DNA of 41,769 nucleotides from Acidobacteriota bacterium (GTDB taxonomy: Bacteria; Acidobacteriota; Polarisedimenticolia; J045). The stretch covers positions 1 to 41,769 of the forward strand of contig JALUUK010000408.1 of the NCBI GenBank assembly GCA_027021395.1. The letters run 5' to 3'. The position numbers were made by a program, and so were the translations under genes. Numbering within the stretch: the first letter of the stretch is position 1; every line of letters starts with the position of its first letter. Positions 1-41,769 of this stretch are shown piece by piece. A model generated the notes under the pieces. The model saw only the letters and a program-made list of their open reading frames with translations. It did no database searches and had not been told where the DNA came from.

Positions 1-1
1 T

Positions 2-352
2 CAGACGGATCGGACAGATCATCCCTCGGCACCGGCCGGGGCGTCGGTGGTGCTGCCTCGGCTGCCGGTGGAGGTGTGGGAGCCCGGCCGAGACGATCGG
101 TCGCTGTATCGGCTGCTGCGGGCGTACTGGACCGAGCACGGGCCGGGGATCGAGGCGGCCGGCATCGACGCGGACACGTTCACGGCCGCCGTCCTGGCCG
201 CTCGGGCCCAGCCACGCACGGACCCGCAGCGTTACGCCGAGCGCTGCCTGGAGCTCGGCCTGACGGAGAACTGGCTCGCCCAGGGCCGCGCCTGGCGCCG
301 CCGGCAACGTCTGACGGCTCAACGGCTCGCAACGCACGGAGTGCCACGATGA
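2..352 (+). CDS. C-terminal part of O-like replication initiator paralog (5' truncated by window start)
   Basis: Frame from base 2 reads QTDRTDHPSAPAGASVVLPRLPVEVWEPG..., nearly identical to the C-terminus of the CDS at 40358..41242; ends TGA overlapping the next ATG (ATGA). Confidence 0.75.
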   Translation, partial: QTDRTDHPSAPAGASVVLPRLPVEVWEPGRDDRSLYRLLRAYWTEHGPGIEAAGIDADTFTAAVLAARAQPRTDPQRYAERCLELGLTENWLAQGRAWRRRQRLTAQRLATHGVPR

Positions 353-516
353 GGCAGAACAGCCGCACCATATGGCCTGGGATTGCGCTTACTCTGGCGA
401 TAGTCATAGCCGTCGAGTTCGCGGCTCTGACCAAGGTGGATCGGACCGGAGCTGCGAGGGCTTCTGCCGACCGCGAACTTGATCGCGATGCTTCCGCGCC
501 TCGCCAATGCTCTTGA
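349..516 (+). CDS. small single-TM protein (55 aa)
   Basis: ATGA overlap with upstream gene; MRQNSRTIWPGIALTLAIVIAVEFAALTK... has one hydrophobic helix. Confidence 0.45.
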   Translation: MRQNSRTIWPGIALTLAIVIAVEFAALTKVDRTGAARASADRELDRDASAPRQCS

Positions 517-640
517 CGGCGCCATTCGGCTTCTGGATCGAACTATCGGCCCGGGCTGGCGCAAGGACTGGGCGTTCCGCGAAGTGCTGGATGAAGCGAT
601 CAAGCTCTGGAGCGAGACAAAAAAAGAGGGGTTGGCATGA
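488..640 (+). CDS. small hypothetical protein (50 aa, below the ORF-track cutoff)
   Basis: MLPRLANALDGAIRLLDRTIGPGWRKDWAFREVLDEAIKLWSETKKEGLA; stop overlaps next ATG at 637 (ATGA). Confidence 0.45.
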   Translation: MLPRLANALDGAIRLLDRTIGPGWRKDWAFREVLDEAIKLWSETKKEGLA

Positions 641-954
641 CCATATCCCAGGCGAAAGACGAAGTGGCAGCGGACCCGCTGGAGCGGGCGATGTTCCTCT
701 GCGAGGTACTGTGCGTTTTGTTGAGCCGACATCCGCGCAGGCGGATGCTGTTCATCGCCTGCCAGACGGAAGAGCACACCTGGGTCGTCATCTGCCGGCG
801 GCGGGACTGGCCGCGAGCGATCTGGCAGCTCGCCCGTTGGGCCTTCGACCGCTCGCTCCCGCTCCGGCCCCGCCACGCCCTCGGCCTGGCCGTGCGATTG
901 ACGCTGCAGGTCTTTCGCGGTCGGCGAAGCTCACTGACCGGCATGGAGCAATGA
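637..954 (+). CDS. hypothetical early phage protein, paralog of 41239..41577
   Basis: HTWVVICRRRDWPRAIWQLARWAFDRSLPLRPRHALGLAVRL shared with the right-end copy; ATGA overlaps at both ends. Confidence 0.7.
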   Translation: MTISQAKDEVAADPLERAMFLCEVLCVLLSRHPRRRMLFIACQTEEHTWVVICRRRDWPRAIWQLARWAFDRSLPLRPRHALGLAVRLTLQVFRGRRSSLTGMEQ

Positions 955-1121
955 ACCTATCGACACGAAACGCGGTAGAGTCGGCGATTGACATGGCCAA
1001 ACACGACAGGCGGTCCACGTGGATGGACCTACTGCGTGCATTCAAGACGGTCGTGCGGCGGTACGGAGCGTCCAGCCAGCGACGCGGAAGAGGACATTGC
1101 ATTCGCAAGCGGCGGAGGTAG
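951..1121 (+). CDS. small basic hypothetical protein
   Basis: ATGA coupling with 637..954; MNLSTRNAVESAIDMAKHDRRSTWMDLL... Confidence 0.45.
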   Translation: MNLSTRNAVESAIDMAKHDRRSTWMDLLRAFKTVVRRYGASSQRRGRGHCIRKRRR

Positions 1122-1124
1122 GAT

Positions 1125-1352
1125 ATGTGTATGACACCGAGCAAACCCATCATCTTGCGGGTCTCGACGCGGCTGCGCGAGAGGCTGGAGCGCGAGTGCG
1201 ACCGGAGGAAGTGCGAGCTGTCGGAGCTGGTGCGCTCGCTGCTGGCCGACGCCCTCGGCGATCCGTCGCTGGCCGAGATGCGACCGCCCCGGCGTCCGCG
1301 CAAGGACGAGTTGGAGTCGCCGCCCGGCGGCCGAGCCGATCACGACGACTGA
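1125..1352 (+). CDS. ribbon-helix-helix (CopG/Arc-like) DNA-binding protein
   Basis: PIILRVSTRLRERLERECDRRKCELSELVRSLLADAL matches RHH spacing; start may be the internal ATG at 1131. Confidence 0.65.
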   Translation: MCMTPSKPIILRVSTRLRERLERECDRRKCELSELVRSLLADALGDPSLAEMRPPRRPRKDELESPPGGRADHDD

Positions 1353-1395
1353 CTGCCGATCGCCGGTTTTTTTTCGAAAAAATGTCATACAGATA

Positions 1396-1426
1396 TTGAC
1401 ACCGGCCGATAAGTGTAATACACTTA
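1396..1426 (+). promoter_or_regulatory. sigma70-like promoter with overlapping perfect 17-bp palindrome
   Basis: TTGACA (1396-1401), 17 nt, TACACT (1419-1424); palindrome TAAGTGTA-A-TACACTTA at 1410-1426. Confidence 0.6.
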
Positions 1427-1468
1427 GGCCAGAGTGAGAGGCCGGCGCTGGGCCGGCCGAAAAGAAGT

Positions 1469-1524
1469 GGAGCCGGCGAGGCCGCCACCTCCCGGCTCCT
1501 GGGCCCCACCTGATAGGGAGGTGA
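1469..1524 (+). promoter_or_regulatory. structured 5' leader with SD-sequestering element
   Basis: CACCTCCC (1486-1493) complements GGGAGGTG (1516-1523); competing hairpin GGAGCCGG/CCGGCTCC (1469-1476/1492-1499). Confidence 0.5.
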
Positions 1525-1528
1525 GACC

Positions 1529-2041
1529 ATGAGTTACACTGGCACGACTCTGACGTGTGGTCAAGGGTACGGGGGACGAAAGCCCTGGATCGCTCGGATC
1601 AGCGGCACCGACAGCAAGTACGGATTCGATCGTGAGTTCCTGAGCGTCCGCATGTCCTACAGCCGCTCCGGTAAGACCGGTCGCGGCGAAGCGTACATCA
1701 CCGAGCCCGGCCTCTATCAGTGCCGGGATACCGGCCAGCGGGGCAACGAGGACCGCTTCTATGTCATCCTCCCCGACGCAGATGGCCAGCTTATCGAGCA
1801 TACGATCGACGAGGACGACGCACTGAAACTGGCGGCTCTGCTCGACGAGCATTCGATCGAACAGGCCGCTCGGATTGTCGACGGCGAGCTCCGTATCGGC
1901 CTGGCCGCTGACGATGCTCCGACGCTGGCCGGTTGCATTCAGCAGCTCGAAGCTGCCGTCGGCGAGGCTGGTGGCGCCGATAGTTCTGATCTGGCTCGTA
2001 CCGTCTCTGAGGTGCTCACGCAGCTCAGGCGCCTGGCGTGA
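1529..2041 (+). CDS. hypothetical early phage protein
   Basis: Strong SD GGGAGGTG; flanked by 13-bp inverted repeats. Confidence 0.7.
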   Translation: MSYTGTTLTCGQGYGGRKPWIARISGTDSKYGFDREFLSVRMSYSRSGKTGRGEAYITEPGLYQCRDTGQRGNEDRFYVILPDADGQLIEHTIDEDDALKLAALLDEHSIEQAARIVDGELRIGLAADDAPTLAGCIQQLEAAVGEAGGADSSDLARTVSEVLTQLRRLA

Positions 2042-2129
2042 TCACCTCCCTATCTCCGCGCGGGCGGGTCGGCGTGTTGTGCCGGCCCGCCGACGCGCGG
2101 CCCCCTTGGCTCTTGAGAGGAGCGATCCT

Positions 2130-3065
2130 ATGCGACGATTGATCTACTGTGCGAAGTGGAATTCCCTGCGCGGCGACCGGATTCCCGACGCGTCTGCCCC
2201 GTGGATACGAGTCGGCTTACCCGGTGGCGCATGGGCGATCTGCGTCTGTGACGATCCCGAGGCCCCCGTACCGGCCGGCTGGCAGGAAGCCAGCCGAGAC
2301 GATCGGCTGCCCGTCTCCGCTGCGGAGATCGAACAGCAGGTCGAGCAGCTCAAGCGGCTCGGGTACGACGACGCGGCCGACCTGGTCGACGAGGACTACG
2401 TCCGATCCGTCCGGCACGACCCGGCGACCGAGTGGTATGCCTGGGTCGCACCGCTCGATCTGCTGTCGGACATCGAGGAGGCCGGTCGTATCTACGCTCA
2501 CGCGATGCTGTCCGTCGGGTCGCACCTGACGGAGGTCTGTGTGCGACCCCATGAGGACAGACGGCATTGGCTGGCCTGGGTAGGTATCGGCAGCCGCATG
2601 GAGGCGGTGATCGATGCCCGGCGTGCTTCCGCGTCCTTCGAGACGGCAGAAGAGGCCGAAAGCGCCGCCTTGGCGATCCTGCGGCCGCGGCGCAAGGCCT
2701 TCGAACGCGACCTGCGGACGCGGCTGGCCGGCTGGGCGGACGAAGCAATCCAGCGGATTCTGACCGGCCGCGTGCCGGTCGTCGCCGGCGTGTGGCCGTA
2801 TGCCCCGGAGCCGCGCGTGCGCGTGGCCGATCGGCGCGACACCGATCTCTGGTCCGTCACGCCCCGTCCGCCGGCGGACGATCTGCCGGATGTGCCGGCG
2901 ACGGTCGAGCGCGTCGCCTGGCGTGGCCGGCTGTGGACGCGGCCGCAACTGCGCCGGTTCCGGCGCTACTGTCGGATGAAAGGACAGGGCGACACCGAGC
3001 GAGCGCGAGCATTTCGCGAGTCGGCTCAGCAGATTGATCGGTTGTTGGGCGAGGCCGAGTCATGA
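2130..3065 (+). CDS. hypothetical protein
   Basis: ORF with start MRRLIYCAKWNSLRG and SD-like gagaggagc; overlaps next gene by 4 nt. Confidence 0.65.
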   Translation: MRRLIYCAKWNSLRGDRIPDASAPWIRVGLPGGAWAICVCDDPEAPVPAGWQEASRDDRLPVSAAEIEQQVEQLKRLGYDDAADLVDEDYVRSVRHDPATEWYAWVAPLDLLSDIEEAGRIYAHAMLSVGSHLTEVCVRPHEDRRHWLAWVGIGSRMEAVIDARRASASFETAEEAESAALAILRPRRKAFERDLRTRLAGWADEAIQRILTGRVPVVAGVWPYAPEPRVRVADRRDTDLWSVTPRPPADDLPDVPATVERVAWRGRLWTRPQLRRFRRYCRMKGQGDTERARAFRESAQQIDRLLGEAES

Positions 3066-3379
3066 ACGAGATTCGCACTCATTCCGTCTGCCTGCGCATC
3101 GTCCGCCGCTACTTCGCCTGGCTCATGCCGGGCGCGGCGGACGATCTGTCGCAGACGGTGTGGGTCGCGGTGCTGGAGCATCCGGGCGAGCCGCTGCCGG
3201 TGGTGCGCCGGGCGGCGGTGCGTGGGTGCGAGCGGCTCGCCCGCGATCTCGGCTGGCGGCGGACACGGGACTCCCGCCGCCGGCGAGTCTGGATGAGAGA
3301 GTCCCAATGGCTTCGCCGCGGGCCGCGCCGCCAGGGTGCGCCCGTCGGCAATCAGAATAGGAGGAAGCGATGCAGTTGA
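3062..3379 (+). CDS. small protein resembling ECF sigma region 2
   Basis: RYFAWLMPGAADDLSQTVWVAVLEHPG...VRRAAVRGCERLARDLGWRRTRDSRRRR resembles a sigma region-2 helix pattern. Confidence 0.4.
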   Translation: MNEIRTHSVCLRIVRRYFAWLMPGAADDLSQTVWVAVLEHPGEPLPVVRRAAVRGCERLARDLGWRRTRDSRRRRVWMRESQWLRRGPRRQGAPVGNQNRRKRCS

Positions 3380-4176
3380 GTATTCAGGTCTGCCCGGCGC
3401 CGGACGAAGTGCCCGCAGGCGCTGTGATCATCCAACGTCACGACCCCGACGGTGAGCCGATGCCGTGCCAGTTCTGCGACGGGACTGGTCGGCTGGACAA
3501 GTATCGCGGAGAGCCGTGTCGCAAGTGCGCCGGCAGCGGCCATGGCAAGTTCATTTGGGCAGCACGGTATCTCATCCGAACGGCGGGACAGATCGACGTC
3601 GCCGTCGAGTGGCTGGACTCGCTTGACCAATCTCGGCACCGCGTCGATCGCACGATCGGGCTGGCCGAGACTGGTGGCGGATACACCAATACGGGGCACG
3701 CGACGATCGTCTGCGGCCTGCGCGGCGAGCCACTGCCGTCGGTCGGCGGTCGCGCTGTGTGCGGTGGCGAGCACGCCAGGTTTTGGGTGCACGCCGCGAT
3801 GCTCATCGAATACGGCCACCATCGCGGGCAGGGATGCGGCGACGTATCGCTCGTCGCCATCGACCGCCGCGCGCCGCAGATGGTCGGCATCCAGCATGTT
3901 CGGCTCTGGGAGTTCGACGATGATCTTTCGGAGGTCGTCGTCCGCTCGCCGGAGTACCTGCGGCACAACTACGAGCGCGAGACGATTGACCTGGAATTCC
4001 CGCGCGAGGCGGTACAGGCCGCCATGCGCAAATCACGGGACTACCATTGCCGATCGGCCTACTACGCGGCCGGCACTTACGCACATGGGCCGAGCGGCGC
4101 GCTGCGCGGTGCCGGCGCCGCATGCGGCGGGCTCCCCTCGCCGCACAAGGGACCGGGCATCGGATACACGTCGTAG
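3370..4176 (+). CDS. hypothetical protein with CxxCxGxG zinc motif
   Basis: CQFCDGTGRLDKYRGEPCRKCAGSGHG; overlaps preceding gene. Confidence 0.6.
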   Translation: MQLSIQVCPAPDEVPAGAVIIQRHDPDGEPMPCQFCDGTGRLDKYRGEPCRKCAGSGHGKFIWAARYLIRTAGQIDVAVEWLDSLDQSRHRVDRTIGLAETGGGYTNTGHATIVCGLRGEPLPSVGGRAVCGGEHARFWVHAAMLIEYGHHRGQGCGDVSLVAIDRRAPQMVGIQHVRLWEFDDDLSEVVVRSPEYLRHNYERETIDLEFPREAVQAAMRKSRDYHCRSAYYAAGTYAHGPSGALRGAGAACGGLPSPHKGPGIGYTS

Positions 4177-4187
4177 GACCGAGCTTG

Positions 4188-4988
4188 ATGACCGTCTACG
4201 GATATTGCCGCGTATCCGTAGATCGGACGGAGTCGATCTCGATCAAGACACAGATGCAGCTCATCAGGGAGTACGTTGAGCGGCGGCTGCCGGACGCAGG
4301 CGAACTGCGCTATGTCGTGGATCGCGGCGTGTCGGGCAGCGTGCCGCTCTTTTCGCGTCCGGCCGGACGCCAGCTCCGATCGCTGCAGCGCGGCGACCAC
4401 CTGGTCGTCGCGAAACTGGACCGGGCGTTTCGGTCGGTCCTGGACGGCGCAGCGGTCCTGAGCGAGCTGACGGACGCCGGCGTCGGCGTCCATTGCCTCG
4501 ACGTGCAGGTCGACACGACCACACCCGTCGGCCGCGCGATGCTCCACATGCTGATGACGTTCGCCGAGCTCGAGCGCGAGCGGATCGGTGAGCGGCTGCG
4601 CGCGGCGAACAGACAGCGTCGCCGGCAGGGTCTGCCGTGTGTGCCGACGGAACGCGCGCCGCTCGGCTGGCGAGTGGTCGAGACACGCGACGGACGCCGA
4701 TTTCGCCCGCGACCGGGCGAGCGGAAGAAGTGTCTGACGTTGCTCCGGCTGCGCCGGCGGGGGATGACCTACCGGGAGCTGTGGGAGTATTGCCGGCGGC
4801 GCCGCTGGCGGAACCGGCAGGGGCGGCTCTGGACTCGGGCCCGCATCCGCCGGGCGATAGTCGCGGCCCGCGAGGGATTCCCCCTCGTGAGCGAGGATAG
4901 CCGTCGCTGGGGCGCCGAAAGCGACCGCCCGCGTCACCGGCGACGCCGGCGCGAAAAAATCATTGGCGCTCGACACAGGCAGAGGTAA
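4188..4988 (+). CDS. serine recombinase (resolvase/invertase family)
   Basis: GYCRVSVDRTESISIKTQ, VVDRGVSGSVPLFSRPAGRQL, HLVVAKLDRAFRS, FAELERERIGERLRA. Confidence 0.9.
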   Translation: MTVYGYCRVSVDRTESISIKTQMQLIREYVERRLPDAGELRYVVDRGVSGSVPLFSRPAGRQLRSLQRGDHLVVAKLDRAFRSVLDGAAVLSELTDAGVGVHCLDVQVDTTTPVGRAMLHMLMTFAELERERIGERLRAANRQRRRQGLPCVPTERAPLGWRVVETRDGRRFRPRPGERKKCLTLLRLRRRGMTYRELWEYCRRRRWRNRQGRLWTRARIRRAIVAAREGFPLVSEDSRRWGAESDRPRHRRRRREKIIGARHRQR

Positions 4989-5004
4989 TATGGAAACAAC
5001 CTTC

Positions 5005-5111
5005 CTCTCAGTACCTGAGCACACTGAGAGACAAGTTCCCACCTCACCGTTCGCGGTGAGGACACTGCTGGCGGTGTGGGGTGGCCTGCAGCCCCACGCC
5101 GCTGTTTTTTT
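5005..5111 (+). other. three consecutive hairpins, the last with T-tract (terminator-like)
   Basis: CTCTCAGT/ACTGAGAG; CCTCACC gttcgc GGTGAGG; GTGGGG/CCCCAC followed by T7. Confidence 0.6.
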
Positions 5112-5252
5112 GCCCCCTCCGGATCAGCTTGATGTCCCGGTTCTGAATCCGAAGGCACCCGGCGGCTTGCGCAGCCGAAGGAAGAAAGATTGCGGTCGCT
5201 GAGTCGCCGGTCATTTGCAACGCCGCGTGGGCTAGGGTATGCTCGGGTCGTC

Positions 5253-5651
5253 ATGGCCAAGCTACCGATTCTCATCAGCCTGTTCGGACTCGGGATTTGT
5301 CTCGCCGTCGGCGGAGAGGCGCCACCCCCGCAGCCGCAACTGGTCCTACCGGGTCGCGTCGTCCGGGTCGTTGACGGCGACACGCTCGACGTAGAAGTGA
5401 CCCTTCGCGTGCGCGTGCGACTCCTGGATTGCTGGGCGCCGGAGGTGCGGACCGAGCAGGGCAAGAAGGCGGCTCAGCGAATGCGCGAGCTGGTGAAGGA
5501 TGGCAAGTGCCGGCTCGTGGTGCCGCTCCCGGCCGACGGCGAGCTCAGACGCTGCTTCACCTTCGGCCGAGTGCTTGGCCGAGTCTATTGCGGCGGTCAA
5601 GATGTCGGCCGGCAGTTGGTGCGGGAGGGACTCGCCAGCTCCCACAAGTGA
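5253..5651 (+). CDS. secreted thermonuclease-like (SNase) protein
   Basis: Hydrophobic N-terminus then GRVVRVVDGDTLDVEVTLRVRVRLLDCWAPEVRTEQGKKAAQ. Confidence 0.85.
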   Translation: MAKLPILISLFGLGICLAVGGEAPPPQPQLVLPGRVVRVVDGDTLDVEVTLRVRVRLLDCWAPEVRTEQGKKAAQRMRELVKDGKCRLVVPLPADGELRRCFTFGRVLGRVYCGGQDVGRQLVREGLASSHK

Positions 5652-5719
5652 ATCCGAGTAGCGGCCGTCACTGGAATTAACCCTTGACCCGCCGCCTGGC
5701 CGCGCGGAGCAGAACGTCC

Positions 5720-5745
5720 CGGGCCCACGCCGCTGTTTGTGGGCG
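5720..5745. terminator. hairpin between convergent operons
   Basis: GCCCACgccgctgtttGTGGGC between the plus-strand stop (5651) and minus-strand stop (5759). Confidence 0.5.
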
Positions 5746-5758
5746 CAGGCGGTCGCGG

Positions 5759-7303
5759 CTACCAGTCGTAGACCGCTCGGAGGAAACCCGAGTGGAGCAG
5801 CCAATTGTTGAGGTGAGTCACGGCGATTTTCGACGTCGGCTCCGGTCCGTAGTCTTCCGCTGCCAGCCAGTAGCTCAGAATTTGGTTGCCGCCGAGCAGC
5901 CAGGCTTCGGTGCGGTAATCCTCCGGATAGCCGTTGGCGAGCAATGGATGGCCCGGCTGGAGGACTTCGCCGACTGGATAGGGGTACGGATCCGGAAAAG
6001 GTGTGCCCGGCTTCGCATACTCCCGCGACCAGAAATCCAGCGACAATCCCAATCCGCTCAGCAGTTCGGTCCACCAGCGATTCGTCATCGGCGGCGGGAC
6101 TTGCGGCAAATTGGCGTGGCCGCCGGCGGTCAATAACGAGAGTGACAAGTGATTGACCGGCGGCATCAGCAGGAGGCGCTTATTGCCGAGGCTTAGCCAG
6201 CGTTTCAACTCAGCCAACTGATCGGCAAAAGCCGCCGGTGACAATTCACCGATCAAGATCACCAGCTTAGCTTGATCCGGCAGTCTCGTGGCGGAGCGGG
6301 GCGATCCGTCGGACGCGTAGCCGACGCACGTCGCCGCGTCGAATCCGAAGGTGCCCCAGACATAGCCCCGTGGATCGGCCACTGTCGATGCACCGCGAAA
6401 CCCAAACCGGTAGAACCATTGTTCGGAAGCGCTGAAGCCAGCCCGGGTGTCCTCGAAGCAGCCAGCAGGATTCCACAGCACGACCCGGATCGCACCGCAA
6501 TCGGACGTATCGTACGCGGCGCCGTAGGGATCGTCGATCGTCGGATCATCCGCATTGAGGTCGGGGCGATACAGGGCGAATGGGGCGAACGATGCGCCGG
6601 CATTCGTTAAGCCGTCGTGGCCGGCGGGGCGGTGCCGAAGGTAGGGGTACCAGGATCCGTTTCCGGCACAATCGAGGCACCCGAATTGCAAGACGATTGA
6701 TCTCACCTCGACGAGGTAGTACCCGCCCCAGCTCGCGTTCAAGACCGGCAGGAGAAGCGAGAGCGGCTGGCCGAAATGCATGTTGGCCGGCTCTGGGAAG
6801 ACGCCGAAAGGATCGATGTAGGCCCATGTGTACCAAGGGCGAGGCTGTGCTCCGAAGACCGCACCGCCAGCCGTGCACCACCCCCCGACGATGCATCGCA
6901 AATTTGCTCGGTCGACTCGTCCGATTGCCACGGGGATCACTTGCCGGCCGGTCGGGGTCAGCGCGTCGACGAGAAGTCGCCAGACAGCGCCGTTCTGCCG
7001 GATCCAAGTGATTTCGTAAGGGCTGAGCCGGCCACTGAGGAATCCGGACTGACGCATGGGTGACAGATCGGCTGCCTTCCAGTACGGGTAATCGCTGAAA
7101 TAGTCCCAATAGATTGTCGCTCCATTACGGTCGAACCCGTCGCTCGACCAGTCAGTCAGCGTCGGCTGGGGCAGGATCGGGAACGCGATTTCCGTTGAGA
7201 GCGGGCAGGGAATCGGATCGTCCCCGGTCGTGATGAGCGTATCGCCCTCGGGATGAACGTAGCCGGTCTCTCGGCCAGTGCTGAGCCATCGCAACTCGGT
7301 CAT
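5759..7303 (-). CDS. hypothetical phage structural protein
   Basis: 514-aa ORF, last gene of the minus-strand structural operon; 4-nt overlap with 7300..9195. Confidence 0.7.
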   Translation of the reverse strand: MTELRWLSTGRETGYVHPEGDTLITTGDDPIPCPLSTEIAFPILPQPTLTDWSSDGFDRNGATIYWDYFSDYPYWKAADLSPMRQSGFLSGRLSPYEITWIRQNGAVWRLLVDALTPTGRQVIPVAIGRVDRANLRCIVGGWCTAGGAVFGAQPRPWYTWAYIDPFGVFPEPANMHFGQPLSLLLPVLNASWGGYYLVEVRSIVLQFGCLDCAGNGSWYPYLRHRPAGHDGLTNAGASFAPFALYRPDLNADDPTIDDPYGAAYDTSDCGAIRVVLWNPAGCFEDTRAGFSASEQWFYRFGFRGASTVADPRGYVWGTFGFDAATCVGYASDGSPRSATRLPDQAKLVILIGELSPAAFADQLAELKRWLSLGNKRLLLMPPVNHLSLSLLTAGGHANLPQVPPPMTNRWWTELLSGLGLSLDFWSREYAKPGTPFPDPYPYPVGEVLQPGHPLLANGYPEDYRTEAWLLGGNQILSYWLAAEDYGPEPTSKIAVTHLNNWLLHSGFLRAVYDW

Positions 7304-9195
7304 GAGTCGATCACTTCCACAGGAGCCAACTCCAGTCGGGTGACCTGGTCGCGGGGGTCATATCGCAGTCCTGTGATCTGAAGGTATTTGGCGGGTTCGA
7401 TACCGGGGACGTTCCGATTCAAATCGATGTTTCGGCCGTCGATGCGGTCGATGAGGTCACCGATCGCGTAGGAAAGCGACATTCCCGCCACGGCCGCTTC
7501 CACCTGCTGCACGGCCGATTCGTGTCGCTGTTTGAGCGTCAGCAGGTACTGTTCGAGCGCCGCCGAGTCGTACCGTTCGTCCGCGTCGGCGCTTTGGGCC
7601 AGGGCGCTGGCAAAATCACCGCTGGTGACGCGAGCGCGATCGAAGAAGCGGTCCGACAGATCAAGGAACAGAGTCAGATCACGGCGGTTCGGTGAGGCAT
7701 CCGCGAGCACCAGCGCGCCGAGCCGGCTGTCACCTTGGACCGTGCCCGTGATCCGGACGCGTGCCTGATCGCCAGCCGCGATCAGTTCCGGAGGAGGGGT
7801 GTTGCCGTCGAAATAGATACCGATGCGGTCTTTCAGCAAACGGATCGTCCAGTTGTTGCCCGCCGGCTGCCAGTCGGGGTTGCCGTACTCGTCCTCAGCC
7901 ACGGCGTAATCCACGAAGGGCTTGCGCCGCCGGCCGTGATCGTCCAGAGTCAGGCAGTCCAGCAGCGGGCGACGGCGGGCGATCCAAACGTCGAAGACCG
8001 ACGAGAGGTCGGTCGGACCGTCGATGGGAGCGGTGTAAGTCCGCAGGCCGGTGTAGCTGCCGTCTTCGTTCGCCACCCAGAGGCGCCACGCGTCTTGATG
8101 CTGCTCGTAGAGCGAGTCCTTCGCCGATTGATCCAGATCGGCGGCGCTGAGAGCGTCGTCGGCCTCGGGCCATCCGCGGAAAAGTTCTATCGTGACCTCA
8201 CGTTCCTGCCACTGGCCCTGGCCGACAATCTTGTTGGCCAGGCTGAGGATGTCGACGCGCAGGTCGGTCTGCGGGGCGTTCGATTCGCCCAGCTCGAAGG
8301 ATTCGCCCGGTCTCTGTAGATGGAGCTGTTTGGTTCGAGTCGCCTTGCCCAGGCGGAACAAGACGATCTTCTTATCGTGATGGTCCAGATACCAATGGTA
8401 GCCGTGCGGCACCAGCAGCCGATCGAGCAGCTCGGGCAGATACAGTCCCCGGGGCAGGCGGACATTCTTCAGCGGCGGTGGCGGGTCATTCGGGTCGTCG
8501 AAGAGGCCAGCCGCGTCCACGTCCGGATTCTCGACGAAAGTCTCATCGGGGTTGCAGACCGCGCAGAGCGTCTGGATCGCTTCCTTCAGCGTCCATTCCT
8601 CGCTGGTGCAGCCTTGCAGGGTCTGCGCGGCCGCCGTCCGGACGGAGTTGGGGTCGATGAAGGCATAGTGATCCTCGCCGGGCACTTTCTGGTCGCACTT
8701 GTTGGAGTAGATCGTCCCTTCGATCTCTGGGTTGAAGATAAGGTCTGCCGGCCAATCTTCGATCATGCCCTGGTTCCAGACGGGAATCGTCTGGAGCGGC
8801 TCGCCGAAATGATAGGGCGCGGCCGTGGCGGTGACGACCATGTCGGCGTCGGCGTTGCGCGCCGCGAGTTCGACGTCTTCGTTGGTCAGTTCGCCCCAGA
8901 ACAGCCGTTGTCCCAAATCCCCACTTTCGTCGGCGATCCAGACTTCCACCTGGCGGTTCCAGCGATCGCCGATCTGCCAGTCGACGAACTGCTGGCCGAG
9001 TACCTCGTACGCCACGCGGAAACGGGCGCGGTCCAGACTCTCCCCCCCGGCCGTCTTTTCGAGGTCGATCGGGATCATCCAGTCGACCTCATCGGTGGCG
9101 CTGGGCGCATTTCCCTGGTCGTCCCCCAAGAGGACGACCAGCCGAGCCATCGGCTCGGCGCCGGAGGAATTGCGATTGTTCGGCGTGGCAGTCAT
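7300..9195 (-). CDS. phage tail/baseplate hub-like protein
   Basis: 631-aa ORF in tail module; composition and position typical of tail-tip proteins, no exact family assigned. Confidence 0.55.
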   Translation of the reverse strand: MTATPNNRNSSGAEPMARLVVLLGDDQGNAPSATDEVDWMIPIDLEKTAGGESLDRARFRVAYEVLGQQFVDWQIGDRWNRQVEVWIADESGDLGQRLFWGELTNEDVELAARNADADMVVTATAAPYHFGEPLQTIPVWNQGMIEDWPADLIFNPEIEGTIYSNKCDQKVPGEDHYAFIDPNSVRTAAAQTLQGCTSEEWTLKEAIQTLCAVCNPDETFVENPDVDAAGLFDDPNDPPPPLKNVRLPRGLYLPELLDRLLVPHGYHWYLDHHDKKIVLFRLGKATRTKQLHLQRPGESFELGESNAPQTDLRVDILSLANKIVGQGQWQEREVTIELFRGWPEADDALSAADLDQSAKDSLYEQHQDAWRLWVANEDGSYTGLRTYTAPIDGPTDLSSVFDVWIARRRPLLDCLTLDDHGRRRKPFVDYAVAEDEYGNPDWQPAGNNWTIRLLKDRIGIYFDGNTPPPELIAAGDQARVRITGTVQGDSRLGALVLADASPNRRDLTLFLDLSDRFFDRARVTSGDFASALAQSADADERYDSAALEQYLLTLKQRHESAVQQVEAAVAGMSLSYAIGDLIDRIDGRNIDLNRNVPGIEPAKYLQITGLRYDPRDQVTRLELAPVEVIDS

Positions 9196-9288
9196 GGCGG
9201 TCTCGCTGGCGAGCCGGATGTGTCAACCTCCGGGTGGATCGGGTCCGCCGAGCCTTCGCACCCGCCGGCCGGTGCCGTCGGTTCGCCG

Positions 9289-9337
9289 GGTGGGCGATGC
9301 CCACCCTACGGCGGCTGGTGGGCGGTGCCCACCCTAC
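9289..9337 (-). repeat. two tandem REP-like palindromes with GTAG foot
   Basis: ggtgggcgatgcccaccctac and ggtgggcggtgcccaccctac; the second supplies the TAG stop of 9334..9816. Confidence 0.8.
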
Positions 9338-9816
9338 TGCGGCGGCTGCAAGCGGAGTTCCATCCAGGTGTCATGCCAGTCGGGCTGAGTCGATTGAGGC
9401 GGCTGCTGGGACTCGGGCGCTGCGGTCTGGTCGCTGGGCCGCAGCGCGCTGAGCAGGAGCGGCACTCCGGCACCCAGACCCGCTCCGCCGGCGAGCAACG
9501 CCGCGCCGAGCGCAGCCGTCGCGAGCCGGCTGATCGGCCGCGGAGTGGAAGGGGGCGTCTGGAGGTGGAACTCGTTGCCCACCCAGACGCCCGCCACCGC
9601 CGATTCCTCCGGGTCGGTTTCCGGGCTCGGCCGGCCGAGTGTGCCATCTTGGAGCTTACGGACCAGGCGGCGGACCAGAGCTCGCTCCCGGTTGGTCGCC
9701 TCCAGTTGGCTCGCCTCGTGAGCCAGCCGAGTCAGCATCCATTGGTGCTTCAGCTTCTCGCGCCAGTCCATCGAGCTCGCTCCTCGCCTGCTCGGCCCGC
9801 CGCTTGATCCACTCAC
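9334..9816 (-). CDS. small membrane protein
   Basis: LATAALGAALLAGGAGLGAGVPLLLSAL TM segment; alternative start MDWREKLKHQ; stop TAG lies inside the REP. Confidence 0.6.
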   Translation of the reverse strand: MSGSSGGPSRRGASSMDWREKLKHQWMLTRLAHEASQLEATNRERALVRRLVRKLQDGTLGRPSPETDPEESAVAGVWVGNEFHLQTPPSTPRPISRLATAALGAALLAGGAGLGAGVPLLLSALRPSDQTAAPESQQPPQSTQPDWHDTWMELRLQPPQ

Positions 9817-9907
9817 GGATTCGCCGCTCGATCAGCGCCCGGTCCAGCGAGACGGCGTCTCGGAGGCCGTCATTCAGAGCTTCCACGACGTTCACACGCG
9901 GCATCAC
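9656..9907 (-). CDS. small hypothetical protein overlapping next gene out of frame
   Basis: MPRVNVVEALNDGLRDAVSLDRALIERRIREWIKRRAEQARSELDGLA; start overlaps upstream stop (TGATG). Confidence 0.5.
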   Translation of the reverse strand: MMPRVNVVEALNDGLRDAVSLDRALIERRIREWIKRRAEQARSELDGLAREAEAPMDADSAGSRGEPTGGDQPGASSGPPPGP

Positions 9908-10122
9908 TTAGTGCTTCCAGCGGGGGCCGGCCCGCCTGGCGTTTCTTTGGCTGCCACTTCGCGGGCGCCGAGGGATTCGGCCAGGCTGACCATGTCCTTG
10001 CCTTCGAGGTAGTTGTAGTCCAGGACTTTGGCCACCGTGACGAAGTTCTGCTGAGCGATGTTGCCGATCTGAAGCAGTTGATTCGCGGCGTGTTCCGCAA
10101 AACGTTCGCTGACATCGGCCAT
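9904..10122 (-). CDS. small hypothetical phage protein
   Basis: SD ggagaacctgacATG; MADVSERFAEHAANQLLQIGNIAQQNF. Confidence 0.6.
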   Translation of the reverse strand: MADVSERFAEHAANQLLQIGNIAQQNFVTVAKVLDYNYLEGKDMVSLAESLGAREVAAKETPGGPAPAGSTK

Positions 10123-10199
10123 GTCAGGTTCTCCTTTCTGTTGTTGACTGTCGGGCATGGGTAACGGAATGGTTTCCGGCATCGAAGTAGCCCTCCTGT

Positions 10200-11363
10200 C
10201 TATCGGCGCTGCGACCGGCTGATTGACGCCGGCCGCCTACCGTTCGCCGTAGGCTCCCGAGCACGTTCGGGCGGCCATTGACTGCGAGGAATCAAGTAGA
10301 AGTTCTGCGTCTCTCCCAGACGGACCTGGCTTTCCTGGAGGAGCTGTCCGTTCGGTCCATACAGCCGGAACCGAATCGGAGCAAGACGCGGTGCAATCTG
10401 CTTGGACAGTTCACCCGGGTCCGTCCGGCGTTTCAATTCGCTCATCAACCGCTGTTCGACGGAAGCCAGCGCTTGTTGCAGGGTCGCCGGATCGAAGTCC
10501 TTTCCGTCTTTCCCCGGCGGTCCCGGCGGCCCGGGAGGCCCGCGTTCACCGCGCGGACCAGGAACAGCAGCGATCTGTTTGAGCTTCTGGATCTGGTTTT
10601 GCAGCGTCTCAATTTCAGTCTGCAGGCGTTTGAGATCCTCGGCGACCTCTTTCGGCACCAAAGGCTCGCGTTCGGGGATTGGTGAAAGTTGTTGCTGTTG
10701 GTGCTGTCCACCACCCCCGTCACAGCCGCAATCACCGCGCCGGCGGCGGGCGAGCAGGCTCAGCAGACCGCTCGTTTTGGTGGCGGCGCCCCAGTTACCT
10801 TGTCCGGTGTAGAGCGCGACGCGGTTTTGCGTACGCGCGATGACGCCGACCAGCTTGCCATCGTAAAAGACACCGCCGCCGGATTCGCCGGCGATCGGTG
10901 CGGTGCGGCCCGTCAATTCCAGCCAGCGACCGTCCCGGGACTTCACTCGCGCACGATACCGCAGGATGCGATCGACGCCAGCGGCCGAGGGAACGCCGTA
11001 GACGAGGACTTCGGCACCGACCGGCGGCGGTTGCTCCGCCAGCGGGACAAAGGGCAAGACCGCCTTTGTGTCGAGACAGATCAGCGCTGCGTCGATCTCG
11101 TCATCTCGCGCACAGACCACCCGGCCGGCGAAACGCCGGCCGTCGTGCAAGATGACGACCACTCGTTGACCAGTCTCATAGCAATGCCCGGCCGTCAGCA
11201 CCTGGCGAGGCCCGACGAGTGTCCCGGAACAGCCCGATTCAATACGCACGCTGGCGCGGTCGTATTGCACCAGGCGCTCCGTCGCCAACTGGCCGGCGAC
11301 GGCCAACCCCGCCGCACACACAGCAAAGACGATGGTCGATCGCAGTAGGGTTTTCATGGTCAC
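10200..11363 (-). CDS. secreted trypsin-like serine protease with coiled coil and collagen-like segment
   Basis: Signal-like N-terminus; LTAGHC, DAALICL, GESGGGVF triad motifs; GPRGERGPPGPPGPPGKDGKD. Confidence 0.85.
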   Translation of the reverse strand: MTMKTLLRSTIVFAVCAAGLAVAGQLATERLVQYDRASVRIESGCSGTLVGPRQVLTAGHCYETGQRVVVILHDGRRFAGRVVCARDDEIDAALICLDTKAVLPFVPLAEQPPPVGAEVLVYGVPSAAGVDRILRYRARVKSRDGRWLELTGRTAPIAGESGGGVFYDGKLVGVIARTQNRVALYTGQGNWGAATKTSGLLSLLARRRRGDCGCDGGGGQHQQQQLSPIPEREPLVPKEVAEDLKRLQTEIETLQNQIQKLKQIAAVPGPRGERGPPGPPGPPGKDGKDFDPATLQQALASVEQRLMSELKRRTDPGELSKQIAPRLAPIRFRLYGPNGQLLQESQVRLGETQNFYLIPRSQWPPERAREPTANGRRPASISRSQRR

Positions 11364-12097
11364 ACCGTTTGAACTTGGACGCTCGACGGAGCCGGTGGGC
11401 CCGTGGCGTCTGCCTGGACGGCCAAGCCGGTCAAGACGTCGGCCGTCACGGATTCATCGGAGTTCGCTGCGACGATCTTGTAGGTGTAAGGGGCGGCATC
11501 CGAAAGAGCCGGTGTGTCAATTTGGATGATCCGAGGAACCTGCTGGGCGTCGTCCCAGCTCACGACAGCATCGGTCGGAGAGGTCGGGCCGGCGGTAGCG
11601 ACCGCACGGAATCGGGTCGCCGCGATGCCGTCGCTGGCTGGCTGCCAACGGAACCGGATTCGGACCACGCCGCCCGATCGAGGTTCGATCGACAGCAACG
11701 TGGCGCTGCCCCGGATTTCCGTCTGCTCGTTCAAATTGGCATCGTAAGTCACCAGCAAGGTCCGGTAGTTATCCGTTTCGCACTCGACGTGATCAGCGAA
11801 TCGTCGTACGTCAAAGGCTACGGTCTGACCCGACCAGGCGGAAGAGGAATTCAGCACGGCCTGGTTTCCCGGATCGGCGACGCTGGTCACGCGAGCGGTC
11901 TTGGTGATGCTGCCGGCGCCAATCGCATGCACGCCCGCCCGCCCCTTGATGCGGCCCCGGCGCGTGCCGCGCGCATAGAGGCCGAGCACGCGCAGCCGCC
12001 GGTATTGCACCGTCGTTCCGAGAGTCGCATACACCGAGGTGCCGCTGCCGGCGAACGGATGGTGGTTGTAAGCGTCTTGGGAAGTGAGGATGCGCAT
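11360..12097 (-). CDS. phage structural protein (Fn3-like C-terminus)
   Basis: MRILTSQDAYNHHPFAGSG...; ATGA overlap with the protease gene; SPTDAVVSWDD...PYTYKIVAANSDE resembles an Fn3 strand pattern. Confidence 0.55.
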   Translation of the reverse strand: MRILTSQDAYNHHPFAGSGTSVYATLGTTVQYRRLRVLGLYARGTRRGRIKGRAGVHAIGAGSITKTARVTSVADPGNQAVLNSSSAWSGQTVAFDVRRFADHVECETDNYRTLLVTYDANLNEQTEIRGSATLLSIEPRSGGVVRIRFRWQPASDGIAATRFRAVATAGPTSPTDAVVSWDDAQQVPRIIQIDTPALSDAAPYTYKIVAANSDESVTADVLTGLAVQADATGPPAPSSVQVQTV

Positions 12098-12132
12098 TGC
12101 GTCGGCTCTCCCATCTCCTGGCCCGATCACGA

Positions 12133-12239
12133 TCGCGACCGGAGGTCTCCCGTGGGTTTTCTGGTCTGGAGACCTTCGGTCCGTCGGGTGGGACGGTCCG
12201 GAGACCGCCCCACAACAGGGTGGGCGGTGCCCACCCTAC
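12133..12239 (-). repeat. composite palindromic repeat (GGTCTCC...GGAGACC block + GTAG REP)
   Basis: Same block recurs at 18.7, 19.4 and 21.9 kb; supplies TAG stop of 12236..12907. Confidence 0.8.
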
Positions 12240-12907
12240 CCGATGGTCACGAAACGCCACTCGGAGGTGAACGTGACGCCGTTGAGAGTCACGGAGGCCT
12301 TGGCCTGGTACTGCCGGTCGTCGGTGAAGTTCGGCGTCGATTGCTCCGCCTCGAATACGTCGTCGTGAAGGTCCGCCGCCGTGAAGGTCTTCGTGAAAAG
12401 GTTCACCCCCGACTGATGCTCGCGGACGACGACCTGCGCCGTGCAGTTGCTGTCGACGGCGTCGACGTCGACCTTCCGGCCATCGTGTTCCAGCCAGACG
12501 GCAATTTGCGCGGCCGACCCCGACGTGCTCTTGACGTTCATTTCACATTTCACTTCGACGGGCAGAAGACCTCGGCGTCCCAGTCGCACGGTCAACGGCA
12601 CCGGTTCCTTCACAGCGTTGTCGTTGGGGCTGGGTGTCCCGTTGTCGAAGATTTTGACGATACAGTCCCGGGCCACGGCCGTATTGTTGATCGCCGACAG
12701 GTCCAGGTCCCACAGATATTGGCTGCGACCTTGGCCGGCCGCGCCGGTCTGCTCGGCATCCGCGAACTTGTGCGGCGTGGTGGCCTGCGAGAACGATTTG
12801 AACGTATTATCCGCGAAGTCGAAGACGTCGCCGTTGGCGGCGTCATACACGCGTAGATAGAGGTTCGCGCTGGACGCGTATTCGACGCTCAGACGCTGCG
12901 TTGCCAT
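12236..12907 (-). CDS. phage structural/tail protein
   Basis: MATQRLSVEYASSANLYLRVYDAANGDVFDF...; in operon. Confidence 0.6.
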   Translation of the reverse strand: MATQRLSVEYASSANLYLRVYDAANGDVFDFADNTFKSFSQATTPHKFADAEQTGAAGQGRSQYLWDLDLSAINNTAVARDCIVKIFDNGTPSPNDNAVKEPVPLTVRLGRRGLLPVEVKCEMNVKSTSGSAAQIAVWLEHDGRKVDVDAVDSNCTAQVVVREHQSGVNLFTKTFTAADLHDDVFEAEQSTPNFTDDRQYQAKASVTLNGVTFTSEWRFVTIG

Positions 12908-12949
12908 TTTTTCTGCTCCGTTTGGTGGATTTGCCGGTGGGCGGTCACC

Positions 12950-14647
12950 CTACGCAGCTTTGGCTGACTCGACCAAATACCCTTCCGCGCCCGGGCGCCG
13001 GTCCGAGCGGAACAACGCGACGGCCGCACTCAACTGCTCGTAGCTGATGCGCAGCCGCCCCCAGGGCCAGGCGTGCCAGGCCGAAACGCACAGGTCCCAG
13101 AGCTCCTGCAGCGTCTTGCCGCGACTGACCACCTGCGGGCCTGGTCCCCCCTCGCCGCGTCGGCGATAGCTCTTTTCGACCTCAGCCAAATCGCGAGTGA
13201 TCCAAAGAAGGCAGGGCTGGTAAGGCTTCAAGACCGGAATCCAGCGGTCGATCGTGTGGACGAACCGAGGGTCTTTGATTGCCCAGGGCGCTTTCAAGTG
13301 ACTCAGGAGCTCCAAGACCTCCGCTTCGGGAAACGGATCACGCGGTGCGTGGATCAGCCGGTCATTGACCTGACGGATCGCCGGCAATTCGGCGTAGTGG
13401 TCGGCAGGACCAAGGTCCCAGCCGAGGCGGCCCAGCATGGCCGCCAGGACAGAGGTCCCGGAATGTCCGATGCCGAGGACGACGATGTTCGGCGGCGAAC
13501 CGACAGGGCAATCCTGGGTGTTCGCCTGGCGGTCGATGCCCATTCTACCCGCTGGCTTACGCCGGCGGTTCGCTTGGCGGGCGGTACGGGTCCCGGCCGG
13601 CCACCATTTCTCGTCGTGCAACTGGTGGTGGGGCGGACCGTCCAGGTTCCACTTCGAAAAGAAGTACGAGGCATATTCTTGCCGGCGGGCGCGGAAGGCG
13701 ATGTACTCCGGTCGCTTGACGGGACGGTGGTCGACCACCACGTCCGGGCAATACACCACGCGCAGCCCGTGCCGATTCAGTTGCAAAAAGTGGTCCAGGT
13801 GTTCCCAGCTCACTTTGAAGGTTTCGTCCCAGGCTGCTTTGAGCAGCGCGTCACGACGGGCGGCGAAGAAATTCAGCCCCAGATCGGTCGGTACGTATCG
13901 GGCACCCCCGGGAGTTTCGCGCGGCGGCTCCTCAATCGGCGCCACGCGCAGGCGCCAGCGGCCGTCGCGGCCCGGTGCCCAGCGGAAGCGACCGGCGAAG
14001 TTCAGCACACGGCCGGGTCCTTGACGCATCAAGCCCGTGACGATTGAGACCTCGGGAAGTGCCTCCAGCACCTCCAGGAAACGCTCCAGCCGCGTTTCGC
14101 TGGTGAACACGAAATCGTCATCACAGTTCACGAGGATAGGGGCGGTCGCGTGTCGGACCAGATAGTTTCGCCCGGCCGCCAGCCCGACATCGAACGGGAG
14201 CTGGAACCAGGTGACGTTCGGCTGCCGGCGAACCCACTGGCCTTCCTCCGGGAGCTCTTCGCCAGGGCGGAGGGAATCGTCGGCGACCAGCACGCGTGCG
14301 GCTGGGTAGTGACGCTGGATCGATTCGACGCATCGCTTCAAACAATCGAATCGTCGAAAGCTCTTGATCAGAATCTGGAACACGTCGTAATCGATCTCGC
14401 TTTCGCCCGCGAGCGGCATCGGATCATCAAGCGTCAGCCACTCGAAGGAGTCCGCCCGTCCGGAGCGTCGCGCTAGTTCTCGGGCCAGTCGACACATCTC
14501 GGATCGCCGCGTTGAGCCGCTGCGCGCCAGCGGCTTGGCCCGCGCTCGCCCGTAGATGCCCACTCCGGGCGCCGCAACAATAGCGTCGCAAACCGCCGCG
14601 AGTTCCTCGATGCGAGAATCCGTTCTGTCGGCAAGCAAGATGCGCAT
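12950..14647 (-). CDS. fusion of GT2-like glycosyltransferase and sulfotransferase-like P-loop domain
   Basis: N-term FQILIKSFRRFDCLKRCVESIQRHYP...VADDS, ILVNCDDDFVF; C-term IVVLGIGHSGTSVLAAMLGRLG and WAIKDPRFVHT. Confidence 0.8.
   Translation of the reverse strand: MRILLADRTDSRIEELAAVCDAIVAAPGVGIYGRARAKPLARSGSTRRSEMCRLARELARRSGRADSFEWLTLDDPMPLAGESEIDYDVFQILIKSFRRFDCLKRCVESIQRHYPAARVLVADDSLRPGEELPEEGQWVRRQPNVTWFQLPFDVGLAAGRNYLVRHATAPILVNCDDDFVFTSETRLERFLEVLEALPEVSIVTGLMRQGPGRVLNFAGRFRWAPGRDGRWRLRVAPIEEPPRETPGGARYVPTDLGLNFFAARRDALLKAAWDETFKVSWEHLDHFLQLNRHGLRVVYCPDVVVDHRPVKRPEYIAFRARRQEYASYFFSKWNLDGPPHHQLHDEKWWPAGTRTARQANRRRKPAGRMGIDRQANTQDCPVGSPPNIVVLGIGHSGTSVLAAMLGRLGWDLGPADHYAELPAIRQVNDRLIHAPRDPFPEAEVLELLSHLKAPWAIKDPRFVHTIDRWIPVLKPYQPCLLWITRDLAEVEKSYRRRGEGGPGPQVVSRGKTLQELWDLCVSAWHAWPWGRLRISYEQLSAAVALFRSDRRPGAEGYLVESAKAA
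13537..13573 (-). repeat. decayed REP-like element inside coding sequence
   Basis: tgcccattctacccgctggcttacgccggcggttcgc vs intergenic copy ctacccgctacccgccggctcacgccggcggttcgcc at about 19.3 kb. Confidence 0.7.
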
Positions 14648-14649
14648 CG

Positions 14650-14979
14650 CTACTCCGCCCAACTCTGTTCCAATTGTTTCATCCGCTCTTTCAAGTCCGA
14701 GAGGTGCAGATCGATCCGCTCAAGAATGGCCCGCTGATGCTCAGCGATCTCGACCAATTTGCGGATCGTGTCTTCCAGACTGCGCCGGGAATACCACAGT
14801 TTCACGCCGTTCTGGTCATTGACGTTGTGCCACTCCCACAGGTCCCGGGTCTGTTGCGCGATCGTTTCGAGCTTGGATCGGCGCGCGGCATCCCGGCGAT
14901 CACGCAGCTCGTCGAGCACGATCTTGATGACGATCACGGCGAAGGTACCGCCCACACCAATTTGAGAGATCAGGTCCAT
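14650..14979 (-). CDS. small TM + coiled-coil protein (holin-like candidate)
   Basis: MDLISQIGVGGTFAVIVIKIVLDELRDRRDAARRSKLETIAQQ. Confidence 0.5.
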   Translation of the reverse strand: MDLISQIGVGGTFAVIVIKIVLDELRDRRDAARRSKLETIAQQTRDLWEWHNVNDQNGVKLWYSRRSLEDTIRKLVEIAEHQRAILERIDLHLSDLKERMKQLEQSWAE

Positions 14980-14980
14980 C

Positions 14981-15706
14981 TTAAATTCCCAGAAACATCA
15001 AAAACGGCGCCCCTTTCGCTGGGACTTCGCCGAACGGATAGGACAGCGCGTTTGCGCTGTTGTAGAGTTCACTTACCTCAGATTGGCTTAACGCTCGCCT
15101 CCAAAACCCCATCTCATCGATCCGGCCCGGGAAATAGTCGACGGAGTACCCGCCGGAGATTCGGCACCCGACGCAATATTTTCCCGAGGACGTGAAACCG
15201 CTAGTTGTTCCACTCCAGGAGTTCGCGGTCCGAGTCGCGTTCGAGTAGAACTCGATTTCGACGCCGTTCTTGATCACGAATACCAGATGCCGCCACGCGC
15301 CCGAGGTCCACGCATTGGCCGATCGCACGATGAGCGGCTGAGTCATGCTCGCCGAGTCCTTCAGCAGGCCCTCGTAGTAGTAGTAGCCCGACGGGTCTTT
15401 CACCATGCGGACGGCAAACTCGATGTTCGTGTCTCCCTTATAGACCAGATAGACATCATCAGCCGGCGTCGTCGTATAAGCCCACAGACTGATCGTCAGG
15501 TCCGACGTTCCAAGGCGAAAGTCGGGATGGTCATCGACATAGAGCCACGTACTTGTCCCCACGCGCACAGCGTATCCGAGTATCCCTGGGTCAGGCTGTG
15601 GGGATCCCACCGCATTGAGCGTGTGGGGGCCGTGGGAGTCGGCACGATTGCCGGTCGTGTTTTCGTCGAACTTCCAGTACGAGACCAGGCTGTCTAGCAA
15701 GCTCAT
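14981..15706 (-). CDS. LamG/concanavalin-like carbohydrate-binding tail protein
   Basis: LVSYWKFDENTTGNRADSHGPHTLNAVG...WAYTTTPADDVYLVYKG...GRIDEMGFWRRALSQSEVSELYN. Confidence 0.8.
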   Translation of the reverse strand: MSLLDSLVSYWKFDENTTGNRADSHGPHTLNAVGSPQPDPGILGYAVRVGTSTWLYVDDHPDFRLGTSDLTISLWAYTTTPADDVYLVYKGDTNIEFAVRMVKDPSGYYYYEGLLKDSASMTQPLIVRSANAWTSGAWRHLVFVIKNGVEIEFYSNATRTANSWSGTTSGFTSSGKYCVGCRISGGYSVDYFPGRIDEMGFWRRALSQSEVSELYNSANALSYPFGEVPAKGAPFLMFLGI

Positions 15707-17277
15707 AGGTTTTGTCCCAGCACGAATCCGTCGTAACTGTCTGCCCCGGTGCAGAGGAACCCGAACACATCTGTCTTGTTGGCCCCGGTACTCAGGTTGG
15801 GCACACTTCCACCCGGCCAGCGAATGCCGCTCCACCAGGTCACGGTTCGACCGCCGGTCGAGTCTTGCGTCACCCGGATCAAGAAACGCTGGCCGACAGA
15901 GACGTTGGTGACCGCGAGCGTCCGGTCGCCGCCCAGGGTGACCTGGTGGACGTCGGCGACGTCCATATCGAACGTGATTGTTGCCGCGTCCGCATCGGTT
16001 TGAATCGCGCCGGCTGTCGCCTTCGTATGGATCTTGTCCGTCCCGTCGTCGATCGTGACGGCGCTGCTCTGCAGCACCTTGCCGGTCGTGCCGTCGAACT
16101 TGGCGATGCCGTTGTCGGTGGAACTTGCCGGCCCGGAAACGTCACCGCTTCCTCCGCCGCCGCTCCAGCCGGCTTCTGCCTGTGTCTGGTTGATCCACGC
16201 GCCCGACGCGGCGTCCCAATGGAGACCTTCGTTGTCAGTCACTGCCGTAATCGTGACGTCCGGCACGTCGTCGAGCTGCGTGATCGACAATAACCGCCAG
16301 ACCGCGGCGCCGGCGGTCGCGTCGACGCACATGTAGACTTTGTCCGCAGCGGTGTCGATCCAGAGAGACCCGACAGAATAGCCGGCGTTGCTGTCGTCGC
16401 TGGCCGTCGGGGCGGTTGTGCGCGCGAACTCGCTCCGGACCTGTTGGGCTGCGCCGGCTTCGATCCGGATCAGCCCCGACCAGGCGGAAGCGTCCGAGCC
16501 CAGGCCGCCCCGAGCCAGGGGAAGGACGCCGCTGGTGAGGTCACTGGTATCGTGTGTGTGCGCCGCGGCGGCGAGCTGGGCTTCGGCGGCGGTTTGATTC
16601 GTCCAGACTCCCGAGGCGGCGTCCCAAGCGAGCACCTCGTTTTCCGTGACGTTGCTGATCTGGACGTCGGTGAGATTACCCAGAGTGCCGCTGCCGCCCC
16701 CGCCGCTGAGCTGGAAGAAAGACAGCGCATCCGTCCCGACAACATCCGAGCCGGCGTTGTTCGTGCAGACGAAGAGCTGGTCGGCATACGTCGCCCCCTC
16801 CTTGACGAGCACCAGGTGCCCGGCCACGGCGTCACCGGCCGCCATGTCGTCCGTGCGGATCCACGTGTTGGCACTGTCCGTGCCGATCTCGTACAGCCCA
16901 TTCTCCACGCCGTTGGTCTGGGCGCGGACCAGCACGCGATCACCGGCCTGGAGTGATACGCCGTCGATCGTCTGGACGCCAGCCAGCGTGACGTTGGCCG
17001 TGGTGGCCGCGCGAGCACCGGAGAGCCGGATCGCTTCCCCTCGGACGTATTCGGCACCGTGGAGGCCGTCGAGCAGGTCCGCGTTGAGGTTGGCGACCCG
17101 TGTGTTGCTGTCGACGACCAACGGCGCGACGCCTGGCGGCGCGTCGGCGTAGAAAGTTTCGGCGCGAATCTGGAACGGGCCAGCGTCCCAATCCGCAGTG
17201 AGCTGCACGGTTCCGTCGCGCAGCAGAGCGTTATCGGCTCCCCCTAACGACGGAACGACCAGGATTTCCTCCGCCAT
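15703..17277 (-). CDS. tail fibre protein
   Basis: AAAAHTHDTSDLTSGVLPLARGGLGSDAS typical fibre motif; repeated WDAASG(V/A)W(T/I)NQT(A/Q)AEA units. Confidence 0.8.
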   Translation of the reverse strand: MAEEILVVPSLGGADNALLRDGTVQLTADWDAGPFQIRAETFYADAPPGVAPLVVDSNTRVANLNADLLDGLHGAEYVRGEAIRLSGARAATTANVTLAGVQTIDGVSLQAGDRVLVRAQTNGVENGLYEIGTDSANTWIRTDDMAAGDAVAGHLVLVKEGATYADQLFVCTNNAGSDVVGTDALSFFQLSGGGGSGTLGNLTDVQISNVTENEVLAWDAASGVWTNQTAAEAQLAAAAHTHDTSDLTSGVLPLARGGLGSDASAWSGLIRIEAGAAQQVRSEFARTTAPTASDDSNAGYSVGSLWIDTAADKVYMCVDATAGAAVWRLLSITQLDDVPDVTITAVTDNEGLHWDAASGAWINQTQAEAGWSGGGGSGDVSGPASSTDNGIAKFDGTTGKVLQSSAVTIDDGTDKIHTKATAGAIQTDADAATITFDMDVADVHQVTLGGDRTLAVTNVSVGQRFLIRVTQDSTGGRTVTWWSGIRWPGGSVPNLSTGANKTDVFGFLCTGADSYDGFVLGQNL

Positions 17278-17288
17278 CCGTTACCCTC

Positions 17289-17921
17289 CTATGCGGGATT
17301 GGTCCAAGTGAGCGTCGTCTGATTGCCCGCCACCGAGGCTGTCAGCCGCTTGCCTGCGCCGTCAATCCGCACGTCCTTCGGCTGGGTCAGCAGATCGACG
17401 GTCGCGGTGGCCGGCGAGCCCAGATTGCCGCTTGGCAGCTTGTCGTCCTGAGCGACCACGTCGACGTTGTATTGCCCGGAGGGGCCCATCGGCGGCGAAC
17501 GGAGGACGTAGGTGTCGTCGCCGAACACCAGCCGGCGATCCAGCACGTTGTTCGGGTCGACCGGCTGCCCGGGCGCGCCGCCGGCACGGAGCATCACGAG
17601 CTTGCCATCCGCCGGCCATCCGCTGACCGTGGCCCGGACTTCGATCCGGTTATACGGTCGCGGTGGCAATTGATTGCCGAAGTCGATCGCCCGGCTGGCC
17701 GGGTCGACGGCGAGGATCATGACGACTTGTGGCCAAGGACTCGGCTTCAGCGCCCCGACCAGTACGCGCCAACCCGGGGATTCGGCGACTGCGGTGAGCA
17801 CGCGCCCGATGTAGAGCTGGTGATACCAGCCGCTGTAGGTCGAAGTGAAATGGACGGCGATCTGTTGACCGCCGATCCAAGCCACGCGCGTGATCGTCAA
17901 TCCGCCGAGGTAGCCCGTCAC
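17289..17921 (-). CDS. hypothetical phage structural protein
   Basis: GTG start just after nuclease stop; VTGYLGGLTITRVAWIGGQQIAVHFTS... Confidence 0.6.
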   Translation of the reverse strand: MTGYLGGLTITRVAWIGGQQIAVHFTSTYSGWYHQLYIGRVLTAVAESPGWRVLVGALKPSPWPQVVMILAVDPASRAIDFGNQLPPRPYNRIEVRATVSGWPADGKLVMLRAGGAPGQPVDPNNVLDRRLVFGDDTYVLRSPPMGPSGQYNVDVVAQDDKLPSGNLGSPATATVDLLTQPKDVRIDGAGKRLTASVAGNQTTLTWTNPA

Positions 17922-17923
17922 CC

Positions 17924-18313
17924 TCAGTCCTCCTCGTCCCACCAGTCTGCGAAGCCGTCCGCATGCATCCGGACGTTCAAATCGATGAGGTCGCCTCGCT
18001 GATTGACGCCATAGAGGGTCGCCAACCAGCGGCCGTATTTGCCCTGCCGATCCTTTTCCGTGGTCACGTAGATCACCGGGCGGCCGCAAGCGTCGCGGGT
18101 CACAGCGTATTGCTCGATCAACTCTTCAAGATGCTCAGCAGCGGCCGTGCCGCGCGACTTTTGCTCGCCGCGTTTCTCCGGCGCGTCGATCCATTGCAGC
18201 CGCAGACGCAACCGCCGGAAGGAGTGAAACCCCTGATCCACGAGCACGTCCACCGTGTCGCCGTCAACGACTCGGAGCACCGAGGCGCGATAGTTGTAGA
18301 GCCGGACGGTCAC
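17924..18313 (-). CDS. SNase-like thermonuclease (second copy, no signal peptide)
   Basis: SVLRVVDGDTVDVLVDQGFHSFRRLRLRLQWIDAPEKRG...GRWLATLYG; GTGA overlap with upstream gene. Confidence 0.85.
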   Translation of the reverse strand: MTVRLYNYRASVLRVVDGDTVDVLVDQGFHSFRRLRLRLQWIDAPEKRGEQKSRGTAAAEHLEELIEQYAVTRDACGRPVIYVTTEKDRQGKYGRWLATLYGVNQRGDLIDLNVRMHADGFADWWDEED

Positions 18314-18612
18314 TGCTGATCCTCCGAAACAAAATGCACGTGGACGCTGACCCGAGCGTCTTCGCGTCCATCGTTTGTGACGGTCCAGCCTCGCTGCGGG
18401 ACCGAACTCAGCCTCTGTGCGTTCAGCTCCAATGGTCGCGTGGCCGTCACTTGCCAATGCTTTTCACCGGCCTCCAGCGTCACTTCGGCGGTCGTCAGCA
18501 CAAGCAAATACTGCAGAGCGGACACCTCCTCGCCGAAATCCAGCGTTGAGCTTTCGCCTTTCGGCAGCTTGATGTCCACAACTTTGCTGCGAATCGGGAT
18601 GTATTCGGTCAT
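18310..18612 (-). CDS. hypothetical phage protein
   Basis: MTEYIPIRSKVVDIKLPKGESSTLDFGEEVSALQYLLV. Confidence 0.6.
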   Translation of the reverse strand: MTEYIPIRSKVVDIKLPKGESSTLDFGEEVSALQYLLVLTTAEVTLEAGEKHWQVTATRPLELNAQRLSSVPQRGWTVTNDGREDARVSVHVHFVSEDQQ

Positions 18613-18627
18613 GGTTCTGTTCCTTCC

Positions 18628-18821
18628 CAGGTTGTGGTCGGGTCTCCCGACCCGATCACCATTGCGACCGGAGGTCTCCCTCCCGTTGTGATCAGGTCTC
18701 CTGACCCGATCACTACTGCGACCGCAGGTCTCCAGTGGGTTTTCTGGATGGGAGACCTTCGGTCCGTCGGGTGGGACGGTCTGGAGACCGCCCCACAACA
18801 GGGTGGGCAGTGCCCACCCTA
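18628..18821. repeat. composite palindromic intergenic repeat block
   Basis: gttgtggtcgggtctcccgacccgatcacc, second unit gttgtgatcaggtctcctgacccgatcac, ggtctcc...ggagacc, REP ggtgggcagtgcccaccctac. Confidence 0.85.
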
Positions 18822-18832
18822 CTGGAGGCGGA

Positions 18833-19231
18833 TCAGCCGGCTCGCTGCCGCCAGAGCAGGCGCAGCCGGCACCACCACCCGTGGACTCCACTGCCGTCGC
18901 GCTGTGGCTCCTGGAGTACCTCGAAGCCCAGAAACGTGGTCCGTGGATAATTGGCCGCGACACCCGCGACGGTCTGGGTCAACGTGCCGGTCAATTGGCC
19001 GGCTTGATTCGTCAGTGTGTTCAGGGCGGTACGCAGAGCATCCAAGTCGGCGTATCCGGAGAGCAGCAGCTCGGCCGTCAGGTCCCGCCCATGGATCGCG
19101 CCGACCAAATGATGTTCGCCTCGCACGGCGGGGTAAGTATGCACGACCAGGTCGACCTCCGCCGGCCGCGCCGGCCGGACCGGGCTGTCCAGTCCGTTTT
19201 CGTAGGTGTATCCGTCGTGCGATAGGGTCAT
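18833..19231 (-). CDS. hypothetical phage structural protein
   Basis: MTLSHDGYTYENGLDSPVRPARPAEVDLVVHTYPAVRGEHHLVGAIHG... Confidence 0.65.
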   Translation of the reverse strand: MTLSHDGYTYENGLDSPVRPARPAEVDLVVHTYPAVRGEHHLVGAIHGRDLTAELLLSGYADLDALRTALNTLTNQAGQLTGTLTQTVAGVAANYPRTTFLGFEVLQEPQRDGSGVHGWWCRLRLLWRQRAG

Positions 19232-19257
19232 GGCCTGCTGTGCTTCCTTTGGGCACC

Positions 19258-19507
19258 CGCCGGCGTGAGCCGGCGGCTGCGGCTTCTCATTGGTGGGCGG
19301 TGCCCACCCTACCCGCTACCCGCCGGCTCACGCCGGCGGTTCGCCCCGGTTGTGGTCGGGTCTCCCGACCCGATCACCATTGCGACCGCAGGTCTCCAGT
19401 GGGTTGTCTGGTTGGGAGACCTTCGGTCCATCGGGTGGGACGGTCTGGAGACCGCCCCACAACTTCGGTCCCTGGGGTGGGCCGGTCCGGAGACCGGCCC
19501 ACAACCG
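19258..19507. repeat. composite palindromic intergenic repeat block
   Basis: gccggcgtgagccggc, ggtgggcggtgcccaccctac, gccggctcacgccggcgg, tcgggtctcccgacccga, ggtctcc...ggagacc twice. Confidence 0.85.
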
Positions 19508-19521
19508 TGGCTGATGCCACG

Positions 19522-21054
19522 TTACTTGGCGGCGCCGCTCAGCATCGCCGCCGCCGGCCTTTTGGCACGTGTCGGTCCGCGTGTGTTGTTTTCCGTCTTG
19601 CGTGTGTTCTCGGCGATCTCCTGGAGCGCCTTCTGCTGAGCTTGAGCCTGTCGGCGCATCTCGGCCAACTCCTCATCACTGGGTATGTAGGCCTGCGAAG
19701 TGCGGGCTCGCATGCGGACGGCCTGCGAATACGCATTGTCGCCGAATCCGAACCACAGGGCCTGTTCCGGCGTTGCGCCAAACCCGCGCGCGAGTTTGTA
19801 GCCAGCCATCTTGATGTAATACTGGGCCGGGGCCATTCCGATCTCTTTGGCGACGTTTTTCATTTCCTGCTCGTAAACGTCCGCCAAGTCGTCTTGGGCT
19901 GCGGAGGCGAGCCGGCCGCGCCCGGCGGCTCGACGGGCGGCGGCCGTCCGGCCGCTAAAGGCCTCGCGCACATCTTTGTCGAATTCGCCCGCTTTTTGTT
20001 TGGCGATCATCTCTTCGAATATATCGCTCCCCTTAATCATCTTGCGTGAGGCAGCAACGGTCCGATCGCCGAACAGCGTGGCCAAAATCGCCGCGCGGTC
20101 TTTTTCTGGGGCCTGCTCGTAACCTGCTCGGAGGCGTTTCAGGACTTCGCCGATCGATTCACCAACCAGGTCGACGTCTTCCGGTCGCAGACCGAGCTGT
20201 TGCAGAGCCTTGACTTTGGCCTTTTCCTTGCCGGCGGTCTGCAGCCTAAGAATGAAATTCCGCAAGCCGGTCGTGGATTCCTCGGCGGGGAAGGATTGCC
20301 GCGCGAGGGCCAGCATCGCGAGCTGCTCCTCGATGGACAGAGCCCCCTCAAACGTGGCGGCCTGCTTGGCGAATTGCTGCAGGTCGGCGACTTGGATGTT
20401 GGTCGACTTGAACAAGGCCTGTACGCCGCGGCCGACGCGACGCAGATTCTGCGCGTTGAGCTCCAACCCTTGCGACGACATGTAAGAGGCGATGGCCTGC
20501 GCCATTTCGCGGGGCTCGACGTCTTTGCCCGTCAGCGTCGAAGCCCCCATCAGTTTCAAGAACTCGCGCAAGGATTCACCAGTGGCCTCCTCGACGGAGA
20601 AACCGCTCGACACCAACTGCCTGGCAGCGGCCTCTGCGCTCACGACGGGCGTTTCGCTGATGGGGAGCTGCAGAGCGATCTGCTCGATGCGTTTCTGCGC
20701 CTTTTCGGCCTCCAGTCCCCGCAGTCCGGCCTGGACGCGGAATTTGCGGAAGGCCTCATCCATCGTCTTACCTGCTTCGACAGCTTCGTGCTGCCATTCC
20801 TGGCTGGCCTGCATGACCAGATGCAGCGCTCCGACCACACCGCCTGCTCCGATCAGCCCTTCGACGAGTGAGCGGGCCGAGCTGAGTGCGCCGGCGAACA
20901 GGCCACGCGTGGCTTGCTGAGTGCGCAAACCAGCTTGCGCCGTGCGCTGCAGGGCCAGATTCGTGCGCAATATCTGCTGCTGCGTGCGCTGGAAGTCCCG
21001 CAGCACGTCGCTCATGTCGGAGGTGATGGTAAAAACGGCCTCGCCGGCAGGCAT
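19522..21054 (-). CDS. tail tape measure protein
   Basis: Helical/hydrophobic; LQRTAQAGLRTQQATRGLFAGALSSARSLVEGLIGAGGVVGALH...; conserved position downstream of tail tube and chaperone-like ORF. Confidence 0.75.
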   Translation of the reverse strand: MPAGEAVFTITSDMSDVLRDFQRTQQQILRTNLALQRTAQAGLRTQQATRGLFAGALSSARSLVEGLIGAGGVVGALHLVMQASQEWQHEAVEAGKTMDEAFRKFRVQAGLRGLEAEKAQKRIEQIALQLPISETPVVSAEAAARQLVSSGFSVEEATGESLREFLKLMGASTLTGKDVEPREMAQAIASYMSSQGLELNAQNLRRVGRGVQALFKSTNIQVADLQQFAKQAATFEGALSIEEQLAMLALARQSFPAEESTTGLRNFILRLQTAGKEKAKVKALQQLGLRPEDVDLVGESIGEVLKRLRAGYEQAPEKDRAAILATLFGDRTVAASRKMIKGSDIFEEMIAKQKAGEFDKDVREAFSGRTAAARRAAGRGRLASAAQDDLADVYEQEMKNVAKEIGMAPAQYYIKMAGYKLARGFGATPEQALWFGFGDNAYSQAVRMRARTSQAYIPSDEELAEMRRQAQAQQKALQEIAENTRKTENNTRGPTRAKRPAAAMLSGAAK

Positions 21055-21133
21055 TCCTTTCGTCCTAAGAAATGAAGGTCAAACCAGGTCGGTGCGTGAT
21101 CGCCGAGAAGCCCCCGTGACCACGCCAGGAAAA

Positions 21134-21856
21134 TCAAGTACCGGGGGTGCTGGCTTCCCCCTTTTTTTCGAGCTCGTCCTCCACTTGTTGAATCTCGGGC
21201 TGCTGAATCGTCGCCAGAGCCACGAGCGGCGCCGTCTCACTGTTGAGCAGCCTGAGATGGCTGACGACTTCAGGCGTAAGCCGGTAGTTGAATCGCAGTG
21301 CTTGGACCAAGTAATCCCACCAATCTGCCCACGGCAGGTCGATTCGGCCTTCGCCCAGCACCAAGCGATACAACTCCTGGCTCTTCCGCCAGAAGGACCG
21401 GTAATCCTCTTGCAATTCTTCGCGGACCTGACCGGTTTCCGGGTCGATCCGGAAGTCCCGGGGCAGCATGGCGGCCGCCGCGACGACCCAGCGGTTGCCA
21501 TCCCCGAGCCGGACCCAATAGCCGGAATGCGCGACCTGCAGGCCCGGGAGGGCGGCGGGACGCTGCAAGTCGCGCGGTCCGGGCGGCGACTGGCGCCAAA
21601 CCCCGACCCAATATCGGCCTCGCTCACCCGTCCCCGGCTGGGGCGCAGCGGGAATCCATTCTTGTTCGTCGGGAACGAACCCAAACCTCGGCTGCTCACC
21701 TTTGGGCTGCCAAAACACCATCGCGCCGGGTCCCCCGGTCGGTCCCTCGGAACACTCCACCCACTGCGCACCCTCCACGTGGTCGGCGAGGCCGGCTTCG
21801 ACCAGTAGCTGCGGGTTTTGCCCCCGTTTGTCGGGCAGGAAGATTTGATAGTGCAT
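21134..21856 (-). CDS. tail assembly chaperone-position protein (gpG-like position)
   Basis: Between tail tube and tape measure; A_AAA_AAG slippery heptamer near 3' end. Confidence 0.5.
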   Translation of the reverse strand: MHYQIFLPDKRGQNPQLLVEAGLADHVEGAQWVECSEGPTGGPGAMVFWQPKGEQPRFGFVPDEQEWIPAAPQPGTGERGRYWVGVWRQSPPGPRDLQRPAALPGLQVAHSGYWVRLGDGNRWVVAAAAMLPRDFRIDPETGQVREELQEDYRSFWRKSQELYRLVLGEGRIDLPWADWWDYLVQALRFNYRLTPEVVSHLRLLNSETAPLVALATIQQPEIQQVEDELEKKGEASTPGT

Positions 21857-21872
21857 CGAGTCTCCTTTTTGC

Positions 21873-21979
21873 TGCCGGCTTACGCCGGCGGGGTCTCTGG
21901 TTGGGAGACCTTCGGGCCGTCGGGTGGGACGGTCCGGAGACCGCCCCACAACAGGCAGGGTGGGCGGTGCCCACCCTAC
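21873..21979 (-). repeat. composite palindromic repeat with GTAG REP
   Basis: gccggcttacgccggcgg + ggtctc...ggagacc + ggtgggcggtgcccaccctac; supplies TAG stop of 21976..22860. Confidence 0.8.
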
Positions 21980-22860
21980 GTGATGGCGACGCCGCTAGCG
22001 GCTGTTAACGTCTTGCCTTCGATCTGCAGCGACAAGGTCGCGGTGTCCCCTTCGTCGCCAGCCGCCGCGTCGATCAGTGTCAGTCCGGCGCCGAAGCTGA
22101 ACTTGCAGTGGCTCAAATTACCGTCCGCCTCGTACGTTCCCCCGTCCGCGCGCTTCCGGAAATACACCTCCAACGAAGTCAGGGCGGCTGCGATCTCGTG
22201 CAGGGAATCGAGCAACGTCAAATCGCGCGTCGTGATCGTGATCCGTGGTCGGAAAGGCGTTTCCAGGCTGGCAAAATCGGGATAAGGTCCGCCGCCACTG
22301 CGGGTCAAATTCAAACGCAGTCCGGTGTCAATATTCACGTCGGCCACTTCCCCGATCGTCGTGCCGTTGATTTTGACGGGACCGAGACCGAAGGCGCCGG
22401 CGAAGGACGACGCTGCCAGGGATTGATTCACATTCGCAGCCACCGGTGAGGTCAGCCCATCGCTGGAGAACAGGGCCAAATCGATGGACGCCTCCGCGTT
22501 GTCTGTCCCGCGAGCGCGGAAGCTACTGGCGATCGCCAGCCCATTGGTCGCTGTCAGGGTCAAGTGCGCTGTGCCGCTGGCCCAGGTCCCGCCGGGCTGG
22601 CGCTTGATCCAGGGGATCGTGATCGAACCGGCCGAGATGTAGAGTCCCGACGAGACGGGGATCCCGCTGATGACGCCAGCGATGTCCTCGGTATCGATCG
22701 TCACGCGTGGTTCGGCCCGCACCAGAGCTACCAGACTGTCGGCCGTGTCGCCGGGTGCGGCCGCCCGCAGTTCCTGGGCCGATGGGTTGTACCGAGTCCG
22801 CGTGATCTGGCGGATAGTGACCGATCCAATCGTCGGGTCGTAGATGCTAAATTGAGTCAT
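21976..22860 (-). CDS. major tail (tube) protein
   Basis: Position before tape measure; beta-rich SIYDPTIGSVTIRQITRTRYN... Confidence 0.6.
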   Translation of the reverse strand: MTQFSIYDPTIGSVTIRQITRTRYNPSAQELRAAAPGDTADSLVALVRAEPRVTIDTEDIAGVISGIPVSSGLYISAGSITIPWIKRQPGGTWASGTAHLTLTATNGLAIASSFRARGTDNAEASIDLALFSSDGLTSPVAANVNQSLAASSFAGAFGLGPVKINGTTIGEVADVNIDTGLRLNLTRSGGGPYPDFASLETPFRPRITITTRDLTLLDSLHEIAAALTSLEVYFRKRADGGTYEADGNLSHCKFSFGAGLTLIDAAAGDEGDTATLSLQIEGKTLTAASGVAIT

Positions 22861-22871
22861 GGCTGGCTCCT

Positions 22872-23342
22872 TTACAGTCGCGCCACGGTCTGGCTCCGCC
22901 GGCGTTTCTGATTCGCCGGGTTATTGATCTCTCGAACGACGTAATCCCGCCGGAATTCGGCCAAGGCGAGGACTTCATCGCGTGTGATTGCGGTCAATTC
23001 TCGTTTGCGATCCGCGTTCAAGGGGAAATAGGCTCGCAACCGCAGTCGGCCCCGCTTGGGCGTCGCTGTCACGGTCCGATGGGCCGCGTCGAGAATATGG
23101 GTGCGCAGCCGGCCGGTGCGATAGAGCGGACGCCATTGCGGATAGCGTTTTTTGACCTGGCGAACGTACTTGCTGCTGCGGCGGAGGTACCCGTAGCGAG
23201 TGGCCGCGCCGCGGGCAAAATGCCGCGGCAGGTGGCGCTGCGCGTGCTGGTCGAGAGTCGCTCGCATCGAGTCGCGGGCGATGCGGTTCAGCGTCCGCTG
23301 CGACACCAGGCTGGTTTCGACTTTGATCGCGATCTGTGGCAT
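22872..23342 (-). CDS. tail completion/minor tail protein (HK97 gp10/lambda Z-like)
   Basis: Basic protein at the conserved position; QIAIKVETSLVSQRTLNRIARDSMRATLDQHAQRHL. Confidence 0.5.
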   Translation of the reverse strand: MPQIAIKVETSLVSQRTLNRIARDSMRATLDQHAQRHLPRHFARGAATRYGYLRRSSKYVRQVKKRYPQWRPLYRTGRLRTHILDAAHRTVTATPKRGRLRLRAYFPLNADRKRELTAITRDEVLALAEFRRDYVVREINNPANQKRRRSQTVARL

Positions 23343-23355
23343 GGCGTGCGGCTCG

Positions 23356-23844
23356 TTACGGCGTCAGTACGAGGCCCGTGGTGTAGATTTCCATTTCTCC
23401 GGCCACATATTCGATGTTCGTGTCGCTGATCAGAACGTCTTCATTGGCGGTGAACTCGATGTCGGTGATCTCCAGGACTCCCGGCGTCCGGGCCATGACC
23501 AGACTGAGGATGTCGGCGATAATTTGCCCGGCCTGGTTCTGGAATCCGAGGATTTTTTCGTGGTCGCTGGCTGCCTGGTTGTCGGGCAGGAATTCCAGCA
23601 AGGCGGCCAGGCCCCCATTGGATTGGAAACTGTTGCCGTCGCGCGTCCAGCGGTAACTGCGTCCGAAGCCGAGCAGGATGCGAGGGAAGTCGCTGCCGCT
23701 GCTGGCGAGCAGCACGCGGGCCTTGGCGCTGGCCTCGTTCGGATTCTGTGCGTCGACAATCTGTTGCCAGGTGCTCGATTTGGCGAACGTGTCGCGCAAG
23801 TGATCGAAGATCGTGCTCAAGGGGCCGGTGGGTGTCACAGGCAT
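23356..23844 (-). CDS. tail terminator/minor tail-like protein
   Basis: Gene order between capsid and tail tube. Confidence 0.45.
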   Translation of the reverse strand: MPVTPTGPLSTIFDHLRDTFAKSSTWQQIVDAQNPNEASAKARVLLASSGSDFPRILLGFGRSYRWTRDGNSFQSNGGLAALLEFLPDNQAASDHEKILGFQNQAGQIIADILSLVMARTPGVLEITDIEFTANEDVLISDTNIEYVAGEMEIYTTGLVLTP

Positions 23845-23853
23845 TGCGATCTC

Positions 23854-24201
23854 CTAGGGTCGGCGCGGCCGTCGCATGATCTCGCCTCGCATGATGAGCT
23901 TGACGCGTCTCCAGCGGCCATCCAGTTCGCCGATCGCCTCGACTTGCCAGACCTCGCCGGCGATCACCCACGTGTCCCGGAGTCCCACGGTTTGGGTCGC
24001 CGGAATCCACAAGTTGCCTCGGCGGACGTTGTCTCGGCCGTGGGTCGTATCCAGTCGGGGCTCGCCCTCGGCCCAGAGACAGCCAGCGACGGATTCGGCC
24101 TGCTGTGCGTTGCCATTCGGCCGGCGGGTGACCGTTCCGCCGAGGTACTCGGCGATCAGGTCCGAAGCGCCGGAGAAGAATTGGTCGTGCCGACTGCTCA
24201 T
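23854..24201 (-). CDS. head-tail connector-like protein
   Basis: MSSRHDQFFSGASDLIAEYLGGTVTRRP...; gene order. Confidence 0.45.
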   Translation of the reverse strand: MSSRHDQFFSGASDLIAEYLGGTVTRRPNGNAQQAESVAGCLWAEGEPRLDTTHGRDNVRRGNLWIPATQTVGLRDTWVIAGEVWQVEAIGELDGRWRRVKLIMRGEIMRRPRRP

Positions 24202-24280
24202 GGCCTGCTGATGCGGCCTGCCGGCAGCATCCCGCCGCCGGCAGGCCATCCGAACGGGAAAAACGGAGGCAGATCGATGG

Positions 24281-25249
24281 TCACGTGATGTTCGACAGCA
24301 GATACCCGGCTTCGACGTAGAGCAGCTTCTCGTCTACGTCGTGGCGCACGCGGATCACGTCGCTCCGGATCGACTCCTCCCGGTACGACTCGATCACGCC
24401 ATTGGGCGAGCTACCGTCGCCAGCCCAATGGAAGGTGCGGCCCAAGCAGGGCTCCCGGAAGTCGTTCGTCCGGGCCACGCGGCAGACCAGGGCGTAACTA
24501 TCGGACCAGATCGAGGCCAGTGACGCACTCTGCCCTTCGTTGGCCGTGTTCTTGACGGCGTTCGCGACGATGATTTCGTCCAGGTCGAACGCCTGAGCCA
24601 GAGCCGCCTCCGTGATGGCACCAGCCCGTACGTCGACGAAACCTTGGTACTTCACGCGGTCGATGATCTGCGCGCAGTTGCGCAGGTGCCGAAACACCTT
24701 GCGGCTGATGACCAGGGCGTTGGGCCAGAGGCCCGAGTTGGACCAGACGGCGTTGACGGCGGTCTCGACGTCGTCCAGCGGCGTCGCGCTGGCGTGGGTG
24801 GACCACTTGGTGCCGACCGCGCTGGTCTTTCCGCTGAAGGTGCTGGTGCTGAACAGCAGGCTGGCGACCCGTTGCTCGGCGTTGCGCATCACCACGTCGA
24901 AGGCCCGGCGGGCCGCGATCAGCTCAGCGTCGAAATAGTTCGCATACATCGCGGCCTCGCGGTCGTCGACCGGTTCTTCGGCTCCGTACTCCTGACAGGC
25001 GAAGCTGTCGGTGGTGAACTTCCACTGACCGCGGCTATAGCCGGCCCCGGGGGCGCGCCGCACCTCGCGGTTCTGCAGCAACTGCTCAATCGGGATTTTG
25101 CCGAACACTCCGCTCTGGCTGGCGACTTCGACGACGGGGAAGACCCGGCTCGCGATGTAGCCGGCCCGCTGCATCTCCAGATCGAATTCTTCGAACGACT
25201 CGCTCAGATCAGGTCGGAGCGTTGCGAGAGACGAGGAAGGACTTGGCAT
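24281..25249 (-). CDS. major capsid protein (lambda gpE-like)
   Basis: RPDLSESFEEFDLEMQRAGYIASRVFPVVEVASQSGVFGKIPIEQLL...; located after decoration protein. Confidence 0.8.
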   Translation of the reverse strand: MPSPSSSLATLRPDLSESFEEFDLEMQRAGYIASRVFPVVEVASQSGVFGKIPIEQLLQNREVRRAPGAGYSRGQWKFTTDSFACQEYGAEEPVDDREAAMYANYFDAELIAARRAFDVVMRNAEQRVASLLFSTSTFSGKTSAVGTKWSTHASATPLDDVETAVNAVWSNSGLWPNALVISRKVFRHLRNCAQIIDRVKYQGFVDVRAGAITEAALAQAFDLDEIIVANAVKNTANEGQSASLASIWSDSYALVCRVARTNDFREPCLGRTFHWAGDGSSPNGVIESYREESIRSDVIRVRHDVDEKLLYVEAGYLLSNIT

Positions 25250-25306
25250 CAGTGATTCTCCTTTTTGAAACCTCAGCGATTACGCGTCGGATCGACCAAC
25301 CAGGGA

Positions 25307-25666
25307 TCAGGCGTAGATCGGCTGAATCTCGATGATGTCGCCGTCGGCGCTGGCGGCCTCCAGCGCGACGCCTCGGAAGTGCGAGCCGGCGGCTTTGGTC
25401 GCGCTGACCTTGCCGTTAGCGGCCGTGTAGACGTAGGCGCCCTGGCTGATCGCACCAGCGGCGATAACTTTTTGCGTGGGCGAGTTGAGCAGCCGGACGG
25501 GGATCACGTCGCCGTCGGCGAAAGCCTGCCGCTCGGCGACGCCGATGTCTGCATCGTAGATTCCCGCGACGGCCAGCTTTCCGCTGGTGATCTTCACACG
25601 GGCGTACTGGCTGATGGCCCCGCCCGCTTCGAACGTGACACAGAAGCTATCGTGAGTTTGGGACAT
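25307..25666 (-). CDS. capsid decoration protein (DUF2190-like)
   Basis: GGAISQYARVKITSGKLAVAGIYDADIGVAERQAFADGDVIPVRLLNSPTQKVIAAGAISQGAYVYTAANGKVS. Confidence 0.8.
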   Translation of the reverse strand: MSQTHDSFCVTFEAGGAISQYARVKITSGKLAVAGIYDADIGVAERQAFADGDVIPVRLLNSPTQKVIAAGAISQGAYVYTAANGKVSATKAAGSHFRGVALEAASADGDIIEIQPIYA

Positions 25667-25759
25667 GTCGCACTCCTTCAATTGGTGCAGGCTTTGGCGA
25701 TCTCGATGGTTCTCGGCGGCGTCGACCTCGGCCGGCGTCAGCCGGCCGGCCGCCGAGGC

Positions 25760-26221
25760 TCAGTTGGCGTTGGCTTCGGCGATCAAGGCCTCCCGAAGCT
25801 CGGGGTTCTCTCGGGCCACGAGCTGGACGGCTTTGAATCGGGGCAGCCCTTCGGCGACCTTCGCGCGGACCAGCTCGCGCCATTGGTCTCGGACCGATCC
25901 GGAGCCGGCGGCGATAGAATTGGGCGTGCCATCGGCCAGAGCTTCTGTCCCGGGCGAGGCGGTGGCTTTCAAAGTCTCCAGCTCGGCTCGGAGTTTCTCG
26001 GCTGCGGCGCGCGCTTCGTCGCGCTCCGCGCGAGCGGTCTGCAGATCCGTCTGGAGTTCTTCCAGCCGCAGAGCTTGCCAAGCCAGGAACTCTTCGCGAG
26101 CCTTTTCGACGCTCAGCCCTCGCTCGATCCACTCCAGCAAAAGTTGGCTGTCGGCGCCCGGGCACGCCCCTTTCAGCTCGTTCAGCGTCGCGGCCCGGGG
26201 TTCGTTTCGTTCGTCACTCAC
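25760..26221 (-). CDS. predicted nested in-frame scaffold protein (Nu3-like)
   Basis: Internal GGAGG-N7-GTG at 26221 in frame with the protease; 153-aa coiled-coil product. Confidence 0.5.
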   Translation of the reverse strand: MSDERNEPRAATLNELKGACPGADSQLLLEWIERGLSVEKAREEFLAWQALRLEELQTDLQTARAERDEARAAAEKLRAELETLKATASPGTEALADGTPNSIAAGSGSVRDQWRELVRAKVAEGLPRFKAVQLVARENPELREALIAEANAN

Positions 26222-27058
26222 CGTCGAACCTCCTCGATCAGATTGCGAGTCCACAAACCGTTGGAACGACGTCAGCACGGACTCGTAGGTGCCGACCTCG
26301 TCGATCAGTCCCAGCCGGCGGGCTTCGGCCGCCAGCCAGACGCGGCCGTCCGCCAAACGGTTCAATTGCTGCTCGGACACATTGCGTCCCCGGCGCACGG
26401 CCGCCAAGAAAAACTCGTTGTGTTCTTCGACCAAGCGCTGCCACTCCGCGAGCTGCTCGTCCGTGATCTCGGTGCCCGGCACCCCCGCGCCCTTGAAGCG
26501 GCCCGTCGTCAACAGGTGCACCTTGATGCCGGCGTCTTCAAACAGACCCGTCCAGTCCCAGACGACGGCATAAGTGCCGATCGAGCCGATCAGAGCCGGT
26601 TCGTTGGCCGCAATCCGATCGGCCTGGCTGGCGATCCAGTAGGCGGCGGAGGCCCCGAGGTCCTCGATGTAGGCCCAGACAGGCTTCCACTGTGCGGCGG
26701 CGGCGACGTCATCCGCGAGTTCCTTGGTCCCGTCGAACGCGCCACCGGGCGAGCTGATCCGCAGCAGAATGCCAGCGACCTGGTCGTCGGCGAGCGCTCG
26801 CCGCAGCCGGTCTCGCACGTCCACGGTCGACGTCCCGCGCCAGGGTTTCGCTTTTGCCAGCGGTCCTCGCAGTTCGAGGATCGCGATGGAGCCGGCACGC
26901 TCGAATGCGCCCGCACCGTCATCCTGCTGGGCCCGGTCGGACCAGAGGCGATCCCCTCTCAGACACGCCTCGATGGCCAACCGGGCCTGCTGCGGTGCGA
27001 CGGCCCAGACGGTTTCCGCCGCCCCGGCCGGTGCTTCAGTCCATCTCGTCTGCGGCAT
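25760..27058 (-). CDS. S49/SppA-like prohead protease with C-terminal scaffold
   Basis: ISSPGGAFDGTKELADDV, DLGASAAYWIASQADRIAANEPALIGSIGTY; coiled-coil C-terminus. Confidence 0.9.
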   Translation of the reverse strand: MPQTRWTEAPAGAAETVWAVAPQQARLAIEACLRGDRLWSDRAQQDDGAGAFERAGSIAILELRGPLAKAKPWRGTSTVDVRDRLRRALADDQVAGILLRISSPGGAFDGTKELADDVAAAAQWKPVWAYIEDLGASAAYWIASQADRIAANEPALIGSIGTYAVVWDWTGLFEDAGIKVHLLTTGRFKGAGVPGTEITDEQLAEWQRLVEEHNEFFLAAVRRGRNVSEQQLNRLADGRVWLAAEARRLGLIDEVGTYESVLTSFQRFVDSQSDRGGSTVSDERNEPRAATLNELKGACPGADSQLLLEWIERGLSVEKAREEFLAWQALRLEELQTDLQTARAERDEARAAAEKLRAELETLKATASPGTEALADGTPNSIAAGSGSVRDQWRELVRAKVAEGLPRFKAVQLVARENPELREALIAEANAN

Positions 27059-28619
27059 CGTTTACTCCGTTTGGGTTGGCTTCGTCGCCGGAAAGCGCCA
27101 ATCGGATTCCCTGCGCCGTGGGCGTCGGGATAAGGTCACGCCAATGGACATCGACGCCAAGCTCGTCGGACAACTGGCGTGCGGCTTCAGCCGCCAGCCG
27201 AATGGCAAACGCTCGGTCTTCGACGATCTCGCGCGCCAGAACGACCCAATCGGTGCCCCGCTTCGCGGCGAAGCGCCGGGGACTGGTCATACCGTTGGCC
27301 AGCTCCAGCAAGTTCGCCGTGGCGTCGTGCACCGGCTGGATGTACGGCCAACCGACGGGATTCCATCGGTGACGCATCAGGTCGGCGACGCTTTTCGTAC
27401 GCGCGAATGCCTGCAGCTCGGGATCATTCAGCAGCCATTGGCGGACTTTCCAGCGATAGACCTCGGCGTGGAACTGGCTGGCAAACCAAGACTGGATCTT
27501 GCCATACGTGGCGCGGGCTTGATCGATGACGTTGCGATAGCTGCTGAAGTTGGCCTCGCGCGCATCCAAGAGCAGCACGATCAGCGGCAGGTCCAGATTG
27601 ACGGCCAGGTAAGTCAGTAACAGGCGAACGTGCTCGAAGTACGGTTCGCTCGGGATGCTCGGTGAGAACCCGCTGAGCTTCTCGCCCGGCTCGCCTTGCA
27701 GGATCATTCCTGGATGCAGGCTGGTCTGAGTGAAGCCTGTGCCGTCCGCCCAGGTCGAGCTGGTCTGCTCGCCCAGTTCCGAGCCGTCGCTGCTGGCCAT
27801 CGAGCCCAATTCCCGTTCGCGGAAGAACGCCACACAGGCCGACACCTGGGCCTTGACGAGCATGGCGAAATCCAAGTCGTCGCGCATGCCCAGGACGGTC
27901 GTAACCGGTGCCAGGGCCGTGATGCCGCGTGTCTGGCTGAATCGCTCGGGATTGTAGACGTGAAAGACCAGGCGATTGCCATCGGCGTCGACAGCCGGGA
28001 CGCGGCGGACGTCGGCGACGCGCACCTGCTCGTTCGGGTCGACCGGTTCCCGCGTGAAGGTGTACGCGACGGGCCGGGCTCGGTTATCAAGAATCACGCC
28101 GCAGACGCCGCGATCGCGACGGGCGCGGTCGGGCGTGCGGCAGCGGTGGGCTTCGAGCGTCTGCAAGGTTCCGTCCCGTAACGGCAAGGCGAAAAAGTCG
28201 CCGTCGATGACGACCCGGGCCAGGCCCAGATCGGCCATCTGCTCGAAGGTCAGTTTGCCGGCCGCGTGGCAAACGCTCGGCTGCGAAGACCACTCCTGCC
28301 ATCGCGAGCGCAGATGCTCGTCGACTTCCGGGTCCCCGGTGTCGGGATCGAGCTGCATCCCGCCCACGTTCACGTTGCACACGAGCCGGCGGACTGCCTG
28401 ACGGATCAGAGGTTCGTTCCGCTCGAAGTGCCGCGCCAGCTCGACCATGGTCAGGAACCAACGCTGGTTCCGAATGTGGTAATCCGCGCTCGCGCCGTTC
28501 ACAGGAAGAGAGACCTGCCGCAAGAAGCGGTTGGACCGGTAGCGAGCGGCGTCATATTCCGCCCGGACTTCGGCCATTTGGCGGCAGATGGACGGTGGTC
28601 GTGGTCGTCGGTCAGGCAT
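27036..28619 (-). CDS. portal protein (lambda type)
   Basis: RSNRFLRQVSLPVNGASADYHIRNQRWFLTMVELARHFERNEPLIRQAVRRLV...HVYNPERFSQTRGITALAPV. Confidence 0.85.
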   Translation of the reverse strand: MPDRRPRPPSICRQMAEVRAEYDAARYRSNRFLRQVSLPVNGASADYHIRNQRWFLTMVELARHFERNEPLIRQAVRRLVCNVNVGGMQLDPDTGDPEVDEHLRSRWQEWSSQPSVCHAAGKLTFEQMADLGLARVVIDGDFFALPLRDGTLQTLEAHRCRTPDRARRDRGVCGVILDNRARPVAYTFTREPVDPNEQVRVADVRRVPAVDADGNRLVFHVYNPERFSQTRGITALAPVTTVLGMRDDLDFAMLVKAQVSACVAFFRERELGSMASSDGSELGEQTSSTWADGTGFTQTSLHPGMILQGEPGEKLSGFSPSIPSEPYFEHVRLLLTYLAVNLDLPLIVLLLDAREANFSSYRNVIDQARATYGKIQSWFASQFHAEVYRWKVRQWLLNDPELQAFARTKSVADLMRHRWNPVGWPYIQPVHDATANLLELANGMTSPRRFAAKRGTDWVVLAREIVEDRAFAIRLAAEAARQLSDELGVDVHWRDLIPTPTAQGIRLALSGDEANPNGVNDAADEMD

Positions 28620-28918
28620 CAGTCGCGAAACGTCTGAAAGGAGGCATGGATGACACGGCGCGAGCGCGACGCGGCGGTCGTATCGTGATTGCGGAGCCAT
28701 TCTTTGGCGGCCAAAAGCTCCTTGCGGATCAGGTCGGGGCTGAGAGCGACCTGATTTCCCCCCTTGCCGGTCAAACGAGGCATCATGCGCAGCAATAGCC
28801 GGCAGGCGGTGATGAAGACCTTCGCCTTCGCCGGCGAGTTGTCCTCCTCGTAGGAGGCATTGTCGGCGTAGGCCGCTTCGATGTCCGCCAAACTGCTCTG
28901 AGAATTCAGCGTGGCCAT
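28619..28918 (-). CDS. gpW-position head-tail joining protein
   Basis: Small protein between terminase and portal; TGATG coupling to portal. Confidence 0.45.
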   Translation of the reverse strand: MATLNSQSSLADIEAAYADNASYEEDNSPAKAKVFITACRLLLRMMPRLTGKGGNQVALSPDLIRKELLAAKEWLRNHDTTAASRSRRVIHASFQTFRD

Positions 28919-29020
28919 ACCGTTAAGTTCGGGTCAGCCCCGACTGCGCGCGAAGGGCAGTTCAGGCGAACCGAACGCGGTTTTGTCGGATCGCTCGGGC
29001 GCGACCGGACGGCTCGGGCG

Positions 29021-29305
29021 CTAGATCCGGCGGCTGACTTGCTCGAAAATCCACCGCACGACATCGTTCGCATGCACAACGGGCCGACCGTCCGCAAAGG
29101 CGGCGCCGGAAGCGAGCAGACCTGCGTAGACCCGCCGAAAGGCGTCCAAGGAGGGGCCGTTGTCGATCTTCAGGTCGATTCGACCGAGCGACTGCGCCAC
29201 GTACGTCCGCTGCTCCGGCTCCGCGACCGGCAAGGCCAGCTCCACCTCGCTGTTGCGGACGGCTCCGCCGGTCGACGTCTTCTTGGATTGCGTCTTTTTC
29301 GCCAT
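29021..29305 (-). CDS. small hypothetical protein
   Basis: MAKKTQSKKTSTGGAVRNSEVELALPVAEPEQRTYVAQSLGRIDLKIDNG. Confidence 0.5.
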   Translation of the reverse strand: MAKKTQSKKTSTGGAVRNSEVELALPVAEPEQRTYVAQSLGRIDLKIDNGPSLDAFRRVYAGLLASGAAFADGRPVVHANDVVRWIFEQVSRRI

Positions 29306-29313
29306 CACTGCTC

Positions 29314-31287
29314 CTATCGATCCGTAGCCAAAAAAGGCCGACCATCTGGGGTCGTGAGCGTGCGAGGAACCACCCGCTGGCGGCGTCTGCGTGGGACCGG
29401 CTTACGCGACATCTCGCGGTTCCAATCCCGGCCGTTGTTCTTGTAGTGCCAGGCCATCACGACTGCATAGCGCAAGGCGTCGCGAAACTCGTTGTCCCCC
29501 CGCTTCCGCCAGTGACCGTTTTCGTCCAAATAGTCGTTGCAGAGCTGCTGCGCGAAGTCGATGCCCGTGACCGGCTGGCCGTGAAAGACTTCGGCCGGCA
29601 CGCTGAACCAATCCCGATCCGTGCGCTTCACCAGGCCGGTGATGCGGTCCTCGATCCATTGCTGCGTGCGCGTCGTGTTGGGCTCGATCAGGTCGTACTG
29701 GCCGATCTTGATCCGGGCTGCCACGAGCTTCGGCGGCACCCCGACCCGCTGCATCGCCGGCCGGTACATCTCAATAAAGTTCCCGGCAAAGAAAGGCCGG
29801 CTTGGGTCCGTCGAGGAGCCTTTCACGGGCCAACAATTGGGCAACTCACGGCAGAACGAATAAACCGCTTCGGTGAAGGCGCCCGAGTCGATTCCGATCC
29901 GGACCGGCCGCAGCGCAGGACCGCCATCCGCATGGGGGTACTCCCAGCGGGCGCAGGTGCGCCGCATCTCGTCCTTGCTCCACGCGATTCCGTAGTCGAC
30001 CAGTTGGGACCGAGCGTACTGTCCCCAGGCGATGACCACCCAGTAGAAGATCAGCTCCTCGCCGATCCGGCCCACGTCCGCCCCGACTGTCAGGAACCGC
30101 GACCACTCCGGACAGACTCCCAGCGGTTCATCCACGGCCAGGCGTTCCGCCAACTCGTGAGGCTCGACCGACCGCGGCGCTGGGTCCCACGGCTCGGCGA
30201 GCGTACCGGTGACGAACTCGCGCAACGAGTCGGCGTTGGCCTTGGCCGCGAGAAACTCCGCGACCAATGCGCCCCAGCCGGGGATGACCAAACTGTATAG
30301 CGACGAAATCCCGTCAAAGACGACGATGTCCGGACCGATTTTCGGCCGCCCCAGCACGCGCCCCGTCTTGGCCAACCGCTGGCCTTCCGCGATCCACTTG
30401 CCGGCACGGATCATGCCCGGACGATCCGCATCTGTGATCTTGCAGCCGCTCTGACAGCGATAATAGGCCGTGGCAACGGCTTCTGTAGCGCCGGCCTTGT
30501 CGTCCCACTTCACGCCCGGGCCTTTACCGCGATCGCCCCAAACCAGGCGCTGGTATTTCCCGCAGTGCGGACATCGCACGAAGAAATACCGCCGCTGCGC
30601 GGCTGCCGAGTCGGCGAAGCTGCTGATCGCGCAATCGCCGACTGCTTCCGGCTTGCCCTCCAGGATGTACTTGCTGTCATACGGAAACAGCCTTCCTCGC
30701 TGCAGGAATCGCCGGATCGCGTTCGGCGACCAAAGCCCGGCTTCGTTGACGACCCCGTAGCAGGCCGGATACCCCGCCAGACTGGCGCGGCTGCCAGCGT
30801 ACGCCTTGCGAATCAACCCTGTCTCCAGGCGGACGCCTAGTTTCAGGTTCTGGCGGTGCGGCGGCAAAAGGATCGGCTGGCCGGCTCGCAGCCGATGCGC
30901 CATCGGGATCACCAAGTTCTGCACCAGATCATCGACCGAGGCTTCGTCCGCCGACGCGACCGCACAAGGCCGCCCCGTCGTGACCGCCCAATACAGTAGA
31001 CAGGCGACGGCGGTCAGAGTCTTCGCCGACCGAGTCGCCCAGCGTAGCACGATTACGCGCACCATGGGATCGTCCACGGCCTCCAACACCCCGCGCACAT
31101 GAGGGAACATCGCAGCATCGAACGGCCCCGGCGTCTCGCACACGTCCGGGATAACGACATGCGCGGGAACCCACTCGGCGCACAGCACCCTTGGCGGCGG
31201 TCGCCATACCCGCCAACTGGCACGCAGCAGCTCGTTTGTCGCGACCCTCCTCTGCTGCTCACGAGACACTATCCTTCGTCTGGCCAC
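29314..31287 (-). CDS. terminase large subunit (gpA family)
   Basis: VIVLRWATRSAKTLTAVACLLYW, GSRASLAGYPACYGVVNEAGLW, FVRCPHCGKYQRLVWGD. Confidence 0.93.
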   Translation of the reverse strand: MARRRIVSREQQRRVATNELLRASWRVWRPPPRVLCAEWVPAHVVIPDVCETPGPFDAAMFPHVRGVLEAVDDPMVRVIVLRWATRSAKTLTAVACLLYWAVTTGRPCAVASADEASVDDLVQNLVIPMAHRLRAGQPILLPPHRQNLKLGVRLETGLIRKAYAGSRASLAGYPACYGVVNEAGLWSPNAIRRFLQRGRLFPYDSKYILEGKPEAVGDCAISSFADSAAAQRRYFFVRCPHCGKYQRLVWGDRGKGPGVKWDDKAGATEAVATAYYRCQSGCKITDADRPGMIRAGKWIAEGQRLAKTGRVLGRPKIGPDIVVFDGISSLYSLVIPGWGALVAEFLAAKANADSLREFVTGTLAEPWDPAPRSVEPHELAERLAVDEPLGVCPEWSRFLTVGADVGRIGEELIFYWVVIAWGQYARSQLVDYGIAWSKDEMRRTCARWEYPHADGGPALRPVRIGIDSGAFTEAVYSFCRELPNCWPVKGSSTDPSRPFFAGNFIEMYRPAMQRVGVPPKLVAARIKIGQYDLIEPNTTRTQQWIEDRITGLVKRTDRDWFSVPAEVFHGQPVTGIDFAQQLCNDYLDENGHWRKRGDNEFRDALRYAVVMAWHYKNNGRDWNREMSRKPVPRRRRQRVVPRTLTTPDGRPFLATDR

Positions 31288-31780
31288 CGTCGGTCAGCGC
31301 ACTTTCCACCAGGCTGGCAAACTCGTCGAGAATCCTCGCCACTCGCTCCTCGGCCGCCGCAAGGAACTCTTGTCGCTGCTTGCGGGGCACCAGTGCGGCG
31401 AGTTCACGCGGCACCCGCCGCATCAGACCATCGCGAGCAACGGCAATTGCCCCTGTGATCGCGTCGAGCACGACGTCGCGATCCACCAACCGTCCACGCG
31501 CTACTTGTTCTTCTCGCTCCTTTCGACGCGCGTCCGCCAGCTTGATCCGCGCTTCACTGATCGCTTTCAGCCTTGCCGCTCGCTCTAGGTTCGGATCCCC
31601 CCTTCCACTTTTGAAGAGCCGCTTAAACTCCAGCAGATCCGGGATCGGATACCCGCGTGAGCAATCGGGAAAGGCCGGATGGCGGCTCCAATTGGTGATA
31701 GTTCTGACGCTGACACCGAGGCGTGCAGCCGCTTCAGCCTTGGTTCGGGCGACGTCGACCTTCTGCCCGCGCTTGGCCAT
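31259..31780 (-). CDS. terminase small subunit-like HTH protein
   Basis: TKAEAAARLGVSVRTITNWSRHPAFPDCSRGYPIPDLLEFKRLF; directly upstream of and overlapping TerL. Confidence 0.8.
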   Translation of the reverse strand: MAKRGQKVDVARTKAEAAARLGVSVRTITNWSRHPAFPDCSRGYPIPDLLEFKRLFKSGRGDPNLERAARLKAISEARIKLADARRKEREEQVARGRLVDRDVVLDAITGAIAVARDGLMRRVPRELAALVPRKQRQEFLAAAEERVARILDEFASLVESALTDGGQTKDSVS

Positions 31781-31842
31781 GGGAAGGTAGGCACCTCCGT
31801 GAGCTCGTATCCGACACAAAAACCGCAACCAACCGACTGCGC

Positions 31843-32292
31843 CTAGCCCCCCCTCCCAGCCGAAGGACCCGCCCCCGTCGCAGTGAAGCGCACCGCTCCT
31901 CTGCGCTCTCGCGGCTCGGGCACCCGAACCTGCATCAGCCGCGCAGCCAGGGCAAGACAGTCCGCCGGAGGATTCGGGTCACGTTTCGTTTTCGAGACGT
32001 CGGCGATTAGTGCCTCAACCACATTCTCGCGTTTCGTCTTCGGAAGTGCCTCGATCAGTGCGCCGACCAGTCGATCGGTAGCAACGGAACGATTCACCGT
32101 GATCTGCTCGTCGACACCGACTTGAAGAACCCCTTCTGCGCGGTCGACGAACTGTTTTCCTTGGCATTCCGCGCGTAGCTCAAGCTTGAGCGGCACAGAA
32201 ATTCCGCGAGGCAGCCTGTCCGCGTCGAACAATTTCTTGTAGCGATTTTGGGCGGCTGCGATGGCGATTGCCGCGACCTGTTCTTGTCTCAT
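31843..32292 (-). CDS. hypothetical phage protein
   Basis: MRQEQVAAIAIAAAQNRYKKLFDADRLPRGISVPLKLELRAE. Confidence 0.5.
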   Translation of the reverse strand: MRQEQVAAIAIAAAQNRYKKLFDADRLPRGISVPLKLELRAECQGKQFVDRAEGVLQVGVDEQITVNRSVATDRLVGALIEALPKTKRENVVEALIADVSKTKRDPNPPADCLALAARLMQVRVPEPRERRGAVRFTATGAGPSAGRGG

Positions 32293-32924
32293 GTGCTTCC
32301 TTTCAATCGATTTGCTTCGGCGAATACCACGCGATGAAAGTCGGGCGCGCTGTCCATTTCCCAGTGCTCTAGGTCGAGCTCAAAGACGCCATTGATTCGT
32401 GTGTTGGCCCCCGACACGACCCTCTGCCCCCCGGGAAAGAAAAACGGGGGCGTCGGCCGGAACCGCGGATGCCGCTGGCGGAATACGGTCAGACGCAGGA
32501 CGGAATCAGGCACGACGAGCCGGCTCCACGGTAAAAGGGCGCGCAGCCATCCAAGCCGACCGTGCCGGGCAACAGGATCGCACAACGTGAGCTGGTCAAC
32601 ACAGATCCCCTGCCTGGCCAAACGCGAGCATACTTGTACCGCCGTTGCGCCGCCCCAGGAGAAGCCGACGATCATCACGCGGAGACGTCGCAGAAGAAGA
32701 TCTTCGCATTCGGCGTCCAGCTCTGAAATCATGCGAGCGATCTCATCAGCGCCGATGTACCAGGGGTAGTAGTCGATCAAGAAATCGGGTCCCGCAATCG
32801 ATCGATAGAGACGGTCGCGGAGCTGCAGTATGCCGTTCTGGGGGCTGCCGACCCGCTGCAGAAAGCCGGCAAAAAGAATCACGACATACCGATACGCGCT
32901 GACGGATACTGCGGTTGCCACCAT
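32289..32924 (-). CDS. alpha/beta-hydrolase-like protein
   Basis: VMIVGFSWGGATAVQVCSRLA (GxSxG elbow), LTLCDPVAR, DFHRVVF. Confidence 0.7.
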   Translation of the reverse strand: MVATAVSVSAYRYVVILFAGFLQRVGSPQNGILQLRDRLYRSIAGPDFLIDYYPWYIGADEIARMISELDAECEDLLLRRLRVMIVGFSWGGATAVQVCSRLARQGICVDQLTLCDPVARHGRLGWLRALLPWSRLVVPDSVLRLTVFRQRHPRFRPTPPFFFPGGQRVVSGANTRINGVFELDLEHWEMDSAPDFHRVVFAEANRLKGST

Positions 32925-33094
32925 GCGCCCGATCAGTAAGATACCTAGGAGACCCGCCCCCCTCTTGTTTTTGACGCGGCGGTGGCGACCGATGCGAAAA
33001 ACGAGCCTGCGTCAGACGCCACCGGACCCGCCTCGTGCGATTGGACACCGCGAGTGTCGGGTCTGAACCAAGGGCGAGTCAAGAAGGGAATTGG

Positions 33095-33319
33095 ATGCCA
33101 GTACCGACTAGGCTCAAAGCGACGGTGATCTTCCGCGATCTGCGGGAACGAGCGCTTTTCGAGCAGCACGCGAGCGCGACGGGGCAGAGCTTGAACGATG
33201 TGCTGCGAGAGGGATGGCAGTACGAGGGCAACTTTATCCGCTTCCTACGCCGCCGCTACGGTCGCCGTGTCGCGGGCCTCTTCGCCGACGATCGTCGCCG
33301 CCGCGACTGCGAGCGCTGA
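33095..33319 (+). CDS. small basic hypothetical protein
   Basis: SD aagaagggaa; MPVPTRLKATVIFRDLRERALFEQHASATGQSLNDVLREG. Confidence 0.45.
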   Translation: MPVPTRLKATVIFRDLRERALFEQHASATGQSLNDVLREGWQYEGNFIRFLRRRYGRRVAGLFADDRRRRDCER

Positions 33320-33354
33320 GCGTTATCTTTGAGGACAGCAGCGACTGCTGTACC

Positions 33355-34011
33355 TCACGGCTGGTTGGTCTGGTCAGCAGGCGCTGCTGAACTCGGTTCT
33401 CCCTTCGGCATTACCATTTGCGTCGGCCGAAAGCTTTCGTCCATGGGTGCATCCAGTTCGCCGTCAACCGTAGTTTTTGGCTCGGCAGCCGATTCGCTGG
33501 GCCACGGCGTGCTGGCAGGCGAAGAGAATTGCTGCGGGACAATTGCCGCGTCATTGTTGTGAACCGGCACCCATCTTTCTTCTAATCCTCCTGCCGTCAG
33601 GAATCCTACAAGCGCACCGAGCGCAAGAAGACCAGACTTTTGCACGAAGTCCCAAAGCTCCTTGGCTTCCTTGCCTCCCCGGCTGAGTGCTCGGTGCCAT
33701 TCCCATATGACCACGACAACTACAAGCAGCGCCACAGCGCCCAGCGACGCAAGAACAACACATCTGGCTTTGGACTCGAGAGTCAACTCTCTTCTGTAAG
33801 TCTCGGTCACGGTTTGCGACGACGTCAATTGCACCGGCTCCCAACTCTCTTGACCGGTCCGGGGGTCGATCCTTTTGATGAGGCGATAGCGCGCATCTGG
33901 AAGCCTCGTTGTCACTGTGATCTCTTCCGGCATCATCAACGCTACCGCGTAAACAACAATCCCGATTGCACTCACAATCCCTAACAGCCCGAACCCCACC
34001 ACTCGCCACAT
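33355..34011 (-). CDS. multi-TM membrane protein
   Basis: Three hydrophobic segments: IGIVVYAVALMM, LASLGAVALLVVVVVIW, SGLLALGALVGFLTAG. Confidence 0.55.
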   Translation of the reverse strand: MWRVVGFGLLGIVSAIGIVVYAVALMMPEEITVTTRLPDARYRLIKRIDPRTGQESWEPVQLTSSQTVTETYRRELTLESKARCVVLASLGAVALLVVVVVIWEWHRALSRGGKEAKELWDFVQKSGLLALGALVGFLTAGGLEERWVPVHNNDAAIVPQQFSSPASTPWPSESAAEPKTTVDGELDAPMDESFRPTQMVMPKGEPSSAAPADQTNQP

Positions 34012-34046
34012 AGCTTGTTCCCTTCGCTTGTCCGCACACTACGAAG

Positions 34047-34331
34047 TTAGCTCCCCCGTCGAGGACTACCTTTCATCAGCCGCGCCCCCGTCGAACGGCG
34101 CGAATCCGCCGGTTCTGGTTCAACTGTCGCGGGCTGTGTCTCAATCAACTGGTCCAGCCGATCGCGGATCGCCGCTAGGTATCCAATGACCTCGCCGGCG
34201 GCCAGAAATACGATCCCGCCGAGCGCTAGCGTCGGGATCTCAAGCGATAAGGCCAAAAAGAAAAAAAGCACGGCGAAGACGAACGCCGGCCATGCCTCCC
34301 CCAGATTGAACTTCCGCCGTCTCGCGGCCAT
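34047..34331 (-). CDS. small membrane protein (two TM, holin-like topology)
   Basis: AWPAFVFAVLFFFLALSLEIPTLALGGIVFLAAGEVIGYLAAI then polar tail. Confidence 0.5.
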   Translation of the reverse strand: MAARRRKFNLGEAWPAFVFAVLFFFLALSLEIPTLALGGIVFLAAGEVIGYLAAIRDRLDQLIETQPATVEPEPADSRRSTGARLMKGSPRRGS

Positions 34332-34444
34332 CGAAATCCCCCTTCTGCTCCGTCGTCCCGAGCCATAGATTTCCCGACCAAACTGCCTGCCCACAACCGT
34401 ACCGAGGTACCGCCCGCTTGTCTAGCGCACCTTAGAACGCAGCA

Positions 34445-34482
34445 AGGACACGTTCCGGGGGTTCAAATCCCCCAGGGGGTAC
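34445..34482 (+). other. tRNA/tmRNA-like 3' fragment (T-arm + acceptor), putative att core
   Basis: GGGGG-TTCAAAT-CCCCC T-arm followed by agggggta; no complete 5' half seen; spurious antisense reading PPGGFEPP typical of tRNA/tmRNA 3' ends. Confidence 0.55.
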
Positions 34483-34519
34483 TTTTCGGTTGAGGGTTAT
34501 CAGTTGAGGGTTGAGGCAC

Positions 34520-34699
34520 ATGGGACGGGTCGAACGGGATCGGGAGTTGGCTCGGCGGCGGCATCGCCGGATGAAGCTGAGGAAACTGCGGCAGCGGTAC
34601 GCGCAGGCGACCCGGCCGTCCGAGAAAGCGGCCATCGTCGAAAAAGTCCGCAAAATCAGCCCGCTGCTCGACGTCGAAAAAGAATGGGCGACTAGGTGA
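34520..34699 (+). CDS. small basic planctomycete-type protein (DUF6800-like from memory)
   Basis: MGRVERDRELARRRHRRMKLRKLRQRYAQATRPSEKAAIVEKVRKISPLL. Confidence 0.5.
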   Translation: MGRVERDRELARRRHRRMKLRKLRQRYAQATRPSEKAAIVEKVRKISPLLDVEKEWATR

Positions 34700-34740
34700 C
34701 TCACGCCCAAGCCCCATCAGCGCTTTCGGGGGTCAGCAGC

Positions 34741-35574
34741 ATGGGGCGCTCGTTGCTGTCCAAACGCGAATTGGTCATCACTGCTAGCCTATTCGTGTCG
34801 ATCTGCATCGTCGCTGCGTTGCTCGGTCGGCCGGCGAGAGAGCACGCGAACTCGAAGGAAACACGCGTCGCGGCACCTCCCCCAAAGGCGACATCTCCGG
34901 CGTGGTCAATGCACTCGCCGATCCCCGTCAGTGCTGCACAGTACGGCGAGAAATGGCCCTTCACCGTGCAGTCCGGTTTCATAGCCTACGAAGCGCCCTG
35001 GCGCATTGTCTTTGTAGCCGAGGACGGAACGAAGTACGGATTGAACGGCGTCGCCAAGATGGCTGGGTACCGCGACGTCGAGACAATTTGGAGAGTGGAC
35101 CCCGAATACGGCCCGCCGGTGCATGTTCCGTATCAGTGGATGATCGAGCTCGCCATCGACCGCTGGAAATTGCGGGCTTCCGACGATCTACCCCCCGGGC
35201 AAGAGACCGCTGAGAGGGAGAGCCGCGAGCCCCGCTTGACCGACAGACACATCCCACTGCCGGTCAGTGCGAGCGAATGGGGTGAGCGGTGGCCCTTCAC
35301 TGTAGACGACGGCTACCTTCAGTACATTAGTCCTGGGCAGATCGTATTCATCAACGAGGCGCTCCCGGAGACGTTCGCGTTAAACGAGGCAGCTCGATCT
35401 GCCGGATACGACGATGTCAGAAAAATCCTGCGCATCAGGACCACCAATGGAGTCGCGACACGCATGTCCGTGCAGCCGCTAGTCCGCTATGCAATCGATA
35501 ACTGGGGTCTTGAGACCGGAAGGTGCAAAGTATGCCCCAAGGGCGCGCACCCAGAGGCGGATCAACGCAGCTAA
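34741..35574 (+). CDS. membrane-anchored protein with two tandem YebY/DUF2511-like repeats
   Basis: IPVSAAQYGEKWPFTVQSGFI...YGLNGVAKMAGY and LPVSASEWGERWPFTVDDGYL...FALNEAARSAGY. Confidence 0.7.
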   Translation: MGRSLLSKRELVITASLFVSICIVAALLGRPAREHANSKETRVAAPPPKATSPAWSMHSPIPVSAAQYGEKWPFTVQSGFIAYEAPWRIVFVAEDGTKYGLNGVAKMAGYRDVETIWRVDPEYGPPVHVPYQWMIELAIDRWKLRASDDLPPGQETAERESREPRLTDRHIPLPVSASEWGERWPFTVDDGYLQYISPGQIVFINEALPETFALNEAARSAGYDDVRKILRIRTTNGVATRMSVQPLVRYAIDNWGLETGRCKVCPKGAHPEADQRS

Positions 35575-35657
35575 CCGCACGACGGGACTTCTGATGAATG
35601 TGTGATCCGGCGGGCTCCACGCGGAAATGTACTATTACGAGAACGCGGCCATCCTGC

Positions 35658-35663
35658 TATAAT
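35658..35663 (+). promoter_or_regulatory. extended -10 (TGCTATAAT) 6 nt before repressor ATG
   Basis: tgcTATAATggagacATG; predicted leaderless transcript. Confidence 0.6.
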
Positions 35664-35669
35664 GGAGAC

Positions 35670-35933
35670 ATGATCGTGCGACGGGATGAAACATTTCGCA
35701 AAAGCCTTGAACGACTGATCGCATCAGGCCGAATCACCAAGTCCGAACTTTGCCGGCGAGCGGGGATGTCGCGTTCTCATCTTGACTACATCCTCAAGGG
35801 TGAAGTCGATCCGAAGATCAGGGTTTGCGACCGCATTGCTGATGCGGTTGGGATTCCTTTGCCTTGGCTGCTGGACCCTGATTTCGCAGAGACACTTTCC
35901 GCCGACGCGGAAACAGTGTCCAAGAGCGCTTGA
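35670..35933 (+). CDS. XRE-family HTH repressor-like regulator
   Basis: ITKSELCRRAGMSRSHLDYILKGEVDPKIRVCDRIADAVGIPLPWLL. Confidence 0.85.
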   Translation: MIVRRDETFRKSLERLIASGRITKSELCRRAGMSRSHLDYILKGEVDPKIRVCDRIADAVGIPLPWLLDPDFAETLSADAETVSKSA

Positions 35934-35958
35934 CAGCCTGTTCTAGGTTTAGTACAAC
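35930..35958 (+). promoter_or_regulatory. sigma70-like promoter
   Basis: TTGACA-17 nt-TACAAC overlapping repressor stop codon. Confidence 0.5.
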
Positions 35959-35960
35959 TG

Positions 35961-35995
35961 GCCGGTGCTGGCTTTGGCTGGCACCGGCTTTTTTT
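35961..35995 (+). terminator. rho-independent terminator
   Basis: GCCGGTGC...GCACCGGC followed by T7. Confidence 0.85.
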
Positions 35996-36037
35996 GTGGC
36001 CTGCTTTTCTCGCGAAACGACGATCGGGGACGGAGCC

Positions 36038-36376
36038 ATGCCGGACGTGCAGCGTGAGCTGTTCGATCGGAGCTGGCGGCAGGAGCTGCTGGAGCGGGAT
36101 CGGCCGGCGGCCCATAACCGGACCGAGACGTCGATCGCGGCGGCGGAGCGGATTCGCCCGACGGCCGGGACGAAACGAGCGATCGTCCTGGAGACGATCG
36201 AGCGAGCTGGGACGGAAGGGGCAACGATCGACGAGATTGTGCAGGTTACGGGCCTTTTGACGGCCACTGTCTGCGGGCGGATCAACGAGCTGAAGCGGGA
36301 CGGCTGGATTCAGGACAGCGGCCGGCGCCGGCCGACGCGGTCCGGCAGCCCGGCGATCGTGTGGATCCGGCGGTAA
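36038..36376 (+). CDS. winged-helix/HTH DNA-binding protein
   Basis: TKRAIVLETIERAGTEGATIDEIVQVTGLLTATVCGRINELKRDGWIQDSG. Confidence 0.7.
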   Translation: MPDVQRELFDRSWRQELLERDRPAAHNRTETSIAAAERIRPTAGTKRAIVLETIERAGTEGATIDEIVQVTGLLTATVCGRINELKRDGWIQDSGRRRPTRSGSPAIVWIRR

Positions 36377-36622
36377 GAGGAAAAACTGGGCGCCGCGACG
36401 AGGCGGCGCCAGCGATTAAGGGATGCGGCAGGATGGCCAATCGGGACGGAGCGGGACAGATCGGGGTGGTCGGCCCCAGGGAGGTGAGGAGCGATGCGGG
36501 CCGGCGGCCCGGGCCTCTGAGCCGGAGGGTCGACGATGTATGCTGCATCCTTTCCGCCATTACACATCTCAGTCATTCTCCAATGGGGACAGCCGGAACA
36601 GTCGAGCACGGAGGGGCCGGTG

Positions 36623-37714
36623 ATGGCAGACCAGGGCGGGCCCGCCCCACGGTTGCGAGTGTTTCCCCCTACGGGGGCTTCTTCCCCCTACGGGATGGGC
36701 AATCCCGTAGGGGAAAACGATTCCGCCGGCTACTGGCCGCTGCGCCGCTGCTGGGAGGAATCGCTCTCAAAGAAAATCGAGCTCTCGCCGGCGACGCTGA
36801 AGCACTACCGCCGGCTCATCAACCAGTGGGAAGCTTACTGGCGCAAGCGCGGCTGCGAGCGTCCGCTCGGCCCGGACGTGCGCGAGATCCAGCCGAAGGA
36901 CTTCAACGATTTCGCTCGGGCCCAGGGGTGGACAGCGAAGTCCACCTGGTCCACGCGGCGCGATTATTTCGGGAAGATTCTGAAGTCGGTTGCCCGGGCG
37001 AGCAAATCGTGTCCGATCGGGCTGACGGAAGGCTGGCTCTTCGAGCAGCCGCCATTCCTCGCCCCGCTGCCGCCGGGGCTGGCGCCAAAGCCCGAGACGC
37101 CCGAAGCCCTCACCGTGGACCAATTCGCCCGGCTGCTGGAATGCTGCGACGGCGCTCGCTGGCCCTGGAGACGAGCGATCGTGCCGGCTCCGGTGCTGTG
37201 GCGTGCTTATCTGAGCTTCCTCTGGGTCTACGGGTCGCGCAAGGACGCGGCATTGCGGCTCACTTGGCGGGAGGTCGATCTGGAGCGCGAGCGGCTGGAT
37301 TACGTGCCGGACAAGAAGGCGGATCGGGTGTCGGTCGCCCTTCACACACTCTTGCTGCCGCTGCTGCATTTTCTCCGCGATCGATCGCCGGACCGCGTCT
37401 TCCCGTTTCCCAACACGGCGCGGACGGCCGCCCAGGAGAATTTCAATCCACAGCTCAAGGCGATTTTTCGGGCGGCCGGCCTGGTAGAGCATACCAGCCA
37501 CTTCTTTCGCGTCTGCTGCGTCACCAACTGGCAGACGCTGGTCGGGCGGCGGACTCGCTTCGTGACCGGACATCGGCCGCAGGGCGTGCAGGAAAAGCAC
37601 TACGACAGTCGAAGCGCTCGCCAGGTGATCGCCGAGCGAATGGCCGAGTATCCGATGCCGCCCGCCGAGACGCTCTGGGCTGGCTTACCGTTGGAATACC
37701 TTCCTGGAGCCTGA
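36623..37714 (+). CDS. tyrosine recombinase / phage integrase
   Basis: LWVYGSRKDAALRLTWREVDLE, HTSHFFRVCCVTNW, VTGHRPQGVQEKHYDSRS. Confidence 0.88.
   Translation: MADQGGPAPRLRVFPPTGASSPYGMGNPVGENDSAGYWPLRRCWEESLSKKIELSPATLKHYRRLINQWEAYWRKRGCERPLGPDVREIQPKDFNDFARAQGWTAKSTWSTRRDYFGKILKSVARASKSCPIGLTEGWLFEQPPFLAPLPPGLAPKPETPEALTVDQFARLLECCDGARWPWRRAIVPAPVLWRAYLSFLWVYGSRKDAALRLTWREVDLERERLDYVPDKKADRVSVALHTLLLPLLHFLRDRSPDRVFPFPNTARTAAQENFNPQLKAIFRAAGLVEHTSHFFRVCCVTNWQTLVGRRTRFVTGHRPQGVQEKHYDSRSARQVIAERMAEYPMPPAETLWAGLPLEYLPGA
36685..36713. repeat. 12-bp stem palindrome inside integrase 5' coding region
   Basis: CCCCTACGGGAT gggca ATCCCGTAGGGG. Confidence 0.8.
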
Positions 37715-38235
37715 TGCGTCCACTCCCTCTGAGCCCGTCGGGGGTATCCAACGACTTCGTCTCTGTCCGGTCGACGAGTCCCCCTCCCCGGCGGGCGTTT
37801 CTTCTGGTCCCCGCTGTGTCGCATCACGCGAGACCTCCTGTAGAGCCGCCGGCGGACGATCCGATCTTCCGTGCCTATCTGATCGTCGCGCTCATTGTGG
37901 CAGCGATCACGTTCGTCGTGCTCACTCTGCAGGGCGACGGCGTGCCGGGCAAGTGGAGACCGCTGCCCGGCCGGATCGAGGCCTCGGTGATGTTCGGCCT
38001 CGCTTGGCCGCTGACAGTCCTAAGAGTGGGTGTGGTACGGGATCACGACGTTTTGGCGGCGTCACGCGACTCGGAAGAGGTGACGGAACGATGTGTGAGG
38101 AATCGCGGCGTGCTGCAGAATCGGCCAGGCCGGCTGGTTCTGGCATCACCACCTATCGGTCCTGGATTGAGGGACCCCGGTTTGCCGGCCGGTGGGATTG
38201 GGCCCTGCGCGACATGGCCCGCACGCTCGGGCTGA
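37714..38235 (+). CDS. small membrane protein (end uncertain)
   Basis: TGATG coupling with integrase; IFRAYLIVALIVAAITFVVLTLQGDGV TM; C-term overlaps next CDS. Confidence 0.4.
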   Translation: MRPLPLSPSGVSNDFVSVRSTSPPPRRAFLLVPAVSHHARPPVEPPADDPIFRAYLIVALIVAAITFVVLTLQGDGVPGKWRPLPGRIEASVMFGLAWPLTVLRVGVVRDHDVLAASRDSEEVTERCVRNRGVLQNRPGRLVLASPPIGPGLRDPGLPAGGIGPCATWPARSG

Positions 38236-38366
38236 GCATCACAGTGCAGCGCGAGACGAGCCTGTTGAGGCAGCGAGTCGACTTCACGATCTCTGGACGC
38301 CGGGAGAACGTGCTCACATTTCTCCAGTGCCTGCAGCGTTTCGTCGACGAGTGGAACGAGGAATGA
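38091..38366 (+). CDS. small hypothetical protein
   Basis: MCEESRRAAESARPAGSGITTYRSWIEGPRFAGRWDWALRDMARTLGLSITVQ. Confidence 0.5.
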   Translation: MCEESRRAAESARPAGSGITTYRSWIEGPRFAGRWDWALRDMARTLGLSITVQRETSLLRQRVDFTISGRRENVLTFLQCLQRFVDEWNEE

Positions 38367-38367
38367 G

Positions 38368-38910
38368 ATGCGGGATTTCACCGACTACGAGCTTTGGGTG
38401 GTCCGCCAAGCTGAGGGAATCGTCCGTATGCTGCAGGAGGCGGCTCAAATCGCACAGGCCACCATACCGCCCCTTGGCAAGACCTGCAGCCGTCGCGAAC
38501 TGGAGCTGTACCGGGAGATCATCGACGCCCGCCGCGCCGCCATAGAAGCAAGAGACCGCCTTGGCCAAGCGATCGACCTATATCGTACGCCGGCGATGGC
38601 CGGACCTTTTCCGAGAAAGGAGGAGCACGCAATGGGAGAGACCGTTCGTTATTCGATAGGTGTGGATAGCCCAATCACTCCACAGGAACCTCTGCCGGCG
38701 CTGCCGGAGATTCCTCGCGGCGCCTTGGTGGTGGTCGAGGGGTGGGCGCCGATCTGGCGGTACGCGATGGCGCTTCACCGGCTCCACGGGTCGCCGGCCG
38801 GTGCCATCGCGGTCTATGACCCGCGTCTCGGAGCCGTCGTTGTCCAGAGCCACACGCCCGCATACGCGGAAGGGGACGTGCTGGACTTCCCGGAGGATAG
38901 GGCGCAATGA
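38368..38910 (+). CDS. helical N-terminal domain plus Csx3/Crn3-like domain (long form)
   Basis: Continuous frame from MRDFTDYELWVVRQAEGI through the Csx3-like C-terminus. Confidence 0.6.
   Translation: MRDFTDYELWVVRQAEGIVRMLQEAAQIAQATIPPLGKTCSRRELELYREIIDARRAAIEARDRLGQAIDLYRTPAMAGPFPRKEEHAMGETVRYSIGVDSPITPQEPLPALPEIPRGALVVVEGWAPIWRYAMALHRLHGSPAGAIAVYDPRLGAVVVQSHTPAYAEGDVLDFPEDRAQ
38632..38910 (+). CDS. Csx3/Crn3-like putative cyclic-oligoadenylate ring nuclease (short form)
   Basis: SD aaaGGAGGagcacgcaATG; GALVVVEGWAPIWRYAMALHRLHGSPAGAIAVYDPRLGAVVVQSHTPAYAEGDVLDF matches the Csx3 G..PIW...A-H...VAVYDPRLGAVVVQSH...GDV signature. Confidence 0.85.
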   Translation: MGETVRYSIGVDSPITPQEPLPALPEIPRGALVVVEGWAPIWRYAMALHRLHGSPAGAIAVYDPRLGAVVVQSHTPAYAEGDVLDFPEDRAQ

Positions 38911-39128
38911 CCAATGCAAGGAGCCGGTACGTCGCGGTATGTCCCAAGTGCCGATGGAAGGGATACAGGGTTGAACCGGAATGTGAGTGCTACGACCGCG
39001 TGTGCCACGTGTGGGCACCGGGCCTTGGATGTCCGCGGCAAGCGAAACGACCATGCCCGCACTGCGGTGCGGAAGTGATTGCGTACCCGGTGCGGTTCAG
39101 ACGGAGGATAGGGGGCAATGACAGGTGA
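38907..39128 (+). CDS. small Cys-rich zinc-ribbon protein
   Basis: VCPKCRWKGYRVEPECECYDRVCHVW...CPHCGAEVIAYPV. Confidence 0.6.
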   Translation: MTNARSRYVAVCPKCRWKGYRVEPECECYDRVCHVWAPGLGCPRQAKRPCPHCGAEVIAYPVRFRRRIGGNDR

Positions 39129-39423
39129 TACAGACGCTACACTGCCGTCCCAGCATCTCTGGGACGGCATCGACGCCTTTCCCGGGGATGTAGACGAGAG
39201 CGACATCCTCGCGCAGCCGCTTCTGCGCGATCTCGACGATTTAGACACTGTCCCTCGCTGGGTCGCGCGCTTCGTCCTGCGCGACCTGCGGGAGCTGCGA
39301 GCGATCTGTGAGGCGGCGGGGATCGAGCTGGACGTATCACCGTGCCGCGAGTGCAATCGCGAAACGGTCTGTCTGCCCGAGGGACTGCTGCCGATCTGCG
39401 TGGACTGCCGGAGGGCGGAATGA
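39118..39423 (+). CDS. zinc-ribbon-containing small acidic protein
   Basis: CRECNRETVCLPEGLLPICVDCRRAE C-terminal C4 motif. Confidence 0.55.
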   Translation: MTGDTDATLPSQHLWDGIDAFPGDVDESDILAQPLLRDLDDLDTVPRWVARFVLRDLRELRAICEAAGIELDVSPCRECNRETVCLPEGLLPICVDCRRAE

Positions 39424-39776
39424 CCGTCGTGCCATTGAATTTGCAGCGATGGATCGAAGGCCGGCTGGAGAACAGCGGCTGGGACCACATATTGACGGTC
39501 GTGCCCGAAAGCGGAGGCGGGGTTCGTCGGCGCATCCGTGTTTGGCTGTCGCACGATGGCCTCCGGCTGGCCATTGTCTGGCCGCACGCGACGCGGGTCA
39601 TCGACCTAACGGTCGCCCCGGAGCATAACCCGGAGCAGGGCGAGTACCACAATGGGGCGATGGGTCTATCAGTGCTGATCACCCGACATGGGAGACAGGA
39701 GGCAGACGATGGCGAACAAGCAGAAAACGCCGGGAAAGAAAGAGACGGCGAGCAAAATCTTGACGGAGCTGGGTGA
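39420..39776 (+). CDS. hypothetical early protein
   Basis: ATGA coupling; MTVVPLNLQRWIEGRLENSGWDHILTVVPESGGG. Confidence 0.5.
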   Translation: MTVVPLNLQRWIEGRLENSGWDHILTVVPESGGGVRRRIRVWLSHDGLRLAIVWPHATRVIDLTVAPEHNPEQGEYHNGAMGLSVLITRHGRQEADDGEQAENAGKERDGEQNLDGAG

Positions 39777-39927
39777 AGCTGAGTTGGACGTCACTCGGCT
39801 GGAGGACCGCATGGATGAGCTCCGCGAAGAGCTGAAGGACGCAAAGAAGGAGTACCAGGCCGCAGTCGCTCGTCTGCGGCTGCTCGTCCGGGACGTGGCG
39901 ACAGGCCAGATGCGACTGTTCGACTGA
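39709..39927 (+). CDS. small coiled-coil protein
   Basis: SD ggaggcagacgATG; LTELGEAELDVTRLEDRMDELREELKDAKKEYQAAVARLRLL. Confidence 0.65.
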   Translation: MANKQKTPGKKETASKILTELGEAELDVTRLEDRMDELREELKDAKKEYQAAVARLRLLVRDVATGQMRLFD

Positions 39928-40045
39928 CAACAGGACGGACACGGACGGGTGAGGCTGGCTGAGGGATCGGCTGGCGGAACGGATTCGCCGGGCCGGGGTA
40001 CGGACGCCCCGGCCCGCATGGAGGCTCGGATCAGGAGGACGGGAA

Positions 40046-40264
40046 ATGCTAGTGCTCGGACGCCAGCAAGGCGATTCGATCGTGATTGATACGCCGCTGG
40101 GCGAGATCACTATCACCGTTGTGCGGCTGGGCCAGCGCTACGCTCGGATCGGCATCGAGGCCCCGGCCGGCTGGCCGATCGTCCGATCCGAGATTCGCGG
40201 CCGCGAGGAACCGGCAGACGACGAACTGCCGATGCGCGTGGCGTTGAGGAATCTGCGGACGTGA
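40046..40264 (+). CDS. csrA: CsrA/RsmA-family RNA-binding translational regulator
   Basis: MLVLGRQQGDSIVIDTPLGEITITVVRLGQRYARIGIEAPAGWPIVRSEI matches the CsrA core; SD aggagg. Confidence 0.88.
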   Translation: MLVLGRQQGDSIVIDTPLGEITITVVRLGQRYARIGIEAPAGWPIVRSEIRGREEPADDELPMRVALRNLRT

Positions 40265-40336
40265 CCCGGGTCGGCCCGGGTCGTATCAGGTCGGTCCCGG
40301 TCGAGTCAGGTCGGGCCGGGTCGGATCGGGTCGGAA
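40264..40336 (+). repeat. decameric iteron-like array (about 7 x 10 bp)
   Basis: tcggcccggg tcgtatcagg tcggtcccgg tcgagtcagg tcgggccggg tcggatcggg tcgga. Confidence 0.8.
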
Positions 40337-40357
40337 TCGACAAGGAGGGTGTGCGCG

Positions 40358-41242
40358 GTGCAACTGGAATTTGACTTCGATCCCAAACTCGAATCAGCAG
40401 CGAAAAACGATGAGCGACTGGAGGCCGTCGGAGTCTCAGCAATGCGGCGAGCCGTGATCTGGCTGTTCCAACTCCACCCGGAAGCCAAGCGCGATGGCAC
40501 GTTGATCCGGCTCGATCTGAGCTTCATAAAGGCATCCCAGTGGCTGCGCAACCAGGCTCGGTGGCGAAACTTGCGCTGTGCCGACACGAACGTGCGACGC
40601 GCCTGCGTGTTCTGGCAGCAATTGCACTGCGTCGCGATCCTGAAGCGACCACGAGTCCTGCTGCTGGATGTGGCGCGACTGAGCGAGTGGCTCTATCGCG
40701 AACAAGAAGCGGTGGAACGAGCCGTCTCGTCGGCTCTCAATTTCGCCGGCGACGGAGCCCCCCCGAAAACAAATCCGACCCGGTCCGACCCGATCCGACC
40801 CGCGTCGACCCTCAGTGAGAGAGTGAGTGAAGAAAAAACTCATTCACTCACTCACTCTGTGGGCGGGGTGGATCGGTCCGATCGGACGGATCAGACGGAT
40901 CGGACAGATCATCCCTCGGCACCGGCCGGGGCGTCGGTGGTGCTGCCTCGGCTGCCGGTGGAGGTGTGGGAGCCCGGCCGAGACGATCGGTCGCTGTATC
41001 GGCTGCTGCGGGCGTATTGGACCGAGCACGGGCCGGCCCTCGAGGCGGCCGGCATCGACGCCGACACGTTCACCGGCGCCGTCCTGGCCGCTCGGGCCCA
41101 GCCACGCACCGACCCGCAGCGTTACGCCGAGCGGTGCCTGGAGCTCGGCCTGACGGAGAACTGGCTCGCCCAGGGGCGCGCCTGGCGCCGCCGGCAGAAG
41201 ATTCTGTTCTCTCGGCCTATCACACATGGAGCGGTGCAATGA
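40358..41242 (+). CDS. phage replication initiator-like (lambda O-type organisation)
   Basis: N-terminal winged-helix-like domain (AVIWLFQLHPEAKRDGTLIRLDLSFIKASQWLRNQ), low-complexity linker encoded by repeats, C-terminal conserved domain; SD aaggaggg. Confidence 0.55.
   Translation: MQLEFDFDPKLESAAKNDERLEAVGVSAMRRAVIWLFQLHPEAKRDGTLIRLDLSFIKASQWLRNQARWRNLRCADTNVRRACVFWQQLHCVAILKRPRVLLLDVARLSEWLYREQEAVERAVSSALNFAGDGAPPKTNPTRSDPIRPASTLSERVSEEKTHSLTHSVGGVDRSDRTDQTDRTDHPSAPAGASVVLPRLPVEVWEPGRDDRSLYRLLRAYWTEHGPALEAAGIDADTFTGAVLAARAQPRTDPQRYAERCLELGLTENWLAQGRAWRRRQKILFSRPITHGAVQ
40771..40810 (+). repeat. decamer array CCGACC inside the initiator gene, inverted relative to 40264 array
   Basis: aaatccgacc cggtccgacc cgatccgacc cgcgtcgacc. 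Confidence 0.8.
40871..40914 (+). repeat. 9-bp repeats GATCrGACr encoding D-R/Q-T units
   Basis: gatcggacggatcagacggatcggacagatc. Confidence 0.75.
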
Positions 41243-41577
41243 CACTGAAGCAAGGCGAACCGCCGGCGTCAGCCGGCGGGTGTAAAGCGGCTGAACAGTC
41301 AGACGTGCCAAACCCGCTGGAGCGGGCCCTATTCCTCTGCGGGATACTGTGCGCCCTGCTGCGGAGACATCCGCAAGGGCGGGTCCTATTCATCGCCCGC
41401 CAAGCGGAACAGCACACCTGGGTCGTCATTTGCCGGCGGCGGGACTGGCCGCGAGCGATCTGGCAGCTCGCTCGTTGGGCCTTCGACCGCTCGCTCCCGC
41501 TCCGCCCCCGCCACGCCCTCGGTCTGGCCGTGCGGCTCACCGTGCAGCTTTTTAGTGCGAGGCATAGCCATGATTGA
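41239..41577 (+). CDS. hypothetical early phage protein, paralog of 637..954
   Basis: ATGA coupling with initiator; same conserved core as left-end copy, N-terminus carries REP-derived insert. Confidence 0.7.
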   Translation: MTLKQGEPPASAGGCKAAEQSDVPNPLERALFLCGILCALLRRHPQGRVLFIARQAEQHTWVVICRRRDWPRAIWQLARWAFDRSLPLRPRHALGLAVRLTVQLFSARHSHD

Positions 41578-41769
41578 AGTCCCAACAGCAACACAGCTTT
41601 TTGCACTCGCTCGCGGCGTTAACGTCCGATTCGGCGACCACCGCTGCTATTACTGCGGCGGAGCGTGTGCCGAGGAATGTGTGCCGGCCAGCGAGCATGT
41701 GAAGGCGAGCTTCACAAGTCGGGACACGGTTTGCGGCGGGGATCGGGTCTGCGACGGGTGTATTTCGGC
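41570..41769 (+). CDS. Cys-rich zinc-finger protein (3' truncated by window end)
   Basis: HRCYYCGGACAEECVPASEHVKASFTSRDTVCGGDRVCDGCIS. Confidence 0.6.
   Translation, partial: MIEVPTATQLFALARGVNVRFGDHRCYYCGGACAEECVPASEHVKASFTSRDTVCGGDRVCDGCIS

What the first reader, a model, noticed from the sequence alone, without database searches (positions are those of the whole stretch)
38632..38910. Stand-alone phage-encoded Csx3/Crn3-like protein: candidate anti type III CRISPR ring nuclease
Seen: GALVVVEGWAPIWRYAMALHRLHGSPAGAIAVYDPRLGAVVVQSHTPAYAEGDVLDF sits among early genes just downstream of the integrase, with its own SD. No cas genes or CRISPR array are visible in the window. Knowledge: Csx3/Crn3 is a CRISPR ancillary ring nuclease that degrades cA4; its DPR motif and a nearby His are implicated in catalysis, and both are present here. 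Inference: a prophage copy without CRISPR neighbours would quench cOA signalling (anti type III CRISPR or anti other cyclic-nucleotide defence). It would be distinct from the known DUF1874 AcrIII-1 viral ring nuclease.
Basis: partly seen in the sequence, partly recalled or inferred. Interest (0 to 1): 0.9.

Follow-up and report, generated by a model that had tools for sequence, protein, structure and literature searches.

The report
Phage-encoded Csx3/Crn3 ring nuclease
A temperate phage genome carries, with no CRISPR genes beside it, a close relative of the bacterial enzyme that destroys the alarm molecule of type III CRISPR immunity, and about fifteen to twenty other viral contigs carry relatives of the same gene, which suggests that phages use it to silence that alarm.

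Summary
ORF 38632..38910 (+, 92 aa) is a true Csx3/Crn3: Pfam Cas_csx3 79.5 bits (cut-off 21), NCBIfam Crn3/Csx3 65 bits (cut-off 55.4), AlphaFold pLDDT 94 whose only significant PDB matches are AfCsx3, and the five catalytic or absolutely conserved residues (H57, H60, D69, R71, H80) present. The window is one whole IMG/VR contig with terminase, portal, protease, capsid and integrase genes; its ends overlap, so it is probably near complete, and it has no cas genes. The closest cellular homologues (63-78% identity) mostly sit in type III-B loci, 12 of 22 with a Card1 nuclease gene. About 20 further virus-classed contigs and one Pyramidobacter phage-like element carry Csx3 with no RAMP cas gene in the records searched. 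A tree needs several cell/virus switches; a phage-phage pair shows purifying selection (dN/dS about 0.19). INPHARED has no match, and a published survey of 28,114 phages reported no Crn3. The MAG binned with the window encodes a type III-D system with Cas10 GGDD and a Card1-like effector. Best reading: a host ring nuclease captured as an anti-type III CRISPR enzyme. Caveats: activity untested; this copy alone has W at cA4-contact R46; host link rests on binning.

The parts
38632..38910 (+). Csx3/Crn3-like ring nuclease, 92 aa
   Evidence: PF09620 79.5 bits; TIGR02579 65 bits; AF2 pLDDT 94, PDB best 6vjg/3wzi/6yud; H49 H52 D63 R65 H74 of the window protein align with AfCsx3 H57 H60 D69 R71 H80
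38368..38631 (+). in-frame upstream stretch of 88 codons without a stop: possible N-terminal part of a 180-aa protein, no relatives found
   Evidence: ORF 38368-38910; codon-position GC 0.70/0.47/0.69; no Pfam match; no other viral contig
38728..38757 (+). cA4-contact loop VVVEGWAPIW: E at AfCsx3 S44, W at R46 (R or K in nearly all relatives)
   Evidence: alignment; contacts from PMC7371418
36536..37714 (+). tyrosine integrase
   Evidence: phrog_1 integrase E 1.7e-16; Pfam Phage_integrase E 1.8e-4, below its cut-off
35598..35933 (+). HTH (Cro/C1-type) regulator of the early region
   Evidence: PF01381 32.5 bits
29314..31287 (-). terminase large subunit
   Evidence: phrog_15 E 2e-85
27036..28700 (-). 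portal protein
   Evidence: phrog_21 E 1e-62
25760..27058 (-). head maturation protease
   Evidence: phrog_53 E 1e-61
24281..25249 (-). major head protein
   Evidence: phrog_1005 E 6e-58
19522..21054 (-). tail tape measure protein (weaker match)
   Evidence: phrog_1293 E 5e-7
15703..17277 (-). tail fibre / virion structural protein
   Evidence: phrog_2647, phrog_11518
40891..41769 (+). right end repeating the left end of the contig: sign of circular permutation with strain variation
   Evidence: 97% over 306 bp, 86% over 242 bp

Best explanation
The gene is a phage-borne Crn3 (Csx3) ring nuclease that belongs to the Csx3 clade typically coded beside Card1 in cellular type III-B CRISPR loci. 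Phages appear to have taken up cellular Csx3 more than once; here it sits in the early region near the integrase. Proposed action: early in infection (or in the lysogen) the protein forms head-to-tail dimers that sandwich cyclic tetra-adenylate made by the host Cas10 and cut it (Mn2+-dependent, to linear A2-P as in AfCsx3), so that CARF effectors such as Card1/Can2 are not activated and the phage survives type III targeting. Shown here: family, fold, catalytic residues, phage context, absence of cas genes, recurrence in other phages, purifying selection in one phage pair. Inferred: activity, cA4 as substrate, anti-CRISPR role, host.
For: Family and fold. Catalytic residues intact: with PMC7371418. 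Phage genome. No RAMP cas genes in any of the viral records searched whole, while the BLAST control finds Cas10/Cmr genes in 13 of 22 cellular loci and in none of the viral ones. Cellular copies of the same clade adjoin Card1 in 12 of 22 loci. Other phage copies: L024 75%, L025 66% with TerL about 1.9 kb away, L026 65%, L027 51%, L070/L071 56%, and a more distant set L028, L029, L074-L076, L078, L079 (TerL about 4 kb away), L081 in a 272-kb contig; Pyramidobacter element with crn3 two genes after a Cro-like regulator. At least 4 cell/virus switches forced by well supported branches, 9 by parsimony. Phage-phage pair L026/L068 dN 0.125, dS 0.665. The bin of the window has a type III-D locus with Cas10 GGDD and no HD motif, plus a CARF-PDDEXK Card1-like effector.
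Against: The window copy alone has W where nearly all relatives have R or K at the cA4-contacting R46. No assay. No spacer match between the bin and the window was seen. The host assignment rests on binning (MAG contamination 6.9%), and tetranucleotide comparison is inconclusive. The reading frame may give a 180-aa protein. One viral copy (L004) has lost D69/R71, L071 has R71K, and L072 is broken.
Confidence: 0.68

Rival explanations
1. The protein binds cA4 (or another cyclic oligonucleotide) but no longer cuts it well: a sponge, or an enzyme with changed specificity, because of R46W and E at S44.
For: R46W is unique in the alignment of about 50 relatives; R46 and S44 contact cA4 in AfCsx3 (PMC7371418). 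E at position 44 is, however, normal for this clade.
Against: H60, D69, R71 and H80, whose mutation abolishes or strongly lowers activity in AfCsx3, are all kept; a direct effect of changing R46 has not been measured in the work read.
Confidence: 0.15
2. A recent passenger: cellular Csx3 picked up by chance and decaying, with no role for the phage.
For: R46W; one broken copy (L072); the gene is rare (about 20 of 2.9 million viral contigs by pattern search).
Against: No other cas remnants near it; the copies lie in early or replication regions of several phages; phage-phage dN/dS about 0.19; intact frame and SD.
Confidence: 0.1
3. Csx3 serves the lysogen rather than attack: it damps host type III signalling so that a prophage transcribed in a host with matching spacers is tolerated, or it modulates host defence against rival phages.
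For: Integrase and HTH regulator nearby; the Pyramidobacter copy lies beside a LexA-like/Cro-like switch.
Against: Same chemistry, so hard to separate from the main reading; some carriers are on large contigs (L081 272 kb, L078 167 kb) that do not look like ordinary prophages.
Confidence: 0.05
4. The contig is an assembly artefact joining a host CRISPR fragment to phage sequence.
For: Metagenomic assembly; contig ends differ by strain variation.
Against: No other CRISPR gene on the contig; the same arrangement is seen independently in other contigs, including a Pyramidobacter isolate element.
Confidence: 0.02

Closest known systems
Crn3/Csx3 (PF09620, TIGR02579), e.g. AfCsx3 AF_1864
   Same: Sequence above curated cut-offs, same fold, same catalytic residues
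   Different: Encoded by a phage without CRISPR genes; E/W at the S44/R46 cA4 contacts; possibly an extra 88-aa N-terminal part
AcrIII-1 (DUF1874, viral counterpart of Crn2)
   Same: Proposed job: viral ring nuclease that removes cA4
   Different: Unrelated fold; no DUF1874 match here
AcrIII-2 (viral SAVED ring nuclease, PMC12751052) and phage Crn4b, Csx16, Csx20
   Same: Other ring-nuclease families found in phage genomes
   Different: Other folds or families; Crn3 was not reported in phages in the survey of 28,114 genomes (PMC12409355)
Card1-adjacent Csx3 of cellular type III-B loci (L007/L013, L031-L050)
   Same: 63-78% identical, same clade
   Different: Cellular, mostly inside cmr operons, R46 kept

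Membership tests
Crn3/Csx3 family | Sequence match above curated cut-off | tested here: met
   PF09620 79.5 vs 21 bits; TIGR02579 65 vs 55.4 bits
Crn3/Csx3 family | Csx3 fold | tested here: met
   AF2 pLDDT 94; AfCsx3 entries are the only PDB matches at E<=0.001, TM 0.69-0.77
Crn3/Csx3 family | Catalytic or absolutely conserved H57, H60, D69, R71, H80 | tested here: met
   H, H, D, R, H at the aligned positions
Crn3/Csx3 family | cA4-contact residues S44, G45, R46, I49 (G45 and I49 absolutely, S44 and R46 highly conserved) | tested here: inconclusive
   G45 and I49 kept; E at 44 (usual in this clade); W at 46, unique to this copy
Crn3/Csx3 family | Mn2+-dependent cleavage of cA4 | not testable with these tools
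   needs a bench assay
Anti-CRISPR of type III (AcrIII) | Encoded by a virus, apart from cas genes | tested here: met
   phage hallmarks; no RAMPs in the record
Anti-CRISPR of type III (AcrIII) | Inhibits a type III system | not testable with these tools
   no assay; the bin carries a type III-D system with GGDD Cas10 and a Card1-like effector
AcrIII-1 / DUF1874 | DUF1874 domain | tested here: not met
   Cas_csx3 is the only Pfam match at E<=1

The most novel reading that the evidence does not exclude
Viral Crn3 is a separate class of anti-type III CRISPR ring nuclease, taken several times from cellular CRISPR loci (the window's clade from Card1-linked loci), used by phages from temperate tailed phages to jumbo-size genomes, and in the window's copy retuned at the cA4-binding loop (R46W) for another ligand or mode.
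Probability: 0.4. Interest if true: 0.75.

Novelty: new variant of a known kind. Interest (0 to 1): 0.62.

Why it matters
Phages are known to use several ring-nuclease folds against type III CRISPR, but Crn3, one of the well-studied cellular ones, was not reported in a survey of 28,114 phage genomes (PMC12409355). A recurring viral Crn3, close enough to cellular, Card1-linked Csx3 to be compared directly, gives matched host and phage enzymes to test what separates a host off-switch from an anti-CRISPR (rate, affinity, timing). It also suggests which effector branch (Card1/Can2) phages are under pressure from.

Tried and rejected
Looked for Csx3 in INPHARED phages with six different queries: no match. 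BFVD viral structures: no match. Spacer matches between the MAG and the window: none recognisable in two 20-kb DNA searches. Tetranucleotide host link: inconclusive, because MAG contigs differ from each other as much. A first guess that the gene before csx3 in the cellular loci was cmr6 was wrong: it is Card1. A weak TIGR02578 hit on MAG contig C560 was dropped (20.8 bits against a cut-off of 170). N-terminal 88 aa: no relatives in viral contigs. L003, L004, L030, L074, L076 and L082 come from virus-classed contigs whose phage nature was not shown here; they are not counted as strong evidence.

Full report
What is there. ORF 38632..38910 (+) encodes 92 aa with a good SD. It matches Pfam Cas_csx3 at 79.5 bits over nearly the whole profile, NCBIfam Crn3/Csx3 above its equivalog cut-off, PADLOC Csx3 and A. 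fulgidus Csx3 in the PDB. A 27-sequence alignment gave an AlphaFold model with pLDDT 94; its only PDB matches at E<=0.001 are AfCsx3 structures, including the cA4 complex 6yud. By alignment the residues that PMC7371418 showed to be needed or reported as absolutely conserved (H57, H60, D69, R71, H80) are all present. Two cA4-contact positions differ from AfCsx3: S44 is E, which is usual in this clade, and R46 is W, which no other of about 50 relatives has.

Reading frame. The frame is open upstream to ATG 38368, one base after the previous ORF's stop, and those 88 codons look coding by codon-position GC. They have no recognised domain and no relatives in viral contigs. A 180-aa form is therefore possible beside the 92-aa form.

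The carrier. The window is the same record as IMG/VR contig IMGVR_UViG_3300028399_000013 (same length, Csx3 100% identical) and is contig C408 of a MAG. It has terminase, portal, protease, major head protein, tape measure, fibre and integrase genes. The last ~880 bases repeat the first ~900 with strain-level differences, as expected of a circularly permuted genome of about 40.9 kb. Nothing in the record matches RAMP cas genes. So the gene is phage-borne and stand-alone, and the window probably contains close to the whole phage.

Relatives in cells. In 297 genomes of the same phylum only seven have a Csx3. The phylum is probably GTDB Acidobacteriota: one member contig, G060:C4, is 207,883 bases long like the Aminicenantes record MTON01000003.1 and shares its cas proteins at 100%; the placement of Aminicenantes there is from my own knowledge. 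The closest homologue in the phylum, 75% identical, lies directly after a Card1 gene in a type III-B locus with Cas1/Cas2 and a long array. A scan of GTDB genomes gave 21 further loci of this clade (63-78%), mainly Planctomycetota and Methanothrix; with the first, 13 of 22 have Cas10 or Cmr genes in the stretch held and 12 have Card1, nearly always adjacent.

Relatives in viruses. Four scans of IMG/VR and one of plasmids gave about 20 further carriers. Searches for RAMP genes in whole records found none in any viral record tried, and BLAST with Cmr/Cas10/Card1/Cas1 proteins found none in the stretches held. Phage nature is clear for several: L025 and L079 have TerL, L075 a tape measure, L071 an endolysin, L024, L026, L028 and L072 phage replication genes, and the 18-kb Pyramidobacter element has holin, integrase, LexA-like and Cro-like regulators with crn3 two genes after the latter. 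For L003, L004, L030, L074, L076 and L082 the phage nature was not shown here. L004, L071 and L072 have lost or changed catalytic positions or are broken.

Evolution. On a tree of 53 sequences (few columns, rough bootstrap) viral and cellular copies are interleaved: nine switches by parsimony, at least four forced by well supported branches. The window's exact sister is unresolved inside the Card1-linked clade. Between the two phage copies L026 and L068 dN is 0.125 and dS 0.665, so the gene is under purifying selection in at least that phage lineage; between window and L024 dN is 0.22 with dS near saturation.

A fitting target. The MAG that holds the window has, on contig C68, a type III-D locus whose Cas10 keeps GGDD and shows no HD motif, preceded by a CARF-PDDEXK (Card1-like) effector and followed by type I-G genes. 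Known Card1/Can2 nucleases bind and respond to cA4 (PMC7969007 and PMC11014256). Such a system would depend on the second messenger and so be sensitive to a ring nuclease. The link is only by binning (contamination 6.9%), and contigs related to this phage (C564, C799, C35) are in the same bin.

Literature. PMC12409355 searched 28,114 phages with ring-nuclease HMMs and reported AcrIII-1 in 36, Csx20 in four and Csx16 in two genomes, with no mention of Crn3 in phages. PMC12830947 reports Crn4 in phages, PMC12751052 a viral SAVED ring nuclease, AcrIII-2. No held paper that I found describes a viral Crn3, and INPHARED has no match. Makarova et al. 2020 on the CARF superfamily was not held, so an earlier mention cannot be excluded.

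Verdict. A real, stand-alone, phage-encoded Crn3 with intact catalytic residues and a family of other phage copies. The most likely function is destruction of cA4 against type III CRISPR. Identity and context are near certain; the function is inferred, and the R46W change leaves open that this copy is a weaker enzyme, a sponge or one with another ligand.

Noticed in passing
window 40046-40264: Phage-encoded CsrA-like protein (PF02599, 53.5 bits, above cut-off) near the right end.
   Followed up: no
window 34696-35574: Protein with two DUF2511 domain matches (PF10709, 55.9 bits) upstream of the HTH regulator.
   Followed up: no
L070 6224-6955, L071 7530-8261: Csx3 fused to the C-terminus of a longer phage protein, with K instead of R71.
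   Followed up: partly
L004 7890-8198: Csx3-like protein in which the D69 and R71 positions are A: a possible non-catalytic binder.
   Followed up: no
L021 (MAG contig C68) 616-17363: Type III-D locus with a Card1-like effector directly followed by type I-G genes (Cas3g, Csb1).
   Followed up: partly
L099, L100 and L098 (MAG contigs C564, C799, C35): Short contigs in the same bin with 66-93% DNA matches to parts of the window: probably fragments of related phages.
   Followed up: partly
window 12154-12246, 18737-18822, 19401-19505, 21890-21986: A repeated stretch of about 40-95 bp, 88-92% alike, in the structural region.
   Followed up: no
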